Assembly: GCF_030268685.1 (NCBI RefSeq)
Contig: NZ_BSRQ01000001.1
Span: 372,001-436,000 of the forward strand
Direction of reading: 5' to 3'
DNA from: Microtetraspora sp. NBRC 13810
GTDB taxonomy: Bacteria; Actinomycetota; Actinomycetes; Streptosporangiales; Streptosporangiaceae
DNA: 64,000 nt
Positions within the stretch are counted from its first letter, which is position 1, and each line of letters begins with the position of its first letter. Below the pieces are notes generated by a model that was not told where the DNA came from, did not search any database, and saw only the letters and a list, made by a program, of their open reading frames with translations. Below are positions 1-64,000 of the stretch, in pieces. Made by a program: the position numbers and the translations under genes.

Positions 1-578
1 GCACCGCCACGGTCACCGTCACCGTCGCCTGCACCCGCGAGCCCATCAACCTGCTCAACGGCAGCTTCGAGACGCCACCCGTGGCCAGAATCGACTGGAA
101 CATCCCCGACGCCTCCACCAACTCCGCCGTCGGCTGGCACACCACCGCCTCCGACCGCAAGCTGGAGTTCTGGAACAGTTCGAGCGGCGTCCCGGCCGCA
201 GACGGCCGGCAGTTCGCCGAACTCAACGCCAACGAGCCCTCCGCGCTCTACCAGGACGTACCCACCGTGCCAGGGACCGTGATGACCTGGTCGCTGTACC
301 ACCGAGGCCGCCAGGGCACCGACGTGATGCGGGTGCTCATCGGCGCACCGGGCGCCACCGTCGCCCAGACCCCGGCCGGAGCCACCTCCCCCGACATCTC
401 CGACGGCAACACCGCCTGGGGCCACTACACCGGCACGTACGTCGTACCTCCAGGTCAGACCGTCACCCGCTTCTCCTTCGAGTCGGTATCAGCCGCCGGC
501 GGCAACCCGGCGATCGGCAACTTCCTCGACGGCGTGGTCTTCCAAACACCCCCCTGCCTGCCCATGGCCAAGAACTAA
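1..578 (+). CDS. Secreted/surface protein, C-terminal part (5' end outside window)
   Basis: The reading frame is open from the first bases, so only the last ~190 residues are present. It opens with a Thr/Val-rich beta-strand run (TVTVTVAC) typical of the end of a repeated extracellular beta-sandwich module. A separate domain follows, beginning [13 protein letters not shown], with [17 protein letters not shown] and [17 protein letters not shown]. This resembles the jelly-roll 'GSFE' carbohydrate-binding-like modules of actinobacterial surface proteins. Two Cys residues flank the domain. No LPXTG-type anchor or C-terminal membrane segment is visible, so it is probably secreted. An internal GTG at 81 is not a convincing start because coding continues upstream of it. 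The ligand is unknown and the family assignment is by pattern only. Confidence 0.75.
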
Positions 579-863
579 CGGACACAGACCGGCCGTGATC
601 GCTCCTTAGTCTGCGAGCCGGAATGCGACGGCCCCGCCGCTGCTTTGGGCTGGGGCCGCACTCCCGACGGAAGGAGCATCGACAAAGGCCAGGCCACCTT
701 CGAGACTGAGCCCCCTACCTGGTGCCACTTCGACACGACCAAGCTGCCCGCCCCCCGCACGTCGCTCTGGACGGCAGCGGGCGGGTGGCGGTTGTTTGCC
801 GGCGGTCAGCTTCGCGATCGCCGGCGGCAACCCGACAATCTGCCGCCGCTCACCATGACACCC

Positions 864-953
864 CTCGATCACCTCGATCACCTCGATCACCTCGATCACC
901 TCGATCACCTCGATCGGCTCGATCGGCTCGATCGGCTCGATCGGCTCGATCGG
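864..953. repeat. Perfect 9-bp tandem repeats, 5 + 5 copies
   Basis: Five copies of CTCGATCAC (864-908) are followed without a break by five copies of CTCGATCGG (909-953). The two units differ at the last two bases. The repeat is open in several frames, giving DHL/DRL units on plus and IEV/IEP units on minus. None of these frames joins a recognisable protein. Outside the repeat, the 579-1327 stretch shows no gene I can support. Confidence 0.9.
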
Positions 954-1327
954 CTCGTCCGGCGAGGCTCCTGGCCGGCGCACCAGCCGTGATCGGCGGA
1001 GCGGCCTCCGGCACACTCTTCTTCGGCACGACTGCCCCCACGGCGCCGGCGACAACGCATGCAGCCAGGGTCTGACGAAGGTCCTCACCATCACGGACCC
1101 CGACCATGCCGACCAAGCCGTCGGCCGACGGATTGGTCGGCGGGAAAATGGTTGGACAGGACGATGTTCGGGCCGATAGTTTGCGGCAGACCGTGACATC
1201 GCGCGAGGAGGTGAGACCCATGAACGCTGCATCGAAGTGGGTGCTCCCCCTTGCCGTCATGGTCGGGCGATTGACGTAGGTGTCGCCGGGAGCGCCTCGA
1301 CAGGGCAATCCCGAAAGGCAACAACCT

Positions 1328-1768
1328 ATGAGTTCTGTGCATCTCACTTCGGGCATGGGCAAGCATGCCGCAGTGATCACGCGGGTCGCGGAGAAGCGAT
1401 GGCACGCCGTGGAGGACGACCGAGCGGTCGGCCGCGGCGACACTTCGCACAGGCCCGACGGTCGGATCTTCCTCAGCATCGACGCGTGGCACGGCGCGGT
1501 CTTTGACCAACTCGCCGATGCCATGCTGACGGACCTGCCGAAGCCGTTGCACACGGTGGTCGATGAGGCCGACCTCGACCTGACGTCCAACTGGGAGCAA
1601 GCCGGCTTCACGACCCGACGCCGCAAGTGGGAGTACCTCGTGCCCACCGACCCGCGGGTCACGGAACTCGGCTCAGCGCCACCGCCGCCGGACGGGGCGG
1701 CTATGGCGCTGTTCGAGGGCGTCGGCGCCTGCCGTGCGAGCAGCAACCCGCAGTTGGCGCTCCGCTGA
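1328..1768 (+). pseudogene. Truncated GNAT-like acetyltransferase, N-terminal part
   Basis: The first ~115 of 146 residues (SGMGKHAAVITRVAEKRWHAVEDD ... [32 protein letters not shown]) resemble the N-terminal half of actinomycete GNAT-fold acetyltransferases. In these, a '[15 protein letters not shown]' strand precedes the second catalytic half. After PTDPRVTEL the frame runs through a Pro/Ala-rich tail and stops. No acetyl-CoA-binding C-terminal half follows in any frame. The ATG at 1328 is chosen because it starts the conserved part; an ATG at 1280 is also possible. It is probably a decayed gene, since other truncated genes are common in this part of the window. The family call is from memory of the motif pattern. 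Confidence 0.4.
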
Positions 1769-1803
1769 CGCCCCACCGCCACCGAACGGAGAAGTGCGAG
1801 AAT

Positions 1804-2028
1804 ATGGCAAGAAAAACAGACGGCATCGAAGTCGAGGGCACCGTCACCGAGTGCCTGCGCAACGCCACCTTCAGGGTGGAGCTCCAGAACGGGCACAAAG
1901 TGCTAGCGCACATCAGCGGAAAGATACGGAAGAACTACATCAAGATCTTGCCGTATGACCGGGTGCTCGTGGAGCTCAGCCCATACGACCTCACCCGCGG
2001 CCGAATCCTCTTCCGATACAGGACGTAG
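1804..2028 (+). CDS. infA: Translation initiation factor IF-1 (stand-alone paralogue)
   Basis: This 74-residue S1/OB-fold protein covers the whole family length. Hallmarks are [29 protein letters not shown] and [22 protein letters not shown]-1 binds the ribosomal A site and assists IF-2 and IF-3 during initiation in the cytoplasm. It starts at ATG 1804 after AGAAGTGCGAGAAT. The usual actinobacterial infA lies between the ribosomal protein operons next to rpmJ. None of those genes is here, so this is probably a second copy. Relative to typical actinobacterial IF-1 it differs in the N-terminus ([12 protein letters not shown]) and in the [13 protein letters not shown] segment. The fold is certain; the paralogue status is inferred from context. 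Confidence 0.93.
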
Positions 2029-2103
2029 CGGCGGACGGGACACACTGAAATAGGAAAAGAAATCTTCGACCTGGACCAGAGATGTGCTCGATGCCAGCAA
2101 TGA

Positions 2104-2892
2104 TCAAAGCATCTCGACCAGGGTGGCTTCGGTGGTTCTGACACTGCCGTCGGGCCTGCGGTAGGTGACGGGGACTGTGGCTCCCGCGCGTACTTGTGTG
2201 CGGGCGGCGACCTGCTCCTTCGAGTTGGTGATGGGCTTGCCGTTGAAGGAGATGATGACGTCACCGGTACGGATCCCGGCCTTGTCGGCGGGGCCGCCCG
2301 GCGCGACGTCGGCCACCAGGACTCCGCTATTGTCTGGGGTGTCCTCTCGGACGATGCCGAATATGCCGTGCTTGCCCTCGGTGATGATCACGTCGAGGGG
2401 CTGCTGCTCGCCGTCGACGTTCAGGCTTCCGCTGTACCGGGCCCGGGGCACTGGAGCACTGGGGTCGGCCTGGAGCCACACGCGTACCGGCAGATTCCAC
2501 CCCCACCGCCCGGGCCCCATGCGGACGGTGGCGGTGGAGCCGTCGGTGGCGATGGCCTCCGCGCAGGGGCGGGGGCGGCAGTTCATCTCCAGGCGGGTGA
2601 TGCGGGTGTAGCGCGGAGCGGTGAAGGTGAACGTGCCCGAAGCTGGGCGGGTGCGGCGGTCCGGTGGGAAGGTGACAGGCTTCGCAGGGCCCGGGGCATC
2701 GAGTTCCGGCACCTCCTGCTGCGGTGGGATGCGCACGGGCGACGCAGGAAGCACCGCCGAGCCTGTGCGGAGCGCTGCCGATCCGGTGGCCGGAAGGGCG
2801 GATGCGCCCTGGGCGGCACCGGGCAGCGCTAGCGCGATCAGCGCCACGGCCCCCATGGAGGCGGTCCTGCGGCCGACAGTGACGTGTTTCAT
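2104..2892 (-). CDS. Secreted PDZ-domain protein
   Basis: The protein has 262 residues. The N-terminus has a signal-peptide profile (positive MKHVTVGRR, hydrophobic MGAVALIALALPGAA, then small residues). A middle domain of ~110 residues (TFTAPRYTRITRLEMNCRPRPCAEAIATDG) has two close Cys that could form a disulfide. The C-terminal ~90 residues form a PDZ domain (GIFGIVRED ... GVLVADVAPGGPADKAGIRTGDVIISFNGKPI) of the kind found in HtrA and C-terminal processing proteases. No protease domain is attached, so it is more likely an extracytoplasmic binding or adaptor protein. It lies 120 bp downstream of the lasso B2 gene on the same strand and might be co-transcribed. A role in lasso biosynthesis or immunity is only a guess. 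Confidence 0.75.
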   Translation of the reverse strand: MKHVTVGRRTASMGAVALIALALPGAAQGASALPATGSAALRTGSAVLPASPVRIPPQQEVPELDAPGPAKPVTFPPDRRTRPASGTFTFTAPRYTRITRLEMNCRPRPCAEAIATDGSTATVRMGPGRWGWNLPVRVWLQADPSAPVPRARYSGSLNVDGEQQPLDVIITEGKHGIFGIVREDTPDNSGVLVADVAPGGPADKAGIRTGDVIISFNGKPITNSKEQVAARTQVRAGATVPVTYRRPDGSVRTTEATLVEML

Positions 2893-3012
2893 CTGATATT
2901 CCTTCTTTCCTCTATGCGGAGCGTGTACCTCCGAGCCGGGAGGGACACAGGAAGGCCGACGAGATGTTGCGGCGCGTTGTGGCGGAGTGCGCCTAGCCTC
3001 CTCGATGGCCTG

Positions 3013-3447
3013 TCAGGTGGTCGCTTCCAGGTCCACGAGTGGATGGGAGACCGCGAGGATGACCTGGTAGGTGACGGTGTCGGCGGGTTCGCCTATGTGT
3101 TGCCCTTCGGCTTCGACCCAGGCGTGGGCGCTGAAGGGAGGCGTTCGCACGCCGGTACACCATCGGGGCCAGGTGCCGCGCATCCGGCAGAGCAGGGTGG
3201 TGGCCAGGGAGCGTTGCAAGCAGTAGCGGCCGGCGCAGCGCTTGCTGGTGGCGACGATGTCGTTGCGGGCGCGCAGGGCCTGGACGTGGGTGGCGGGGAC
3301 CGAGCCGTGACGGATGAGGCGTAGCACGGCGACGATGCGGCGGGGTGGCAGGCATGCCAGTAGCCGAGCCGCGGTGGTGGCCGCGCGGGCGGTGACGCGT
3401 CGGGTCAACGGTGGGCGGGGGGCGGTGAAGGGGACGATAGGGGTCAT
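3013..3447 (-). CDS. Lasso peptide leader peptidase, B2 (transglutaminase-like)
   Basis: This 144-residue protein of the Transglut_core3/lasso B2 family is the cysteine protease that removes the leader from the lasso precursor. The Cys lies in GRYCLQRSLATTLLCRMRG, and the catalytic His is in PFSAHAWVEAEGQHIGEP. Length and motif order match stand-alone B2 proteins of the split B1/B2 type. Its ATG overlaps the stop codon of the upstream B1 gene as ATGA, so the two are translationally coupled. The gene is part of a minus-strand set running precursor, cyclase, B1, B2. The protein is cytoplasmic and is expected to act with B1, which presents the leader. Confidence 0.9.
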   Translation of the reverse strand: MTPIVPFTAPRPPLTRRVTARAATTAARLLACLPPRRIVAVLRLIRHGSVPATHVQALRARNDIVATSKRCAGRYCLQRSLATTLLCRMRGTWPRWCTGVRTPPFSAHAWVEAEGQHIGEPADTVTYQVILAVSHPLVDLEATT

Positions 3448-3710
3448 GGGGTGACTGTTTCGATGAGGTTGGCCTTGGTGAGGTGTGCGAGCAGGGCCTG
3501 GAGGTCGGCGGCGGCCTGCTCGGCGCTGACGGGGTGGGAGGCTGCCAGGTCCTGAGCGATCTGGGCCGGGGCGGTGCCGGCCAGCAAGGCGCGGACGATG
3601 ATGGTCGCGGTGGCGTTGAGCTGCCAGTATCGGCCGGCTCGCCCGTCCAGCAGGATGAGGGCGTCGGCGGTGTCGCCAAGGCTGACGTGCGTGCTAAGCC
3701 GCACGGACAT
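3444..3710 (-). CDS. Lasso peptide RiPP recognition element, B1 (PqqD-like)
   Basis: This is an 88-residue PqqD-like winged-helix protein. The conserved pattern is visible: ALILLDGRAGRYWQLNATATIIVRALLAGTAPAQIAQDLAA, then AAADLQALLAHLTKANLIET. In lasso clusters such proteins bind the conserved YxxP...G.F..T part of the leader and hand it to the B2 protease. Exactly that leader motif is present in the precursor at 5773-5916. The ATG at 3710 follows a purine-rich AAAGGGGG Shine-Dalgarno. The gene lies 75 bp after the cyclase gene and overlaps B2 by 4 bp. Confidence 0.9.
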   Translation of the reverse strand: MSVRLSTHVSLGDTADALILLDGRAGRYWQLNATATIIVRALLAGTAPAQIAQDLAASHPVSAEQAAADLQALLAHLTKANLIETVTP

Positions 3711-3785
3711 GAAGGGCCCCCTTTCTGGAGCGTTGAGCGCGTCGGCCCCGGGCGTCGCGGCGGATGCCTCCTGCTCGGGGTGGAA

Positions 3786-5663
3786 TCAGTGGTTGATCGG
3801 TGGTGTGCGGATCTGCTCGGCAGCGGGCGCGGGCGGGTGCGGGCTGGCCTGGTGGTGGGCGGCAGCGCGCAGCCACATCTCGCATCCCAGCGTCTGCTGC
3901 AGTGGGACGGCGAGGTCGCTGAAGTTTCGCTGCGGGGCGAGTAGTGCAGCGCGGAAGGCGTCGGAGTCGACCAGTCCCATCCGGGCCAGGTGTGAGTCTT
4001 CGATGAGGTCGAGCAGGTCGCGCCGGTGACGGTGGAAGCCGGCGTAATACTCGGCGGCGTAGTCGCCTTTGGTGACGCGCCGCAGGATCGGCGCGGGGGC
4101 GATGCCGGTCATGGCCGCCGTGAGCAGCGGCTTGAAGGTGCCGCTCTGGGACCAGTCGTGGGAGCGCACCGACAGCACGGCTTCGATCACGGCGTCGTCG
4201 TGGTAGGGAGCGTCGAACGGCACGCCGTGCCGGGCGATGCCCTGCTGCAACAGTCTGTTGCTCGCCCCTGAGCTGCGGATCATGACCAGGAGCTGATGCG
4301 CCGCGCGCTGTGGGGCCAGCGGTTCGGGTGCTTGGCGTGCGATGCCGTCCAGCACGCGCTTGGCCGCGGCCACCGCCTCGGGGGTGGCCCATACCGGCAT
4401 GAACGGCTGGATGGACCAGCTGGTCGAGGGGTCGTTCAGATCGAGAGGCCCGGTGGTGAGGCGTTCGGCGCACCTGGTCAGCCACTTGTCGTAGGGGGTG
4501 TTCTCGACGAGGGCGCGTAGCAGGGTGATGTAGCTCTGCCGCCACATTGGCCGGTGCGCTCTTAGGCGCCGTAGTGCCGTGAGTGGCCGGCTGCGGATCA
4601 GGTCGTGCAGGTAGCCGGGTGTGGGGCAGAACAGTTCGTCGCCGCCGCCACCGGTCAGGTGCAGCCGGGACCCGGCCGCTTTGACCCGGTGGGCCACCGC
4701 TGTCAGGCGTTCGGTGTCGCGAATCCAGCCACCGGGCTCCTCAAGGGCAGGGGGCACGGTGGTCAGCCCGGAGAACCACCTGGGTACCTGTTCGGCGTTG
4801 ATGGTCAGATGTTGGGCCACCGGCAACTCTTCGGCCGCTCGCGTTGCCCAGGCGTCGTCGTCGTTGAAGCGATCAAGTGTGCGGTAGTGCAGGGTGACCA
4901 GGTTGGCTCGCCCCTGCGCTGCCAGAAAGCACAGGCTGGTGGAGTCCAGCCCTCCTGACAGGTCGGCGCTGATGGTGCCGCCCGACGCCGTGCAGGAGTC
5001 CACCGCGCCGATCAGCGCCTCACGCAGCGCAACCGCGCCTTCGTTCAGCGGCATGACCGGGTCGGGAGGGCGCCACCACCGCCGCGTCGCCCACGACCCG
5101 TCCGCGTGCAGCAGCAGCAACGACTCCGGCGCCAAGGCACGTACTCCGCGCCACATGGACGTCTCGTGCACTTGGGCGATCAGCCCGACAGGCAGCAGGC
5201 GAGCGGCGAGCACCTCCTCCTCCACCGGCGCCTCCACCAGTTCAGCCAGCACATCGGCCCTGCTGGCGGCGACCTCGACCCCTGCCAGGCGCGTGTGGAA
5301 CACCCGCCGCATCCCTGAGATCACCCCACGGACGGCCACCTGCCCGCCGGCAGAGACGCACAGATGGAAGCTGCCCGGCAGGCCCACCACGAGCGAGCCG
5401 ATGCGGGCGGGGTCGCGCAGCCCGCGTACTTGTCCGGCCAGGTCGGCGGCGGTGGCCGGGCAGCGCCCGATCACCGCCACCTTCGCCGCGCCCGCACCCG
5501 CCAGGTGCATCTGATCCGCCGGCCACTCACCGACCAGCCATGGCCGCCCAGAGGCGTGCTCGATCACCTGGGCGGCCCGGCGACGCAGCGCGTCAGCCGC
5601 TGCTTGAGCCGCATCCGCGTCCGGAAGCACGGCGAACCACATCTCACCATCCATGGGCATCAC
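3786..5663 (-). CDS. Lasso cyclase (asparagine synthetase-like)
   Basis: The protein has ~625 residues. The N-terminal ~200 resemble the glutamine-hydrolysis domain of asparagine synthetase B but lack an N-terminal catalytic Cys. The C-terminal domain carries the ATP pyrophosphatase motif in ISADLSGGLDSTSLCFLAA (about residue 237) and LHLTGGGGDELF further on. Lasso cyclases adenylate the Asp/Glu side chain and close the macrolactam with the core N-terminus. I chose GTG 5663 (ATG 5660 is next) because GGAGGG lies 7 bp upstream. An ATG at 5693 would add 10 residues. The gene follows the precursor by ~110 bp, with a small hairpin between them, and precedes B1 by 75 bp. Confidence 0.93.
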   Translation of the reverse strand: MMPMDGEMWFAVLPDADAAQAAADALRRRAAQVIEHASGRPWLVGEWPADQMHLAGAGAAKVAVIGRCPATAADLAGQVRGLRDPARIGSLVVGLPGSFHLCVSAGGQVAVRGVISGMRRVFHTRLAGVEVAASRADVLAELVEAPVEEEVLAARLLPVGLIAQVHETSMWRGVRALAPESLLLLHADGSWATRRWWRPPDPVMPLNEGAVALREALIGAVDSCTASGGTISADLSGGLDSTSLCFLAAQGRANLVTLHYRTLDRFNDDDAWATRAAEELPVAQHLTINAEQVPRWFSGLTTVPPALEEPGGWIRDTERLTAVAHRVKAAGSRLHLTGGGGDELFCPTPGYLHDLIRSRPLTALRRLRAHRPMWRQSYITLLRALVENTPYDKWLTRCAERLTTGPLDLNDPSTSWSIQPFMPVWATPEAVAAAKRVLDGIARQAPEPLAPQRAAHQLLVMIRSSGASNRLLQQGIARHGVPFDAPYHDDAVIEAVLSVRSHDWSQSGTFKPLLTAAMTGIAPAPILRRVTKGDYAAEYYAGFHRHRRDLLDLIEDSHLARMGLVDSDAFRAALLAPQRNFSDLAVPLQQTLGCEMWLRAAAHHQASPHPPAPAAEQIRTPPINH

Positions 5664-5752
5664 CGCAGATCCCTCCGTCAGCGTTCGGCTCATCAGTCGT
5701 GCTGAGACACGGCCTGGGCCGTGAACCTGCAGCCGCTCCCAGCCGCGGCCCT

Positions 5753-5767
5753 GCTCCTAACGGGAGC
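5753..5767 (-). terminator. Small hairpin between lasso precursor and cyclase genes
   Basis: A perfect 5-bp stem (GCTCC/GGAGC) with a 5-nt loop lies 6 bp after the precursor stop codon, on the transcript reading toward the cyclase. There is no T-run, so it is unlikely to be a full terminator. It could be a processing or attenuation element that keeps precursor mRNA in excess over the enzyme genes, as is common in RiPP operons. Confidence 0.4.
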
Positions 5768-5772
5768 GGGTC

Positions 5773-5916
5773 CTACCACCAGACGCGGAAGAACGCATTC
5801 GACCCAGAGCCACCGTCGGGGACGCCGAGGGAAGCGCCGAGGGTGTGATCGGCGAAGCCGCCGATCTCGATCATCGCGGGCGGCTCGTACACCGCCTGGC
5901 AAGGAAAGGTCTCCAC
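5773..5916 (-). CDS. Lasso peptide precursor (47 aa)
   Basis: This short ORF begins at GTG 5916, 8 bp after AAAGGAG. The leader contains YEPPAMIEIGGFADHT, which matches the conserved lasso leader pattern Y..P.....G.F...T read by B1 proteins. The Thr is the expected penultimate leader residue, so cleavage should fall after Leu27. The predicted core begins GASLGVPD. Gly1 and Asp8 give a canonical 8-residue macrolactam ring. It is followed by GGSGSNAFFRVWW as loop and tail, with Phe/Arg/Trp available as steric plugs. There is no Cys in the core, so this is class II (the single Cys is in the leader). The gene is directly upstream of the cyclase, B1 and B2 genes and divergent from the exporter. 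The ring assignment is inferred from position 8 Asp. Confidence 0.9.
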   Translation of the reverse strand: METFPCQAVYEPPAMIEIGGFADHTLGASLGVPDGGSGSNAFFRVWW

Positions 5917-6134
5917 AGCACACGCTCCTTTCACTGCACTGATGTGTCACCCCTTCTCTACCATTACTCTCAGTAGCTATAGAGATACTTTTTGTTACCA
6001 GCACTGTAGGTGGATGGGTACACAAAGACGCCGCGCACCCCGTACACCCAAGAGGTGCTGTGCCGCCGACAGCGAGGACGCCCCTCGATTGCACCGAGAT
6101 GGGGCCCCAGGTAGTCACGGAGAAGGGCTGAGAC
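5917..6134. promoter_or_regulatory. Divergent lasso promoter region with imperfect palindrome
   Basis: These 218 bp separate the precursor and exporter genes and must contain both promoters. The central part (5955-6000) is clearly more A/T-rich than its surroundings. An 18-bp imperfect palindrome, AGTAGCTATAGAGATACT at 5972-5989 (14 of 18 positions symmetric), could be an operator. No regulator gene is adjacent, and I cannot place -10/-35 boxes with confidence. Confidence 0.45.
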
Positions 6135-7865
6135 ATGGTGATCAGAGAGCTATTCGCCTACCTGTGGCCACACAAGTGGATCTTGATGGCCGGTGGATCA
6201 CTGGGACTGGTCGGCTCAGCCGCGGGACTCGCGATGCCCTTGCTCGCCAAGCACATGGTGGACGCCCTCGGCGAGCACCGCCCGATGGGCGGGCTTCTCC
6301 TCGCGCTGACCGTGGCAGTGCTGGTCGGAGCCGTGGTCTCGGCGCTGGGCACGTACATGATGGAGCGGACCGGCGAGGGCATCGTGCTCGGCGCGCGGCA
6401 CAGACTCGTCGACCGGATGCTCCGTCTGAAGATGGCCGATGTCGACCACCTCCAGCCCGGCGACCTGCTGTCGCGGGTGACCGGCGACACGATCTTGCTG
6501 CGCGTCGTCCTGACCAACGGGGTCGTCAACTCGATCAACGCCGCGTTCCTGCTGGTCGGAGCCATCGTCCTGATGGCAGCCATGGACGGCGTGCTGCTGA
6601 TGGTGGTCATGCTGCTTGTGGTGGTCTTCATCGGCGGGCTTACCGGACTGATCATGCCGACTATCCGACGAACCCAGAAGCGGGCCCAAGAGGCTCTAGG
6701 TGATACAGGGGCCATGCTCGACCGCTCACTCCAGGCCCACCGGACCGTCAAAGCCAACGGCGCGGAGGAGCGCGAGATCGCGGTCATCAGCGACGCCGCA
6801 ACGCGCGCCCGCGACAAAGGACTGCAGGTCGCCCGGTGGATATCGCTGTCCAGAATGACGACCCGGATGGCGATGCAGATCGCGTTCGTGTGCGTGCTGG
6901 CCGTCGGTGGCGCCCGAGTGGCCTCGGGCGCGCTGGAGCTCTCCGGGCTGATCGCGTTCCTGCTGTACCTCTTCTACCTGATCGCCCCCATCGGGCAGAT
7001 CGTCGAAGGTCTCGTGCAACTCCAGCACGGACTGGCGGCCGTGAACCGAATCAAGGAGATCGAGGACCTGCCCACCGAGCTCATCGTCACCCCCGCGCCC
7101 CTCACCCGCTCCGAACCCGCCGGCTCCCCACCCATCGGGGTGCGATTCCAGGACGTCGTCTTCCGATACGGCGAGTACCGGCCGATCGTCCACAACGGCG
7201 TCACCTTCGACGTACGGCCCGGCGGGCTGACCGCACTCGTGGGGCCATCAGGCGCAGGCAAATCCACCGTGTTCGCCCTGCTGGAACGCTTCTACGACCA
7301 CCAGAGCGGCACGATCACCGTGGACGACCGCGACATCCGCGACTGGCCACTCGCCGAACTACGGGCCACACTCGGCTACGTCGAACAGGACGCGCCCGTG
7401 CTGTCCGGGACCCTCCGGGAGAATCTGCTCTACGCCGCCCAGGACGCCACAGAGGAAGAACTGGCACGCGCCATCTCCCGTACGCGGCTCGGCGACCTGG
7501 TCACCCGGCTGCCAGAGGGCCTCGACACTCCCGTCGGCCACCGCGGCGTGCTGCTGTCCGGCGGAGAGCGTCAGCGCGTAGCCATCGCCAGGGCACTGCT
7601 CCGCAAGCCCCGGCTGCTGCTACTCGATGAGGCGACCTCCCAGCTTGACGCTGTCAACGAGCTGAGACTGCGCGAGGTCATCGCCGAGACGGCCACCGAG
7701 ACAACTGTTCTGATCATCGCCCACCGGCTCTCGACGGTCACCGACGCCGACCGCATCGTGGTCATGGAGGCAGGCGAAGTACGCGCCGTAGGGACGCACG
7801 ACGAACTGGTGGGTCAGGACAATCTCTACCGTGAGCTGGCCGCCACCCAGTTCCTGCTGAGCTGA
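6135..7865 (+). CDS. Lasso peptide ABC exporter (fused permease-ATPase)
   Basis: This is a 576-residue type I ABC exporter half-transporter. About six membrane segments occupy residues 1-300. The nucleotide-binding domain follows, with Walker A GPSGAGKST (370-378), signature LLSGGERQR, Walker B LLLLDEATS and the switch His in IIAHRLST. There is no N-terminal C39 peptidase domain, as expected when leader removal is done by B1/B2. It is expected to export the mature lasso peptide and confer self-immunity, acting as a homodimer in the membrane. The start ATG 6135 has AGAAGG 7 bp upstream. It is divergent from the precursor and biosynthetic genes. Confidence 0.9.
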   Translation: MVIRELFAYLWPHKWILMAGGSLGLVGSAAGLAMPLLAKHMVDALGEHRPMGGLLLALTVAVLVGAVVSALGTYMMERTGEGIVLGARHRLVDRMLRLKMADVDHLQPGDLLSRVTGDTILLRVVLTNGVVNSINAAFLLVGAIVLMAAMDGVLLMVVMLLVVVFIGGLTGLIMPTIRRTQKRAQEALGDTGAMLDRSLQAHRTVKANGAEEREIAVISDAATRARDKGLQVARWISLSRMTTRMAMQIAFVCVLAVGGARVASGALELSGLIAFLLYLFYLIAPIGQIVEGLVQLQHGLAAVNRIKEIEDLPTELIVTPAPLTRSEPAGSPPIGVRFQDVVFRYGEYRPIVHNGVTFDVRPGGLTALVGPSGAGKSTVFALLERFYDHQSGTITVDDRDIRDWPLAELRATLGYVEQDAPVLSGTLRENLLYAAQDATEEELARAISRTRLGDLVTRLPEGLDTPVGHRGVLLSGGERQRVAIARALLRKPRLLLLDEATSQLDAVNELRLREVIAETATETTVLIIAHRLSTVTDADRIVVMEAGEVRAVGTHDELVGQDNLYRELAATQFLLS

Positions 7866-8010
7866 CTCGATCCATCACCAGGGCCACCGCCCGCATAATC
7901 CGCGGAATAGCATTGAGAAGCATCTACGCAGGTCAAGAGGCCTCCCGCCGTCAGCCGCACAAAGCTTCCAACTCGCTGGCAGATTGCTGCAGAATTCCGC
8001 CTGGCGAGGC

Positions 8011-8220
8011 TCACTCGCCAGGCGCCGCATCCTCGAAGATCAACTCGACGTGGTCACCCCGCAGAACCTCGCGGAGCTTCCGGTGCCCCGGCACGATCTC
8101 GAACAGTGGCACACCCTCGGGCATGCCACCGAACTCCCGCAACTCCACTGACGTTGCCAGGTCGCGCCGCTCGTCCGGCATCGGCATGCGCGTAATGACA
8201 CGCGCCCCACTGGGAACGTG
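8011..8220 (-). pseudogene. C-terminal fragment of a GntR-like regulator
   Basis: The last ~68 codons of a minus frame read GARVITRMPMPDERRDLATSVELREFGGMPEGVPLFEIVPGHRKLREVLRGDHVELIFED and stop. 'RMPMPDERR', a 'GVPLFEI' strand and a final 'D.VELIFE' are typical of the C-terminal effector part of short actinomycete GntR/UTRA-like regulators. No DNA-binding half is found upstream. The frame runs instead into the repeated hairpin sequence near 8280, which suggests deletion by recombination there. Confidence 0.4.
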
Positions 8221-8279
8221 GTGCGGCCGCCGGCCGCTTCGAGGTTAAGGCCGAGGCTCCGTTTCCGGCACGCAGCCAG

Positions 8280-8322
8280 TGATCCACAACGAGAACGGGC
8301 GGGACTCCGTGAGACTGGAGAC
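8280..8322. repeat. Partial copy of the tRNA-Arg flanking repeat (copy A)
   Basis: About 40 bp match the sequence flanking the tRNA-Arg gene (copy C, near 15235) and copy B near 9780. The match includes the 5' arm and loop of the GC-rich hairpin (GGGCGGGACTCC...). It breaks off at GGAGAC, before the 3' arm is complete. This looks like a recombination scar from an earlier insertion at the same site. Confidence 0.7.
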
Positions 8323-8493
8323 GCTCGATTCCGCGGTCAGCTCAGAGGCCGGCCCGTTGACCGGCCCGGAGGGCGGCCCGGTGCCGGATCGCGCGGGAGG
8401 CCGATCTCGCACGATCCGCCGTCGAGCGGGCTCGGGATCCGTAGGGGTCACCTGTCAAACGTTGCCGCCTGGCAAGTGGTCGGGAAAGGACAT

Positions 8494-8994
8494 ATGCGGC
8501 AAGATAACTCAAGGATCAAGGAGGTTCGGAGCCGTTGCCGGCACCGGGAAAGAGCGCGCAACTTGACTGACATCGAATCAGAAAAAGTCTACAGAATACG
8601 GAACGTGAAGTCCGGCACCTATATCGATATCGCCGAGGACGGCGGCACGGTCCATGCCGTCGGAAATCCTTTGAATGACAGCGACACCCAGATGTGGCAG
8701 CTCAACCGGATCGGGGATGGGTGGACCCTGCGGAACGTCGGAACAGGTACATACCTCAGCACCGATCTTCAGCCGAAGAATGACGACGGCGCCCTTCTGC
8801 GGGAATCCCCGTTCGAGTGGCATGTGTGGGAGGAAGAGGCGGTCGCGCTGTCCTGCCGCGTGTGTGTCCCCAACTGCAAGAAAGATCTCGAAGTTACGAA
8901 CCACGGGTCCTCCGACCCTGGAACGAGAATAGCGGTATGGGGAAGATGGGAAGGGCAGAACCAAATGTGGTTCTTCGAAGAGTGTAAGTCATAG
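8494..8994 (+). CDS. Small ricin-type beta-trefoil lectin-like protein
   Basis: The conserved part reads VYRIRNVKSGTYIDIAEDGGTVHAVGNPLNDSDTQMWQLNRIGDGWTLRNVGTGTYLSTDL and later VTNHGSSDPGTRIAVWGRWEGQNQMWFF. The repeated 'S/GTYI.....G' and 'Q.W' motifs are those of RICIN carbohydrate-binding modules. Only about one trefoil (~140 residues) is present and no signal peptide is seen. ATG 8494 has a GGAAAGGA close upstream. TTG 8563 is an alternative and would begin right at the conserved domain (TDIESEKVYRI). It is A/T-richer than its neighbours and lies between recombination scars, consistent with acquisition. Its function is unknown beyond likely glycan binding. Confidence 0.65.
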   Translation: MRQDNSRIKEVRSRCRHRERARNLTDIESEKVYRIRNVKSGTYIDIAEDGGTVHAVGNPLNDSDTQMWQLNRIGDGWTLRNVGTGTYLSTDLQPKNDDGALLRESPFEWHVWEEEAVALSCRVCVPNCKKDLEVTNHGSSDPGTRIAVWGRWEGQNQMWFFEECKS

Positions 8995-8996
8995 CG

Positions 8997-9179
8997 CCGA
9001 TCACGCACCTTGACCGCACCCTGGACGTCCACGACAACGGCACGATCCGGGCCTGGCCGCTCGCCGTCTACGGGCACCTGGCCGAGCGGGCGCTGATCCA
9101 CAGCGGACGCGGTGAAACCGTGCGCTTGAGCAACGCCGGACGGCTCGACCCTCACTTCCCTGCCCATGGGCCGGGCCAC
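8997..9179 (+). pseudogene. Unidentified coding-like fragment
   Basis: Between the lectin stop codon and the IS5 remnant one plus frame has strong coding-type third-position GC. It reads ITHLDRTLDVHDNGTIRAWPLAVYGHLAERALIHSGRGETVRL. No start codon or Shine-Dalgarno is apparent, and the frame is cut by the transposon end at about 9180. I do not recognise the protein; it is probably an internal fragment of a gene disrupted by the insertion. Confidence 0.25.
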
Positions 9180-9202
9180 CTAAGGCCCTGTATCGAAGTG
9201 GG

Positions 9203-9561
9203 TCAGAGCCATTCGTTGATGGCGGCGATGCAAATCGTGGCCTCGTAGCGTACGGCCAACTTGTCGAACCGGGTGGCCACCGCGCGGCTGCGTTTGAGAC
9301 GGCCGATGCCGCATTCCACGGCGTGGCGCTGCTTGTATATCTCGGGGTCGAAGAGCAATGGCCGACCGCCCTTCGCCCCCTTCTTGCGACGTGCGACGTC
9401 CTGGTCGGCCTTGCTGGGGATGGTGGCCTTGATGCCGCGCCTGCGCAGGTGCTCCGGTTGGCCTTGGAGGTGCAGGCCGTATCGGCCGGCACTCGATCTG
9501 GACGGGTTCGGGGACGGCCGCCGCAGGTACGGGGTGCTCGGATAGCGGCCAGGACAGCCAA
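9203..9561 (-). pseudogene. IS5-family transposase remnant (5'-truncated, frameshifted)
   Basis: One minus frame ends [20 protein letters not shown], then [20 protein letters not shown], then a run to [21 protein letters not shown] and a stop. This is the characteristic C-terminus of IS5-family transposases, with the DDE-type Glu in [11 protein letters not shown]. The preceding part ([23 protein letters not shown]) lies in another frame, so there is a frameshift near 9465. The catalytic N-terminal half is missing. The sequence GGCCCTGTATCGAAGTGG just downstream (9183-9200) resembles an IS terminal repeat. Confidence 0.8.
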
Positions 9562-9746
9562 AGGCTTCCCCGTAAGCCTGCTGCCGGTGCTGGGCGTCTC
9601 AACGTCGGGCTCTACGTCTGATGATGACCACGGCCCACCCTCGCAGAGATGGCCCAGGCACGATCGGCACCACGCCTGCGGGGATGCTCACAGCCCTAGA
9701 TCAGGTTTACGCTCGTAACCCTGGCTCGCCCCTCGCCAAGGTGCGG

Positions 9747-9924
9747 ATCATGGGTCCATAACTGGTCTACAGATGATGATCCACAATGAGAACGGGCGGG
9801 ACTCCGTGAGACTGGAGACCCGCCCGATGCTGTGCTGTCTGCCCTGGTCAGCAGCCATAACCGCTGATCAAGACTGTGTGCCCCCTGCAAGATTCGAACT
9901 TGCGCTCCCGGCTCCGGAGGCCGG
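9747..9924. repeat. att-like repeat: duplicated 3' half of tRNA-Arg with its hairpin (copy B)
   Basis: Positions 9864-9924 are identical over 61 bp to 15317-15377. They include the last 46 bp of the tRNA-Arg gene (discriminator, acceptor 3' strand, T-arm and most of the anticodon stem). Similarity with mismatches extends left to about 9747 and includes a complete GC hairpin (9794-9825). The 5' half of the tRNA is absent, so this is not a tRNA gene. It is what integration at a tRNA 3' end leaves behind. From 9562 to 9746 I see no gene. Confidence 0.85.
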
Positions 9925-10227
9925 ACGACTTCATGTCTCTGACCTGCGAAAACACCCTGTACGTGGCCACGCGTGTACGTCCCCAGTACGTGATTAAGCC
10001 GCAGAGCCAAGCCCATCTGGCGGACGTCGCAAGATTCCGGTTGCTCATCACGCCGGGAAGAACGCAGCACCACCACACGACCAATCAGGGCCGACAAGCA
10101 GCCCCGGCTCACCGCCCTGATCTTGTTGTCCGCTTTGACGGACACCGTCGGCGTGCTGCTCTGAGGCGGCGCGGTTGTTACTGGTACCTCGCCGTGGCCT
10201 TGGGATGCTGCCGCCCAGGACGGTCGC

Positions 10228-10418
10228 GGTGCGATCCTCACCGACTCCAGAGGGCCGGTGTTGCCGTGATCGAGCAGGTGTTCACGCAGATCGATGAGCG
10301 GTTGCGATCCTCACCAACCCCGCAAAGCCGGTGCTGCCTCCCCCTCCCGGATGCGCTGCGCACGCCGCTGTCGTGCATCGTGTTGCGATCTTCACCGACC
10401 CGGAGTGCCGGTGCTGCC
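10228..10418. CRISPR. Degenerate CRISPR-like array, three repeats
   Basis: Three related 37-38-bp units lie at 10228-10265, 10301-10338 and 10382-10418. All contain TGCGATC(C/T)TCACC near the 5' end and GCCGGTG(C/T)TGCC at the 3' end. Each has an inner inverted repeat (CACCG...CGGTG), as in many CRISPR repeats. They are separated by unrelated 35- and 43-bp stretches, which are typical spacer lengths. Repeats 1 and 2 differ at 8 of 38 positions and repeat 3 has a 1-bp deletion, so the array is decayed. No cas gene is in the window. From 9925 to 10227 I see no gene. Confidence 0.45.
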
Positions 10419-10442
10419 AGCGAAGGTCTCCCCGGGCCAGCG

Positions 10443-10734
10443 GGACCTACCTGTGGATGATCCTTCTCGGCCTCGGGCAGGGCGCGGCGATCAGCCTGGC
10501 CATGCTGTTCATCGTGCTGCGCGCAGCCGACTCCCGGCACGCGGCCCAGTTGTCCAGCATGGCGCAGGGCGTCGGCTACCTCTCGCCGCCACCGGGCCTC
10601 TCACCCTGGGCGCCGTTCACGAGCTGACCGGCGACTGGACGGTGCCGCTCGTCCTGCTCGCGGTGCTCGTGCTCCCGCAGGTCGTCTTCGGCATCGGCGC
10701 CGCCCGCGAACGCCGGCACCGGAGCCCGACCTGA
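10443..10734 (+). pseudogene. C-terminal remnant of an MFS transporter (CynX/NimT-like), frameshifted
   Basis: One plus frame reads YLWMILLGLGQGAAISLAMLFIVLRAADSRHAAQLSSMAQGVGYL. After a frameshift near 10590 the coding continues in another frame as GPLTLGAVHELTGDWTVPLVLLAVLVLPQVVFGIGAARERR and stops. Together these are the last three membrane helices of an MFS permease. 'ADSRHAAQLS.MAQGVGYL' is typical of the CynX (cyanate/2-nitroimidazole) subgroup. The 5' two thirds are missing; upstream is the CRISPR-like array. Confidence 0.65.
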
Positions 10735-10752
10735 ACCGCCCTTCGAGGCTAC

Positions 10753-13700
10753 TCACCGCCGGACCGGGAGGGCGGGGCAGACGTCGCGGTAAGGGATGCC
10801 GCCGAGGTGTGCCCGCCATTCCTCCCGGGTGAGCGTACGGCCGGCGCGGGCGCACACGGCGTCGGCCACCAGGGCGGGCTCGACGGGAAGCTCATAGACG
10901 AAGCCCCCGGCGGTCGCGGCCCGCACCCTCTTGCCGTCGGAGGTGAAGGCCAGGTGCTCGGCGAGGTAGTCGCTGCCCTCGTCGACGCCGATCTTGCCGA
11001 TGCTCCGGCGGGTGGCGACGTCCCACAGGTACAGGACGTTGCCGGAGAGCGTGGCGAGCACGTCTCCGCCGGGGCTGAAGGCCATGGCCTCCACCTGCCC
11101 GGGGAAGCGCAGGTCGGGGGTGAGGATCATGGCGTTCCGGACGTCCCACAGGGCGACGCTCTGGTTCCGGTCGAGGGCAAGCCACCGCCCTGCCCGGTCC
11201 GTGATGATCGCGGACGCGGTGCCGTATCCGAGACCGGCGGGCTTGCCCGTCGTGGTGCCGACGAACCGGCCGGTCGCCGATGCCAGCTCTTGACCGCCGG
11301 GCATCAAAGCGAAGTCGAAGACCGATAGATCTAGTTTGACGACCCTGATCGGCCGTCCGCTGCGCGCGTCCCATTCGTGCAGCCAGAAGTCGACCTGACG
11401 CTGGGAGTTCTGCGAGTACACCGCGGCGTAGGTGCGGCCGTCACCGGTGAACGCCTCGCTCGTGCTGATCAGCCCGTCCGGATGCCGGTAGGACCACAGC
11501 CGACGCTGCGTCGCGGCGTCGTACACGTCGACGGTCTCGCTGATGTGGGAGACGGCCACGGTCCGGCCGGAGGGATCGAACGTGACGTCGACGGTGGTCC
11601 CCGCGGACACCGGGATCGCCCCGGCCAGGCGGTCTGCCGGGATGTCCCACAGCTCCAGCCTCGACGCGCCGCCGGGCGGTTCGACGGCGAGCCAGCGGCC
11701 GTCAGGGCTGATCTCCTCCGTGGACGCGTCCTCCCCTACTCGGCGGGCGGGGATCGCGGGACGCAGGTCGAGGGTGACGACGTCACCGTCCAGGAGGTAG
11801 CGCAGGAATCCGCCGTCCGGGTCGAGCCACAGGTCCGAGACGAGGCCGTGGGCCCGGTACTCCAGGATCGGCCGGCTCCGTCGCACGTCCCACACCCGGA
11901 TGGTGGAGCCCAGGAACCCCGCGGCCAGTGTCGCGTCCGTGTTCAACCGCACGGCCGTGGGGGCGTTGGCGTCCTCCTGGGGGCTTTCCCGGGGCCAGGG
12001 ATTCTCCTCGTTGTTCGCGATCCGCGCGACCAGGAGGCCCGTCGCGGTGTCCCACAGTTCGACGCGCTCGCCGCCGCAGATCAGCAGACGGCTGTCCGGG
12101 CTGAAGCCGACGGACGAGATCGAGTCGCCGCAGCCGGTCGGGAACCGGCTGTCCTGCCGGAAGCCCGGCATCCGCCACACGCTGACCACGCCCTCGCCGT
12201 GCACGGTCGCGGCGATCTCCCCCGAAGGCGCGACGGCGAACGCCCCCTGCTCCTCCGGCAGGGGGATGGATCGGTCGTGCTCGACGTCCCAGATCATGTA
12301 CGGCGGCCCGGTCGAGCCGATCGCCAGCAGCGAGTCGTGGTCGTCGAACGCCGGCGCGATCCCGCTGGGATTGTCCCCTTCCATCGGTTTCACGCCCACC
12401 AGCCGGCCGGTACGGGTCTCCCAGACCACGATGCTCTGGAAGATCACCACGGCCAGCAGCCGCCCGGTCCGGCTCAGCTCCGCGCCGGCCGCACCCCCGG
12501 CCAGTCTCGGCGACGTCCAGGTCGCGGTCTGCCTGCCGGTGGCCACGTCGTACACCCGTACCCCGCTCTCGCTGATCGCGGCGAGCGTCCGGCCGTCGCC
12601 GCTGACCGCCTGGGTGACGACTCCGGGGACCGGCGGCGGGCGGAACGCGGTGACCTCGCGCTGGAGCAGCGCGGAGTTCAGCGCCGTGCGGCTCTCCACG
12701 CCCGGGGCCAGCCGGTGCGCGGCCACGCTCAGCAGCATCGCCCGGACGGGGTCGGTCGTGCGCAGGTCGGCGGCCACCCGGGCGATCTCACGTCCGCGCG
12801 CCCGGTCGCGTTCGGCCGCCACCTGGTCGCGTTGCCCGGACACCTGTGCCCCCTGGTAGACCGCGGCAAACCCGCCGGTCAGGGACAAGGCGAGCAGCGC
12901 CGCGAGGATCACGGTCAGCAGCCGGCGGCGGTTGCCCCTGCGGCGGGTCAGCCTGCCCGCTTCGGTGAGGAAGGCGCGTTCGGGCGGGGTGAGCGAGACG
13001 TGCCGGCGTCCGGTGGCGGCCCAGCCGAGCGCCGTCTCCAACCGGCTGCCCTGCAACAGGTCCACCTCGCGGCGGCCGTGCGTCTCCCAGATCCGGGCGG
13101 CCTGCGACAGTTCGGCCAGCAGCGGAAGACCGTCGCGGTCGGCCGCCACCCATTGGCGCAGCCGGGGCCAGGCGCGCAGGACGGCCGGTCTGGTGATGAC
13201 CACCTCCCCGTCGCGTTCGGTGAGCATATAGCCGAACACGGTGAGAATCCGCCGCCGCGCGCCGGGCCGGTCGGGCAGCAGGTCGGCCGTCGCCGCGGGC
13301 CGTACCGTCTCCAGCCCGTCGGGGCCTATCGCGACGAGCCGCAGCAGCAGTTCGGGGACGAGGTCGCGTTCCTCGGGGGTGAGCAGCGCGTAGGCGTCCT
13401 CGGCGAGGACGCCGAGCGCGGGGTCGGCCGCATGCGCCGGGCGCAGCCCGTCGAACCGGTCCGGGACGCCGCCGCCCGCCAGCGCGAGCAGGAGTTCGCG
13501 CGCGGACGGCCGGTTCTCCGGCTCCTTGCTCAGCGCGGCGGCTACCAGCGGGCGGACGCCTGGCGGCAGCGCGCCCAGATCGGGGTCGTGGGAGAGCACC
13601 CGGTGCATCACCGCGCCCAGCGTGTCCGCCCGGAACGGGTCCTCGCCGGTGGCGGCGAAGACCATCACGCCACCCCATGCGAACACGTCGGCCGCCTCAC

Positions 13701-14250
13701 CGGCACGGCCACCGGTCAGCACCTCCGGAGCCATGTACGTCGGGGTGCCTGCGACGTACCCGCCGGCGGTGAGCGACATCTCCTCGGTACGCGCGATGCC
13801 GAAGTCGATGACCCGAGGCCCGTCCGGGCCGAGCAGGATGTTGTCCGGTTTCAGGTCCCGGTGGACGACTCCGGCCTCGTGGATGGCGGTCAGCGCGGCG
13901 GCCACCGCGGTCGCCAGCCGGTGCAGGTCGTCCCCGGTGTAGAGCCGCCCGGCCCGGCGCAGGTCCACGCCCTCCACGTACTCGCTGACGATGTAGGGCG
14001 GGGCCGCGGCCGGGGCCGCGTCGATGATCCGCGCGGTGCAGAAGGACGCCACCCGCCGCGCGGCGGCGATCTCCTTGTCGAACCGCCGCCGCTGCTCGCC
14101 GTCGGCTCCGGCCCGCAGCACCTTCAGCGCGTACCGCCCCCCGGCGGCGTCGTACGCCTCGTAGACGACCCCCTGACCGCCCGTGCCGAGCCGACCGGCC
14201 AGCCAGTATCCGCCGATCCGATCGGGATCGCCCGCAGCCAACGCATCCAT
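10753..14250 (-). CDS. Ser/Thr protein kinase with WD40 beta-propeller
   Basis: The protein has 1165 residues. An N-terminal Hanks-type kinase (1-270) has glycine loop GRLGTGGQGVVY, lysine in YALKVL, HRDLKPDN, DFGIAR and APE motifs, so it should be active. A helical segment follows (EDAYALLTPEERDLVPELLLRLVAIGPDG), like the winged-helix part that precedes WD40 repeats in nSTAND-type proteins. One membrane segment lies near residue 445. About 650 residues of WD40-like repeats follow (FSPDSRLLICGGERVELWDTATG, FSPGGDVLATLSGNVLYLWDVATRRS). The propeller is expected outside the membrane as a sensor. The gene sits alone between remnants, inside the interval bounded by the tRNA-Arg repeats. The start at ATG 14250 fits the kinase N-terminus. 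Confidence 0.88.
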   Translation of the reverse strand: MDALAAGDPDRIGGYWLAGRLGTGGQGVVYEAYDAAGGRYALKVLRAGADGEQRRRFDKEIAAARRVASFCTARIIDAAPAAAPPYIVSEYVEGVDLRRAGRLYTGDDLHRLATAVAAALTAIHEAGVVHRDLKPDNILLGPDGPRVIDFGIARTEEMSLTAGGYVAGTPTYMAPEVLTGGRAGEAADVFAWGGVMVFAATGEDPFRADTLGAVMHRVLSHDPDLGALPPGVRPLVAAALSKEPENRPSARELLLALAGGGVPDRFDGLRPAHAADPALGVLAEDAYALLTPEERDLVPELLLRLVAIGPDGLETVRPAATADLLPDRPGARRRILTVFGYMLTERDGEVVITRPAVLRAWPRLRQWVAADRDGLPLLAELSQAARIWETHGRREVDLLQGSRLETALGWAATGRRHVSLTPPERAFLTEAGRLTRRRGNRRRLLTVILAALLALSLTGGFAAVYQGAQVSGQRDQVAAERDRARGREIARVAADLRTTDPVRAMLLSVAAHRLAPGVESRTALNSALLQREVTAFRPPPVPGVVTQAVSGDGRTLAAISESGVRVYDVATGRQTATWTSPRLAGGAAGAELSRTGRLLAVVIFQSIVVWETRTGRLVGVKPMEGDNPSGIAPAFDDHDSLLAIGSTGPPYMIWDVEHDRSIPLPEEQGAFAVAPSGEIAATVHGEGVVSVWRMPGFRQDSRFPTGCGDSISSVGFSPDSRLLICGGERVELWDTATGLLVARIANNEENPWPRESPQEDANAPTAVRLNTDATLAAGFLGSTIRVWDVRRSRPILEYRAHGLVSDLWLDPDGGFLRYLLDGDVVTLDLRPAIPARRVGEDASTEEISPDGRWLAVEPPGGASRLELWDIPADRLAGAIPVSAGTTVDVTFDPSGRTVAVSHISETVDVYDAATQRRLWSYRHPDGLISTSEAFTGDGRTYAAVYSQNSQRQVDFWLHEWDARSGRPIRVVKLDLSVFDFALMPGGQELASATGRFVGTTTGKPAGLGYGTASAIITDRAGRWLALDRNQSVALWDVRNAMILTPDLRFPGQVEAMAFSPGGDVLATLSGNVLYLWDVATRRSIGKIGVDEGSDYLAEHLAFTSDGKRVRAATAGGFVYELPVEPALVADAVCARAGRTLTREEWRAHLGGIPYRDVCPALPVRR

Positions 14251-14450
14251 CGCGCCTCCTCCTCACATCAGACGCACGGACACCGCGAGTGGTTGGTGCC
14301 GATCGCCGGTTACTTCGTGTTCCGGGGGGACGGTCGCGGAGGCGACATCATGCACGCTCGAACGGGCCAGCGACCGGCTACCCGGGCCCGCCTACGAAGC
14401 CGTCCCGGCCGAGGAGTGACGGCCGGGGCCGCCCGGCGGGCCGATAGCCT

Positions 14451-14465
14451 TCTACTCTCGGTAGA
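14451..14465. promoter_or_regulatory. Inverted repeat upstream of the BlaI-like fragment
   Basis: TCTAC-tctcg-GTAGA is a perfect 5-bp inverted repeat 28 bp before the GTG of the truncated BlaI/MecI-like gene. BlaI-type regulators bind TAC...GTA dyads, so this may be the old autoregulatory operator. Confidence 0.35.
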
Positions 14466-14492
14466 GGCCAGGACGGGGACCGGGGTGGGACG

Positions 14493-14666
14493 GTGTGGCT
14501 CGGCAACCTGGAGCGGGCGGTCATGGAGGCCCTGTGGAGCCACCCGGAGGGGATGCTCGCGCAGGACCTGGCGAACGCGCTGCCCTCCGAGCCCGCGGTC
14601 ACCACGGTGCTGACCGTTCTGCCGCGGCTGTCGCGCAAGGGCATGGTGCCCGAGATGGACCGTTGA
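14493..14666 (+). pseudogene. Truncated BlaI/MecI-like transcriptional regulator
   Basis: GTG 14493 opens a 57-codon frame reading LGNLERAVMEALWSHPEGMLAQDLANALPSEPAVTTVLTVLPRLSRKGMV. This is the winged-helix DNA-binding domain of BlaI/MecI/CopY repressors (normally ~120 residues). It stops right after the recognition helix and wing, so the dimerisation region is lost. No M56 peptidase partner is nearby. Confidence 0.6.
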
Positions 14667-15202
14667 GAGCTAAGCCGGCAAACGTGCGCGAAGCCGATGT
14701 GGAAGGTCGGGAGACCGTACACCGACGAGGTGACCGCGGTGGCGATCGCCCCGGACGGCGCCGCGTCACCAGGCCGAGCCATCCCCGAGGGGGCCGGGAC
14801 GTTGCCGCCAGGAACGCGAATTCCTCGGTCTAACAGTCGACGTCAGCCGTTTCAGGCACGGCAGGCGTTGTGCGCACGATGGCACAGGACCGGTAGTCCA
14901 GTCTTCGCGTCCAGCACCACGCGATCACCCAACGGCTCGTTGAACCTGATGCGGTCCTCGCCTACCTGGCCAGTTCCAGTGCACAGTCCGGAGCCCTGCT
15001 CGAGGACATCAAGCCCTAGCTAGGTCCACAGCGTCGAGCAAGCGGCCCGGTGGGCCGCCCGCGTGGAGATGGGTTGAACCGCGCAACGCGCGCTCATCGG
15101 TAAGAGCGGACGTGTCGCCACGCGATGAGATGGTCAGTCCGCGCAGACCCTTGGGTCGGCCGGCCTCGGCGTGGTCATGTAAAGCCAAGTGGTTCAGGCG
15201 AT
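14667..15202. other. Gene remnants without an intact ORF
   Basis: A short plus frame near 14697 (MWKVGRPYTDEVTAVAIAPDGA) looks like one blade of a WD40 repeat, perhaps a leftover of a second propeller gene. Another frame ending at about 15019 (RLVEPDAVLAYLASSSAQSGALLEDIKP) is coding-like but unrecognised. I see no complete gene, RNA or repeat here. Confidence 0.4.
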
Positions 15203-15377
15203 CATGGGTCCACAACTGGTCCACAACCAGTGTTCCACAACGAGAATGGGCGGGACTCCGTGAGATTGGAGACCCGCCCGTTGCTTTGCCATCTGCCCTG
15301 GTCAGCGGCCAAATCACTGATCAAGACTGTGTGCCCCCTGCAAGATTCGAACTTGCGCTCCCGGCTCCGGAGGCCGG
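15203..15377. repeat. att-like repeat overlapping tRNA-Arg 3' half (copy C)
   Basis: This copy contains the functional tRNA 3' half (15332-15377) plus its downstream flank. Positions 15317-15377 are identical to 9864-9924. The flank back to about 15203 matches copy B with scattered mismatches. The two copies bracket about 5.4 kb. An integrase gene is not found between them. Confidence 0.85.
15248..15279 (-). terminator. GC-rich hairpin downstream of tRNA-Arg
   Basis: GGGCGGG...CCCGCCC arms extend to 12 bp (ACTCC/GGAG) with one mismatch, 53 bp beyond the tRNA 3' end on its transcript. It is the probable tRNA terminator. It is duplicated intact at 9794-9825 and half-preserved at about 8297. 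Confidence 0.65.
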
Positions 15378-15403
15378 TGCTCTATCCCCTGAGCTAAGGG
15401 GGC
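15332..15403 (-). tRNA. tRNA-Arg (anticodon CCG)
   Basis: The 72-nt minus-strand sequence folds as a cloverleaf. The acceptor stem is GCCCCCT/AGGGGGC with discriminator A. The D-stem is GCTC/GAGC. The anticodon stem is CCGGC/GCCGG with loop CTCCGGA (anticodon CCG, reading CGG). The T-arm is GCAAG-TTCGAAT-CTTGC. No CCA is encoded. Its 3' half is the attachment-type repeat described above. Confidence 0.95.
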
Positions 15404-15520
15404 CTGACGAGAGATAAGGCTACCAGCATCTGACCATCACTCGTCACCTTGATATCGCTCAGGGCACACATCCCTCGAAAGTCGCACGGGACCCCCCTTG
15501 GAAGAGTTAGCCTCGCGGCC

Positions 15521-15916
15521 GTGGGTGAGGTTCTCGGGCGGGTACTCGTAGTGGATGATGATGAGGTCATCCGGCAGCTCATCGCGGTCAACCTGACGCT
15601 GGAGGGGTTCCAGGTCGAGACCGCCTGCGATGGGCAGGACTGTCTTGATCGCGTGCTGGACGTGATGCCCGACGTGATCACGCTGGACGTGATGATGCCT
15701 CGGCTCGACGGCTGGGTCACCGCGGCGCGCCTCAGGAACGATGAGGAGACCAGCCACATCAAGGTGGTGCTGATCACGGCGCGGGCCCAGGAGCATGACC
15801 GGCAGCGCGGCCTGGGGATCGGCGTGGACGCCTATCTCACCAAGCCGTTCGATCCTGCCGAGTTGATCCAGGTGGTGCGGGATCTCGCCGTGTCCGCGCG
15901 TGCGGGGCGGGCTTAG
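15521..15916 (+). CDS. Single-domain response regulator
   Basis: This 131-residue receiver domain has no output domain. The acidic pocket is VVDDDE (residues 10-15), the phosphoacceptor is Asp56 in DVITLDVMMP, Thr is in VVLITARA, and Lys is in YLTKPFDPAEL. GTG 15521 is chosen because it sits just before the conserved fold. An ATG at 15449 would add 24 residues that overlap the tRNA promoter region. No histidine kinase is adjacent, so the partner is unknown. Stand-alone receivers act by protein-protein contact, often on kinases or anti-sigma systems. Confidence 0.88.
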   Translation: MGEVLGRVLVVDDDEVIRQLIAVNLTLEGFQVETACDGQDCLDRVLDVMPDVITLDVMMPRLDGWVTAARLRNDEETSHIKVVLITARAQEHDRQRGLGIGVDAYLTKPFDPAELIQVVRDLAVSARAGRA

Positions 15917-16157
15917 CGTCACACCGCCTTCCGGGCGTGGCGGGGTCGCCTGCCGTACGTGGGGGGTGTGCCGCTTTTCGCTGTCGCCGGCCCTTTGGGG
16001 AGTGTTAGTGCAGGGGACGGCTGGGTCTCCGTCGTGACGGCCACCGGGGGCTATGTCGTACTCCCCGGTGTCGGTGCGGTGGCCCTTGGGGTTGGTGCGG
16101 TGGTATCTCCCTGCGCCGTACGTGGGTGGGGTGGTGGTTGTGGCGGTTGGGGGTGGT

Positions 16158-19100
16158 TTAGCGGTGGTTGTGGAGGTGGGCGGCGGCTTGGGTTCGGGTG
16201 GAGACGCCTAGTTTGGCGAGGATGTTGGAGACGTGGACGCTTACCGTTTTTTGGGCGATGACCAGGCGGGCGGCGATTTCGCGGTTGGTGAGGCCCTCGG
16301 CGACCAGGGCGAGGACCTCGCGTTCGCGGTCGGTGAGCGGGGGTTGCCTGGTGTCGGCGCCGGGTCTGGTGTTGCTGGGTTTGGGGTCGGTGCTGGGTTT
16401 GGGGTCGGTCGGTTTGGTGGTGAGGCGGGCGCGGCGGGCCAGGGCGGTGAGGGCGTCGGCGAGGGGGGTGGCGCGTAGGGCGTTCGCGGTGGTGGTGGCG
16501 AGTTCCCATTGGGTTTGCGCGGCTTTGCGGTCTCCGGCGGCGACGAGGGATTCGGCCAGCCGCCAGCGGGAGCGGGCGACCTCGTAGGTGAAGCCGTAGT
16601 CGAAGGCGGTGACGACCTTCTCCCAGATGGCCGGGGTGTCGGTGCCGTGGGCGCGGTGCCATTCGGCTTCGGCGCGGGCCAGCCACGCCTGGGCCTCGAC
16701 GCCTAGGGGGCCTCTGGGCGTGAGGTCGGGACCGGTGGCGGCGGCGTGGCGGGCGGCGGCGAGGAGTACGTCGGGGGTGAGGGCCTGGTGTGCGGCCAGC
16801 GCGGCACTGCCGCCGATCCGGGCCGCGCCCCGCCGGGTGTTCACCACGTGGCCGCCGTGCCCCGCGTCTCCGCCTCGCGCGACGCCCGTGAGGGTCCCCG
16901 TGCGCGTAGCCGTGGGCGGGGACGCGGCCATGCTTACAAGAACGGAATCCGCGTGGGAGTCGGTATTCGTGCGCGCGAACGCGGCGACGCTCGCGGAAGT
17001 ACCGGCCTCCGCGAGGGTCCTAGCACCCGCCTGCGCGGGGGCGGCGCCCAGGACGGCGGCGGGCGCGTTCCTGGTATCGCCGGTAGTGGAGGGGGTGGGG
17101 GTGGTGAGGTCGGCCAGGGCGGTTAGGCCGGTGGTGGCTATGCGGATGACGACCGGGTCGAAGGGTTCGACGACGTGGAGGACGGCGGCCACGTGGTCCA
17201 GGGCGGCGTGGGGGTCGCCCTGCCAGATGGCGTGTTCGGCTTCCAGGCCCCTGGCCATGTCGGCGACGACCGGTTCGTGCCAGAAGCGGCGGAGCCAGGC
17301 GAGGCGTTCCGTCACGGCGGGGAGGCCCCTGGCGACCTCCACGAAGAGGGCGAAGGACGACAGGACGGCCTCGGCGGGGGTGCCGACGCGGAGGGCGAAA
17401 CCGGCGGCGACCTGCTCTGCGGCGTCCCATTCGCCGGCGACGTAGTGGATGAGGAAGCGGAGGAAGCGCAGGTCGGTGCCGTACGTGCTCCAGTGCAGGC
17501 CGATTTCGCCGGCCAGGGCGATGCCGCCGTCGACGATGGGGGCGGCGATGGCGAGTTCGCCGCGTTCGTAGTGGACGCGGCCCAGGTGGAACAGGGCGCG
17601 CAGGTCGACGGACAGGTCGGTGGAGCGCTGGGCGCAGGCCCGGGTGAGCAGCCGGATGGACTGGTCGGTGTCGCCTTCCATCTCGACGAAGGTGGACAGG
17701 GCGATGAGGGCGCTGTTCTCGGCGTCGACGGCGCCGGTGGCGGAGGCGACCTCCAGGGCGCGGGTGGCGAGGCCCTTGATCTCGCCCTGGCGCGGCGTCC
17801 AGGCCAGGCAGCGGGCATAGGTGGCGAGGGCGCGGGCGAGCAGCGGGCCGTACGGGGCGGCGTCGACGGCGGCCTGGGCGGCGGCGGCCGAGCCGGGGAC
17901 GTCGTCGAGTTCGGCGAGGTAGTAGGCGAGGCGCTCGTTCACCTCGGGAGAGGGCGGGAGCTGGCGCAGCTGGGCGACCGCGCGGTGGTTGTCCCCGCTG
18001 TCGGCGGCGGCGATGGCGCTGAGCAGGCCGATGGCGGCGTGGTCGGCGCCGGCCAGCCGGTTCGGTTCCGGCACCCGGTCCCACAGGTCGAGGGCCTGGT
18101 CGAAGTGGCGGTGGGCTTCGGCGGGGGCGCCGAGGCGCATGGCCCGGCGGCCGGCCTCGGCGGAAGCGGCGAGCGCGCCGGGCAGGTCGTGGCTGGCGAG
18201 GCAGTGGTGGGCGAGCTCGGCGTAGGAGCCGCCGTTCGCGGCGATCAGCGTGGCGAACGCGGTGTGCAACCGGTTCCGCTCCCCCGGCAGCAGGTCGGTG
18301 TAGACGGCCTCCTGGAGCAGCGCGTGCCGGAACTGGTATCCCTGCCCGTCGCGGAGCATGAGACCCCTGGACAGGATCTCCCGCATCACGTCGTCGTCGA
18401 GCGTGGTCACCTGGCTGAGCAGGTCGTCGTCGACCCGGCGGCCGGCGACGGCGGCGGCGCGGAGCACCGACTGGGCGGGCTCCGACAGGCGTTCGACCCG
18501 GGCGAGCAGCAGCTCGGCGAGGTTTTCCGGCAGGCCGTCGCCGTAGGCGGCGAGCAGTTCCTCGGCGTAGAACGGGTTGCCCTCGGCGCGGGCGACGACG
18601 GCGCTGATGGCGGCCTTGTCCCCGTCGTCCAGCTCGGCCAGGTGGCCGGCGAGCTCGTCGGGGCCGAGCGGGCGGAGTTCGACGGTGGTGACGGCGGGCA
18701 GGCGGCGCAGCTCGGCCAGCAGCGGGCGGAGCGGGTGGCGGCGGTGCAGGTCGTCGGTGCGGTAGGTGCCGACGAGGCAGACGCGCTCGGTCTGCAGCAT
18801 GCGGGTGAGGAAGACCAGCAGGTCGCGGCTGGACCGGTCGGCCCAGTGCAGGTCTTCGAAGATCAGCATGACCGGGCGTTCCGCGGACAGCTCGGCGAGC
18901 AGGGCGAGCGTGGAGCCGAACAGCCGCTGCTGGGTCAGCCCCCGCTCCCGCTCGCCGTCCCCACCGGCCAGAGGCGACCCGGCTCCCGGCGGAGCGGCGG
19001 CCCCGCCGGAACCGCCGGGGAGCAGGCGGCGCAGGACCGGCCAAGAGGAGACGATCTCGGGGGCGGCGTCGCGGAGGGCGTCGGCGAGGGGGAGGTACGG

Positions 19101-19334
19101 CACGGCGTCGCCGAGTTCGGCGCACTGCCCGGCGAGGACGGCGAAGCCCTCGGCCACGGCGCGCCGGGCCAGTTCGGTGATCAGGCGGGTCTTGCCGATG
19201 CCGGCGTCTCCGCCGACGAGCGCGACGCCGGCGGCGCCCGCCGCGGCGGCGCGGGCCACGCCCAGGAGACGGTCCAGCTCGCCGGTCCGCCCGACCAGAC
19301 TGCTCGCCGGGGGTTCCGCCGTTCTCAGATTCAC
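16158..19334 (-). CDS. LuxR-family regulator of the LAL type (large ATPase)
   Basis: The protein has ~1058 residues. The N-terminus has an AAA/STAND ATPase module: [12 protein letters not shown], Walker [12 protein letters not shown] (about residue 44) and Walker [15 protein letters not shown]-like helical repeats fill the middle. A C-terminal LuxR helix-turn-helix reads [26 protein letters not shown] and then [17 protein letters not shown] proteins are ATP-dependent activators, often of secondary metabolite or sugar pathways. GTG 19334 is preferred over ATG 19361 because AGGACGG lies 5-10 bp before it and the conserved start follows. Residues about 735-840 are a low-complexity Thr/Ala/Gly stretch not expected in the family. 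No target cluster is obvious next door. Confidence 0.9.
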
Positions 19335-19473
19335 GTCACCGTCCTGCCTACCCGGGAGCACGGAGCGCCCCCGCCGCCGAGTATCCCATGCCCGGTCCGT
19401 GGCCGATTGGCCCAGGAAGCCGGATGGGAAATGGCCCTCTTGAGAGGGTTTCGGCAGTAATAACGTTCAGGCC

Positions 19474-20103
19474 GTGATTCCGCTTTCCACTTACGCGCTC
19501 TTCCTGGCCAGTTGTTTCGCCTTCGTCGTCGTGCCGGGGCCGAACCATCTCTACATCACCGCCCGCGCCGTCTCCCAGGGCCGGCCGGCGGGGCTGGCGT
19601 CGGCGCTCGGGGTGGAGACGGGCACGCTGCTGCACATCGCGGCGGCGGCGGCCGGGCTGTCGTACCTGGTCGCCCGGTCGATGGTGCTGTTCAACGTGGT
19701 GAAGTGGGCCGGGGTCGGCTATCTCTGCTATCTGGGCGTGCGGGCGCTGCTGCGCAGGCACGAGGCGGAGGAGCGGGTGGCCGCCGAGCCGTCGCAGCCG
19801 CTGTCCGCCGTCTTCTTCGAGGGCGTCGTGGTGAACGTGCTGAACCCGAAGGTGATCCTGTTCTTCCTCGCCTTCCTGCCGCAGTTCGTCGACCCGGCGG
19901 CGGGAGCCGTACCGGCGCAGACCGTGGTCCTCGGGCTCACCCTGTTCACGGTCGGGCTGACCGTCGACACGGTGTACGCGGTGGGGGCGGGCGCGGTCGG
20001 CGCGCGGCTGCGCGGCCGCGCCCGCCTGCTGGGCCGGGTCAGCGGCGTCGTCTACCTGGCCCTCGGCGTGGTCACCGCGTTCGGCTCGGCGCGGCCGTCC
20101 TGA
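19474..20103 (+). CDS. LysE/RhtB family amino-acid exporter
   Basis: This 209-residue membrane protein has about six hydrophobic segments and the family signature near the N-terminus (FVVVPGPNHLYITARAVSQGRPAGLASALGVETG). A second conserved region is VVVNVLNPKVILFFLAFLPQFV. The family exports amino acids or small metabolites by proton exchange; the substrate cannot be read from sequence. It starts at GTG 19474 and is divergent from the LAL regulator with ~140 bp between them. It is convergent with the GH16 gene, whose stop lies 16 bp away. Confidence 0.9.
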   Translation: MIPLSTYALFLASCFAFVVVPGPNHLYITARAVSQGRPAGLASALGVETGTLLHIAAAAAGLSYLVARSMVLFNVVKWAGVGYLCYLGVRALLRRHEAEERVAAEPSQPLSAVFFEGVVVNVLNPKVILFFLAFLPQFVDPAAGAVPAQTVVLGLTLFTVGLTVDTVYAVGAGAVGARLRGRARLLGRVSGVVYLALGVVTAFGSARPS

Positions 20104-20119
20104 GCGGTGACCACCCGGG

Positions 20120-21505
20120 TCAGGAGAAGCGGATCCAGTTGACGTTCACGAAGTCGGCCGGCTGGCCGCTGGTGAAGGTGACGTAGACGGTCTGCGTGCC
20201 GGTCACGGCGGAGATGTTGGCCGGTACGGTGCGCCAGCTCTGCCAGCCGCCGGTGTTGCCGACCGCGAAGTCGCCGAGCAGCGTGCCGGTCGGGCTGCCG
20301 AGCCGCGCCTGGACCAGGCCGCTCACGCCGCCCCCCGCGCCGGAGGCGACCCGGGCGGTGAACTGCGTGGCGGGGGTGGTGCCGAAGCGGACGTTGTCGA
20401 AGCGCAGCCAGTCGCCGTTGCCGACGCGGGTGACGTTCTGGCCGCCGCCGGTGTCGGTGGTCGTCTCGGTCCCGGTGCCGGACTGGGCGTTGGCGCTTTC
20501 CGCCTGGATGGCGGAGCGCGCGTCGAAGCCGTCGCCCGGCGGGTTCGTCGGCGGGTCGGTGGGCGGGTCGGTGGGCGGGGTGGTCGGGGTGCCGCTCTGG
20601 TAGACGGCCACGTAGTCCACGAGCATGGGCCGGCCGGAGACGGTGGAGGCGGTGGGCGTGGTGAACCCGGCCACGCCGTTCGGGAAGCCGCCGCCCATGG
20701 CCACGTTGAGCAGCAGGAAGTAACCGGCGTGGCCGGTCATGTTGGACCAGGTGGTGGCGTCGAACTGGCTCTGGGTGAGGGTGTGGTAGAGCTGCCCGTC
20801 CACGTACCACCTGAGCTGGTTGGGCGAGATGCTGCGGTCCCACTCGAAGCGGTAGGTGTGCATGGCCGACTGGCAGGTGGACCCGGGGCAGGGGCGGCTG
20901 GCGCCGAGCCCGTTGGTCTCGTTGCACGGGCCGCCGGGGGTGACGCCGCAGTGCAGCACGGCCCACACGGAGTTCAGCCCGTTGACGTTCTCCATGATGT
21001 CGAACTCGCCGATGGCCGGCCAGTTCCAGTAGTTGCCCCGGTACGGCGAGCCGAGCGCCCAGAACGCCGGCCAGTAGCCGAGCGCGGCGGCGCCGGTGAC
21101 GTTCGGCATCTGGATGCGGCCCTCGATGCGCAGGATCCGCCCGTCGGCCGGCTTGAAGTCGGAGCGGCGGGTCTCGATCCGGGCCGAGGTCCAGGCGCCC
21201 GAGGCACTCTTGATCGGGGTGATGCGCAGGTTGCCCGAGCCGTCGAGGCTGAGGTTGGCGGGGTCGGCGGTGTAGTTCTGGATCTCGCCGGTGCCCCAGT
21301 TGCCGGGACCGCCCGGGTAACCGTGCCCGGTGTCCACGATCCAGTTGGCGCTGGACGGCGACGAGCCGGACGGGCCGTTGAAGTCGTCGGACCAGACCAG
21401 GGACCACCCTCCGGGGGTGGGTGGCACGTCCGCCCCCGCCGGGGCGGCGGCGACGGCGAGCGCCGCCGCCACGGCGGTGAGCATTGCGATGAACCATCGG
21501 CGCAT
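20120..21505 (-). CDS. Secreted GH16 beta-glucanase with CBM6-type module
   Basis: The protein has 461 residues. The signal peptide is MRRWFIAMLTAVAAALAVAAAPAGA. The GH16 catalytic domain (about 30-285) has the active-site motif EFDIME, with Glu167 as nucleophile, Asp169 and Glu172 as acid/base. Flanking residues WPAFWALG and GGGFPNG are typical of laminarinase-type endo-beta-1,3-glucanases. A PTDPPTDPPTNPP linker leads to a C-terminal CBM6-like module (AIQAESANAQSG ... WLRFDNVRFG ... PADFVNVNWIRF). ATG 21505 follows GAGGAGA; a longer frame upstream lacks a signal peptide at its start. A LacI-type operator lies upstream. It likely releases beta-glucan oligosaccharides for the adjacent transporter. 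Confidence 0.92.
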   Translation of the reverse strand: MRRWFIAMLTAVAAALAVAAAPAGADVPPTPGGWSLVWSDDFNGPSGSSPSSANWIVDTGHGYPGGPGNWGTGEIQNYTADPANLSLDGSGNLRITPIKSASGAWTSARIETRRSDFKPADGRILRIEGRIQMPNVTGAAALGYWPAFWALGSPYRGNYWNWPAIGEFDIMENVNGLNSVWAVLHCGVTPGGPCNETNGLGASRPCPGSTCQSAMHTYRFEWDRSISPNQLRWYVDGQLYHTLTQSQFDATTWSNMTGHAGYFLLLNVAMGGGFPNGVAGFTTPTASTVSGRPMLVDYVAVYQSGTPTTPPTDPPTDPPTNPPGDGFDARSAIQAESANAQSGTGTETTTDTGGGQNVTRVGNGDWLRFDNVRFGTTPATQFTARVASGAGGGVSGLVQARLGSPTGTLLGDFAVGNTGGWQSWRTVPANISAVTGTQTVYVTFTSGQPADFVNVNWIRFS

Positions 21506-21562
21506 GACTGTCTCCTCGATGGGGGGTGCCGCCGCCGCACGCACAACGACGGGGGCCAAGAG

Positions 21563-21574
21563 GAGAGCGCTCTC
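21563..21574. promoter_or_regulatory. LacI-type operator upstream of GH16 gene
   Basis: The perfect 12-bp palindrome GAGAGCGCTCTC is followed by AAGG. It is the same core as at 21726-21737 and close to the TGGGAGCGCTCCCA family bound by CebR-type LacI regulators. On the GH16 strand it lies downstream of a TTGACA box at 21612-21607, where repressor binding would block transcription. Confidence 0.75.
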
Positions 21575-21691
21575 AAGGCCCAGAGCGTCCACTGTGACAG
21601 CGCGCCTGTCAAGGGCCTTGACTTCATCACACGGAAACATGCCGCCCACACCGTGGAAACAAGATAACGGCGATCGTTACGCCTGGAGCTG

Positions 21692-21720
21692 TTGACACTT
21701 AACGCAACGGCAACCAGTCT
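21692..21720 (+). promoter_or_regulatory. Probable promoter of the beta-glucoside ABC operon
   Basis: TTGACA (21692-21697) is spaced 17 bp from CAGTCT (21715-21720), a weak -10. The operator palindrome starts 5 bp further on and would cover the transcription start. Confidence 0.5.
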
Positions 21721-21725
21721 TCGGA

Positions 21726-21737
21726 GAGAGCGCTCTC
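21726..21737. promoter_or_regulatory. LacI-type operator upstream of ABC operon
   Basis: This is a second perfect GAGAGCGCTCTC palindrome, again followed by AAG, 38 bp before the start codon of the solute-binding protein. The LacI gene that ends this operon is the natural candidate regulator. Confidence 0.8.
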
Positions 21738-21774
21738 AAGAAGATCAACTTATTCGGACCCCCAGGAGGGTTCC

Positions 21775-23070
21775 ATGGGTATGTTGCGCCCCCGGCTTCT
21801 CGCATCGATGGTCGCCGCACTTCTGACCGTGAGCGTGGCCGCCTGCGGCGGCTCCGACGGCGGCTCCGGAGCACCATCGGCCGCGGCGCCCGGTGAGAAG
21901 GTCAAGCTCACCGTCGGCCTCTTCGGCGACCTGGGCTTCGTGCCGTTGTACGAGGAGTACAAGAAGACGCACCCGAACATCGAGATCGTGGAGCGCAGAG
22001 CGGAGTTCGCGGACCACCACAACAACCTGATCAAGCGGCTTGCCACCAACGCGGGCGCCGCGGACATCGAGGCCGTCGAGGTCGGCTACATCAGCACCTT
22101 CACCTCGACACCCGACAGGTTCCACAACTTAAAGGAGTACGGCCTGGAGAGTCGGCAGGCCGACTTCCTCGACTGGAAGTGGCAGCAGGGCCTGTCCAAG
22201 GACGGCTCCCAGCTCCTCGGCCTCGGCACCGACGTCGGCGGGCTCGCGATGTGCTACCGCACCGACCTGTTCGAGAAGGCCGGGCTGCCCAGCGAGCGGG
22301 ACGAGGTCTCGAAGCTCTGGCCGACGTGGGAGCAGTACATCGAGACCGGCAAGAAGTTCGCCGCGGCCGGCGTCGAGGGCGCGAAGTTCGTGGACAGCCC
22401 CGGTGAGATCTTCCGCGCGATCGTCAACCAGGCCGCCGTCGGCCTGTACGACGCCCAGGACAACATCGTCGTCTCCTCCAACCCCGAGGTGAAGAAGGCC
22501 TGGGACCTGTCCAACCAGCTCAGCCAGAACAACCTGACGGCCAAGCTGGCCGCGTTCTCCCCGCCGTGGAACACCGGCTTCGCGAAGGGATCCTTCGCCA
22601 CCATCATCTGTCCCGCCTGGATGACCGGCTTCATCCAGGAGCAGGCCGCGGACGCCTCCGGCAAGTGGGACATCGCGGCGGTGCCCGGCGGCGGCGGCAA
22701 CAGCGGCGGCTCCCACCTGATGCTGCCCAAGCAGGGCAAGCACCCCAAGGAGGCCGCCGAGCTGATCAACTTCCTCACCTCGCCCGAGAACCAGGCGAAG
22801 GTGTTCAAGGAGGAGGGCACCTTCCCCTCCATCCCCGCGCTGTACGACGACCCGGCGGTCCAGGACTTCAAGAAGCCGTTCTTCAACGACGCGCCGGTCG
22901 GGAAGATCTACTCGGACGCCGCGAAGGCGCTCAAGCCGCAGCACCTCGGCCCCAAGGAGGCGGAGGTCCGCACGGCCGTCGCCAACGGCCTCGGCCGGGT
23001 GGAGCAGGGCCAGCAGACGCCTGACGAGGCGTGGACGCAGGTCCTGTCGGACGTCGGCAAGATCAAGTAG
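21775..23070 (+). CDS. Sugar ABC transporter solute-binding lipoprotein
   Basis: The protein has 431 residues. A lipoprotein signal peptide ends in VSVAACGG, so Cys24 would be lipidated. It is an extracellular solute-binding protein of family 1 (CebE/MalE-like), with KVKLTVGLFGDLGFVPLYEEYKKTHPNIEIVER at the N-lobe and PKEAAELINFLTSPENQAKVFKEEG near the end. The neighbouring GH16 and GH1 enzymes suggest that it binds beta-glucan oligosaccharides such as laminaribiose or cellobiose. It is the first gene of the operon, and a strong stem-loop follows its stop codon. Confidence 0.92.
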   Translation: MGMLRPRLLASMVAALLTVSVAACGGSDGGSGAPSAAAPGEKVKLTVGLFGDLGFVPLYEEYKKTHPNIEIVERRAEFADHHNNLIKRLATNAGAADIEAVEVGYISTFTSTPDRFHNLKEYGLESRQADFLDWKWQQGLSKDGSQLLGLGTDVGGLAMCYRTDLFEKAGLPSERDEVSKLWPTWEQYIETGKKFAAAGVEGAKFVDSPGEIFRAIVNQAAVGLYDAQDNIVVSSNPEVKKAWDLSNQLSQNNLTAKLAAFSPPWNTGFAKGSFATIICPAWMTGFIQEQAADASGKWDIAAVPGGGGNSGGSHLMLPKQGKHPKEAAELINFLTSPENQAKVFKEEGTFPSIPALYDDPAVQDFKKPFFNDAPVGKIYSDAAKALKPQHLGPKEAEVRTAVANGLGRVEQGQQTPDEAWTQVLSDVGKIK

Positions 23071-23080
23071 GCGCAGGGGC

Positions 23081-23105
23081 GCCGGCCCGGCACCGGCGGG
23101 CCGGC
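23081..23105 (+). terminator. Intercistronic stem-loop after the binding-protein gene
   Basis: Perfect 8-bp arms GCCGGCCC/GGGCCGGC with a 9-nt loop lie 10 bp after the stop codon. Such elements between binding-protein and permease genes usually stabilise or partly terminate the upstream message, giving excess binding protein. Confidence 0.6.
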
Positions 23106-23163
23106 CCGCCCCTCCCCCGCGTCCCCCTCCCCGTCCAGAAAGCCCGTCCAGAAAGGATCCGGC

Positions 23164-24156
23164 ATGGCCACCCGTGCCCCGGACCGCCCGGCGGCTCCCC
23201 CCGGTGGTCCGGCCCCGCGCTCCCATCGTCTCGGGCGCCGCGGACTGCTCCACCGGCTCGACGTCAAGGGCTCGCCGTACGCGTACATCGCCCCGTTCTT
23301 CCTGCTGTTCGCGGCGTTCGGGCTCTTCCCGCTGGCCTACACGGCCTGGGTCAGCCTGCACGAGTGGACCCTGCTGTCGGACACGCAGGAGTTCATCGGC
23401 CTCGGCAACTTCGCCACCCTGCTCCAGGACCCCTACTTCTGGAACGCGACCTTCAACACGCTGTCCATCGGCGTCCTGTCCACCGTTCCCCAGTTGCTGC
23501 TGGCCATCTGGCTGGCGCACCTGCTGAACCGGCCGCTGCGGGCGCAGACGTTCTTCCGGATCACCCTGCTGCTGCCCAACGTGACCAGCGTGGTGGCCGT
23601 GGTGGTCATCTTCAGCCAGCTCTTCGGGCGTGACTTCGGGCTGATCAACTGGGTGCTGTCGTGGTTCGGCCTCGGGGCGATCGACTGGGCGGCGGGAGTG
23701 GCCACCTCGCACATCGCGCTCGCCGTCATGATCATGTGGCGGTGGACCGGCTACAACACGCTGATCTTCCTGGCCGCGATGCAGGCCGTGCCGCGCGATC
23801 TCTACGAGGCGGCCACCATCGACGGCGCGTCCAAGTTCACCCAGCTCCGCAAGATCACCATCCCGATGATCCGGCCGACGATCGTGTTCACCGTGATCGT
23901 CTCCACCATCGGCGCCATGCAGATCCTCGCCGAGCCGCTGCTCTTCGCCGCCACCACCACCGGCGCCGGCACCATGGTCACCGGAGGCTTCGACCGGGAG
24001 TTCCAGACCCTGGCGCTCTACGTCTACGAGCACGCCTTCACCAACTTCGACTTCGGCTACGCCTCGGCCGCGTCGTGGGTGATGTTCGTCTTCGTGGTGG
24101 TCGTGGCGAGCGTCAACTACCTGCTGACCCGCAGGATGCGCGGAGGTGTCGGATGA
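23164..24156 (+). CDS. Sugar ABC transporter permease (MalF/CebF-like)
   Basis: This 330-residue protein has six membrane segments. The binding-protein-dependent permease loop reads DLYEAATIDGASKFTQLRKITIPMIRPT. It forms the channel with the next gene product. ATG 23164 has AAAGGATCC upstream. Its stop overlaps the next start as ATGA, so the two permeases are co-translated. No ATPase gene is in the operon. Such CUT1 systems usually share the global MsiK ATPase in actinomycetes. Confidence 0.92.
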   Translation: MATRAPDRPAAPPGGPAPRSHRLGRRGLLHRLDVKGSPYAYIAPFFLLFAAFGLFPLAYTAWVSLHEWTLLSDTQEFIGLGNFATLLQDPYFWNATFNTLSIGVLSTVPQLLLAIWLAHLLNRPLRAQTFFRITLLLPNVTSVVAVVVIFSQLFGRDFGLINWVLSWFGLGAIDWAAGVATSHIALAVMIMWRWTGYNTLIFLAAMQAVPRDLYEAATIDGASKFTQLRKITIPMIRPTIVFTVIVSTIGAMQILAEPLLFAATTTGAGTMVTGGFDREFQTLALYVYEHAFTNFDFGYASAASWVMFVFVVVVASVNYLLTRRMRGGVG

Positions 24157-25013
24157 GCGTGACCAGCAGGCTCGCGGGCAGGAGCGGCCGGACGGGGAGT
24201 GCCGCGGCGCGCCGGCTGACGTATCTCAGCCTGCTCGCGGTGGCGTTCTTCTCGGCGTTCCCGCTGTACTTCAGCGTGGTCGTGGCCTCCCGGCACAACT
24301 CCGCGCTGGCCCAGGTGCCGCCGCCGCTCCTTCCCGGCGGCAACTTCTTCGCCAACGTCGCCCGGGTCTTCGACACCGTGCCGTTCGCGCTCGCGCTGCT
24401 CAACTCGGTGCTGGTCTCCGGGTCGATCGCCATCTCGGTGATGTTCTTCTCCACGCTGGCCGGCTTCGCCTTCGCCAAGCTGCGCTTCCGCGGCAAGAAC
24501 GCGCTGCTGGTGATGACCGTGGCGACCATGATGGTGCCGCTGCAACTCGGGATCATCCCGCTGTACCTGCTCATGGTGAAGATCCAATGGACCGGCACGA
24601 TGTACGCGCTGATCGCGCCGTCGCTGGTCAGCGCCTTCGGCGTGTTCTTCATGACGCAGTACCTGTCCCGCGCGCTGCCCACCGAGCTGCTGGAGGCGGG
24701 CCGGGTCGACGGCTGCACCACCTGGGGCCTGTTCTGGCACGTCGTGATACCCGCAGCCCGCCCAGCCGCGGCGGTGCTGGGGATGCTCACCTTCATGACG
24801 GCCTGGAACGACTACTTCTGGCCGCTGGTCGTCCTCACCCCGGAGAACCCGACGGTGCAGGTCGCCCTCTCCACGCTGGCCAGCGGTTACGTCAACGACT
24901 ATGTCCTGGGGCTGACCGGGACGGCGCTGGGGACGCTGCCACTGATCATCGTCTTCGCGCTACTCGGCAAGCAAATCATCGGCGGAATCATGCAGGGAGC
25001 AGTGAAAGGTTGA
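24153..25013 (+). CDS. Sugar ABC transporter permease (MalG/CebG-like)
   Basis: This 286-residue partner permease has six membrane segments and the family loop ELLEAGRVDGCTTWGLFWHVVIPAARPA. ATG 24153 overlaps the stop of the first permease, with GGAGG 7 bp before it. A larger open frame upstream is only a shadow of the first permease. The stop codon TGA overlaps the ATG of the GH1 gene, so the operon is tightly coupled. Confidence 0.92.
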   Translation: MSVTSRLAGRSGRTGSAAARRLTYLSLLAVAFFSAFPLYFSVVVASRHNSALAQVPPPLLPGGNFFANVARVFDTVPFALALLNSVLVSGSIAISVMFFSTLAGFAFAKLRFRGKNALLVMTVATMMVPLQLGIIPLYLLMVKIQWTGTMYALIAPSLVSAFGVFFMTQYLSRALPTELLEAGRVDGCTTWGLFWHVVIPAARPAAAVLGMLTFMTAWNDYFWPLVVLTPENPTVQVALSTLASGYVNDYVLGLTGTALGTLPLIIVFALLGKQIIGGIMQGAVKG

Positions 25014-26446
25014 TGACCATGACCGTCACCACTCGGGGGACCGCGCCTTCCTACCTCACGCAGGGGCGGGTGGACTTCCCGGAAAGGTTCGTCTGGGGCG
25101 CGGCGACGGCGTCCTACCAGATCGAGGGAGCGGCGAAGGAGGACGGACGAGGGAGATCGATCTGGGACACGTTCTCCGATACGCCGGGGAAGGTGTTCAA
25201 CGGCGACAACGGCGAGGTGGCGTGCGACCACTACCACCGGTACGCCGACGACGTGCGGCTCATGCGGGACCTGGGGCTGCGCGCCTACCGGTTCTCGGTG
25301 GCCTGGCCGCGGATCCAGGCGGACGGGTCGGGCGCGCCGAACGGGCTCGGCCTGGACTTCTACGACCGCCTGGTGGACGAGCTCCTCGACGCCGACATCA
25401 CGCCGTACGTGACGCTCTACCACTGGGATCTGCCGCAGGCGCTGGAGGACGGCGGCGGGTGGACGGCCAGGGACACGGCCTACCGGTTCGCCGACTACGC
25501 GGTGGCCGTGCACGCCCGGCTGGGTGACCGGGTGCGGTCCTGGACGACGCTGAACGAGCCGTGGGTGTCGGCGTTCCTCGGGTACGGCAACGGCGTGCAC
25601 GCGCCGGGGCGGCGCGACCCGGGCGACGCGCTGCGGGCCGCGCACCACCTGCTGCTCGGGCACGGCCTGAGCGCGCAGGCGCTGCGCTCGGCGGGCGCCG
25701 AGGAGCTGATGCTGGTGATCAACTCCTCGCTGGTGGCCACGCCGGCCCAGGTGCACGACCCGGCCGCCGCGGTCTCCGAGGCCGACGCCGCCGCCGTGGA
25801 ACGGGTGCACAGTCTGCTCAACCGGCAGTTCCTCGACCCGGCGCTGCGCGGCGAGTATCCCGCCGAGGTGCTGGCCACGGTGGAACGGCACGCGGGCCTG
25901 GAGCACATCCAGGACGGCGACCTGAAGACCATCAACCAGCCGATCGACCTCGTCGGGATCAACTACTACAACCCGTGCGTCGTGGAGGCCGCCCCCGGCG
26001 AGCCCGCCGACGCCGCCTGGCCGGGCAGCGAGGACGTGCGCTTCGCCACCGCCGACGCCCCGAAGACCGCGATGGGCTGGCCGATCGTGCCCACCGGCCT
26101 GTCCCGGCTGCTGCTGCGGCTGTCCCAGGACTACCCCGAGGTCGGCCTGTTCATCACCGAGAACGGCGCCGCCTTCGACGACGTGCTGACCGAGGGCAGG
26201 GTGCACGACGAGGACCGGATCTCCTACCTGGACGGCCACCTGCGGGCCGTGCACGCCGCCGTCGAGGGGGGCGCGGACGTCCGCGGCTACCTGGCCTGGT
26301 CGCTGCTCGACAACTTCGAGTGGGCCGAGGGCTACCGGCGCAGATTCGGCCTCGTGTACGTGGACTATCCCACCCAGACCAGGACACCCAAGGACAGCGC
26401 CCTGTGGTACCGCGACGTCATCGGCCGCAACGGCCTGGCAGGATGA
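25013..26446 (+). CDS. GH1 beta-glucosidase
   Basis: The protein has 477 residues and no signal peptide, so it is cytoplasmic. It is a full-length family 1 (beta/alpha)8 barrel with FVWGAATASYQIEGA at the N-terminus. The acid/base is Glu182 in TLNEPW, the nucleophile is Glu383 in ITENGA, and AWSLLDNFEWAEGYRRRFGLVYVD lies near the end. It would hydrolyse imported beta-glucosides such as laminari- or cello-oligosaccharides to glucose. The ATG at 25013 overlaps the permease stop; ATG 25019 is an alternative. The LacI repressor gene follows by 31 bp. Confidence 0.94.
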   Translation: MTMTVTTRGTAPSYLTQGRVDFPERFVWGAATASYQIEGAAKEDGRGRSIWDTFSDTPGKVFNGDNGEVACDHYHRYADDVRLMRDLGLRAYRFSVAWPRIQADGSGAPNGLGLDFYDRLVDELLDADITPYVTLYHWDLPQALEDGGGWTARDTAYRFADYAVAVHARLGDRVRSWTTLNEPWVSAFLGYGNGVHAPGRRDPGDALRAAHHLLLGHGLSAQALRSAGAEELMLVINSSLVATPAQVHDPAAAVSEADAAAVERVHSLLNRQFLDPALRGEYPAEVLATVERHAGLEHIQDGDLKTINQPIDLVGINYYNPCVVEAAPGEPADAAWPGSEDVRFATADAPKTAMGWPIVPTGLSRLLLRLSQDYPEVGLFITENGAAFDDVLTEGRVHDEDRISYLDGHLRAVHAAVEGGADVRGYLAWSLLDNFEWAEGYRRRFGLVYVDYPTQTRTPKDSALWYRDVIGRNGLAG

Positions 26447-26477
26447 GGAACGTGACCACCGGACGGAACTCCATCGC

Positions 26478-27473
26478 ATGAAACGGCCCACTCTGGAGGC
26501 GGTGGCGGCGCGGGCGGGGGTCTCCAGGGCCACGGTCTCCCGGGTGGTCAACGGGCAGGCCACGGTCACCCCCGAGATCCGCGACGCCGTCATCCGGGCG
26601 GTCAACGAGCTGGGTTACGTGCCCAACTCCGCCGCGCGGAGCCTGGTGACGCAACGCACCGACTCCATCGCCCTGGTGGTCTCCGAGCCGCCCACCAGGG
26701 TCTTCTCCGAGGATCCGCTGTTCTCCACGGTGATCAGGACGGCCAGCAGGGAGCTGGAGGCCGCCGACAAGCAGGTGGTGCTCATGCTGGCCGGCAACGC
26801 GCAGAGCCATGCGCGGGTGGAGCGGTACATCGCCGGCGGCCACGTCGACGGGGTCATGCTCATCTCGATGCACGGCGCGGACCCGCTGCCCGCCGCGATC
26901 ACCAGGATGGGCGTCCCCGTCGTCTCGTACGGCCGGCCGGCGGTCGCCGTCGACCTGCCGTACGCGGACAACGACAACGTGGGCGGCGCGGAGAGCGCGG
27001 TGCGGCGGCTGCTCGACACCGGGCGGCGGCGGATCGCCACCATCGCCGGGCCGCTGGACATGATCGCCGGTCAGGACCGCCTGACCGGCTACCGCAACGT
27101 CCTGCGCGACTCCGACCGCAGGTCGATCGTGGCGATCGGCGACTTCACCCGCGAGTCGGGGGCGGTGGCCATGCGCCAGCTCCTGGAGGACGACCCGAAG
27201 CTGGACGCGGTGTTCGCCGCCAACGACCTGATGGCCATCGGAGCGCTCCAGGCGCTGCGGCAGGCCGGGCGGCGGGTGCCCGACGACGTGTCGATCGTCG
27301 GGTTCGACGACATCGAGGCGGCCCGTTACACCGAGCCGCCGCTGACGACGATGCGGCATCCCATCGTCGAGCAGGCCACCGCGATGGTCCGGCTGCTGCT
27401 CACGCCGCCCGCCGAGCGGGACAGGGACCAGGTGATCCTGCCGACCGAGCTGGTGGTCAGGGAGTCCGGCTGA
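26478..27473 (+). CDS. LacI-family repressor
   Basis: The protein has 331 residues. The N-terminal helix-turn-helix is TLEAVAARAGVSRATVSRVVNGQATVTPEIRDAV with hinge helix NSAARSLV. A periplasmic-binding-protein-like sensor domain follows (HVDGVMLISMHG, VSIVGFDDIEAARYTEPPLTTM). It closes the beta-glucoside operon. It very likely binds the two GAGAGCGCTCTC sites at 21563 and 21726 and is released by a glucan oligosaccharide. Its 3' end overlaps the convergent gene by 17 bp. Confidence 0.93.
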   Translation: MKRPTLEAVAARAGVSRATVSRVVNGQATVTPEIRDAVIRAVNELGYVPNSAARSLVTQRTDSIALVVSEPPTRVFSEDPLFSTVIRTASRELEAADKQVVLMLAGNAQSHARVERYIAGGHVDGVMLISMHGADPLPAAITRMGVPVVSYGRPAVAVDLPYADNDNVGGAESAVRRLLDTGRRRIATIAGPLDMIAGQDRLTGYRNVLRDSDRRSIVAIGDFTRESGAVAMRQLLEDDPKLDAVFAANDLMAIGALQALRQAGRRVPDDVSIVGFDDIEAARYTEPPLTTMRHPIVEQATAMVRLLLTPPAERDRDQVILPTELVVRESG

Positions 27474-28680
27474 GGGCCTCGGGGATGCGGTCGAGCACGG
27501 GGAAGGGCAGCAGGCCGTACGCGTAGAAGTCGACCGCCTGCGCCCCCGCGGCGCGGGCGGCGCGCACCTTCGCCACCAGCGCGTCGGCGGAGTCGGTGTC
27601 CGGCAGGCCGGGCCGGACCACGACCCGCACCTCGCGGTCCTTGCCGACCGACCGCCGGTAGGCCCCGACGTCCTCGGCCACCCTGCCCGGATCGCGGGCG
27701 TAGGCGAGCACGCCGTAGCAGGGCACCAGGTCGCCGAGGGCGAGCACGTCCACGCCGAGCTGCCACGCCTCGTGCGCCGCGAGGCCGGGCGAGGGGCGGC
27801 CGTCGGCCCAGCCCTTGTCCCCGCCGGTGGCGTCGAGGAAGACCAGCAGGGAGCCCTCCGCGGACACCGCCGCGGACACCGCCGAGACCAGCGACGTCAC
27901 CGTCTCCGACCTGGCGCGGGCGTAGGCGACCACCTCGGGACCGGCGTACGCGGTCAGCGCGGCGCGGGTCACCTGGCCCTGGGCGGGCGGGTCGCCGGCC
28001 AGCACGCCGCCGAGGATGCGCACGCACTCCTCGCGGGCCACGCCGGCGTCCACGCCCAGGTCCTCCGCCCTGGCCATGCAGTGCTCGCAGAAGCACAGGC
28101 TGAACAGGTAGGCGTCCATCGGGCCGAGCGCGACGTGGCACCGGTCGTAGCCGGCCCCGCCGCCGAAGAAGTGCAGCGCCTCGGCGACCACGCTGTCCAC
28201 GCCCTGCCGGGCGACCGCCCTGGCCAGCGCCTCGACGTAGAGCCGCACGTCCGGATGAGCCGGGCACAGGTCGGCGGGCGAGCCGGGGTCGCCGAAGCAG
28301 TCGCGCACGGTCACGTCGGGGTGGGCGGCGCCGAGGGTGGCGTTGCGCAGGAAGACCGTCCAGCCGTGCATCCGCAGGCCGCGCCCGGCGGTCGCCGCGC
28401 GGAGGGCGGCCAGCGGCTCCCCCGCGACGCCGTCCTGCACCGGGGGCGCGAGCCGCAGGTCGCGGAACAGCTCCGCGGGCGGCTCGAAGTAGACGCCGTC
28501 GTGCCGGACCGTCACCCTGGACCTGCCGTGCGGGGTGACGTCGCGGGCGCGCTCCCCGGCCACCGCCACGGTGACGCCGGCCACGCCGTACCCGGCGGCC
28601 CGGTCGAGCACACTCTCCGGCCCCTCGCCCAGGAAGTCCTCGGCGAAGACGTAAAGCGAACTGTCCACCCCGATCCCCAT
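27457..28680 (-). CDS. Unidentified TIM-barrel-like protein with CxC..C cluster
   Basis: The protein has 407 residues and is not recognised with confidence. It begins GIGVDSSLYVFAEDFLGEGPESVLDRAAGYGVAGVTVAVA. It contains the Cys motif LCFCEHCMARAEDLGVD and later DVLALGDLVPCYGVLAYARDP. The alternation of strands and helices and a final 'AVDFYAYGLLPFPVLDRI' suggest a (beta/alpha)8 enzyme. The CFCEHC motif recalls glycoside-hydrolase-like barrel proteins with the same signature. No signal peptide is seen. It lies 1 bp downstream of the amino-acid deaminase gene on the same strand, so they are co-transcribed and perhaps share a pathway. The substrate is unknown. Confidence 0.7.
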   Translation of the reverse strand: MGIGVDSSLYVFAEDFLGEGPESVLDRAAGYGVAGVTVAVAGERARDVTPHGRSRVTVRHDGVYFEPPAELFRDLRLAPPVQDGVAGEPLAALRAATAGRGLRMHGWTVFLRNATLGAAHPDVTVRDCFGDPGSPADLCPAHPDVRLYVEALARAVARQGVDSVVAEALHFFGGGAGYDRCHVALGPMDAYLFSLCFCEHCMARAEDLGVDAGVAREECVRILGGVLAGDPPAQGQVTRAALTAYAGPEVVAYARARSETVTSLVSAVSAAVSAEGSLLVFLDATGGDKGWADGRPSPGLAAHEAWQLGVDVLALGDLVPCYGVLAYARDPGRVAEDVGAYRRSVGKDREVRVVVRPGLPDTDSADALVAKVRAARAAGAQAVDFYAYGLLPFPVLDRIPEALSRTP

Positions 28681-28681
28681 C

Positions 28682-29836
28682 TCAGAAATAGGTTCTCAGC
28701 AGATCGACGACGACGTGGCGGTCGTCCACCACGGGCAGGACCCGCCATTTGTCGAAGGCCGTGCACGGGTGGGAGATGCCGAAGCACACCAGGTCGCCGG
28801 GGCGCAGCCCGGCCTCGCCCGCGCAGATCGTGTGCTGGTCCTGGACCTTGACGACCTCGACGCCCTCCAGCGGCTTCGTGCGCCCCTCGCGGCGGACCGC
28901 CTTGGGCACCGGCATGCCCTCGTCACAGGGGGCGTCACGCTTGCCGAAGCCGAGGACGGCGAGACCCGGCTCGGGCACGGACAGCACGTGCGCCCACACC
29001 TCCAAAGCGGCTCGCAGCTCGCCGTCGATCCGGGTGTAGGGGGTGCGCTCGCGGTAGTAGCCGTCGTCGTGCGAGACGTAGGCGCCGCTGCGCAGGATGA
29101 TCGTGGCCTGGCAGGCGGCCAGCTCGCGGCCGATCACGTCGAACCACTGGCTGCCGCCGACCGACAGGATGGGCCTGGGCGCCCTGACGTGGTCCAGGGC
29201 CTCCTGTAACCGGCCGAGGTAGGCCCGCACCTCCGCCGCCGACCCCAGCCCGCCCTCGTACCCCGCGACGCCGGCCACCTCGACTCCGGGCGCCTCCCTG
29301 GCCGCCGCGACCACGTCGAGCAGCTCCCCAAGGGTACGGCTGCCGCCCCGGCCGCCCACGTGGCCCAGCTCGGCCAGCACCCGGAACGGCCGGCTCCCCG
29401 CGTGCGCGGAGAGGATCTCGATCCCGGCCACCGAGTCGGCGAAGCACAGGAACTCAAGCGACGGGTCCGCGTCCAGCTCGGCGGCGATCGCGCGCAGCCC
29501 GGCGGGGTCCACGACCTGGTTGGCGAGCACGATCCGGCCGACGCCGAAGCCGCGCAGCGTGAGCGCCTGGCTGGGCGTGGCGACGGTGAACCCCCACGCG
29601 CCCGCGGCGAGCTGGTCGGCGAGCAGCGCGGGGGCCATGGTCGTCTTGGCGTGCGGGGCCAGCTCCAGCCCGTGGTCGCGGGCGAACGCGGCCACCGTGG
29701 CGATGTTGTGCCGCAGGTCGTCGCGGCGGGCGACCATCAGCGGGAAGCTGAAAGGCCCGTCGAACAGGCTCTCACCCTCCGGCGGCCCGAGGATCCCCTT
29801 GGCCCACCCGCCGACCGGCTCATCGGGAACCCTCAC
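28682..29836 (-). CDS. PLP-dependent D-amino-acid deaminase / D-threonine aldolase-like
   Basis: The protein has 384 residues. It has an alanine-racemase-type barrel with the PLP lysine in ELAPHAKTTMAPALLADQL. A C-terminal D-serine dehydratase-like domain carries the metal-ligand pair in GISHPCTAFDKWRVL. Family members deaminate D-serine or related D-amino acids, or cleave D-threonine-type substrates. GTG 29836 is preceded by AGGGGTG. It is the first gene of a two-gene operon with the unidentified barrel protein, and is divergent from the kinase operon. The precise substrate is not readable. Confidence 0.85.
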   Translation of the reverse strand: MRVPDEPVGGWAKGILGPPEGESLFDGPFSFPLMVARRDDLRHNIATVAAFARDHGLELAPHAKTTMAPALLADQLAAGAWGFTVATPSQALTLRGFGVGRIVLANQVVDPAGLRAIAAELDADPSLEFLCFADSVAGIEILSAHAGSRPFRVLAELGHVGGRGGSRTLGELLDVVAAAREAPGVEVAGVAGYEGGLGSAAEVRAYLGRLQEALDHVRAPRPILSVGGSQWFDVIGRELAACQATIILRSGAYVSHDDGYYRERTPYTRIDGELRAALEVWAHVLSVPEPGLAVLGFGKRDAPCDEGMPVPKAVRREGRTKPLEGVEVVKVQDQHTICAGEAGLRPGDLVCFGISHPCTAFDKWRVLPVVDDRHVVVDLLRTYF

Positions 29837-30031
29837 GGAAACACCCCTCGCTACGACATCAGCCCCAGCGCACCTTACCGGCCGGACGCCTCAGCACTGG
29901 ACACGTTCGTGACACCGGTGCTTTGCCACGCGATCTGCCACAAGAACACCTATTCCCCCCGGACAAGTAGCCCTCCTGTGCGTAAGTGGCTATTTTGCTA
30001 TGCGCCACAAGACGTAAGACGGGGGAGCACA

Positions 30032-31600
30032 TTGATCGGCGCTCGACACCTCGCCGGACGCTATCGCCTGCTGAACCCCCTGGGAGAGGGCGGAGCCGGT
30101 ACCGTCTGGCTGGCCGCCGACGACGTGCTGAGCCGCGACGTGGCGGTCAAGGAGGTACGGCTCGCGCCGGGGCTGGACGAGGCCCGGCGGCGGGAGATCT
30201 GCGAGGCGGCCGTGCGGGAGGCCAACGTGGCCGCCCGGCTCAAGCATCCGTCGATCGTCACCGTGCACGACGTGCTGGTCGAGGACGGCCGGCCCTGGCT
30301 CGTCATGGAACTGCTCAACGGCACCTCGCTGGAGCAGATGGTGCGCGAGCGCGGGCCGATGCCGCCGCACCAGGCGGCCAGGATCGGGGTGCACCTGCTG
30401 TCCGCCCTCGCCGTCGCGCACGCGGCCGGGGTCGTGCACCGCGACATCAAGCCGAGCAACGTCCTGCTCACCAGGACCGGGCGCGCGGTGCTCACCGACT
30501 TCGGCATCGCGAGCGTGGCCGGGGAGGCGACGGACCGCACCGCGCACCTCGTCGGGTCGCCCGCGTTCGTCGCGCCGGAACGGCTGCGCGGCGAGGAGGA
30601 GGGCCCGGCGTCGGACCTGTGGTCGCTGGGCGCGACGCTCTACTTCGCCGTGGAGGGCGTGCCGCCGCACGACGCGGAAACGCCGGTCGCGGTGCTCACC
30701 AAGGTGCTCGTCGAACCGCCCAGGCCGCCGGAACGCGCCGGGCCGCTCACCCCCGTGCTGACCGCGCTGCTCAACCCGGAGCCCGCGGCCCGCCCGGCGA
30801 TCCCCGCGGCCACCGGGCAACTGCGCGACCTCACCGAGGGGCGTCCGGGCTCCGTGCCGTGGGGCGTGGAGCAGGCCGTTCCCGCGCCCCCCGAGCAGGA
30901 GACGCCCGCCGCGCCCGGCAGGGGCCGTACCGCGCTGCTGGCGGGGAGCATGGTGGCCGCGCTCGCCGTGGTCGCGGCCGGCACCGTCGTCGTGGTGAAC
31001 GTCACCGCCTCCGCGGGCGCGGCGGCGGCCCCGGCTCCCCTGGCGACCCGGCTGAGCGAGACTCCGGGGAAGTTCTCCGTGCCGGTGAAGTTCTGCGACC
31101 TGTTCACCCCCGCCCAGATCGGCCGGCTGGTGCCGGACGTGGCCAAGCCGAAGGGCGAACCCGACAACACGGGCGGCTGCGACTGGACCGCCAAGGGGGT
31201 GGGCCTGTCGGCGGCCCCCACCCTGCTGGGCCTGGAGGAGAAGCACTGGGGGGCCAGCCCGCAGCTCGCCCACGAACGGTTCGTCAACCAGCGCAACGCG
31301 ACGATCCCCTCGGGCACGGTCGCCTGGTCCTGGCCCGAGATCAGCGCGGGGCTCCGCTCGGCGCGGACCACCGGGCCCGAGCCGGTCGGCGGGATCGGCG
31401 ACGAGGCGTTCACCTACCAGGTCTATGACAACCGCAATCATCTGAAGCTGGAGCAGAGCTACATGGTGTTCCGGGTCGACAACCTCGTCGCCCAGGTCGG
31501 CTACACGGTCGTCGACGGCAGCCAGGACGAGAAGTCCATCCGCGACGGCGCCAAGCAGGCGGCGGGCTGGATGGTCGCGGCGCTGAAGCGGACGGGATGA
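30032..31600 (+). CDS. Membrane Ser/Thr protein kinase (gene 1 of kinase array)
   Basis: The protein has 522 residues. An intact Hanks-type kinase has glycine loop LGEGGAGTVW (17-26), Lys40 in VAVKEV, HRDIKPSN (136-143), DFG (156-158) and APERL. One membrane segment lies at about 300-326. A ~190-residue outer domain follows (KFCDLFTPAQIGRLVPDV, GGCDWTAK, GIGDEAFTYQVYDN, MVFRVDNLVAQVGYTV), which resembles DUF3558-type lipoprotein folds. TTG 30032 is chosen because GGGGGAG lies 6 bp upstream and the kinase begins just after. It is the first gene of a four-gene operon of related receptors; the next start is 4 bp after its stop. Confidence 0.88.
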   Translation: MIGARHLAGRYRLLNPLGEGGAGTVWLAADDVLSRDVAVKEVRLAPGLDEARRREICEAAVREANVAARLKHPSIVTVHDVLVEDGRPWLVMELLNGTSLEQMVRERGPMPPHQAARIGVHLLSALAVAHAAGVVHRDIKPSNVLLTRTGRAVLTDFGIASVAGEATDRTAHLVGSPAFVAPERLRGEEEGPASDLWSLGATLYFAVEGVPPHDAETPVAVLTKVLVEPPRPPERAGPLTPVLTALLNPEPAARPAIPAATGQLRDLTEGRPGSVPWGVEQAVPAPPEQETPAAPGRGRTALLAGSMVAALAVVAAGTVVVVNVTASAGAAAAPAPLATRLSETPGKFSVPVKFCDLFTPAQIGRLVPDVAKPKGEPDNTGGCDWTAKGVGLSAAPTLLGLEEKHWGASPQLAHERFVNQRNATIPSGTVAWSWPEISAGLRSARTTGPEPVGGIGDEAFTYQVYDNRNHLKLEQSYMVFRVDNLVAQVGYTVVDGSQDEKSIRDGAKQAAGWMVAALKRTG

Positions 31601-31603
31601 ACG

Positions 31604-34144
31604 ATGCAGACCACCTCTCTTGAGCAGATCATCGGCCGGTCGGGGCCGCTGCCGCCGCAGCAGGTGGCGGGCATCGGCCTCGGCCTGCTGGCCGAGATGC
31701 GCGAGCGCGGCTCCGGTTACCGGCACGAGGTACGACCGGACACGGTGATGCTGAGACCGGACGGCGGGGTCTCCCTCGTCCCCGTCCCCCGGCACTCGGC
31801 GCCGGTCGCCGCGTTCACCCCGCCGGAGGGCATGTCCGGCCCGGCCTCCGGCCTGTGGGCGCTGGGCGCCACCCTGTTCACCGCGGTGGAGGGGTATCCG
31901 CCCACGCCCGGCGCGCACCCCGTCCAGGCGGGGCCGCTGGGCCCGGTACTGGAGCGGCTGCTGTCCGGCGACCCCGCCCGGCGTCCCGACCCGGGGACGC
32001 TGTGGACGCAGCTCCAGGAGATCGTCTGGCGTGCCGCCCCGCCCCCCGGCCACCCGCCCGGCCCCGGCTACGGCCCGCTCCCCACGTCGCCCGGCCCAGG
32101 CGGTCCTCCCCTGTCCGGCGCCCCGCTGCCCCCCGGCGGCGGCTCCGCGTCCACCGGCGGCCCGCCGCCGGGGTCGATGCCGGGCTCGGTGCCTGGGGCG
32201 ATGCCTGGGGCGGTGCCTGGGCCCATCCTGCCGCTGGCGGCGTCCGCTCCTCCGGTGAAGCCGGGCTCGGAGGCCGCGTTCCCGGCTCCGGGTTCCGGGC
32301 AGTGGTCGCCGTCGTCGTCGCCCTGGACGCCGTATCCCGCCGCCCAGACCCCGCCGCCTCCGGGCAGCCCTCACCCGCCCTTCCCACCGGGCGCCCCGTC
32401 GTACCCCGCCCAGGACGCCCCGCCGTACCCGCCGGGCGCGGACCAGCCGTACCAGCCGTACGCCCCGTTCGGCACGGAGCACCGGGACGCCCCGTTCGGC
32501 TCGGGATACCGGGACGCGCCGCCGTACAGCTCCCCCGCCGAGTCGCCGTACGCGCCGCGCACCCTGGTCCAGGACGGCCCGTACGACTCGCCGTACGCGC
32601 CGCCGCGCGGTCAGGAGGCGCGGGACGGCGCGACGCGGGCCGGCGGGTTCGACGACGACCTCTACGCCGCCCCGGTGATCGGCTCGCCGTACGGCGCCGA
32701 ACCCCGTGACGCCCCCTTCACCCCGTCCGGCGCCGACCCCCTGGACGGGCCGCTGGGAGCGCCTCTCACGCCGGGACACCGGGACAGCGTCCTGGACGAC
32801 CCCCTGGGCTCGGGACGCCCGCCCGCCGACACCGCCCCCGTCCCGCCCACCCTGGGCCACGAGGACGACGACGACACGCCCTTCCCCGCGACCGTGCGCG
32901 CGGTGCAGCCCCCCGCGAACGGCTTCCCCGGCGGACCGGCGGCCGAGGGACGGCTGCCCGCGAGCACCCCGCCGGCCACCGGACAGGGACCGGAGGCACC
33001 GGCGTACGACGGCCCCGCCCACGCGGCGGGAACACCGGCGGGAACGCCGACGGGGACACCGGCGGGGACACCGGCGGGGACACCGGCGGAAGCGGTCACG
33101 GGAGCACCGTCGGGAGCGCCCGGCGAAACTCCGCCCGGGGCGCCGGGAGCAGCGCTCGGGGGGACCCCGGCAGCAGCGCTCGGGGGGACCCCGGCAGCAG
33201 CGTTCGAGCGCACGCCGGGAGCAGCGGAACCTCTCGCGGAGCGACCGCCCGGGGCGGAGCGGATGCCCGGGGCGGAGCAGGCGTACGGGGCGGAGCGGGC
33301 GTATGGCGGGGTGGGCTATCAGGGGCCCGCCACCGAGGACCCCACGACGCCGCACGGACGGTTCGAGCCGCCCGCGGCGGGCCTCCCGCAGCCGGCGACG
33401 CAGCCGGCGACGGAGCCGGGCGGCGGCGGGCGCGGGCGGGGCGGAAGCAGGGGGCGCGGGCGGGGCAGGGACGAGCCGCCGCGGCGCGGGGTGGTCGTGC
33501 CGCGTTCCGTGGTGGCGCTCGCGGCGGCGCTGGGCGTGGCGATGGCGGTGGCCATCGGCGTGCTCGCGGCCCCGATGTTCCGCGAGGCGGCGGCCACCGG
33601 CGCGGAGGTGAGCCCCACGCCGACGCCGGGCGCGAAGGAGCAGGGCAGGTTCGCCAAGACGCCGCGCGCGTGCAGCCTGCTCGGCGACGCCGTCGCCGCC
33701 GAACTGGTGCCCACCCTGAAGACCTCCGAGGTCGAGCCCGCCGAGTGCAACTGGCTGACCAGCGACTACCGCGCGCCCAACGCCCGCAAGTTCGACCTGC
33801 GGCTGCGGATCACGTCGTTCCCGCGCACCGGCAAGGAGATCACCAAGGCGAAGCAGTACTTCTCCGGCAGGAAGTCCGACGCGGCCCAGAAGTTCTCCAC
33901 GCCGAAGCCGTCGCCCAAGCCGCTGAACGGCCTCGGCGACGAGTCGTTCTCCTACGCGGAGACCAGCTCGATCAACCTCTACGGCGGCTCCACCAAGGTC
34001 GTCCTGGTCATGCGGGTGAGCAACCTGGTGGCCGAGGTGGAGTACGAGCGCGGCCAGGCGAAGGGCGACCCGGACGGCGAGCTGGCCGCCGGCGCCGAGA
34101 AGGCGGCCCGGACCGTGCTGGAGGCGCTGAAGTCCCGTGACTGA
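31604..34144 (+). CDS. Membrane pseudokinase with very long Pro/Gly/Ala linker (gene 2)
   Basis: The protein has 846 residues. The first ~150 align only with the kinase hinge and C-lobe (SLEQIIGRSGPLPPQQVAGIGLGLLAEM, SGLWALGATLFTAVEGYPPTPG). There is no N-lobe, glycine loop or catalytic Lys. HRD is replaced by HEV (41-43) and DFG is absent, so it cannot be an active kinase. About 470 residues of low-complexity Pro/Gly/Ala sequence follow, including GTPAGTPAGTPAGTPAE repeats. A membrane helix lies near 630-655. The outer domain is related to gene 1 (ACSLLGDAVAAELVPTLK, CNWLTSDY, GLGDESFSYAETSS, VMRVSNLVAEVEYERG). It is sandwiched between two active kinases. Confidence 0.82.
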   Translation: MQTTSLEQIIGRSGPLPPQQVAGIGLGLLAEMRERGSGYRHEVRPDTVMLRPDGGVSLVPVPRHSAPVAAFTPPEGMSGPASGLWALGATLFTAVEGYPPTPGAHPVQAGPLGPVLERLLSGDPARRPDPGTLWTQLQEIVWRAAPPPGHPPGPGYGPLPTSPGPGGPPLSGAPLPPGGGSASTGGPPPGSMPGSVPGAMPGAVPGPILPLAASAPPVKPGSEAAFPAPGSGQWSPSSSPWTPYPAAQTPPPPGSPHPPFPPGAPSYPAQDAPPYPPGADQPYQPYAPFGTEHRDAPFGSGYRDAPPYSSPAESPYAPRTLVQDGPYDSPYAPPRGQEARDGATRAGGFDDDLYAAPVIGSPYGAEPRDAPFTPSGADPLDGPLGAPLTPGHRDSVLDDPLGSGRPPADTAPVPPTLGHEDDDDTPFPATVRAVQPPANGFPGGPAAEGRLPASTPPATGQGPEAPAYDGPAHAAGTPAGTPTGTPAGTPAGTPAEAVTGAPSGAPGETPPGAPGAALGGTPAAALGGTPAAAFERTPGAAEPLAERPPGAERMPGAEQAYGAERAYGGVGYQGPATEDPTTPHGRFEPPAAGLPQPATQPATEPGGGGRGRGGSRGRGRGRDEPPRRGVVVPRSVVALAAALGVAMAVAIGVLAAPMFREAAATGAEVSPTPTPGAKEQGRFAKTPRACSLLGDAVAAELVPTLKTSEVEPAECNWLTSDYRAPNARKFDLRLRITSFPRTGKEITKAKQYFSGRKSDAAQKFSTPKPSPKPLNGLGDESFSYAETSSINLYGGSTKVVLVMRVSNLVAEVEYERGQAKGDPDGELAAGAEKAARTVLEALKSRD

Positions 34145-35639
34145 CCCTCGCGCCATGCCGCTGCTCGCGGGCCGCTACCGCGCCGTGGAACGCCTCGGCG
34201 AGGGCGGCATGGGCGTGGTGTGGCGGGCCCACGACGAGATGCTGCACCGCGAGGTGGCCGTCAAGGAGGTACGGCTGTCGCCGCACCTGCCGCAGGCGCA
34301 GCGCGAGGAGATGCGCGAGCGCACCATGCGCGAGGCGCGGGCCGCCGCCCGGCTGGGCCACCCCGGCATCGTCGCCGTGCACGACGTCGTCGCCCAGGAC
34401 GACCGGCCGTGGATCGTCATGGACCTGGTACGCGGCCGTTCGCTGGACCAGGCGGTCAAGCAGGACGGCCCGCTGCCGCCGTCCCGGGTCGCCATGATCG
34501 GCCTGGCGGTGCTCGACGCGCTCGTCCTGGCGCACCGGCACGGCATCATGCACCGCGACGTCAAGCCGGCGAACATCATGATCGCCCACGACGGCACCGT
34601 GCTGCTGACCGACTTCGGCATCGCCACCATGGAGGACGACCCCGCGCTGACGTCCGAGGGGCTGGTCGGCTCGCCGGGTTACATCGCGCCGGAACGGCTG
34701 CGCGGCACGGAGGACGGCCCAGCCGCCGATCTGTGGTCGCTGGGCGCGACCCTCTACACCGCCGTGGAGGGCAGGGCGCCCTTCCACCGGCCGATGCCGG
34801 TCGCCATCCTCGGCGCCGTGCTCACCCAGCCGGCGCCGCCGCCGCAGCGGGCCGGGTATCTCGGGCCGGTGCTGCTGGCCATGCTGGAGAAGAACCCCAG
34901 GGACCGCCCGGGGGTCGCCGAGCTGCGCGCGGCGCTCCAGCAGGTGTCCAGGGGCATGCCGCCGGCGCCGCCCGCCCCGCCCGTGGCGACGGAGCCGGTG
35001 GGCCGGCCGGACCGCCGGCGGGTGCCCGTGCCGGCCCTGGCGCTGGGCGCGGTCGCCGTCGTGGGCGTGGCGGCGGGCGCGTTCGTCCTGCTGGGCGGCC
35101 GGCAACCGGATCCGGCCCCGCGCCCCGCGCCGAGTGCGGCGGCGCCCGCCGCGGGCCGCTTCCCCACCGCGCCGGCCCCGTGCGAGCTGCTCACGATCGG
35201 GCAGGTCAGGAGCCTCGTGCCGGGGGCGGCTGCCGGCACCGGCACCGGCACCGACGAGAAGTCCTGCGTCTGGGGCGACGACCGGCAGGTGCGGCTGGAG
35301 ATCAACCGGTTCGACCCGGCCGGCCGGCGGTCGGGGCCCGAGGTCGCCCAGGAGTTCCTGCTCTCGGCCCGGAGCACCACCCAGGCCGACGCGGGCACCG
35401 GCCTGGTGGGCACGGTCCGCCCGCTGCAGAACGTCACCGGCGTCGGCAAGGACTCCTTCTCCTACGACTCCACCAACAAGGTGCTGGAGAACGCGTCCAC
35501 CACGATCACCTTCCGGTCGAGCAACCTCCTGGTCGAGGTCTACTACGCCGAACCCGGCCGGCGGCTCACCCCGCGGATCCGGCAGAACGCCCTCAAAGCC
35601 GCCCGCCTGGTCTCGGAGGAGCTCAACAGCCGTGACTGA
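34137..35639 (+). CDS. Membrane Ser/Thr protein kinase (gene 3)
   Basis: The protein has 500 residues. The full kinase has GEGGMGVVW (21-29), Lys43 in VAVKEV, HRDVKPAN (Asp141), DFG (Asp159) and APERLRG. It is the closest to canonical of the four. A Pro-rich stretch and membrane helix lie at about 296-321. The outer domain has PCELLTIGQVRSLVPGA, SCVWGDDRQ, GVGKDSFSYDST and FRSSNLLVEVYYA, the same pattern as genes 1, 2 and 4. Its GTG overlaps the end of gene 2 by 8 bp in the sequence CCGTGACTGACCC. The same junction is repeated between genes 3 and 4, which points to tandem duplication. Confidence 0.9.
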   Translation: MTDPRAMPLLAGRYRAVERLGEGGMGVVWRAHDEMLHREVAVKEVRLSPHLPQAQREEMRERTMREARAAARLGHPGIVAVHDVVAQDDRPWIVMDLVRGRSLDQAVKQDGPLPPSRVAMIGLAVLDALVLAHRHGIMHRDVKPANIMIAHDGTVLLTDFGIATMEDDPALTSEGLVGSPGYIAPERLRGTEDGPAADLWSLGATLYTAVEGRAPFHRPMPVAILGAVLTQPAPPPQRAGYLGPVLLAMLEKNPRDRPGVAELRAALQQVSRGMPPAPPAPPVATEPVGRPDRRRVPVPALALGAVAVVGVAAGAFVLLGGRQPDPAPRPAPSAAAPAAGRFPTAPAPCELLTIGQVRSLVPGAAAGTGTGTDEKSCVWGDDRQVRLEINRFDPAGRRSGPEVAQEFLLSARSTTQADAGTGLVGTVRPLQNVTGVGKDSFSYDSTNKVLENASTTITFRSSNLLVEVYYAEPGRRLTPRIRQNALKAARLVSEELNSRD

Positions 35640-37209
35640 CCCCCGTCCAGCCGCCGGAGACGCCCACCTCCTCGGCGGCCGGTACCGGCTGCTCGCCCGG
35701 CTCGACCGCGCGGGCGGCGGGTGGCGCGCCCGCGACGAGGTGCTGCACCGCGAGGTGACCGTCACCGAGGTACGGCTGCCGCCGCCCGGCCCGTACCAGG
35801 ACCAGGTCGTGCACCTGATCAGGGCCGTCGCCGCGCTGCGCCACCCGGCCGTCGCCGTCACCCACGACGTGGTCGCCGCGCCGGACCGGGTCTGGCTGGT
35901 GCAGGAGATGGTCGAGGGCCGGTCCCTGAGCCAGGTGCTGCGCATGCGGGGGCCGTTGCCGGCCGAACAGGTGGCCTCGATCGGGCTGCGCGTGCTGGAG
36001 GCGCTGTCGGCGGCCCGCGCCCAGGGCGTGCCGCATACCGCCCTCACGCCCGACCACGTGATCCTGGGCCACGACGGCAGGGTCGTCCTCACCGGCTTCG
36101 GCCTCCCCGGCCCTGCCGGCACACCGTCCCCCGGCGGCTTTCCGGGACAGGCGGCCCCGGGACAGGCGGCCCCGGGACAGGCGGCCCCGGGACAGGCGGC
36201 CCCGGGACAGGCGGCCCCGGGACAGGCGGCCCCGGGACAGGCGGCCCCAGGGCAGGCGGCCCCGGGGCGGGCCCGTTCCGGCGGGGACATCCCGGCCGAG
36301 GACGTGCTTGGCCTGGGCACGCTCCTGCACATCGCCGCCGAGGGGCAGGCGCCGGGGCGGGACGCCTCGCCCGTCACCATGGGCGGCATCCCGCTGGGCG
36401 ACCCGCTGGAGCCCCGCACCCCGTCGGGGCCGCTCGCGCCGCTGCTGGCCGGGATGCTCGCCGACGACCCCGCGCACCGCCCCGACGCGCGCTCGGTGCG
36501 CGTGGCACTGGAACGGCTCGTGCCGCCCGGGGAACGGCCCCGGCGCGGACGCGGCAGGATCGCGCTGGTCGCGGGCGCGGCGGCGGTCGTCCTGGCGGTC
36601 GCGGCGGCGGCGGGGGTCGTCCTGCTGAGACCGTCGGGCGCGCCGGTGGCCGCTCCTGCGGGGACCGCGTCCGCTCCCGGCGGGAAACCCGCCCCGTTGC
36701 CGACGTACTTCGCCCGGCGTCCGGACGCGTGCGCGCTGCTCACGCCGGCGCAGGCGAGCCGGCTGGAACTCGAAGAGCGTCCCCTGGCCGACAAGAACGA
36801 GTGCATATGGAGCAGCGCGGACTTCGCCGGTGTCCCGGCCAATCTGCGCTACTCGCTCTACCTCCAGGTGTTCCGCTTCGCCAAGGAGGGCGGGGCCACG
36901 GCGGACCAGGTCGCGCGCGCCTCCTTCGCGGACTTCCGCAGGCAGGATTCCAGCCCCAGGGCCAGCGTGAACGGGCTGCCCTTCATCAACACCGTCACAC
37001 CCGGTGACCTGCCGGGACTCGGGGATGAGGCGTATCTCGTCGAGGGGACCAACGAGCTCGAATACAGCGTGGGGATCGTCGTGCGCGTCGCCAACGTCAT
37101 CGTGGCCGCGCAGTACAAGCGCGGCGGCACCGAGGATCCCGGCGACTTCGCTCGCGACGGCGCGCACACGGCGGCGGGGTACATCCTCGACGCGCTCAGA
37201 CGGCGTTAG
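35632..37209 (+). CDS. Membrane pseudokinase with GQAAP repeats (gene 4)
   Basis: The protein has 525 residues. The kinase fold is kept, but key residues are lost. The glycine loop is LDRAGGGWRA, the catalytic Lys is Thr45 (VTVTEV), HRD is HTA (135-137) and DFG is GFG (155-157). Directly after GFG come eight GQAAP repeats, replacing the activation loop. A membrane helix lies at about 309-332. The outer domain has DACALLTPAQASRLELEE, ECIWSSAD, GLGDEAYLVEGTN and VVRVANVIVAAQYKRG. GTG 35632 overlaps gene 3 by 8 bp. It is most likely a scaffold or regulator of the kinases encoded upstream. Confidence 0.85.
   Translation: MTDPRPAAGDAHLLGGRYRLLARLDRAGGGWRARDEVLHREVTVTEVRLPPPGPYQDQVVHLIRAVAALRHPAVAVTHDVVAAPDRVWLVQEMVEGRSLSQVLRMRGPLPAEQVASIGLRVLEALSAARAQGVPHTALTPDHVILGHDGRVVLTGFGLPGPAGTPSPGGFPGQAAPGQAAPGQAAPGQAAPGQAAPGQAAPGQAAPGQAAPGRARSGGDIPAEDVLGLGTLLHIAAEGQAPGRDASPVTMGGIPLGDPLEPRTPSGPLAPLLAGMLADDPAHRPDARSVRVALERLVPPGERPRRGRGRIALVAGAAAVVLAVAAAAGVVLLRPSGAPVAAPAGTASAPGGKPAPLPTYFARRPDACALLTPAQASRLELEERPLADKNECIWSSADFAGVPANLRYSLYLQVFRFAKEGGATADQVARASFADFRRQDSSPRASVNGLPFINTVTPGDLPGLGDEAYLVEGTNELEYSVGIVVRVANVIVAAQYKRGGTEDPGDFARDGAHTAAGYILDALRRR
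36145..36264 (+). repeat. 15-bp tandem repeat, 8 copies, in pseudokinase gene 4
   Basis: The unit GGACAGGCGGCCCCG encodes GQAAP and is repeated eight times. Six copies are identical at the DNA level, and the last two differ only by one A/G change each. Such homogeneity implies recent slippage expansion, and copy number probably varies between strains. Confidence 0.9.
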
Positions 37210-37210
37210 C

Positions 37211-37309
37211 GGCCCGCGCCGCGCGGAGGACACGCCGCTTATCGGCCCGCGCCACGCGGAGGACACGCCGGTCACCGGCCCGCGCCGCGGAAGACACGCC
37301 GAGGGAACC
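37211..37309. repeat. 33-bp imperfect tandem repeat, 3 copies, after the kinase operon
   Basis: Each unit begins GGCCCGCGCC and contains G(G/A)AGACACGCCG or GGAGGACACGCCG. The first two copies are nearly identical and the third has a small deletion. It starts one base after the stop codon of gene 4. In a non-native frame it would encode an 11-residue repeat (GPRRAEDTPLI). It could derive from an extended reading frame of gene 4 or act as a 3' RNA structure. Confidence 0.7.
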
Positions 37310-37390
37310 CCGCGCACCCGCTCGCGCGTTCTCCCGGCGACGCAGAATGGCAGGGCGGGGCGCGTGCTCCGCAGGACGAAAGGCCGGACC

Positions 37391-37582
37391 ATGTCGCCTC
37401 TGGGCAAGTATTACGTCGGCGCGGCCGTGGTGGCCGTCATCGCCCTCATCCTGATCCCGTCGCCGATCGACTGGCTGATCGTGGTCGCGGCGCTGGGCGC
37501 GCCGGTGGCCGCCTACTTCATGCTCGACCAGTCGCAGCGCGAGCGGCTCAAGCGGGTCCGCCGCCGCGGCATCGGCCGCTGA
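37391..37582 (+). CDS. Small membrane protein
   Basis: This 63-residue protein has two hydrophobic segments (YYVGAAVVAVIALILI and WLIVVAALGAPVAAYFML) and a basic tail (RERLKRVRRRGIGR). This is the layout of short DUF4229-like or other uncharacterised actinobacterial membrane proteins. ATG 37391 follows a purine-rich stretch (AGGACGAAAGG). No function can be assigned. It lies between the kinase array and the SURF1 pair. Confidence 0.65.
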   Translation: MSPLGKYYVGAAVVAVIALILIPSPIDWLIVVAALGAPVAAYFMLDQSQRERLKRVRRRGIGR

Positions 37583-37673
37583 GCCCGGCCCCCGGCCCCC
37601 GCCGGAGGCCCGCCTCGCACGGTCCGGCGGTGGCCCCAGGCGGTGGCCCCAAACGGTGGCTCAGGCGGTGGTC

Positions 37674-37988
37674 TCAGGCGGTGGCCGCCGCGGAGATCTG
37701 CTCGTGGACCCGGCTCGTCACCTTGCGCTCGATCACGAACGACAGGAAGGGCACGGTGCCAGCGAGCAGCACGCCCAGGGTGTAGGGCCAGGTCCAGCGC
37801 GACTTGAGGCCGAGGTTGAGCGCGGCGACCAGATAGACCATGTAGAGGAAGCCGTGGATCGGTGAGATGACCGAAACCGGCCCGGCGATGTCGAAACCGT
37901 ATTTCAGCACCATGCCCGTGACGAGCAGCAGCAGCATGACGCCGACGATGTAAGCGAGCACCCGGAAGGGCTTGAGGGCGGATTCCAC
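37674..37988 (-). CDS. DUF3817 membrane protein
   Basis: This 104-residue protein has three membrane segments and the DUF3817 core (FRVLAYIVGVMLLLLVTGMVLKYG ... ISPIHGFLYMVYLVAALNLGLKSRW). The function of the family is unknown, but it often neighbours cytochrome oxidase or SURF1 genes. It follows the SURF1 gene after 5 bp on the same strand, so they are co-transcribed. Confidence 0.88.
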   Translation of the reverse strand: MESALKPFRVLAYIVGVMLLLLVTGMVLKYGFDIAGPVSVISPIHGFLYMVYLVAALNLGLKSRWTWPYTLGVLLAGTVPFLSFVIERKVTSRVHEQISAAATA

Positions 37989-37993
37989 GTCTT

Positions 37994-38779
37994 CTACCTC
38001 GTGTGGGATGGGGACAGGGCTACGTTATCCGGGGCCTGCGGCGGCTCCTGCTCCGCCTCCGCCTCGCGGCTCCTGATCGCGTCACGCAGGAAGTGCCACC
38101 ACATGAAGACGGCGAAGAGCGCGAAGATCCACCACTGGGCGGCGTAGGCCAGGTTGCGCCAGGTCAGGGCGCCTCCCACGGTGGGCGGCGGCACGGTGAC
38201 CGCCTTGGCGGCGACGGCGGGAGCCGGGTTCTGGGCGCTGGCCACCACATAGCCGTCGCGCAGCCGGACGCCCGGCCAGATGTTGACGAGCTCCGCCGTC
38301 GAGACGGTCAGCACCTGCCCCCGGGGAAGCTCCTGCGGGCGGCGCTGCACCATGTCGGTGGGCTCGGAGGGCTGCAGCCGCCCGGCCACGGTGACCGGGC
38401 CCGGCGGCACGGCCCGCACGGCGGGGTCGGAGGTCGCGGGCACCCACCCGCGCACCACGGGTACGGCGGTGCCGTCGCCGAGGTCGAGCGGGTTGAGCAG
38501 CCAGAAACCGTCGTCGCGGCCGGCCACGAGCAGTTGCCGGGACGCGTCGAAGGTGCCCTGGGCGGTCACCCGGCGGCTCGCGGCGTCGACGGTGATCTGC
38601 CGTCCCGAGCCGGCCAGCGTGGCGACCGGCACCGGCGCGGGATCCCGCGCCGCCTGCGGACGGCCCGAATCCTCGAACACCCCGAGCTGCCAGCGGCCCA
38701 GCAGGGTGAAGGAGACCAGGACCCCGATGGTCAGCAGGTGGAGCGCCACCATCCGGGGCAGGAAAACGGTCCGCAGCAT
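37994..38779 (-). CDS. SURF1 family protein
   Basis: This 261-residue protein has a membrane helix at each end (VALHLLTIGVLVSFTLLGRWQLG and NLAYAAQWWIFALFAVFMWWHFLRDAI). Between them is the SURF1 extracytoplasmic domain (GTFDASRQLLVAGR, VPVVRGWVPAT, VAGRLQPSEP). SURF1 proteins assist haem a insertion into aa3-type cytochrome c oxidase. The ATG 38779 start gives the typical N-terminus. It forms a two-gene operon with the DUF3817 gene. Confidence 0.9.
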   Translation of the reverse strand: MLRTVFLPRMVALHLLTIGVLVSFTLLGRWQLGVFEDSGRPQAARDPAPVPVATLAGSGRQITVDAASRRVTAQGTFDASRQLLVAGRDDGFWLLNPLDLGDGTAVPVVRGWVPATSDPAVRAVPPGPVTVAGRLQPSEPTDMVQRRPQELPRGQVLTVSTAELVNIWPGVRLRDGYVVASAQNPAPAVAAKAVTVPPPTVGGALTWRNLAYAAQWWIFALFAVFMWWHFLRDAIRSREAEAEQEPPQAPDNVALSPSHTR

Positions 38780-38895
38780 GGCTACACGCTATCCGTACCC
38801 GCCGCCGGTCCCGTCCTCGACCGCCCATACCCATCCGCCTTTAAATAGGACAAACAGGTGTCGGGGACCTTGGGCCAGTCGTTAGAGTCGTCGTC

Positions 38896-39066
38896 ATGTC
38901 TGAACCGCATATCGATCCGTCCGGCAGCACCCAGCAGTTCCGGGCCTTCGCTCAGCAGAACGAGCAGGAGACCGCCAAGCAGCGGCCGTCCTACGTCCTC
39001 CCGATCACCGCGGCCGTGATCCTGGTCGTCATCGTGGCCGTGGGGGCCTACCTGCTCCTGGCCTGA
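38896..39066 (+). CDS. Small single-pass membrane protein (56 aa)
   Basis: The ORF begins at ATG 38896 and reads MSEPHIDPSGSTQQFRAFA then QQNEQETAKQRPSYVLP. A single C-terminal membrane helix follows (ITAAVILVVIVAVGAYLLLA) and the protein stops. Coding-type third-position GC and the sensible hydrophilic-helix layout support it. It is divergent from SURF1 with 116 bp between them. Its function is unknown. Confidence 0.6.
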   Translation: MSEPHIDPSGSTQQFRAFAQQNEQETAKQRPSYVLPITAAVILVVIVAVGAYLLLA

Positions 39067-39166
39067 CCCCGGAGGCGGCCGGCGCCTCCGGCGTACCGGC
39101 GACCCGCCTCCGCACCACGCACTTCAGCGCCGAAGCCCGCGGGCGTCGGCGCTTTCGGTGTTCACC

Positions 39167-39195
39167 TTGACATACCGACCGGTCGGTGTGACCCT
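39167..39195 (+). promoter_or_regulatory. Promoter with TetR-type palindrome in the spacer
   Basis: TTGACA (39167-39172) and GACCCT (39190-39195) are 17 bp apart. The spacer contains the perfect 14-bp palindrome ACCGACCGGTCGGT (39174-39187). This is the classic position and form of a TetR-family operator blocking RNA polymerase. It lies 71 bp before the monooxygenase start codon. Confidence 0.65.
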
Positions 39196-39265
39196 GATCG
39201 GGGCCGGCATTCCGGCATACCCCGCCATGTCTTACCTTGGGCGACAAGTCCCACAAGGAGGCGAT

Positions 39266-40723
39266 GTGGACGGTCCCGGGATCATCATCATCGGCGCCGG
39301 CTTCGCCGGCCTGTGCATGGCGATCAAGCTCAAGGAAGCCGGCTTCCACGACTTCGTCATCCTGGAGAAGGCCGCCGACCAGGGCGGCACCTGGCGGGAC
39401 AACACCTACCCCGGATGCGCCTGCGACGTCCCCTCCCCCCTCTACTCCTTCTCCTTCGAGCCGAACCCGGACTGGTCCCGGCTGTTCTCCCCGCAACCGG
39501 AGATCTGGGACTACATGCGCCGCTGCGTGGCCAGGTACGGCCTCGCCCCGCACCTGCGGTTCGGCAAAGAGGTCACCGCCCTCGACTTCGACGACGCCGC
39601 CCGCCGCTGGCAGGTGACCACGGCGGACGGGGACCGCCTGGAGACCAACGCCGTGATCTCCGCCCGAGGCGCCCTACACATCCCCTCATTTCCCGATATT
39701 CCGGGAAAGGAGAAGTTTGCCGGGCCGGCCTTTCACTCGGCCGAGTGGGACCATTCCTGTGACCTGACCGGCAGGCGGGTCGCGGTCATCGGCACCGGCG
39801 CCTCCGCCGTGCAGTTCGTGCCCAGGATCGCCGAGCAGGCGGCCGAGTTGCGCGTCTTCCAGCGCACTCCGCAGTGGATCCACCCCAAGCCCGACCTGGC
39901 GCTGCCCCCGCGGCTGCGCCGGACGCTGCGCGCGTTCCCGCCCGCGGGCCGGGCGCTGCGGACCGCGATCTACTGGGCGCTGGAGGCCCGTGCGCTCGGC
40001 TTCACGGTGCACCCGCGGCTGATGCGGCGCCAGGAGGAGCTCGCCCGCCGGCACCTGGCCCGGCAGGTGCCGGACCCGGAGCTGCGGGCCAGGCTCACGC
40101 CCGAATACACCATCGGCTGCAAGCGCATCCTGCTGGCCGACGACTACTACCCCGCCCTGACCCGCGGCAACGTCGAACTGGTCACCGACCGGATCACCGA
40201 GATCACCGGGCACGCCGTCGTGGACGCGACCGGCCGCCGGCACGAGGTGGACGCGATCGTCTACGGCACCGGTTTCCGGGTCGTGGACGCGTTCAGGAAC
40301 CAGCACGTGGTCGGCAGGGCCGGCCGCGACCTCAGGGACGCCTGGCGTGGCGGCGCCGAGGCTTACCTGGGCGTCACCACGGCCGGGTTCCCCAACCTGT
40401 TCTTCCTGCTCGGCCCGAACACCGGCCTGGGCCACACGTCGGTGCTCCTCATGATCGAGGCGCAGGCGCACTATGTGCTCGGCTGCCTGCGCCTCCTGGC
40501 GAGGACCGGGGCCAGGGCGCTGGACGTGCGCCCCGGCGTCCAGCGCGCCTACAACCGGCGCCTCCAGACCCGCCTCACGCGGCGGGTCTGGTCGGCGGGC
40601 GGCTGCGACAGCTGGTACCTCGACGAGCACGGCCGCAACCGCAGCCTGTGGCCCGGCTTCACCTTCGAGTACCGGACCCGCACCCGCAGGGCGCGGCCCG
40701 CGGACTACGAGCTCATCTTCTGA
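39266..40723 (+). CDS. Flavin-containing (Baeyer-Villiger-like) monooxygenase
   Basis: The protein has 485 residues. The N-terminal FAD Rossmann motif is IIIIGAGFAGLCMAIKLKEAG, followed by GGTWRDNTYPGCACDVPSPLYSFSF. The second NADPH-binding motif is VAVIGTGASAVQFVP. FxGxxxHSxxW-type sequence is visible as FAGPAFHSAEWDH, marking class B flavoprotein monooxygenases. It could oxidise ketones, sulfides or a hydrophobic xenobiotic. GTG 39266 has AAGGAGG 4 bp upstream. The palindromic promoter suggests repression by a TetR regulator that is not adjacent. Its 3' end overlaps the convergent gamma-glutamyltransferase gene by 11 bp. Confidence 0.9.
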   Translation: MDGPGIIIIGAGFAGLCMAIKLKEAGFHDFVILEKAADQGGTWRDNTYPGCACDVPSPLYSFSFEPNPDWSRLFSPQPEIWDYMRRCVARYGLAPHLRFGKEVTALDFDDAARRWQVTTADGDRLETNAVISARGALHIPSFPDIPGKEKFAGPAFHSAEWDHSCDLTGRRVAVIGTGASAVQFVPRIAEQAAELRVFQRTPQWIHPKPDLALPPRLRRTLRAFPPAGRALRTAIYWALEARALGFTVHPRLMRRQEELARRHLARQVPDPELRARLTPEYTIGCKRILLADDYYPALTRGNVELVTDRITEITGHAVVDATGRRHEVDAIVYGTGFRVVDAFRNQHVVGRAGRDLRDAWRGGAEAYLGVTTAGFPNLFFLLGPNTGLGHTSVLLMIEAQAHYVLGCLRLLARTGARALDVRPGVQRAYNRRLQTRLTRRVWSAGGCDSWYLDEHGRNRSLWPGFTFEYRTRTRRARPADYELIF

Positions 40724-42473
40724 CCGGCGACACCACCAGCGCGCTGCCGCCGCCCCGCCGTACCGGCTCGGCCACCGCCTGGACCTTGCCGCCGCGCAGG
40801 AACTCCAGGGCGGTCGCGGCGCCGATCTCCGGCGTCGGGGTGAACGCGTAGCCCCTGGCGGTGAGGCCGGGCCCGTTGGCTTCGATGAAGGCGGGCTCGG
40901 CCTGGGTGGTCGCGGTGTTGCGCTGGCTGGCCCGCGGCGCGGCGAGCGCCTCGGGCAGCGACATGCCGAGGTCGTAGCGGTTGAGCAGGATCTGCAGCAC
41001 GGTGGTGATGATCGTGGCGCCGCCGGGGGATCCGACCGCGAGCACCGGCCGCCCGTCGTCGAAGACGATCGTCGGGGCCATGGAGGAACGCGGGCGCTTG
41101 CCGGGGGCGGGCAGGTTCGGGTCGCCGGGCGCGGGGCCGAAGGTGAAGTCGGTCAGCTCGTTGTTCAGCAGGAACCCGCGGCCCGGGACGACGATGCCGT
41201 TCCCGCCGGTGGACTCGATGGTGATGTTGTAGGCCACGACGTTGCCCCACCGGTCGGTCACGACGAGGTGCGTGGTCTCCGGCCCCTCCTCCTTCGGCGC
41301 CGGCTCGCTCGCGGCGCCCGGGGCCGGGCACCGCTCGTACCGGCCGTCCGGCGTGCCGGGGGCGGCGGGGTGCGGCAGCGCGCGGTCGCCGATCAGGCAG
41401 GCCCGCTCCTTGGCGAAGCCGTCGGACAGAAGCTGCTTGAGCGGCACGTCCACGTGGTCGTCGTCGCCGACGTACCTGTTGCGGTCGGCGAAGGCGAGCC
41501 TGGACGCGTCGAGGTACTGCGGCAGCCCGGCCTCCGGCAGCGCCTCCAGGATGTTGAGCGCCTCGCCCACGGTCGAACCGCCGGAGGAGGGCGGGGCCAT
41601 GCCGTAGACGTCCAGGCCCTGGTAACCGACCTTCGTCGGAGTGCGTTCCAGCGCCCGGTAGTCGCGCAGGTCGGAGACCTCCATCAGACCCGGCCGGACA
41701 TTGCGGGTGACGCCCGGGACGACCGGGGGACGCTTCACCGTCTGCACCAGCTCCTTGCCGAGCTGCCCGCCGTACAGCCAGGAGGGGCCGCGGCTGCCCA
41801 GCTCGCGGTAGGTGCGGGCGAGGTCGGGGTTGCGGAAGGTGGAGCCGACCGGGGGCGGCGCGCCGCCGGGGAGGTAGAGGGCGGCGGTGGAGGTGAAGTC
41901 CTTGAAGCGCGCGGCGTTGGACGCGGTCTGGTCGTAGAACGTCTGGTCCACCACGAAGCCCCTGGACGCGACCTCGGCCGCCGGCGCGAGCGCCTCGCGC
42001 AGGCTGGTGGTGCCGAACCTGCGCAGCGCCAGCTCCCATTGGGCGACGCTGCCCGGCACGCCCGCCGACAGCCCGCTGGTCACCGCCTCCTCGAACGGGA
42101 TCGGCTGCCCGTTCTCCTGGAAGGCGGTCTCCGTCATCCTCCCGGGGGCCTTCTCCCGGCCGTCGATCGTGTACACCTTCCGCCGGCCGGCGTCGTAGTA
42201 GACGATGAACCCGCCTCCGGCGAGCCCGGCGGAGTAGGGCTCGGTCACGCCGAGCGTGGCGGCGGCGGCGACCGCGGCGTCCATCGCGTTGCCCCCGCGG
42301 CGCAACACCGAGATCGCGACCTTGCTGGCGTCGAGATCGACGGTGGACACGGCGCCGCCGTACCCCTCCGCTACCGGGACTTTGTCCACGGCGGGGGTGG
42401 CCTGCGCCGGCGGGGCGAGCAAACCGATGACAAGAGTGATGCCCAAAGCTGGTAAGGCGACGCGTGCGGTCAT
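40713..42473 (-). CDS. ggt: Gamma-glutamyltransferase
   Basis: This 586-residue secreted Ntn hydrolase is made as a proenzyme and self-cleaved. The signal peptide is MTARVALPALGITLVIGLLAPPAQA. Large-subunit motifs include AVSTVDLDASKVAISVLRRGGNAMDAAVAAAATLGV and GLAGGGFIVYYD. The catalytic Thr is Thr400 in PETTHLVVTDRWGNVVAYN, preceding the small subunit. The oxyanion region reads RPRSSMAPTIVFDDGRPVLAVGSPGG. It hydrolyses or transfers the gamma-glutamyl group of glutathione-like or other gamma-glutamyl peptides outside the cell. ATG 42473 follows GGAGGG; an ATG 15 bp upstream overlaps that Shine-Dalgarno and is less likely. Confidence 0.94.
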   Translation of the reverse strand: MTARVALPALGITLVIGLLAPPAQATPAVDKVPVAEGYGGAVSTVDLDASKVAISVLRRGGNAMDAAVAAAATLGVTEPYSAGLAGGGFIVYYDAGRRKVYTIDGREKAPGRMTETAFQENGQPIPFEEAVTSGLSAGVPGSVAQWELALRRFGTTSLREALAPAAEVASRGFVVDQTFYDQTASNAARFKDFTSTAALYLPGGAPPPVGSTFRNPDLARTYRELGSRGPSWLYGGQLGKELVQTVKRPPVVPGVTRNVRPGLMEVSDLRDYRALERTPTKVGYQGLDVYGMAPPSSGGSTVGEALNILEALPEAGLPQYLDASRLAFADRNRYVGDDDHVDVPLKQLLSDGFAKERACLIGDRALPHPAAPGTPDGRYERCPAPGAASEPAPKEEGPETTHLVVTDRWGNVVAYNITIESTGGNGIVVPGRGFLLNNELTDFTFGPAPGDPNLPAPGKRPRSSMAPTIVFDDGRPVLAVGSPGGATIITTVLQILLNRYDLGMSLPEALAAPRASQRNTATTQAEPAFIEANGPGLTARGYAFTPTPEIGAATALEFLRGGKVQAVAEPVRRGGGSALVVSPVRR

Positions 42474-42655
42474 CGAACGACCCTCCATGGCGGCCTGCGA
42501 AACACCCCAGCTTTACCCAAATGATCGACCGACTCAACACCATCCGGACCACCCAGCACAGAACGCATCTTCCCCCACGGCTGTCCCCTACTCCCGGCGC
42601 GGTAGAGACACCTGCCACCACGGGACGATGCGCCGGCCGCGCACCGTGACATACC

Positions 42656-43774
42656 GTGCGTGATGTGCGCCTGAGGTCCGATCTGCTCCCCGCCGTGGTG
42701 GTGGCCGCGCTCCAGCTGCTCATCGCCAAGGGCGCGCCGCACTGGCAGCAGGACCGCCTCCCGCCCGACCTCCTCGGCGGCGCCCTGCTGCTCGTGGGGC
42801 CGCTGCTGCTCGCCGTGCGCCGCCGCGCGCCCGTGCCGGCGATGGCCGGCTCGGTGGCCGCCGCCGCGCTCTACATCCTGCTCGGCTACGCGTACGGCCC
42901 GCCGTTCCCCAGCCCGATCGTGATGGTCTTCCTGGCCGTCGGATGCGGACACCGCCGGGCCGCCTGGCTGAGCTGCGGGGCGTTCTTCGCGTTCGTCGTC
43001 GTATACACGACCTGGCTGGCCCCGGTGGAGTCGCCCGGCTGGTACCACCACCTGTCGGTCGGCGCCTTCATCCTGGTCGTGCTGACCCTCTCCGAGATCG
43101 CCAAGGTGCGGCGGGACCGGGCGGCGGAGCGGCGGCGCACGGCCCGGGAGGAGGAGCGCAGGCAGGCCAGCGAGGAGCGGCTGACCATGGCCCAGGAACT
43201 GCACGACGTGCTCGCGCACAACATCTCCCTCATCCACGTGCAGGCGTCCACCGCGCTGCACCTGATGAACGACCACCCCGAGCAGGCCCGCACCGCCCTG
43301 ACCACCATCAAGCAGGCCAGCAAGGACGTGCTCGGCGAGATGCGCTCGGTGCTGAACGTGCTGCGCGAGGGCGCCCCCCGCTCGCCCACCGCCGGCCTGG
43401 ACCGGCTGGACGAGCTGGTCGCCCGCAGCGGCCTGGAGGTGACCAAGCGCGTCGACGGCGACATGGGCACGCTCCCGCCCGGGGTCGAGCGCGCCGCCTA
43501 CCGGATCATCCAGGAGAGCCTGACCAACGTCACCCGGCACGCGCCGGGCGCGGCCGTCTCCCTGCTGCTGGAGCGGCGTCCCGGCCGGCTGCTCATCCGG
43601 GTCACCGACGAGGGCTCCCAGACGCCGGGCGCGCTGGCCGACGCGGGCGGCGGGAACGGCGTCCCCGGCATGCGCGAGCGCGCCGCCGCCCTCGGCGGCA
43701 CCCTGACCGCCGGGCCGCACGGCCGGGGCTTCACCGTGGAGGCCCGGCTCCCCGTCCCCGAGGAGGACACGTGA
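42656..43774 (+). CDS. NarL-type sensor histidine kinase
   Basis: This 372-residue protein has four to five membrane segments in the first 150 residues. A coiled region (RRDRAAERRRTAREEERRQASEERL) follows. The HisKA_3 phosphoacceptor motif is AQELHDVLAHNISLIHVQA. A C-terminal ATPase domain has YRIIQESLTNVTRHA and GGGNGVPGMRERAAALGG. It phosphorylates the response regulator encoded next, whose GTG overlaps its stop codon. There is no large outer sensor domain, so it probably senses a membrane signal. It starts at GTG 42656. Confidence 0.93.
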   Translation: MRDVRLRSDLLPAVVVAALQLLIAKGAPHWQQDRLPPDLLGGALLLVGPLLLAVRRRAPVPAMAGSVAAAALYILLGYAYGPPFPSPIVMVFLAVGCGHRRAAWLSCGAFFAFVVVYTTWLAPVESPGWYHHLSVGAFILVVLTLSEIAKVRRDRAAERRRTAREEERRQASEERLTMAQELHDVLAHNISLIHVQASTALHLMNDHPEQARTALTTIKQASKDVLGEMRSVLNVLREGAPRSPTAGLDRLDELVARSGLEVTKRVDGDMGTLPPGVERAAYRIIQESLTNVTRHAPGAAVSLLLERRPGRLLIRVTDEGSQTPGALADAGGGNGVPGMRERAAALGGTLTAGPHGRGFTVEARLPVPEEDT

Positions 43775-44433
43775 TCCGGCTGCTGCTCGCCGACGACCAG
43801 GCGCTGGTCAGGGCGGGGTTCCGCGCCCTGCTCGACGCCCAGGAGGGCATGACCGTGGTGGCCGAGGCCGCCGACGGGGCGCAGGCCGTACGGCTGGCCG
43901 GGGAGCACCGGCCGGATGTGGTCCTGATGGACATCAGGATGCCCGGCACCGACGGCCTGACCGCGACCCGGCAGATCGGCGCGGACCCCGCCCTGCGCGA
44001 TGTGAAGATCATCATCCTGACGACGTTCGAGCTGGACGAGTACGTCTTCGAGGCGCTGCGCGGCGGCGCCGGGGGCTTCCTGGTGAAGGACACCGAGCCG
44101 GCCGAGCTGATCCAGGCGGTGCGGGTGGTGGCGGCGGGCGACGCGCTGCTGTCCCCCGGAGTCACCCGCCGCCTGATCGCGGAGTTCGCCGCGCGGGCCA
44201 AGGAGCCACGCCACCCGGCCGAGCTGGACCAGCTCACCGACCGGGAACGCGAGGTCCTCGCCCTGGTCGGGGCCGGGATGACCAACGAGGAGATCGCGCA
44301 GCGGCTCTTCATGTCCCCCGCCACCGCCAAGACGCACGTGAGCCGCACGATGATGAAGCTGCGCGCCCGGGACCGGGCCCAGCTCGTCGTGATCGCCTAC
44401 GAATCCGGGCTGGTCAGACCCGGATGGAGCTGA
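43771..44433 (+). CDS. NarL/LuxR-type response regulator
   Basis: This 220-residue protein has a receiver domain with phosphoacceptor Asp54 (VVLMDIRMPGTDG) and a C-terminal LuxR helix-turn-helix ([49 protein letters not shown]). It is paired with the upstream histidine kinase by a 4-bp start/stop overlap. Its target genes are unknown; neither neighbour is a typical target. Confidence 0.94.
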   Translation: MIRLLLADDQALVRAGFRALLDAQEGMTVVAEAADGAQAVRLAGEHRPDVVLMDIRMPGTDGLTATRQIGADPALRDVKIIILTTFELDEYVFEALRGGAGGFLVKDTEPAELIQAVRVVAAGDALLSPGVTRRLIAEFAARAKEPRHPAELDQLTDREREVLALVGAGMTNEEIAQRLFMSPATAKTHVSRTMMKLRARDRAQLVVIAYESGLVRPGWS

Positions 44434-44653
44434 TTTTGCCCCGCGCGGGCCATCGAGGTGCGATACTCGGCGTGTCACCGTGGACACGGGCGGTCGCGCT
44501 CCCCTAAGCGCACTCTGGGATGTTCGCCCGGTTTCTCAAGTTCAAGCAAGCCCGGACCCACGGGCTCGTCGTCTCCGATTTCCCGTTGACCTCCTGTCAC
44601 TACGCTCCGCAGTCGTACGCTTACAAGCCAGGACAGGGACGGTGGAGGCTCAC

Positions 44654-46123
44654 ATGGGGTGGTGGCAGGGCAACCTGGAGACGGCCGTACTGGATCACGC
44701 CGTGCCCCCGCCCCGCGACGGCGACCTGCTCGCGGACGACCTGGGCGCCCACGTCTCGGGCGCCGCCGCTGACGACGACGGCGAGGCGGCGCTGTTCGCC
44801 GCGGCGCAGGCCGGCGACCGGCAGGCGGCGCACCGGCTCGGGCGGCTGCACGCCCAGCGCGGCGACCGTTCGGCCGCGCGCCACTGGTGGGAGCAGGCCG
44901 CCGCGGCGGGAAACGTGGACAGCGCCTACAACCTGGGCGTCTGGCACGAGAAGCACGGCAGCCTGGACGAGTCGCTCTCCTGGTACGAGCTGGCCGCCGG
45001 CCTCGGCGACATGGAGGCCGCGATGAACCTCGCCACCCTGCTGCTGGAGCAGCGCGGCGACGCGGACACCGCCCGCTGGTGGTTCGAGCGCGCGGCGTAC
45101 GACGGGTCCCGGCCGGCGGCCAGGCGGCTGGCGCTGCTCTGCGAGGACTCCGGCGAGGCGCAGAGCGCCCGCGACTGGCACCGCAGGGCCGCGCTCGACG
45201 GCGACCTGTGCTCCGCGCACGACCTGGGCTTCCTCGCCTACGCGGCGGGCGAGGAGGAGGAGACGCTGCACTGGTGGGAGTTCGGCGCGCGGGGCGGGCA
45301 CGCCGACGCGGCCTACCACCTGGGCCTGTTCCTCCAGGCGGGCCGCGATCCCGAGGGCGCCGAGGCGTTCTACCGGCTGGCCGCCACCAGCGAGCATCCG
45401 GCCGCCGCGTCCCAGCTCGGCACGATCGCGCTGTCCCGGCGCGACCTGCGCACGGCCCGCGCCTGGTTCGAGCGGGCGGCCGAGGCCGGGCGGGTGGGCG
45501 ACCAGCGGATGGCCGGATTCGTCTGCGTGGAGCTGAACGACTCGGCCGCGGCCAGCCACTGGTTCGGGCGCGCCGCGGCGGGCGGCGACCCGGAGTCGGC
45601 GTTCAACTTCGCGTTGCTGCTGATCGCCGAGGAGGGCGACCTGCGCGGCGGCCAGCACTGGTTCCGGCAGGCGGCGCGGCGCGGCCACCATCGCGCCGCG
45701 CTGGAGCTGGGCGCGCTGCTGTCGATCACCGGCTACCCCGAGGAGGGCGAGCGCTGGCTGGCCACGCCGCCCCCGGCCACCCTGGACCGGGTCCCCGAGC
45801 CGGAGCTGGCCGCGCGTGCCGAGCTGGCGGTCACCGCGGCCGGTCGGCGCGGCGGGGTGACCCTCGACGTGCACGCCCTGGTGGAGATCCTCAGCACCTG
45901 GGATCTGGTGACCCGGCCGCTGCTCGACCATTCCGACGTGGTGGGCTGGCTCACCGAGCGCAGCGGGGTGCACCGGAGCGCGGTCGAGCACCTCGGCCAG
46001 GTCCGCGCGACGCTGCTGCGCCCGGGGAACGCGCCATGGCCGAGCCCGGCCGAGACCGGGCTGGTCCTGGGCACGGCCCGCGAGCTGCGTGCCCGTCTCA
46101 CCCCCGCGGAAAGCGTCCGCTAG
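44654..46123 (+). CDS. Sel1-like/TPR repeat protein
   Basis: This 489-residue protein is built from about ten ~35-residue helical repeats of the Sel1 type (AAHRLGRLHAQRGDRSAARHWWEQAAAAGNVDSAYNLGVWHEKHG and so on). A different C-terminal ~110 residues contain a helical region (LVEILSTWDLVTRPLLDHSDVVGWLTERSG) that resembles a small helix-turn-helix or adaptor domain. No signal peptide is present. Such proteins act as scaffolds for protein interactions; the partner is unknown. ATG 44654 is chosen because GGAGG lies 5 bp upstream, although the frame is open 174 bp further. It is convergent with alanine dehydrogenase, 10 bp apart. Confidence 0.85.
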   Translation: MGWWQGNLETAVLDHAVPPPRDGDLLADDLGAHVSGAAADDDGEAALFAAAQAGDRQAAHRLGRLHAQRGDRSAARHWWEQAAAAGNVDSAYNLGVWHEKHGSLDESLSWYELAAGLGDMEAAMNLATLLLEQRGDADTARWWFERAAYDGSRPAARRLALLCEDSGEAQSARDWHRRAALDGDLCSAHDLGFLAYAAGEEEETLHWWEFGARGGHADAAYHLGLFLQAGRDPEGAEAFYRLAATSEHPAAASQLGTIALSRRDLRTARAWFERAAEAGRVGDQRMAGFVCVELNDSAAASHWFGRAAAGGDPESAFNFALLLIAEEGDLRGGQHWFRQAARRGHHRAALELGALLSITGYPEEGERWLATPPPATLDRVPEPELAARAELAVTAAGRRGGVTLDVHALVEILSTWDLVTRPLLDHSDVVGWLTERSGVHRSAVEHLGQVRATLLRPGNAPWPSPAETGLVLGTARELRARLTPAESVR

Positions 46124-46133
46124 CGCGGTCTCC

Positions 46134-47246
46134 TCAGGCGAGGACGTCGGCCACCGGGAGCAGCGGCAGGCCGTGGGCGACCGCGACCGGCTCGTTGGTG
46201 AGGCTGCCCGCGTGGGTGTTGAGGCCGAGGGCGAGCGCGGGGTCGGCCCGCAGGGCGTCCCGCCAGCCGTGCTCGGCCAGCCGCACCGCGTAGGGCAGGG
46301 TGGCGTTGGTCAGGGCGTAGGTGGAGGTGTTCGCCACGGAGCCGGGCATGTTGGCCACGCAGTAGAAGATCGACTCGTGTACCCGGAAGGTCGGGTCCGC
46401 GTGCGTGGTGGGCCGCGAGTCCTCGAAGCAGCCGCCCTGGTCGATGGCGATGTCCACGAGCACGGAGCCCGGCTTCATCCGCGACACCAGCTCGTTGGAG
46501 ATGAGGGTCGGCGCCTTGGCCCCGGGGATGAGCACGGCGCCGATGACCAGGTCGGCCTCCAGGGCCTCCCGCTCGATCGCGTACGCGGTGGACACGGCGG
46601 TCTTCAGCCGGCCCTGGTAGATCGCGTCGATGTGGCGCAGGCGGTCGACGTTGACGTCCAGGATCGTCACCTCGGCGCCCATGCCGACGGCGATCTGCGC
46701 CGCGTTGAGCCCGGATACGCCGCCGCCGATGATCAGAATCTTGGCCGGGGCGACGCCCGGCACGCCGCCGGGCAGCACGCCGCGCCCGCCGTTGAACCGC
46801 ATCAGGTTGTAGGCGCCCACCTGCGGCGCGAGCCGGCCCGCGACCTCCGACATCGGGGCGAGCAGCGGCAGCGTGCCGCCGACCTGCACGGTCTCGTAGG
46901 CGATGCCGGTGACCTTGTTCCCGAGCAGCGCGTCGGTGCACGGGCGGGACGCCGCGAGGTGCAGGTACGTGAAGAGCACCTGGCCCTCACGCATCCGCGA
47001 ATACTCCTCGGCGATGGGCTCCTTGACCTTGAGGACCATCTCGCCCTCGGCCCACACCTCGTCCGCGCCGTCCACCATCTTGGCCCCGGCGAACAGGTAC
47101 TCCTCGTCCGGGATGTGCGACCCGAGTCCCGCGCCGCGCTGCACGTAGACCTCGTGGCCGTGCCTGGTGAGCTCGTGCACGCCCGCGGGAGTGGCGGCTA
47201 CGCGATATTCGTGGTTCTTGACCTCGGCGGGCACGCCGATCTTCAT
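46134..47246 (-). CDS. ald: Alanine dehydrogenase
   Basis: The protein is 370 residues, full family length. It starts MKIGVPAEVKNHEYRVAATPAGVHELTRHGHEV, with substrate-binding residues in this region (Arg15) and Lys in VLKVKEPI. The NAD-binding Rossmann motif is ILIIGGGVSGLNAAQIAVGMGAEV. DIAIDQGGCFEDSRPTTH and CVANMPGSVANTSTYALTNATLPY follow. It catalyses reversible NAD-dependent deamination of L-alanine to pyruvate. It is downstream of an aminotransferase gene on the same strand (73-bp gap), where it could recycle the alanine/pyruvate used as amino donor or acceptor. GGGAAAA precedes ATG 47246. Confidence 0.96.
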   Translation of the reverse strand: MKIGVPAEVKNHEYRVAATPAGVHELTRHGHEVYVQRGAGLGSHIPDEEYLFAGAKMVDGADEVWAEGEMVLKVKEPIAEEYSRMREGQVLFTYLHLAASRPCTDALLGNKVTGIAYETVQVGGTLPLLAPMSEVAGRLAPQVGAYNLMRFNGGRGVLPGGVPGVAPAKILIIGGGVSGLNAAQIAVGMGAEVTILDVNVDRLRHIDAIYQGRLKTAVSTAYAIEREALEADLVIGAVLIPGAKAPTLISNELVSRMKPGSVLVDIAIDQGGCFEDSRPTTHADPTFRVHESIFYCVANMPGSVANTSTYALTNATLPYAVRLAEHGWRDALRADPALALGLNTHAGSLTNEPVAVAHGLPLLPVADVLA

Positions 47247-47319
47247 GAGTTTTCCCTTCCTCGCAGGTCGCGGCCCGCACCCCGTCGGGCGGACCGGACG
47301 CCATGGTGTTCGTGGGGGG

Positions 47320-48714
47320 TCACAGACGGTTCCACGCCTCCGTGAGGACCGACCGCAGGATCGACTCGATCTCGTCGAACTCCTTGGGCCCGCAGATCAG
47401 CGGAGGCGCGAGTTGGATGACCGGGTCACCCCGGTCGTCGGCCCGGCAGTAGAGCCCCGCCTCGAAGAGAGCGTGGGACAGGAAGCCGCGCAGCAGGCGC
47501 TCACTCTCGCCTTCGTCGAACGTGGCCTTGGTCGTCTTGTCCTTGACCAGCTCGATACCCCAAAAGTACCCCGACCCGCGAACGTCTCCGACAATCGGCA
47601 GATCGAGCAGCCGCTCCAGGGTCGCACGGAAGACCGGCTCGTTCCGCGTGACGTGGCCGAGCAGGTCCTCGCCTTCGAAGATGTCCAGGTTGGCCAGCGC
47701 GACCGCGGCGGAGACCGGGTGGCCGCCGAAGGTGTAGCCGTGCGGGAACATCACGCCGTCCCGCTTGAACGGCTCGAACAGCTCCTCCTTGGCGATCATG
47801 GCCCCGATCGGCGAATAGCCGCTGGTCAGCCCCTTCGCGCAGGTGATGATGTCCGGGACGTAGTCGAACTTCTGCCCGCCGAACATGGTGCCCAGGCGGC
47901 CGAAGGCGCAGATGACCTCGTCGGAGACGAGAAGCACGTCGTAGGTGTCGCAGATCTCGCGCAGCCGCTGGAAGTATCCGGGGGGCGGCGGGAAGCAGCC
48001 GCCGGCGTTCTGCACCGGTTCGACGAAGACGGCGGCCACGCTGTCGGGGCCCTCCATCTCGATGGCGCGGGCCACCCGGTCGGCGGCCCAGCGGCCGTAC
48101 TGCTCGGGCGTCATCCCGGGCACGCCGCTGATCTCGTCGGCTCGGTAGTAGTTGGTGTTGGGCACCCGGACCGAGCCCGGCACCAGCGGCTCGAAGGGCA
48201 GCTTGAACGCCGGGATGCCGGTGATCGACAGCGCGCCCTGCGGAGTGCCGTGGTAGGCGATCTGGCGGCTGATCACCTTGTGCTTGCCGGGCTTGCCGAC
48301 GGCCTTGTAGTACTGCTTGGCGAGCTTCCACGCCGTCTCGACGGCCTCGCCGCCACCGGTGGTGAAGAAGACGCGGTTGAGGTCCCCCGGGGTCAGGGCG
48401 GCAAGTCGCTGGGCGAGCTCGGCCGCCTTGGGGTGGGCGTACGACCACAGCGGGAAGAAGGCCAGTTCCTGGGCCTGCTTGGCGGCGGCCTCGGCCAGCT
48501 CGCTGCGGCCGTGTCCCGCCTGGACCACGAACAGCCCGGCGAGCCCGTCGAGGTACCGCTTGCCGTGGATGTCGTAGATGTAGGCGCCCTCACCGCGCAC
48601 GATCGTCGGCACCTCGCCGCCGGCGTAGGCGCCGTGCCGCGTGAAGTGCAGCCATAGGTTGTCCTGAGCGGCCTTCAGGACCGCGGCCACGTCGGTGTTG
48701 TCCGGGTGGGTCAT
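47320..48714 (-). CDS. Class III aminotransferase (omega-amino acid/diamine:pyruvate type)
   Basis: This is a 464-residue PLP enzyme. Conserved segments are EGAYIYDIHGKRYLDGLAGLFVVQAGHGR, VFFTTGGGEAVETAWKLAKQYY, DVLLVSDEVICAFGRLG and the PLP lysine in DIITCAKGLTSGYSPIGA. The sequence type is that of beta-alanine/GABA/putrescine:pyruvate aminotransferases, acting in the cytoplasm. Pairing with alanine dehydrogenase supports pyruvate/alanine as one substrate pair. ATG 48714 begins the conserved N-terminus; an open frame extends upstream without a better ribosome site. The M20 dipeptidase gene is divergent, 248 bp away. Confidence 0.92.
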   Translation of the reverse strand: MTHPDNTDVAAVLKAAQDNLWLHFTRHGAYAGGEVPTIVRGEGAYIYDIHGKRYLDGLAGLFVVQAGHGRSELAEAAAKQAQELAFFPLWSYAHPKAAELAQRLAALTPGDLNRVFFTTGGGEAVETAWKLAKQYYKAVGKPGKHKVISRQIAYHGTPQGALSITGIPAFKLPFEPLVPGSVRVPNTNYYRADEISGVPGMTPEQYGRWAADRVARAIEMEGPDSVAAVFVEPVQNAGGCFPPPPGYFQRLREICDTYDVLLVSDEVICAFGRLGTMFGGQKFDYVPDIITCAKGLTSGYSPIGAMIAKEELFEPFKRDGVMFPHGYTFGGHPVSAAVALANLDIFEGEDLLGHVTRNEPVFRATLERLLDLPIVGDVRGSGYFWGIELVKDKTTKATFDEGESERLLRGFLSHALFEAGLYCRADDRGDPVIQLAPPLICGPKEFDEIESILRSVLTEAWNRL

Positions 48715-48962
48715 CTCGGCATCTTCCCTCGTCGTCCGGTTCTTCACAGTCTGCCCGCCCACCTCGGCGACTGCCAAGTGAAAGCGTGGCAGCAGAGTGC
48801 AAGATCTTCGGATTCCGTGATACCGCCATGTAACGGCGACGAAAATCGAAGGGCGATTCAGCGCCCAATGCGACAAGGTAGCCTTTTCGCCCAAACGGTG
48901 CGGCAGAGGACTCCCGCCCGGCTGTGATCCAATGAACCGATGCATGAGATGCGGGGGAAAGC

Positions 48963-50306
48963 GTGACTCCTGACCAGATCGAGGGTGCCGTCGCGGCGGC
49001 GATGCCCCAGGCCGTGGAAGACCTCAGACGGCTCGTCGCCCTGCCTTCGGTGGCCTTCCCCGGTCATCCCTCCGAGCCGGTGCTCGCCGCCGCCGCGGTG
49101 ACCGAGGAGCTCCTGCGCAGCACTGGCCTGCCGCACGTGCAGCAGCTCCCGATCGAGGGCAGCTTCCCCGCCGTCTACGCCGCGGCCCCCGCGCCCCCCG
49201 GCGCGCCGACCGTCCTGCTCTACGCGCACTACGACGTCCAGCCCCCCGGCGACCTGCGCCTGTGGCGCACCCCGCCGTTCGAGCCCACCCTGATCGACGG
49301 GCGGCTCTACGGCCGGGGCGCCGCGGACGACAAGTCGGGCGTGATCGCGCACGTGGCCGCGCTGCGCGCCTTCCAGGGCCGCTTCCCGGTGGGCATCAAG
49401 GTGATCATCGAGGGCCAGGAGGAGTACGCGGGCGAGCGGCTGGAGGCGTTCGTCGAGCGCAATCCCGAGCTGGTCCGCGCGGACGCGATCGTCGTCGCCG
49501 ACACCGGCAACGCGCGCCTCGGCGACCCGTCGGTGACCACCTCGCTGCGTGGCATGGCCGCCTTCACCGTCGAGGTGCGCACCCTGGCGGAGGCGCTGCA
49601 CAGCGGCCAGTTCGGCGGCGCGGCCCCGGACGCGCTCGCCGCGCTGATGCGCATGCTCACCGCCCTGCACGACGAGCACGGCGACATCCGGGTGCCCGGC
49701 CTGCCGCGCGGCTCCTTCCTCGGCGCCGGCCCGTCGGAGGAGGAGTTCCGCGCGTCGGCGGGCGTCCTCGACGGCGTCTCCCTCGTCGGCGCCGGCACCG
49801 TCGCCGACCGGCTCTGGTCCTCCTACGCGATCACGGTCACCGGCCTCGACGTCCCGTCCGTGGCCGGCGCGGTCAACGCCGTGCAGCCCAGGGCCCGGGC
49901 CCGGGTCAGCGTCCGGGTGCCTCCGGGCGGTGACCCCAAGACCACGGTCGAGGCGGTCATCGACTTCCTCCGCCAGGTGGCCCCGTGGGGCGTGCACGTC
50001 GGCGTCGAGGACGTCGTGCTCGGCAGCGGCTTCCTCGCCGACCCCGGCGGCACCGCCCGCGCCGCCCTGAACCGCGCCATGGAGCGCGCCTACGGCCGCG
50101 CCCCCCGCGACATCGGCGCCGGCGGCTCGATCCCGCTGGTCTCCACCCTGGTGAAGCAGTTCCCCGCCGCCGAGATCCTGCTCTTCGGCGCGGAGGACGA
50201 CGCCGCCGCCATCCACGCCCCCAACGAGCGCCTCGACCTGGAGGAGCTGCGCCGCACCATCACCACCGAGGCCCTCTTCCTCCAGGAGCTCGCCGCCGCC
50301 TTCTGA
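48963..50306 (+). CDS. M20-family metallo-dipeptidase
   Basis: This 447-residue cytoplasmic zinc peptidase of the CNDP/PepV-like M20 group shows the metal-binding motifs. They are LLYAHYDVQPPGD (His and Asp), GRGAADDKSGV, VIIEGQEEYAGE (catalytic and metal Glu) and the closing ILLFGAEDDAAAIHAPNERL. It hydrolyses dipeptides or removes an N-terminal residue. GTG 48963 has GGGGGAAA at a good distance. Two hairpins follow the gene. It is divergent from the aminotransferase, with which it might share a nitrogen-scavenging role. Confidence 0.92.
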   Translation: MTPDQIEGAVAAAMPQAVEDLRRLVALPSVAFPGHPSEPVLAAAAVTEELLRSTGLPHVQQLPIEGSFPAVYAAAPAPPGAPTVLLYAHYDVQPPGDLRLWRTPPFEPTLIDGRLYGRGAADDKSGVIAHVAALRAFQGRFPVGIKVIIEGQEEYAGERLEAFVERNPELVRADAIVVADTGNARLGDPSVTTSLRGMAAFTVEVRTLAEALHSGQFGGAAPDALAALMRMLTALHDEHGDIRVPGLPRGSFLGAGPSEEEFRASAGVLDGVSLVGAGTVADRLWSSYAITVTGLDVPSVAGAVNAVQPRARARVSVRVPPGGDPKTTVEAVIDFLRQVAPWGVHVGVEDVVLGSGFLADPGGTARAALNRAMERAYGRAPRDIGAGGSIPLVSTLVKQFPAAEILLFGAEDDAAAIHAPNERLDLEELRRTITTEALFLQELAAAF

Positions 50307-50351
50307 CCCGCGGGAGATCGACCACCTGCGACGACCGGCGGAACCACGAGC

Positions 50352-50381
50352 GCGCCCGGCGACCAAGCCGTGGCCGGGCGC
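50352..50381. terminator. Bidirectional hairpin terminator between convergent genes
   Basis: Perfect 9-bp arms GCGCCCGGC/GCCGGGCGC with a 12-nt loop lie 46 bp after the dipeptidase stop codon. There is no T-run, as usual for actinomycete terminators. Confidence 0.7.
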
Positions 50382-50433
50382 CCCTCCCACTCACGACCCG
50401 GCCGTGGCGGTACCCCGCGGCGTCCTCGCGCAC

Positions 50434-50465
50434 GGGCCGGCGATCTTCCTGCTGAGCGCCGGCCC
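50434..50465. terminator. Second hairpin between convergent genes
   Basis: Perfect 9-bp arms GGGCCGGCG/CGCCGGCCC with a 14-nt loop lie 11 bp beyond the stop of the cysteine dioxygenase gene. It probably terminates that transcript, and with the hairpin at 50352 insulates the two genes. Confidence 0.7.
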
Positions 50466-50475
50466 GGTCTGAGGG

Positions 50476-51000
50476 TCAGCCGACCGGAAGGTCGTAGGCG
50501 CGGCGGACGCTGGAGCCGAGGACGTCCAGGTTGGCGCCGTAGGCGTGCAGGGAGACGCCGATCTCGTCGCTGGTGTTCCTGACCTTGTGGATGTCGCCGG
50601 GCGGGGCGAAGCCGCTGGCGTCGCCGGGACGGTTGGCGGAGCGGCCGATCTCCACCAGGCGCCCGCCGTCGACCCGGTACAGCGTCTCGTACTCGATGCC
50701 GCTGATCACCGCGAACGAGCACCAGGCCACGTGGTCGTGGATCACGGTCTCCTGGCCGGGACGCCACACCACGGCGGCGAGGGAGAAGTCGTCCTCGGCG
50801 TGCAGGACGTGCGAGACGTATCCGTCGGGGCTGCCGAGCCGCTCCGCGTCGGTGAGGATGCCGGCGGTGAGCGGGGCGGCGCGGAACAGGTCGGCCACCG
50901 CGTAGGCGGTCTCCCTGGCCGGCAGGCGGCGCTCCACCAGTGCGCGGATGCCGGTCACCAGTTCGGCGAGTCCAGGCCGGGTAAGCGTCGTGGTTTCCAT
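50476..51000 (-). CDS. Cysteine dioxygenase family protein
   Basis: This 174-residue cupin has the iron ligands visible: HDH in GQETVIHDHVAWCSFAVISG and a third His in PPGDIHKVRN. The family oxidises L-cysteine (or 3-mercaptopropionate) to the sulfinate with O2. The Cys in AWCSF sits where the Cys-Tyr crosslink residue of CDO lies, so cysteine itself is plausible. The ATG at 51000 is 75 bp from the divergent LysR gene, which likely controls it. It is cytoplasmic. Confidence 0.9.
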   Translation of the reverse strand: METTTLTRPGLAELVTGIRALVERRLPARETAYAVADLFRAAPLTAGILTDAERLGSPDGYVSHVLHAEDDFSLAAVVWRPGQETVIHDHVAWCSFAVISGIEYETLYRVDGGRLVEIGRSANRPGDASGFAPPGDIHKVRNTSDEIGVSLHAYGANLDVLGSSVRRAYDLPVG

Positions 51001-51075
51001 GCCTCCAGGGTCGCGCCTGCGGTTCCATCAGGTCCAATTACTATATTGGGGACTTCTCATAGATATGGTTGATAC

Positions 51076-51999
51076 ATGCTCGATGTCGTGCGGCTTCGCG
51101 TCCTCGAAGCGGTGGCCAGGACCCGGTCGGTGACCGCGGCGGCCCGCGAGCTGCACTATTCGCAGCCCTCCGTCAGCCACCACCTGGCCAGGCTGGAGGC
51201 CGAGACGGGGGCCAAGCTGGTCCAGCGGGCGGGGCGCGGCATCCGGCTCACCGAGGCGGGACGGCTGCTCGCCGAGCGGGCCAAGGAGATCCTCGGCCGC
51301 CTCGACGCCGCCGAGCACGAGCTGGCCACCCACGTCGGCCTGCGCTCGGGCCGGGTACGGCTGGCCGCCTTCCCCTCCGCCTTCGGCACCTTCGTGCCCG
51401 GCGCCGCCGTACGGCTGGCCGCGGAGCACCCGGGGCTCGCGCTCCAGCTCTCCGAGGCCGAGCCGCCCGAGGCGCTGCGCATGCTCCGCGCCGGCTACGT
51501 GGACGTGGCGGTCATCTTCCGCTACGACGACACCGCCCCGGAGGAGAACGGCACCCGGGCGATCCCGCTCCTCGACGACCCGAGCCACCTGGTCACCCCG
51601 TCCGGCGTGCCCCCGGGCGACCTGGCCGGGCACGCGGCGGGGCGCTGGATCGCGGGCTGCGACCGGTGCCGCAGCCACCTGCTCGACCTGTGCGCGGCGT
51701 CGGGCTTCGAGCCGGACATCGCGTTCACCACCGACGACTACGTGGCGGTGCAGGCGATGGTGGCGGCCGGCATGGGCGTCACCGTGCTGCCCGGCCTGGC
51801 GCTGGCCGCGCACCGGCATCCGGCCGTGACCAGCGCCGAGCTGCCCGGCTCGACCCGGCAGGTCCTCGCGGTCGTCTACGGCGAACCGCCCGACCCGCCG
51901 GGCACCGCCGCCCTGCTGTCCGCCCTGGTCGCCTCCGCGGCGGACGGCGGCGGTCAGGACCGCGCCGCCGCCTCGGCGACCCTCCTCGCCCACCGGTAG
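51076..51999 (+). CDS. LysR-family transcriptional regulator
   Basis: The protein has 307 residues. The N-terminal winged helix-turn-helix is LRVLEAVARTRSVTAAARELHYSQPSVSHHLARLEAETGAKLVQR. A type 2 periplasmic-like effector domain follows (VRLAAFPSAFGTFVPGAAVRLAAEHPGLALQL). LysR regulators usually control the divergent neighbour, here cysteine dioxygenase. The shared 75-bp spacer contains an A/T-rich stretch, TTACTATATTGGGG. ATG 51076 follows it closely, so the leader is short. The 3' end overlaps the decayed gene on the opposite strand by 46 bp. Confidence 0.93.
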   Translation: MLDVVRLRVLEAVARTRSVTAAARELHYSQPSVSHHLARLEAETGAKLVQRAGRGIRLTEAGRLLAERAKEILGRLDAAEHELATHVGLRSGRVRLAAFPSAFGTFVPGAAVRLAAEHPGLALQLSEAEPPEALRMLRAGYVDVAVIFRYDDTAPEENGTRAIPLLDDPSHLVTPSGVPPGDLAGHAAGRWIAGCDRCRSHLLDLCAASGFEPDIAFTTDDYVAVQAMVAAGMGVTVLPGLALAAHRHPAVTSAELPGSTRQVLAVVYGEPPDPPGTAALLSALVASAADGGGQDRAAASATLLAHR

Positions 52000-52205
52000 T
52001 CCGCCTTCCCCGCGGGCGAGCGGACCACCTCGGCCACGAACGCGTAGACGCGCGGCACCTTGAAGCCGGACAGCCGCGCCCGGCAGTGCGCGTCCAGCTC
52101 CCGTGCGGTGGGCTCGGCGCCGGGGCGCGGCTCGACGACGGCGGCGACCGTGCTCCCCCAGCGCTCGTCGGGGATGCCGGTGACCACCGGCCCGACCTGG
52201 CGGCC
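51954..52205 (-). pseudogene. C-terminal fragment of an acyl-CoA synthetase
   Basis: The frame ends VTGIPDERWGSTVAAVVEPRPGAEPTARELDAHCRARLSGFKVPRVYAFVAEVVRSPAGKADYRWARRV. This is the C-terminal mobile subdomain of ANL-superfamily acyl-CoA ligases (FadD type), with the catalytic-lysine region at SPAGKADYRW. The adenylation core is missing. Upstream it is joined in a chimeric frame to the OB-fold gene fragment. Confidence 0.75.
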
Positions 52206-52694
52206 CGCCACCGGGGGCGCACCCGCAGCCCCGCGCGCACGGCCTCGGCGGCGCCCGCGTCCACCGCGTGCACCAGCGCGGTGTCCGCGCCGTCCAGCAG
52301 GATCAGCGCCCAGGCGAACGGCCGGTCGAACGGGTGCCCCGGACGCGGCGAGGACACCCAGGCCCAGGCCCGCACCGTACCCGCTGGCCCGACCTCGACG
52401 TATTCGCCGTTCGCCGTTCGCCGGGTCGCCGTTCGCCGGGTCGCCGGTCACCGGGTCGCCGTTCGCCGGGTCGCCGGTCACCGGGTCGCCGTTCGCCGGG
52501 TCGCCGGTCACCGGGTCGCCGGTCGCCGGGTCGTACTCCAGCGGCGGCACCAGCACCCGGCCGCCCGCCGTGCGCACCCCCACGATCCGGCGCTCGCGCA
52601 GCTCGGTGAGGAACCGGCCGATCACCGGCCCGGTGCTGCGGGTGTAGCCGCCGGGGAACTCCAGCGTGTGCTCGGCGCCCAGCTCAGATGGCAC
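52206..52694 (-). pseudogene. Frameshifted, truncated DUF35 OB-fold acyl-CoA-associated protein
   Basis: The start reads MPSELGAEHTLEFPGGYTRSTGPVIGRFLTELRERRIVGVRTAGGRVLVPPLEYDPATG, typical of Zn-ribbon/OB-fold (DUF35) thioesterase-like proteins that partner thiolases. The frame then enters a tandem repeat (DPVTGDPANG). The expected continuation (EYVEVGPAGTVRAWAWVSSPRPGHPFDRPFAWALILLDGADTALVHAV) lies in another frame. A slippage frameshift near 52405-52430 explains this. After RVRPRW the gene is cut and joined to the ligase fragment. Confidence 0.7.
52431..52520. repeat. 30-bp tandem repeat, 3 perfect copies, in the DUF35 pseudogene
   Basis: Three identical 30-bp units lie at 52431, 52461 and 52491, each made of two similar 15-bp halves (GTTCGCCGGGTCGCC and GGTCACCGGGTCGCC). 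Partial halves flank them on both sides. Short GTTCGCC duplications at 52408-52421 mark the frameshift. Confidence 0.9.
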
Positions 52695-53030
52695 GGTCGC
52701 GCCCCTTCCAGTACGGCTCGCGCAGCTTGCGTTTGAGCAGCTTGCCGTTGGGCTCCCTGGGCATCTCGTCGATGAAGTCGATCGACCGCGGCCACTTCAT
52801 CGTGGCCAGCCTGCCGCGCAGCGAGCCGATGATCTCCTGTGCCAGCTCCGGGCCGGGGACGGCGCCGGGGGCGGGCTCGACCACGGCCTTGATCTGCTCG
52901 CCCCACTCCTCGTCCGGGACGCCGAAGACGGCCACGTCGGCGACCTTGGGATGGATCATGATCTCGTTCTCGATCTCGGCGGGGTAGATGTTGGTCCCGC
53001 CGGAGATGATCACGTCGGCCTTGCGGTCGC
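52684..53030 (-). pseudogene. C-terminal fragment of a second acyl-CoA synthetase
   Basis: About 115 codons read RDRKADVIISGGTNIYPAEIENEIMIHPKVADVAVFGVPDEEWGEQIKAVVEP and end PREPNGKLLKRKLREPYW. This is the hinge (DRK) and C-terminal subdomain of a FadD-type ligase, with the catalytic Lys in PNGKLLKR. The frame is broken exactly at the conserved hinge, where it abuts an enoyl-CoA hydratase fragment on the other strand. Confidence 0.85.
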
Positions 53031-53044
53031 GGCGTGCGGGCCGG

Positions 53045-53374
53045 CGTGCTCACCCACGCGTTCGCGTGGACATCCTGCTCACCGGCCGGGCGGTCACCGC
53101 CGCGGAGGCGCTGGCCATGGGCCTGGTCAACCGGATCGTGCCGGACGGCCGGGCGCTGGAGGTCGCACTGGAGGTCGCGGCCCAGATCGCCGCCTGCGGA
53201 CCGCTCGCCGTACAGGCGATCCTGCGCGCCCACCGGGAGACGATCGGCCTGCCCGAGGCGGAGGCGCTCAAGGTCGCGAACGCGATCGGCTGGCCGTTGA
53301 TCGGCTCGGCGGACGCCGAGGAGGGCGCCCGCGCGTTCCGGGAGAAACGCCCGGCCGTCTACCGGGGCGAGTGA
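53045..53374 (+). pseudogene. C-terminal fragment of an enoyl-CoA hydratase
   Basis: The frame reads VRVDILLTGRAVTAAEALAMGLVNRIVPDGRALEVALEVAAQIAACGPLAVQAILRAH and ends EEGARAFREKRPAVYRGE. This is the C-terminal third of a crotonase-fold enoyl-CoA hydratase. The oxyanion-hole and catalytic-Glu region is missing. It meets the ligase fragment head-on near 53035, so an inversion or deletion joined two fatty-acid or steroid catabolism genes. Confidence 0.8.
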
Positions 53375-53417
53375 CCCCCGTTCGCCGTCCGGGGCGGAGG
53401 GCGGCCAGGATGGACGG

Positions 53418-54665
53418 GTGACATCGGAACAGGCCGTCGAAGAGTTGTTGCGGGAGCTGGCCCCGCAGGTGCTGGGCGTGCTCGTGCGGCGCCACGGCGA
53501 CTTCGACCTCGCCGAGGACGCGGTGCAGGAGGCACTGCTCGCCGCCGCCGTGCAGTGGCCGCAGGAAGGCGTCCCCGAGGCGCCGCGCGGCTGGCTGATC
53601 ACGGTGGCCGCGCGCCGGATGGCCGACCAGGTCCGCAGCGAGGAGGCGCGCAGGCGCAGGGAGGCGTCGGTCGCGGCGCAGCGGCCCGAGGATTCCCTCG
53701 CGCCCGCCGCCGACGCGGAGACCGCCGCGGACCAGGACGACACGCTCACCCTGCTCTTCCTGTGCTGCCATCCCGCGCTGTCCGCGCCCTCGCAGGTCGC
53801 GCTCACCCTGCGCGCCGTCGGCGGGCTGACCACGGCGCAGATCGCGCACGCCTTCATGGTGCCCGAGACGACGATGGGCCAGCGGATCAGCCGGGCCAAG
53901 CAGCGCATCAGGGCCGCCGGGGCCGCCTTCCGGATGCCGCCCGAGTCCGAGCGGGCCGAGCGGCTGCGGGTGGTCCTGCACGTGCTCTACCTGATCTTCA
54001 ACGAGGGCTACACCGCCACCTCCGGCCCGGAGCTGCACCGCGCCGAGCTCACCGGGGAGGCGATCCGGCTCACCCGGGCGCTGTGCCGGCTGCTGCCCGG
54101 CGACGCGGAGACCGGCGGCCTGCTCGCGCTCATGCTGCTCACCGACGCCCGGCGACCGGCCCGCACCGGCTCCGACGGGCAGCTGATCCCGCTCGCCGAG
54201 CAGGACCGGGACCGGTGGGACCGGGAGCTCATCGCCGAGGGCGTCGCGCTCGTCAGCGCGTCGCTGTCCCGCGCCCCGCTCGGCCCCTACCAGCTCCAGG
54301 CCGCCATCGCCGCCGTGCACGACGAGGCGGAGCGCGCGGAGGACACCGACTGGCCGCAGATCCTCGCGCTGTACGAGCTGCTCAACCGGGTCTCGCCCAA
54401 CCCGATGGGCACGCTCAACCACGCCGTGGCGGTGGCGATGGTGCGCGGCCCGCGCGCCGGGCTCGACCTGCTGGCCCCGCTGGACGCCGACGACCGGCTG
54501 GCCGGGCACCACCGGCTCGACGCGGTACGCGCCCACCTGCTGGAACTCGCCGGCGACCTGGCGTCCGCCCGCGACGCCTACGCCCTCGCGGCCCGCCGTA
54601 CGGCCAGCCTGCCCGAGCGGCGCTACCTGGAGTCCCGGGCCGCCCGTCTCGTACCGGGGCGGTAG
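53418..54665 (+). CDS. ECF42-type RNA polymerase sigma factor
   Basis: This 415-residue protein has sigma region 2 (VRRHGDFDLAEDAVQEALLAAAVQWPQEGVP ... GWLITVAARRMADQVR) and region 4 (LTLRAVGGLTTAQIAHAFMVPETTMGQRISRAKQRI). The long C-terminal DUF6596/TPR-like extension is diagnostic of the ECF42 group (VLYLIFNEGYTATSGPELHRAELTGEAIRLTRALCRLLPGDAETGGLLALMLLTDARR). ECF42 members lack an anti-sigma factor and normally sit beside YCII/DGPF proteins. None is adjacent here. It starts at GTG 53418. A second ECF42 lies at 58862-60349. Confidence 0.92.
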   Translation: MTSEQAVEELLRELAPQVLGVLVRRHGDFDLAEDAVQEALLAAAVQWPQEGVPEAPRGWLITVAARRMADQVRSEEARRRREASVAAQRPEDSLAPAADAETAADQDDTLTLLFLCCHPALSAPSQVALTLRAVGGLTTAQIAHAFMVPETTMGQRISRAKQRIRAAGAAFRMPPESERAERLRVVLHVLYLIFNEGYTATSGPELHRAELTGEAIRLTRALCRLLPGDAETGGLLALMLLTDARRPARTGSDGQLIPLAEQDRDRWDRELIAEGVALVSASLSRAPLGPYQLQAAIAAVHDEAERAEDTDWPQILALYELLNRVSPNPMGTLNHAVAVAMVRGPRAGLDLLAPLDADDRLAGHHRLDAVRAHLLELAGDLASARDAYALAARRTASLPERRYLESRAARLVPGR

Positions 54666-54725
54666 CGCGCCGAGGGCTCCGCCCACGCGGTACCCTCAAC
54701 ACTTTCGGTCATTTTGGTCAACTAC

Positions 54726-54785
54726 ATGCACGTGCATCTGCATAGGCGGAATAGAAGATTGTATGCACAGCCATCTGCACGTGCA
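54726..54785. promoter_or_regulatory. Paired TGCACGTGCA palindromes upstream of the Scr1-type gene
   Basis: ATGCACGTGCAT (54726-54737) and TGCACGTGCA (54776-54785) are perfect palindromes with centres about 49 bp apart. Further TGCA half-sites lie between and after them. They sit 71-130 bp before the HTH/DUF5753 gene in an A/T-richer region and look like a cooperative operator. Confidence 0.6.
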
Positions 54786-54855
54786 TCAGCGTGCCGTGAG
54801 GACTACTGTGTGCAGAGACCACATGCCGGGACCGTGAATTTCAGGAGAAGTCGAT

Positions 54856-55743
54856 ATGGCGGAGCAGGAGGAGAGCGCCGACGGGCTCCCCAGGCAGGCG
54901 AATGCCGGGCCCACCGCACTGCGCATCCAGGTGGGCGGCCACCTGCGCCGCCTGCGCGAGCACGCGCACATCTCGCGGGAGGACGCGGGCTGGGCGATCC
55001 GGGCCAGCGAGTCCAAGATCAGCCGCCTGGAGCTGGGCCGCAGCCCCTTCAAGGAGCGCGACGTCGCCGACCTCCTCACCCTGTACGGCGTCGCCGACGA
55101 CGACGAGCGGGCCAAACTGCTCGACCTGTCCCAGCAGGCGAGCCGGCCCGGCTGGTGGCACCGGCACAACGACGTCCTGCCGCACGGGTTCGGCACCTAC
55201 CTCGGCCTGGAGGAGGCCGCCTCGGTGATCCGCGTCTACGAGTCGCACACCGTCCCCGCCCTGCTCCAGACCAGGGACTACGCCCGCGCCCGCACCAGGT
55301 TCATGCTCCAGGACGCGACCGGCGCCGAGATCGAGCGCCTCGTGGACATCCAGCTCCGCCGGCAGCGGCTCCTCACCGAGCCGGGCGCCCTGCGGCTGTG
55401 GGCGGTGCTGGACGAAGCCGCGCTCCGCCGCCTCGGCCCCGACTCCCCGGTGATGCGCGAGCAGCTCGACCACCTGATCCACATGGGCACGCTGCCCAAC
55501 GTCACCATCCAGATCGTCCCGTTCGCCACCGGCACGTTCGCGCTGTCCGGCCAGTCCTACACGGTGCTCCGCTTCGCCGAACCCGACCTGCCCGACGTGG
55601 TCTTCCTGGAGCAGCCGGCCGGCGTGCTCTACATGGACAAGCGCGAAGAGGTCGAGACGTACCTGAGCACGATGGAACGGCTGGCCGACGCCGCCGCCGG
55701 CCACGACGACAGCGCCAAGATGATCACCTCGCTCCTCGGCTAG
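54856..55743 (+). CDS. Scr1-family XRE regulator (HTH + DUF5753)
   Basis: The protein has 295 residues. The helix-turn-helix is LRIQVGGHLRRLREHAHISREDAGWAIRASESKISRLELGRSPFK. It is followed by the DUF5753 domain (GLEEAASVIRVYESHTVPALLQTRDYARA ... VTIQIVPFATGTFALSGQSYTVLRF). This combination is actinobacteria-specific and often pairs with small DUF397 proteins, affecting development and antibiotic production. No DUF397 gene is next to it here. AGGAGAAG precedes ATG 54856. The upstream palindromes suggest autoregulation. Confidence 0.93.
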   Translation: MAEQEESADGLPRQANAGPTALRIQVGGHLRRLREHAHISREDAGWAIRASESKISRLELGRSPFKERDVADLLTLYGVADDDERAKLLDLSQQASRPGWWHRHNDVLPHGFGTYLGLEEAASVIRVYESHTVPALLQTRDYARARTRFMLQDATGAEIERLVDIQLRRQRLLTEPGALRLWAVLDEAALRRLGPDSPVMREQLDHLIHMGTLPNVTIQIVPFATGTFALSGQSYTVLRFAEPDLPDVVFLEQPAGVLYMDKREEVETYLSTMERLADAAAGHDDSAKMITSLLG

Positions 55744-55846
55744 GTCACCTCCGGGTCACTCGACAGTCACGCAGAGCCATGTCATGATGACGGTGAGTGC
55801 ATGCCTCACCACGTGAAGTCGTCTTGACTCGGCTTGGACAGGGGCG

Positions 55847-58792
55847 ATGGGTTTCGAGTTCGGGATTCTGGGACCGCTTGAGGTGTCACGCGACGGCACC
55901 CCGCTGGCGATCGACGCGGCCAAGCAGCGGGTGCTCGTGGCCTCGCTGCTGCTCGACGCCAACCGGGTCGTCCCGGTCGAGACGCTGGTGGCCCGGCTGT
56001 GGGGGGACGACCCGCCGGGCGGGGTCCGCAACACCCTGCAGAACTACGTGCTGCGGGTCCGGCGGCTGCTGGGCGGCACCGGCGCCGAGTGCCCGCTGCT
56101 GTCCCGGCCCGGCGGCTACCTCCTGCGGGTGGCCGAGGGCGCGCTCGACCTGCACCGCTTCGACGCCCTGGTGGGCCGCGCCGCGGACGCCGACGACCCG
56201 GAGCGGGCGGCGGCGCTGCTCGGCGCGGCGCTCGCGCTGTGGCGCGGGGAGCCGCTGGCCGGCCTGCCCTCCGAGCGGCTCCAGCAGGAGGTGGCGCCCG
56301 CCCTCGCCGAGCGCCGGCTGACCGCGGTCGAGGCCAGGATCGAGGCCGAGCTGCGCCTCGGCCGGCACCGCAACCTGCTCCCCGAGCTGCGCGAGCTGAC
56401 CGGGGCGCACCCGCTCCAGGAGCGCTTCTGGGCCCAGCGCATGCTGGCGCTCTACCGGTCGGGACGGCAGAGCGAGGCGCTGCACTGCTTCCACGCCGTC
56501 GGCGAGCTGCTCGCCGAGGAGCTGGGCGTCGACCCGGGCGAGGAGCTGCGCCGACTGCACCAGCGGATGCTCACCGCCGACCCCTCGCTGAACGGCCCGG
56601 TCGTGTGCCGCGGCGTCGAACAGGTCACCGGCAACCTGCCCGCCGAGATGACGACGTTCGTCGGCCGCGAGCGGCAGCTCGCCCAGGCCGGGCAGCTGCT
56701 GGAGACCTCCCGGCTCGTCACCCTGACCGGCGTCGGCGGCGTGGGCAAGACCCGGCTGGCGCTGCGCACGGCCGCCCAGGTGTCCGCCGCCTTCCCGGAC
56801 GGCGTGTGGCTGGTGGACCTCGCCCCGCTCACCGAGCCCGGTCTGCTGGAGCTGGCCGTCGCCGAGGCCCTCGGGCTGCGCGACCAGTCGGCCCGGCCGG
56901 GCGTGCAGATCCTCGTCGAGCACCTGCGCGGCAAGCGGGTGCTCCTGGTGCTGGACAACTGCGAGCACGTGGTGGCCCCGGTCGCCGCGCTGACCGGCGC
57001 CCTGCTGCGCGCGCTCCCCGGCCTGCGGGTGCTGGCCACCAGTAGGCAACGCCTCGGCGTGCAGGGCGAGCACGTGCTGACCGTGCCGCCGCTCACCGTG
57101 CCCGGCCCCGGCGACGACGGGTCCTCGCCCATCGGTTCCGAGGCCGTGCGGCTGCTGGCCGACCGGGCCGTGGCCGCCGCCCCGGGCTTCCGGATCACCG
57201 ACGACAACCGGGAGGCCGTCGTCCAGCTGTGCCGCCGGCTCGACGGCATCCCGCTCGCCGTCGAGCTCGCCGCCGTACGGCTGGGCACGCTGTCCGTGGC
57301 GGAGATCCTGGAGCGGCTCGACGACCGGTTCCGGCTGCTGACCGGCGACCCCGACCCGCCCGCCACCCCGCGCTACCAGCGCACCCTGCAGGGCGTCGTC
57401 GACTGGAGCCACGAGCTGTGCACCGAGCAGGAGCAGTGGCTGTGGGCCCGGCTGTCCGTCTTCGCCGGCGGTTTCGACCTCACCGCGGCCGAGGTCGTGT
57501 GCTCCGGCGACGGGATCGACCGGAACGACGTCATCGACCTGCTCGCCGGTCTCGTGCACAAGTCGATCGTCATCGCGCGCACCGGCGCCGGCCGCAGCCG
57601 CTACCGGCTGCTGGAGACCATCCGCCAGTACGGCGGGCGGCGGCTGCACGGCCTCGGCCAGGACGCGGCGCTGCGGCACCGGCACCGCGACCACTACCAG
57701 GGCCTCGCCGCCGGGGCCGCCGCCGACTGGTGCGGCCCGCGCGAGGGCGAGTGGCTGTCCCGGCTGCGCCGCGAGCTGCCCAACCTGCGGGCGGCGATGG
57801 ACTTCTGCGTCACCTGGGAGGGGCAGGCGCGGTCCGGCCTGGAGATCGCGGTGAACCTCACCCGGGCCCAGTGCTGGTTCTTCTGCGGTACGCCCGCCGA
57901 GGGGCGGCACTGGCTGGAGCGCACGCTCGCCGCGCAGCCCCGCTCGCCCGACGCCCTGCGCGCGAGCGGCGCCGCGCTCGTCACCTGGATCGCGCTCAGC
58001 CAGGGCGACCGCCGTGCGGCCGACGTCTTCCTCGCCGACTGCCGCGACCTCGCCGACCGCCTCCCCGGCGACAACCTCGCCACCACCGGGGCCGCCACTG
58101 GGGCCACCGGCGCGGGCACCGGCACCGGCGTGGGCACCGGCACGGCCGTCAGCGCGGCCGTTGAAGCGGGCACCAGCGTGGCCACCGTCACGCTCGGGGA
58201 GGGCGCCCACGCGATGCTCGCCGAGGGGGATCCGCGGGCCATCGAGCTGCTGGCGCGGGCCAGGGACCGGTTCCGGCTCGAAGGGGAGGTCGGCGACCAC
58301 CACCTGAGCACGCTGCTGTGGGCGATGGCCGCGGCGTTCCTCGGCGACCGGGACACCGCGCTCGCCGCCGGGCGGGAGTACCTCGCCGAGGCGGAGGCGC
58401 ACCAGGCGGCGTGGGCCATCTCCTGGGCGCTGTGGGGGCTGGGGCTCGCCGAGCTGCGGCACGGCGACCCGCACCGGGCCGCGCGGCTGTTCCGCGACTC
58501 GGTGCGCCGCCAGCGCGACCTGGACGACCGCTGGTCGCCCACCTGGGGCGTCGAGGTGCTCGCCTGGACGGCCGCGGCGACCGGCGACCACGACCAGGCC
58601 GCCCGGCTGCTGGGCGCGGCCCACGCCCTGCGCCGCTCGTTCGGCGTCATGCTCGCCGAGCCGTTCCACCGGGCCCACCTCGACGCCGACGGCCTGGTCC
58701 GCAAGGCCCTGGGCGCCGAAGCCTACGCAACCGCCTTCAAACAGGGCGCCGGCGCCGACGACCCCATAGCCCTCGCCCTCACCACAAACTGA
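55847..58792 (+). CDS. AfsR-type (SARP/BTAD, NB-ARC, TPR) transcriptional regulator
   Basis: The protein has 981 residues. The N-terminal OmpR-like winged helix is FGILGPLEVSRDGTPLAIDAAKQRVLVASLLLDANRVV and the bacterial activation domain is RHRNLLPELRELTGAHPLQERFWAQRMLALYRSGRQSEAL. The NB-ARC ATPase has Walker A VGGVGKTRLALR near residue 300 and LLVLDNCEHV. A TPR-like C-terminus closes it. Such regulators activate secondary metabolism or differentiation genes and are often targets of Ser/Thr kinases. A Gly/Thr-rich stretch (GAATGATGAGTGTGVGTGTAV, about residues 749-768) interrupts the TPR part. It lies 103 bp after the Scr1-type gene on the same strand. Confidence 0.93.
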   Translation: MGFEFGILGPLEVSRDGTPLAIDAAKQRVLVASLLLDANRVVPVETLVARLWGDDPPGGVRNTLQNYVLRVRRLLGGTGAECPLLSRPGGYLLRVAEGALDLHRFDALVGRAADADDPERAAALLGAALALWRGEPLAGLPSERLQQEVAPALAERRLTAVEARIEAELRLGRHRNLLPELRELTGAHPLQERFWAQRMLALYRSGRQSEALHCFHAVGELLAEELGVDPGEELRRLHQRMLTADPSLNGPVVCRGVEQVTGNLPAEMTTFVGRERQLAQAGQLLETSRLVTLTGVGGVGKTRLALRTAAQVSAAFPDGVWLVDLAPLTEPGLLELAVAEALGLRDQSARPGVQILVEHLRGKRVLLVLDNCEHVVAPVAALTGALLRALPGLRVLATSRQRLGVQGEHVLTVPPLTVPGPGDDGSSPIGSEAVRLLADRAVAAAPGFRITDDNREAVVQLCRRLDGIPLAVELAAVRLGTLSVAEILERLDDRFRLLTGDPDPPATPRYQRTLQGVVDWSHELCTEQEQWLWARLSVFAGGFDLTAAEVVCSGDGIDRNDVIDLLAGLVHKSIVIARTGAGRSRYRLLETIRQYGGRRLHGLGQDAALRHRHRDHYQGLAAGAAADWCGPREGEWLSRLRRELPNLRAAMDFCVTWEGQARSGLEIAVNLTRAQCWFFCGTPAEGRHWLERTLAAQPRSPDALRASGAALVTWIALSQGDRRAADVFLADCRDLADRLPGDNLATTGAATGATGAGTGTGVGTGTAVSAAVEAGTSVATVTLGEGAHAMLAEGDPRAIELLARARDRFRLEGEVGDHHLSTLLWAMAAAFLGDRDTALAAGREYLAEAEAHQAAWAISWALWGLGLAELRHGDPHRAARLFRDSVRRQRDLDDRWSPTWGVEVLAWTAAATGDHDQAARLLGAAHALRRSFGVMLAEPFHRAHLDADGLVRKALGAEAYATAFKQGAGADDPIALALTTN

Positions 58793-58861
58793 CCCACCAC
58801 CCACCCTCACCACAGGCTGACCCTGGATTCCGCCCTTGGCTTCCGGGGGGTAGTGAGGGGT

Positions 58862-60349
58862 TCAGGGGGCAGGGTGGGTGCAGGTGGCGGCGCGGTTGAG
58901 GAAGATCGTGCGTTCGCGTTCGTTCCTGGTGAGAGCGGCGGCGCGTTCGAACTCGCGGCGTGCCTCCGCCATCCGGCCGAGCCTGGCCAGCAGATCCCCG
59001 CGGACGGCGGGCAGCATCGCGTACCCTTCCAGGGCTCGCTCGGCGGACAGGGCGTCGGCGAGCGCCAGGCCCGCGGCGGGGCCCTCGGCCATGCCGACCG
59101 CGACCGCCCGGTTCAGCTCCACCACCGGCGACGGCGAGACCCACGCGAGGACCGCGTAGAGCGCGGCGATCCGCCCCCAGTCGGTGTCCCGCGCCGTGTG
59201 CGCGCGGGCGTGGCAGGCGGCGAGCGCGGCCTGCAACGCGTACGGGCCGAACGTGCCGCCCAGCGCCTCGGCGCGGGCCAGCGCGGCCAGGCCGCGGCGG
59301 ATGAGCAGCCGGTCCCACAGCCTGCGGTCCTGGTCGAGGAGCAGGACGGGCTCCCCTGCGGGGCCCAGCCGCGCCCGCATGCGCGACGCCTGGATCTCCA
59401 TCAAAGCCACCAGGCCGTGCACCTCGGCCTCCCCCGGCATGAGGCCGGCGAGGACCCGGCCGAGCCGCAGCGCCTCCTGGCACAGGTCGGGCCGCGTCCA
59501 GTCCGGCCCCGCGGTCGCCGCGTACCCCTCGTTGAAGATCAGATAGATGACCTCCAGCACGGATCCGAGCCGGTCGGTCAGCTCGGCAGGGGCGGGCATC
59601 TCGAAGGGCACCTTCTTCGCGGTGAGGGTGCGCTTGGCGCGGACGATCCGCTGGGCGACGGTCGGCTCGGCGGCCAGGAAAGCCCGCGCGATCTCGTCCG
59701 TGGTCAGGCCGCCGAGCAGCCGCAGGGTGAGCGCCACCCGGGCCTCGGTGGACAGCACCGGGTGGCAGGCCGTGAAGATCAGCCGGAGCAGGTCGTCGCC
59801 GATGTGGTCGTCGAGTCTGGCATCCGTCTCCGCCTCCCGGGTGTCCTGCCTGGTCTCGTACTCGCGGCCGAGCTCCTGGAGCTTGCTCTGGTAGCGGGTC
59901 CTGCGGCGCAGTTGGTCGATCGCGCGGTGCTTGGCGGTGGCCATGAGCCAGGCGCCCGGGATGTCCGGTACGCCGTCCTCCGGCCACCGTTCCAGGGCGA
60001 TGACCAGCGCGTCCTGGGCGAGTTCCTCGGCGAGGCCGACGTCGCCCACGACCCGGGCCAGCCCGGCGATCAACCGGGCGGACTCGATCCGCCACACCGC
60101 CTCGACGGCCTTCCGCGGATCAGCCCCACCGGAACCATCCACCTCACCAGGCCCACCGCCCGAACCACCCACCTCGCCGGGACCACCCCCAAGACCACAG
60201 CCTGAGCCACCCACCTCGCCAAGACCACCGCCGGGACCACCGCCAGGCCCACCGCCTGAGCCGCCCGCCTCGCCAAGACCACCGCCGGGATCACCCGCCG
60301 CCGCAGTGTCCCCGCCTGGACGCCCTTCCGTACCCCGGTCGGCGGTCAA
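58862..60349 (-). CDS. Second ECF42-type sigma factor with Gly-rich N-terminal leader
   Basis: The core (VEAVWRIESARLIAGLARVVGDVGLAEELAQDALVIALERWPEDGVPDIPGAWLMATAKHRAIDQLR ... LTLRLLGGLTTDEIARAFLAAEPTVAQRIVRAKRTL) and the DUF6596 extension (VIYLIFNEGYAATAGPDWTRPDLCQEALRLGRVL) mark an ECF42 sigma factor. TTG 60349 overlaps the stop of the truncated YCII gene and would give 495 residues, with an unusual ~75-residue Gly-rich leader made of GGGPGEVGGSG-type repeats. GTG 60142 would give 426 residues, which is the normal family length. I cannot decide between them. The repeat tract may be a recent expansion. It is convergent with the AfsR-type gene. Confidence 0.85.
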   Translation of the reverse strand: MTADRGTEGRPGGDTAAAGDPGGGLGEAGGSGGGPGGGPGGGLGEVGGSGCGLGGGPGEVGGSGGGPGEVDGSGGADPRKAVEAVWRIESARLIAGLARVVGDVGLAEELAQDALVIALERWPEDGVPDIPGAWLMATAKHRAIDQLRRRTRYQSKLQELGREYETRQDTREAETDARLDDHIGDDLLRLIFTACHPVLSTEARVALTLRLLGGLTTDEIARAFLAAEPTVAQRIVRAKRTLTAKKVPFEMPAPAELTDRLGSVLEVIYLIFNEGYAATAGPDWTRPDLCQEALRLGRVLAGLMPGEAEVHGLVALMEIQASRMRARLGPAGEPVLLLDQDRRLWDRLLIRRGLAALARAEALGGTFGPYALQAALAACHARAHTARDTDWGRIAALYAVLAWVSPSPVVELNRAVAVGMAEGPAAGLALADALSAERALEGYAMLPAVRGDLLARLGRMAEARREFERAAALTRNERERTIFLNRAATCTHPAP

Positions 60350-60480
60350 GAGGGGGCTCCGAAGTCCATCGGCGCGCCGGACCCGGCCGTCTCCTCGCCG
60401 AGCCCCGCGATCGCCGCCGTCAGCTCGGGCGGCGGCGGAGACGTGGTGCGGACGGCCTTCAAGGTGACCAGGTGTCGCAT
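60346..60480 (-). pseudogene. Truncated YCII/DGPF-family protein (44 aa)
   Basis: ATG 60480 reads MRHLVTLKAVRTTSPPPPE then LTAAIAGLGEETAGSGAPM and stops soon after. This is the N-terminal ~35 residues of YCII-related DGPF proteins, the standard partners of ECF42 sigma factors (full length ~110-130). The DGPF motif and the rest are missing. Its stop overlaps the TTG candidate start of the sigma factor. Confidence 0.65.
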
Positions 60481-60645
60481 GGTGCCGCCTTTCCTCCGCG
60501 GCCCGCGGTGCGTTCGCCGGGGCCGACGACGTTCTGCGTGAAAGGGCGGCCATGCCGTGCAGTTCCCCTCTGTCGCGTGCGGATCGGCCGCCGTCTACGC
60601 CTCGAACGGGGGAGCGCGGATTCGACATCCGTCCGGGAGGTTTTC

Positions 60646-61239
60646 TCAGGCCCGCAGGGCGGCGTCGTGCGGGGCGGCGCCGAAGCCGCGGAGCAGGGTG
60701 TCCACGACGCGGGTGGCGAGGGCGTCGATGTCCGTGTCGTCGAGTTCGTGGCCCTGGGTGACCTCGAAGATGAGGGCGTAGTAGACGCGGCGACACCAGA
60801 CGGGGTCGATGTCGGCGCGCAGGGCGCCCACGGACTGCGCGCGGCGGATCAGCCGGTCGCACCCTTCGAGGACGTCGGCGTGCACGCGGGCCACCTCGGG
60901 ACTTGCCGAGGCGGCCCGGCCCAGCGCGTACCGCCAGCCGATCTTGACTCGGAGCACGTTGGCGGTGACCTGGTAGAGGGCGACCAGGGGCGGGGCGGTG
61001 TCCGGCCGGGCGGCGGCGACTGCGGCGGCGAACTGGTCGGCGGCCCACGCGGCCAGCGCTTCGACGAGCGCCTCGCGGGTGGCGAAGCGGCGGTGCACGG
61101 TGGTGCGGGCGACGTGCGCGGCCTCGGCGATCTGCTCCATCGTCGCCGCGGGGTTGCCGGAGAGCACCCGCTCGGCGGCTTCCAGGATCGCCCGCACGGT
61201 CCGCTCGGAGTCGGCGCGAAGCGCTCGCGGCTGAGTCAT
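60646..61239 (-). CDS. TetR-family transcriptional regulator
   Basis: The protein has 197 residues. The helix-turn-helix is TVRAILEAAERVLSGNPAATMEQIAEAAHVARTTVHRRFATREALVEAL, followed by a helical ligand-binding domain. ATG 61239 has GGGGGAG 3 bp upstream and is preferred to longer frames. It is divergent from an SDR gene with 119 bp between them, the usual arrangement of a TetR repressor controlling an oxidoreductase. An inverted repeat in the spacer is a candidate operator. Confidence 0.92.
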   Translation of the reverse strand: MTQPRALRADSERTVRAILEAAERVLSGNPAATMEQIAEAAHVARTTVHRRFATREALVEALAAWAADQFAAAVAAARPDTAPPLVALYQVTANVLRVKIGWRYALGRAASASPEVARVHADVLEGCDRLIRRAQSVGALRADIDPVWCRRVYYALIFEVTQGHELDDTDIDALATRVVDTLLRGFGAAPHDAALRA

Positions 61240-61300
61240 CCACTCCCCCTCTGAACTGGTGGCACAGGATACACCTGGACGCAGAGTTGCATCATCAATG

Positions 61301-61323
61301 TTGCGACTACTACGGTTGTCGCA
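61301..61323. promoter_or_regulatory. Candidate TetR operator between regulator and SDR gene
   Basis: TTGCGAC (61301-61307) and GTCGCA (61318-61323) form an inverted repeat with a 10-bp spacer, 36 bp before the SDR start codon. TTGCG occurs again in the complementary sense at CGCAA (61325-61329). Confidence 0.45.
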
Positions 61324-61358
61324 TCGCAAATGAACCGACTTGTGCCAAGGGATACGCC

Positions 61359-62141
61359 ATGGATCTGCAGTTGACCGGCAAGACCGCCGTCGTGACCGGT
61401 GCCAGCCGGGGCATCGGCCTGGCCACCGTCACCACGCTGGTCGGCGAGGGGATGCGGGTGGTCGCCGCCGCCCGCACGATCACCCCCGAGCTGCGCGAGT
61501 CGGGGGCGTTCACCGTCGCGGTGGACCTGACCGGCGCGGACGGCCCGCGGCGCCTGATCGACGCCGCGCTCGCCGAGCTGGGCGACATCGACCTGCTCGT
61601 CAACAACGTCGGCGGGGGCGACGGGAGCGGCGTCGGCGGCATCCTCGACTTCGACGACCGGCTCTGGCACGAGATCTTCGACCTGAACTTCTTCGCCACG
61701 GTCGGCGTCACCCGCGCCGCCGTGCCCAGCCTCGTACGGCGGCGTGGCGCCGTCGTCAACGTCTCCTCCAACGGCGCCCGCGTCCCGCACGCCGGCCCCG
61801 CCCCCTACACCACCGCCAAGGCCGCCCTGACCGCCTTCGGCAAGGCCCTCACCGAGGAGCTCGGCCCGCAGGGGGTGCGGGTCAACACGGTCTCCCCCGG
61901 CCCGGTGCGCACCGCCCTGTGGCAGTCCCCCGACGGGTACGGCGCCGGGCTCGCCACCGCGATGGGGCTGCCGCTGGAGGACCTCCTCGCCGGGCTCCCG
62001 TCCGCGACGGGCATGGTCACCGGTCGTCTCGTCGAACCCGCCGAGGTCGCCACGCTCATCGCCTACCTGGGCTCCCCGCTGGCCGCCAGCGTCACCGGCG
62101 CCGACCACCTCATCGACGGCGGCTCGGTCAAGACGGCCTGA
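61359..62141 (+). CDS. Short-chain dehydrogenase/reductase
   Basis: This is a 260-residue classical SDR. The cofactor motif is TGASRGIG (residues 13-20). NNVGGG is in place of NNAG, the catalytic Ser is in VVNVSSNGARVPH, and YxxxK is in APYTTAKAAL. The C-terminal DHLIDGGSVKTA is typical of 3-oxoacyl-ACP reductase-like SDRs. The Ala/Arg after the second strand (AAARTI) favours NADP(H). The substrate is unknown and expression is probably controlled by the divergent TetR regulator. It starts at ATG 61359 after CCAAGGGA. Confidence 0.92.
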   Translation: MDLQLTGKTAVVTGASRGIGLATVTTLVGEGMRVVAAARTITPELRESGAFTVAVDLTGADGPRRLIDAALAELGDIDLLVNNVGGGDGSGVGGILDFDDRLWHEIFDLNFFATVGVTRAAVPSLVRRRGAVVNVSSNGARVPHAGPAPYTTAKAALTAFGKALTEELGPQGVRVNTVSPGPVRTALWQSPDGYGAGLATAMGLPLEDLLAGLPSATGMVTGRLVEPAEVATLIAYLGSPLAASVTGADHLIDGGSVKTA

Positions 62142-62164
62142 GAACCGCCGGGCGACGCGCGGGC

Positions 62165-62635
62165 CTACCCGACTCGCGGGGCGGACGGGGCCGGCAGGGT
62201 CGGCGGGGCCGACGGGGCCGACGGGGCTAGCGGGGTGGGGAGACGCACGCGGTCGCGGACCGCCCGCCGGAAGTTCGGGCAGCGGGTGATGTCGTCGTGT
62301 TCGCAGTTCAGGGCGCGGTCGATGAGGTCGAGCGAGATCTGCGCCTCGGCGATCCTGCGGGCCAGCCCGGCACGGTGCCGGCGGAAGACCTCCCGCCGGG
62401 AGGCCGGGTCGGATGCGGTGAGCATCTCCCGGATGTCCTCCAGGCCGAGCCCCGCCTCCTTGGCCCGCAGGATGATCGCGACCCGGTAGAGGTCGGCGTC
62501 GCCGTACCGCCGCCGCCCGCCGGCCACCCGGACCGGCGCGAGCAGGCCCACCGACTCCCAGTGGCGCAGCACATGGGTCGCCAGCCCGAAACGCGCCGCG
62601 ACGTCCCCGATGGTCAGTTGCGCGCTTGACTTCAT
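62165..62635 (-). CDS. MerR-family transcriptional regulator
   Basis: The protein has 156 residues. The MerR winged helix is LTIGDVAARFGLATHVLRHWESVGLLAPVRVAGGRRRYGDADLYRVAIILRAKEAGLGLEDIREML. A coiled region follows (RRHRAGLARRIAEAQISLDLIDRALNCEHDDITRCPNFRRAV). Cys residues in NCEHDD and TRCPNF could bind a metal or be redox-active. The tail is Pro/Ala/Ser-rich. ATG 62635 fits the family N-terminus, and an imperfect palindrome overlaps this start. No obvious target gene is left intact next to it. Confidence 0.9.
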   Translation of the reverse strand: MKSSAQLTIGDVAARFGLATHVLRHWESVGLLAPVRVAGGRRRYGDADLYRVAIILRAKEAGLGLEDIREMLTASDPASRREVFRRHRAGLARRIAEAQISLDLIDRALNCEHDDITRCPNFRRAVRDRVRLPTPLAPSAPSAPPTLPAPSAPRVG

Positions 62636-62649
62636 GCCGACATTAAGTC
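62628..62649. promoter_or_regulatory. Imperfect palindrome at the MerR start
   Basis: GACTTCATGCCGACATTAAGTC is a 22-bp dyad with 18 of 22 positions symmetric. It spans the MerR start codon and the stop of the nitronate monooxygenase fragment, so it may be an autoregulatory site. Confidence 0.45.
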
Positions 62650-62786
62650 GCATCCGTGCCCGCATGGTCACCGCCGAGCACGCCCATGCCACCGGCGCGG
62701 CTGACCGCTGCGACGACGTCTCGGCAGTGACTGAACGCGAAGATCGGAAACTCGATCCCGAACATGTCCGTGACACGTGTCCGCAT
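62643..62786 (-). pseudogene. N-terminal fragment of a nitronate monooxygenase
   Basis: ATG 62786 opens a 47-codon frame: MRTRVTDMFGIEFPIFAFSH, then CRDVVAAVSRAGGMGVLGGD. This is the N-terminal strand-helix unit of the nitronate monooxygenase (2-nitropropane dioxygenase) family, which normally exceeds 300 residues. It ends in a TAA beside the MerR start, so the FMN-binding barrel is lost. Confidence 0.65.
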
Positions 62787-62874
62787 GGCCTGAGCGTAGG
62801 CGGCACTCCAGCCAACTGCAACGCGTTCTACCGACGATGGCCAGTACGGCAGGCAGTACGACCGAGAACGTGTT

Positions 62875-63618
62875 TCACCTGGGTAGTCTGCGCCAGATCG
62901 CCCGCGGGAGCAGGCGCATGACGGCGAAGACGGGGCGCAGCTTCGACGGGACCCAGACGACCCCGGCGTCCGCGCGCAGCCCGGCGGCCACGGCGCGGGC
63001 GACGGCGTCCGGCGTGGTGGCCATCGGGGCGGCGGGCAGGCCGGCGGTCATCCTGCCGCGCACGAACCCCGGGCGGACGATCATGACACGGGCTCCGGAG
63101 CCGTGCAGCGCGTCGCCGAGTCCCTGGGCGAAGCCGTCCAGCCCGGCCTTCGCGGCGCCGTACACGAAGTTGGCCCGGCGGACCCGCACCCCGGCGACCG
63201 AGGAGAGCACGACGAGCGTGCCGTGGCCCTGTTCGCGCAACAGGCGGGCGGCGTGCAGCCCGGCCGAGACGTGCCCGGCGAGGTTGACGCCGACGGACTC
63301 GGCGGCGGCCTGCGGGTCCTCCTCGTAGGCCGCCTGGTCGCCGAGCACGCCGAAGGCGGCGATGACCACGTCGAGATCGCCGGCGAGCTTGACCGCCGCG
63401 TCGAACACCGCGCCGTGCCCGGCCGGGTCGGCCGCGTCGAAGTCCAGGTGGTGGACCTCGGCGCCGCCGAACGCGGGAGCCGGTGACGGACCGGGGCGGG
63501 AGGCAAGGATGATCTTGCGGGCGCCTTCGCGGGCGAGGCGCCCGGCGATGGCCAGGCCGATCTCGCTGCGCCCGCCGAGCAGCAGCACCGTGTCCACGGA
63601 GCCGAGGGCGTTCTTCAC
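62875..63618 (-). CDS. SDR, DprE2-like (decaprenylphosphoryl-2-keto-ribose reductase type)
   Basis: This 247-residue SDR has the nucleotide motif VLLLGGRSEIGLAIAGRL and catalytic YxxxK in NFVYGAAKAGLDGF. SSVAGVRVRRAN precedes it, and a hydrophobic/basic C-terminus (FAVMRLLPRAIWRRLPR) favours membrane association. This is the pattern of DprE2, which reduces decaprenylphosphoryl-2-keto-ribose to the arabinose donor for cell-wall arabinan. GTG 63618 overlaps the stop of the upstream DprE1-like gene by 4 bp, so the two form the usual epimerase pair. In Streptosporangiales the exact lipid sugar is uncertain. Confidence 0.85.
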   Translation of the reverse strand: MKNALGSVDTVLLLGGRSEIGLAIAGRLAREGARKIILASRPGPSPAPAFGGAEVHHLDFDAADPAGHGAVFDAAVKLAGDLDVVIAAFGVLGDQAAYEEDPQAAAESVGVNLAGHVSAGLHAARLLREQGHGTLVVLSSVAGVRVRRANFVYGAAKAGLDGFAQGLGDALHGSGARVMIVRPGFVRGRMTAGLPAAPMATTPDAVARAVAAGLRADAGVVWVPSKLRPVFAVMRLLPRAIWRRLPR

Positions 63619-64000
63619 AGGTCCAGTCTCCTCGCCAGGTCGGAGCGGAACACGCCGGTCGGGTCGGCCTGTTCGCGCAGGGCACGCCACTCGTCCAGGC
63701 GCGGGTACATCTCGGCCAGGGCGGCTGCGCTCAGCCGGGAGTCCTTGGCGAGGTAGACACGGCCGCCCGCGTCGGCCACCCACCGGTCGCACAGCCGCAG
63801 CAGCGCGGCCAGGCCGGGCCGCCCGGCCGGGATGTCCAGCGCCAGCGTCCAGCCGGGCATCGGGAAGGACAGCGGGCCGGGCGTGCCGGGGCCGAAGCGC
63901 TTGAGCACGGTCAGGAACGACACCACGCCCTCGGACGACAGCCGGGCCACGATCCGCCGCAACGTCGCCTCCCCGCCGGACGGCACGACGAACTGGTACT
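63615..64000 (-). CDS. DprE1-like FAD-dependent oxidase, C-terminal part (runs off right edge)
   Basis: The visible ~127 C-terminal residues (YQFVVPSGGEATLRRIVARLS ... SFLTVLKRFGPGTPGPLSFPMPGWTLALDIPAG ... GGRVYLAKDSRLSAAALAEMYPRLDEWRALREQADP) match the substrate domain of DprE1. The 'YQFVVP' strand and 'LAKDSR' with the conserved Lys are characteristic. DprE1 oxidises decaprenylphosphoryl-ribose to the 2-keto form, which the DprE2-like enzyme then reduces. The FAD-binding N-terminus lies outside the window. Confidence 0.88.
   Translation of the reverse strand, partial: YQFVVPSGGEATLRRIVARLSSEGVVSFLTVLKRFGPGTPGPLSFPMPGWTLALDIPAGRPGLAALLRLCDRWVADAGGRVYLAKDSRLSAAALAEMYPRLDEWRALREQADPTGVFRSDLARRLDL

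Follow-up and report, generated by a model that had tools for sequence, protein, structure and literature searches.

A predicted class II lasso peptide cluster of Microtetraspora sp. NBRC 13810 with a glycine/serine-rich core loop and a Nonomuraea-like ABC exporter gene at its side

In the stretch of Microtetraspora sp. NBRC 13810 DNA analysed here (64,000 nucleotides, hereafter the window), a reading frame of only 47 codons precedes the gene for an asparagine-synthetase-like protein, which raises the question of whether a new lasso peptide is encoded and, if so, which of the surrounding genes serve it. An earlier interpretation made without database searches (the sequence-only reading) had proposed a complete class II lasso cluster between 2104 and 7865. 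The evidence collected here argues that the region 3013–5916 encodes the biosynthesis of a new class II lasso peptide, with the divergent ABC gene as its likely exporter (probability about 0.88). The features discussed are the following:

5773–5916, minus: lasso precursor (A), 47 aa, GTG start; read directly and matched by NF033521
5839–5916, minus: leader of the precursor, 26 aa, VETFPCQAVYEPPAMIEIGGFADHTL
5776–5838, minus: predicted core of the precursor, 21 aa, GASLGVPDGGSGSNAFFRVWW
5773–5775, minus: stop codon of the precursor
5925–5931, minus: Shine-Dalgarno-like AAAGGAG, read directly
3786–5693, minus: lasso cyclase (C), asparagine-synthetase-like, 635 aa; PF00733, NF033561, tree and SGGLDS motif
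3444–3710, minus: B1, PqqD-like leader-binding protein (RRE), 88 aa; PF05402 (55 bits), NF033530 (87 bits, cut-off 70)
3013–3447, minus: B2, transglutaminase-like leader peptidase, 144 aa; PF13471 (79 bits), NF033537 (108 bits, cut-off 33)
6135–7865, plus: MsbA-type ABC exporter, 576 aa, candidate lasso exporter; PF00664 and PF00005, identities, tree and synteny
2104–2892, minus: secreted PDZ-domain protein, 262 aa, probably outside the cluster; PF13180 (53 bits)

The precursor frame could be read directly as proposed, on the minus strand from the GTG at 5916 to a stop codon ending at 5773. The ORF list placed the start at another GTG (5934), which would result in 53 aa; the GTG at 5916 is the better start because AAAGGAG lies 8 nt upstream of it. 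Against the NCBIfam model NF033521 (lasso_leader_L3), the precursor scored 23.3 bits (cut-off 19; E 4.3e-5). Thus, the notion of a gene too short for standard gene calling does not hold: its leader is picked up by a curated NCBI model. The precursor is located upstream of the cyclase gene on the same strand, separated from it by 79 nt, and this placement, together with the match to NF033521, puts the precursor far beyond chance.

The boundary between leader and core falls at Thr-Leu/Gly, with Thr as the penultimate leader residue in accordance with the cleavage rule; the available excerpt of PMC10368454 names a Thr in this place among the conserved features of lasso precursors. The leader also has the YxxP region expected of such precursors. 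A T-x-G cleavage site was found in all five precursors read in the cyclase clade. Asp8 is the sole acidic residue (D or E) of the core and lies within positions 7–9, where the acidic ring acceptor of a lasso cluster is expected, and 7–9 residues is also the usual size of a lasso ring (PMC8498205, excerpt). The core is free of Cys (the single Cys of the 47-aa precursor sits in the leader), as is expected for class II peptides, which lack a disulfide. With a single candidate acceptor and no Cys, a Gly1–Asp8 ring of class II is the natural prediction. On these points (lasso cluster, leader, core boundary, ring and class), the sequence-only reading was borne out by the family models, by T-x-G in the five relatives and by the lone acidic Asp8.

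The cyclase has an SGGLDS motif at residue 246 besides its Asn_synthase domain (PF00733, 139 bits). The best curated model, NF033561 (albusnodin/ikarugamycin family macrolactam cyclase), gave 259.4 bits (E 6.7e-77), which is below the curated cut-off of 300, so that by this cut-off the protein is not a member of that family; the other NCBI lasso-type cyclase model that matched gave 41 bits (cut-off 525). No solved structure matched the cyclase at 1e-5. It is 50–55% identical to the cyclases at eight other loci, and all of them group together in the tree with support of 100/99; its exact place within this group is unsure because the tree program marks the branch as long. B1 and B2 share 4 nt, the last of B1 and the first of B2. 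When B2 was aligned with its relatives, the Cys of YCLQRSL was found in eight of nine rows (the ninth, L089, does not cover this part) and the His of AHAWV in all nine. The constituents of a lasso cluster, namely, a leader-bearing precursor, B1, B2 and an asparagine-synthetase-like cyclase, are thus in place, in the order A-C-B1-B2, with all reading frames intact and tight spacing. Of the span proposed in the sequence-only reading, the part at 2104–2892 encodes the PDZ protein and no lasso enzyme. A scan of 2000–9000 for promoters, confined to consensus sigma-70-type sites, found none; it returned one terminator-like site, located inside the cyclase gene, which is fewer than in shuffles.

The same gene order was observed in the four nearest relatives with four readable genes, i.e., three uncharacterised Nonomuraea loci (L006–L008, the same places as L087, L088 and L090) and a second cluster of the same genome (C11, L091). 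Compared with the window, their cyclases are 54–55%, B1 proteins 37–51% and B2 proteins 54–61% identical, and they share the T-x-G cleavage site as well as G1 and G5 of the core. In contrast to Asp8 of the window, their cores carry the acidic residue at position 9 (GHPSGFVID.., GLPSGFVLE.., GYPSGSVID.. and GFPPGDLFD..), and none contains the GGSGS loop. Among described systems, class II actinobacterial clusters with a split B come closest; that of RES-701-3/-4 (PMC7280977, as far as the available excerpt goes) also has A, C, B1 and B2 on one strand and a class II product, for which the paper states the Gly-1/Asp-8 ring that is predicted here. Its core differs, and the exporter of the window belongs to a Nonomuraea housekeeping orthologue group. 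The precursor of MS-271 (PDB 8itg, chain B) has the leader pattern YEPP-x-x-x-E-x-G-x-F-x-x-x-T in common with the window, although the match is weak (E 0.16) and comprises essentially the leader alone.

A literature search with pieces of the core retrieved no described match. Precursor searches in 341 genomes of the family and 394 of the class revealed no other such core, but because the leader dominates these searches, they could miss a comparable core that follows a very dissimilar leader. Among the class genomes (some of the same family), only the window itself was recovered at E 1e-3, while 15 of the family genomes, the own genome among them, matched at E 0.01. In the family search, the alignments ran through the leader and ended no later than core residue nine, except for G253 and G232, which aligned over a longer part but contain an internal TAG and did not read as precursors. 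Three weak matches on plasmids (E 3–9) all lay beneath other annotated genes and were discarded. The core is without a match in the papers and genomes searched, the cluster is of a well-known kind, and apart from the core loop and the exporter copy it is an ordinary genome-mining result.

The genes and their order, the leader, the conserved cleavage site and the single acidic acceptor can be read from the DNA; the steps from leader binding to cleavage, ring formation, threading, plugging and export are inferred from the known roles of the protein families, and any biological activity would have the same basis. B1 would bind the leader at its YEPPAMIEIGGF region, and B2 would cleave after Thr-Leu, freeing Gly1 of GASLGVPDGGSGSNAFFRVWW. 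The cyclase would then activate Asp8 with ATP and close an eight-residue Gly1–Asp8 ring around the tail. Bulky residues, with Phe16/Phe17 and the two C-terminal Trp as the likeliest candidates, would keep the tail in place, and GGSGSNA would form the loop above the ring. The predicted product is the linear core minus one water (computed monoisotopic [M+H]+ 2149.025 and [M+2H]2+ 1075.016, compared with a neutral mass of 2166.028 for the linear core). The divergent ABC protein would be the most likely exporter and self-protection factor, recruited from a Nonomuraea-type housekeeping exporter.

That an exporter is present, as had been claimed, is true insofar as an ABC exporter gene adjoins the cluster; it is, however, a Nonomuraea-type housekeeping copy and not the exporter type of the nearest clusters. 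It is 71–81% identical to the copies in all 54 g39 (Nonomuraea group) genomes examined but only 60% to the own genome's resident copy (C1:99432), and at the five g39 loci examined the exporter is found at its resident site without lasso genes. On sequence grounds, it looks like a second, Nonomuraea-like version of a housekeeping exporter. In six of the eight lasso clusters nearest to this one, a two-gene exporter of another type, ABC-2, is encoded downstream of B2 or C, and the Nonomuraea lasso clusters, unlike the window, carry this type. Conversely, the exporter type of the window was encountered beside none of these eight loci, so the conservation beside related clusters expected of a dedicated D protein was not observed. 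Solved structures matching at a strict cut-off of 1e-80 were general exporters only. Descent as a lasso-specific exporter is unsupported by the identities, the synteny of the resident copies and the tree. Base composition was discarded as a sign of transfer: the GC3 gap between the four longer genes of 2104–7865 (mean 0.843) and the 40 other called ORFs of the window (0.910, sd 0.07) is weak, and the heuristic ORF caller can pick antisense frames.

A horizontally acquired Nonomuraea housekeeping duplicate may also be a mere bystander, with another pump exporting the peptide or export being poor. The occurrence in all 54 g39 genomes, the lasso-free resident sites and the ABC-2 genes of most nearest clusters agree with this alternative, to which we assign a somewhat less than even chance. 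It is less easily reconciled with the existence of the own resident copy, because of which an extra one is not obviously needed for housekeeping, or with the divergent position, 218 nt from the precursor start. In addition, 4 of 20 further, more distant lasso loci encode a relative of the ABC protein (44–55% identity over 87–99% of the length) immediately behind B2; leaving out G320, which was picked because it had already been seen with the exporter, the count is 3 of 19. The ABC gene of the RES-701 cluster is likewise on the complementary strand (PMC7280977, excerpt). From the sequences, recruitment of the ABC gene as the lasso exporter is plausible. The wider reading, namely, that the lasso lineage took a transferred Nonomuraea housekeeping exporter as export/immunity pump and that its product carries a natural linker-like GGSGSNA loop between the eight-residue ring and the bulky FFRVWW tail, is tentative, its odds lying slightly on the unfavourable side; if true, the GGSGSNA loop would be a ready-made scaffold for loop grafting. 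None of the cores read in the relatives resembles this Gly/Ser loop, so that a class of peptides prized for stability would gain a new scaffold. The extra exporter copy, traceable to the resident gene of another genus, offers a concrete case for studying how lasso clusters acquire pumps.

Whether any lasso peptide is made could be doubted, since no precursor, B1 or B2 could be detected at L092–L094, which belong to the same cyclase clade, and loci of this clade do therefore decay; moreover, the G293 precursor lacks an acidic residue at positions 7–9, and the other lasso cluster of this genome contains its ABC-2 exporter only in pieces. None of the four genes A, C, B1 and B2 is interrupted in the window; they follow one another closely in the customary order, and the cleavage site, the ring acceptor, the Cys and His of B2 and the cyclase motif are all intact, which makes a silent or degenerate cluster improbable. 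Even less credible is a role of the PDZ protein in the cluster, e.g., as an extracytoplasmic maturation or immunity factor, despite its gene following B2 on the same strand at a distance of 120 nt and its N-terminus resembling a signal peptide (by eye). Six relatives match beyond the PDZ domain, and their loci (11.7–14 kb) contain no A, B1, B2 or C; no homologue was found at any of 31 lasso-cyclase loci (E 1e-5), and a literature search pairing lasso peptides with PDZ domains retrieved nothing. Membership was rejected on this genomic context, and with it a cluster starting at 2104; the PDZ protein is probably a bystander. The PDZ protein may be linked to a response regulator, but their genes do not keep a constant arrangement: with the direction of the PDZ gene taken into account, G180 has the regulator on the opposite flank. 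The response regulator of the window (15449–15916) is 83% identical to L096 11732–12157.

The four genes of the lasso cluster, precursor (A), cyclase (C), B1 and B2, all lie on the minus strand, with 79 nt between precursor and cyclase. The neighbouring features relevant here are included in the list.

5916-5773, minus: lasso precursor (A), leader VETFPCQAVYEPPAMIEIGGFADHTL followed by core GASLGVPDGGSGSNAFFRVWW, read directly
5693-3786, minus: cyclase (C), Asn_synthase domain with SGGLDS motif
3710-3444, minus: B1, PqqD-like leader-binding protein, passing its NCBI lasso model
3447-3013, minus: B2, transglutaminase-like leader peptidase, passing its NCBI lasso model; 4-nt overlap with the end of B1
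6135-7865: ABC exporter gene (MsbA type, divergent from the precursor), member of a family that has a resident site in the genomes compared
2104-2892: PDZ-domain protein with a signal-peptide-like start, downstream of B2

Leader and core were found as the sequence-only reading had described them, and the leader scores over the cut-off of the NCBI model lasso_leader_L3. The gene is thus recognized by a curated leader model, which does not agree with the earlier view that it is too short for standard gene calling. Translation would start at the GTG at 5916, eight bases downstream of an AAAGGAG site; the GTG at 5934 from the ORF list is the less likely start because it lies upstream of that site. 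The cyclase matched two NCBI models for lasso-type cyclases, scoring under the cut-off of both.

In a maximum-likelihood tree of 33 cyclases, that of the window joined eight others (100/99 support) and branched off first among them; because its own branch is long (flagged, 0.54), the inner order of the nine is less sure. The eight derive from three Nonomuraea loci, three loci of another genus (g56), genome G316, and a second cluster of the window's own genome. A, B1, B2, and C were all readable in four of these loci (L087, L088, L090, and L091), and L089 (G293) contains A and B1 but only a partial match to B2. L092, L093 (G291 and G292), and L094 (G316) carry lasso-type cyclase genes, and neither A, B1, nor B2 was detected there; in G291 and G292, an ABC-2 exporter lies directly 3′ of the cyclase. 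The second cluster of the window's genome (L091, G000:C11:204000-220000; about 6883-9843, remnants to 14462) encodes the core GFPPGDLFDWPPQPFQFFNAQG, and just two pieces of its downstream ABC-2 exporter remain, separated by about 4 kb, which looks like an interruption. In L087, the lasso precursor is preceded on its strand by an IucA/IucC siderophore-synthetase gene (5387-7060); similar-looking ORFs occupy that place in L088 and L090 (Nonomuraea), the domain having been tested for L087 only.

Precursors were readable in five loci of this clade (L087, L088, and L090 from Nonomuraea, L089, and L091), and in all five the leader/core boundary is T-x-G (T-L-G in the window). The window core lacks Cys, which places it in class II, and its sole acidic residue is Asp8; therefore, Gly1-Asp8, the ring originally proposed, would be the only one of usual size (7–9 residues; PMC8498205). 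Compared with its clade, the window core retains G1 and G5, whereas its ring would be one residue shorter and is followed by a Gly/Ser-rich stretch. Position 9 is acidic in four of the five clade cores; that of G293 (GAPPGDVPGRPPRPFPFCSHQA, encoded upstream of the cyclase) has no acidic residue at positions 7–9, and with its partly matching B2 this cluster appears to be decaying or unusual. Which residues lock the tail of the window core is a matter of inference.

The sequence-only reading had taken the ring and loop of this core as not known from a characterized lasso peptide. GASLGVPD was not found in the literature searched, six pieces of this core and of its relatives gave no match there, and no paper combined "lasso peptide" with GGSGS. 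That search did not extend to supplementary core lists or to the majority of subscription papers, so the core may already appear in a genome-mining table. Among genomes, the precursor matched in 15 of 341 from the family (E 0.01, own included), by its leader, and in one of 394 drawn from the class (E 0.001), its own. Thus, the core is new in the collections searched, within a lasso system of known kind.

The exporter had been counted as present. An ABC gene does adjoin the cluster, but among the eight lasso loci closest to it, six have a two-gene exporter of another type, ABC-2, downstream (Pfam run for L087 and L093 only); none was found at the G316 locus. Twenty further lasso-cyclase loci were inspected, each from a different genome among the 104 listed with cyclase matches, a non-random choice that included G320 (L126) because the two genes were already seen side by side there. 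In four (L126, L127, L135, and L140; 3 of 19 without G320), an exporter 44–55% identical to that of the window, over 87–99% of its length, lies directly 3′ of B2, so this exporter type can accompany lasso clusters. Exporters of this kind occur about 3.5 kb away in L130 and L136, and a weaker match (33%) about 3 kb away in L137. An ATPase nearer the ABC-2 type lies within 0.6 kb of B2 in L130, L143, and L144, and L129 has a distant ATPase match only. The remaining loci showed no exporter after B2 by the queries used; in L142, neither B1 nor B2 was detected, and L145 reaches its contig end after B1.

As to its origin, a relative 71–81% identical to the window exporter occurs in 54 of 54 Nonomuraea (g39) genomes among the 341 searched. 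At five g39 loci inspected (L116, L117, L118, L122, and L123), it has neighbours in common with its counterparts in other genera, and nothing else from the window had a match there. A resident copy is present in the window's genome as well (C1:99432), with just 60% identity to the window copy. A tree of 20 rows, 16 of them different and with g39 represented by a share only, joined the resident copy to G292 (100/100); the window copy fell with the Nonomuraea rows at 87/97, which is no strong fork, within a larger set that adds G310 (100/100). Given this placement and the divergence from the resident copy, the most fitting reading of the window gene is that of an extra, Nonomuraea-type copy from this resident family; descent as a lasso-specific exporter is not supported for it. 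As the working exporter of the cluster, it is a candidate at slightly better than even odds (about 0.55).

The cluster had also been drawn from 2104, a span that takes in the PDZ protein. PDZ domains matched in 291 of 341 family genomes (1e-6), whereas the match extends well beyond the domain in only six other genomes among the matches listed (G180, 76%; G077, G268, G003, and G080, 38–41%; G233, 31%, residues 17–170 only). None of these six loci (11.7–14 kb fetched each) contains A, B1, B2, or C genes, and no homologue of the protein turned up at any of 31 lasso-cyclase loci; it is taken as a neighbour that is probably not part of the cluster. About 860-955, in a stretch without clear genes, short tandem repeats CTCGATCAC and then CTCGATCGG-like units were noticed by eye. 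Just beyond the PDZ gene lies a second infA (1804-2028, plus strand; translation initiation factor IF-1), the genome's one other copy being at C1:808471-808677, both over the model cut-off. On the exporter side, 8557-8991 (plus strand) encodes a Ricin-type beta-trefoil lectin domain protein of about 145 aa.
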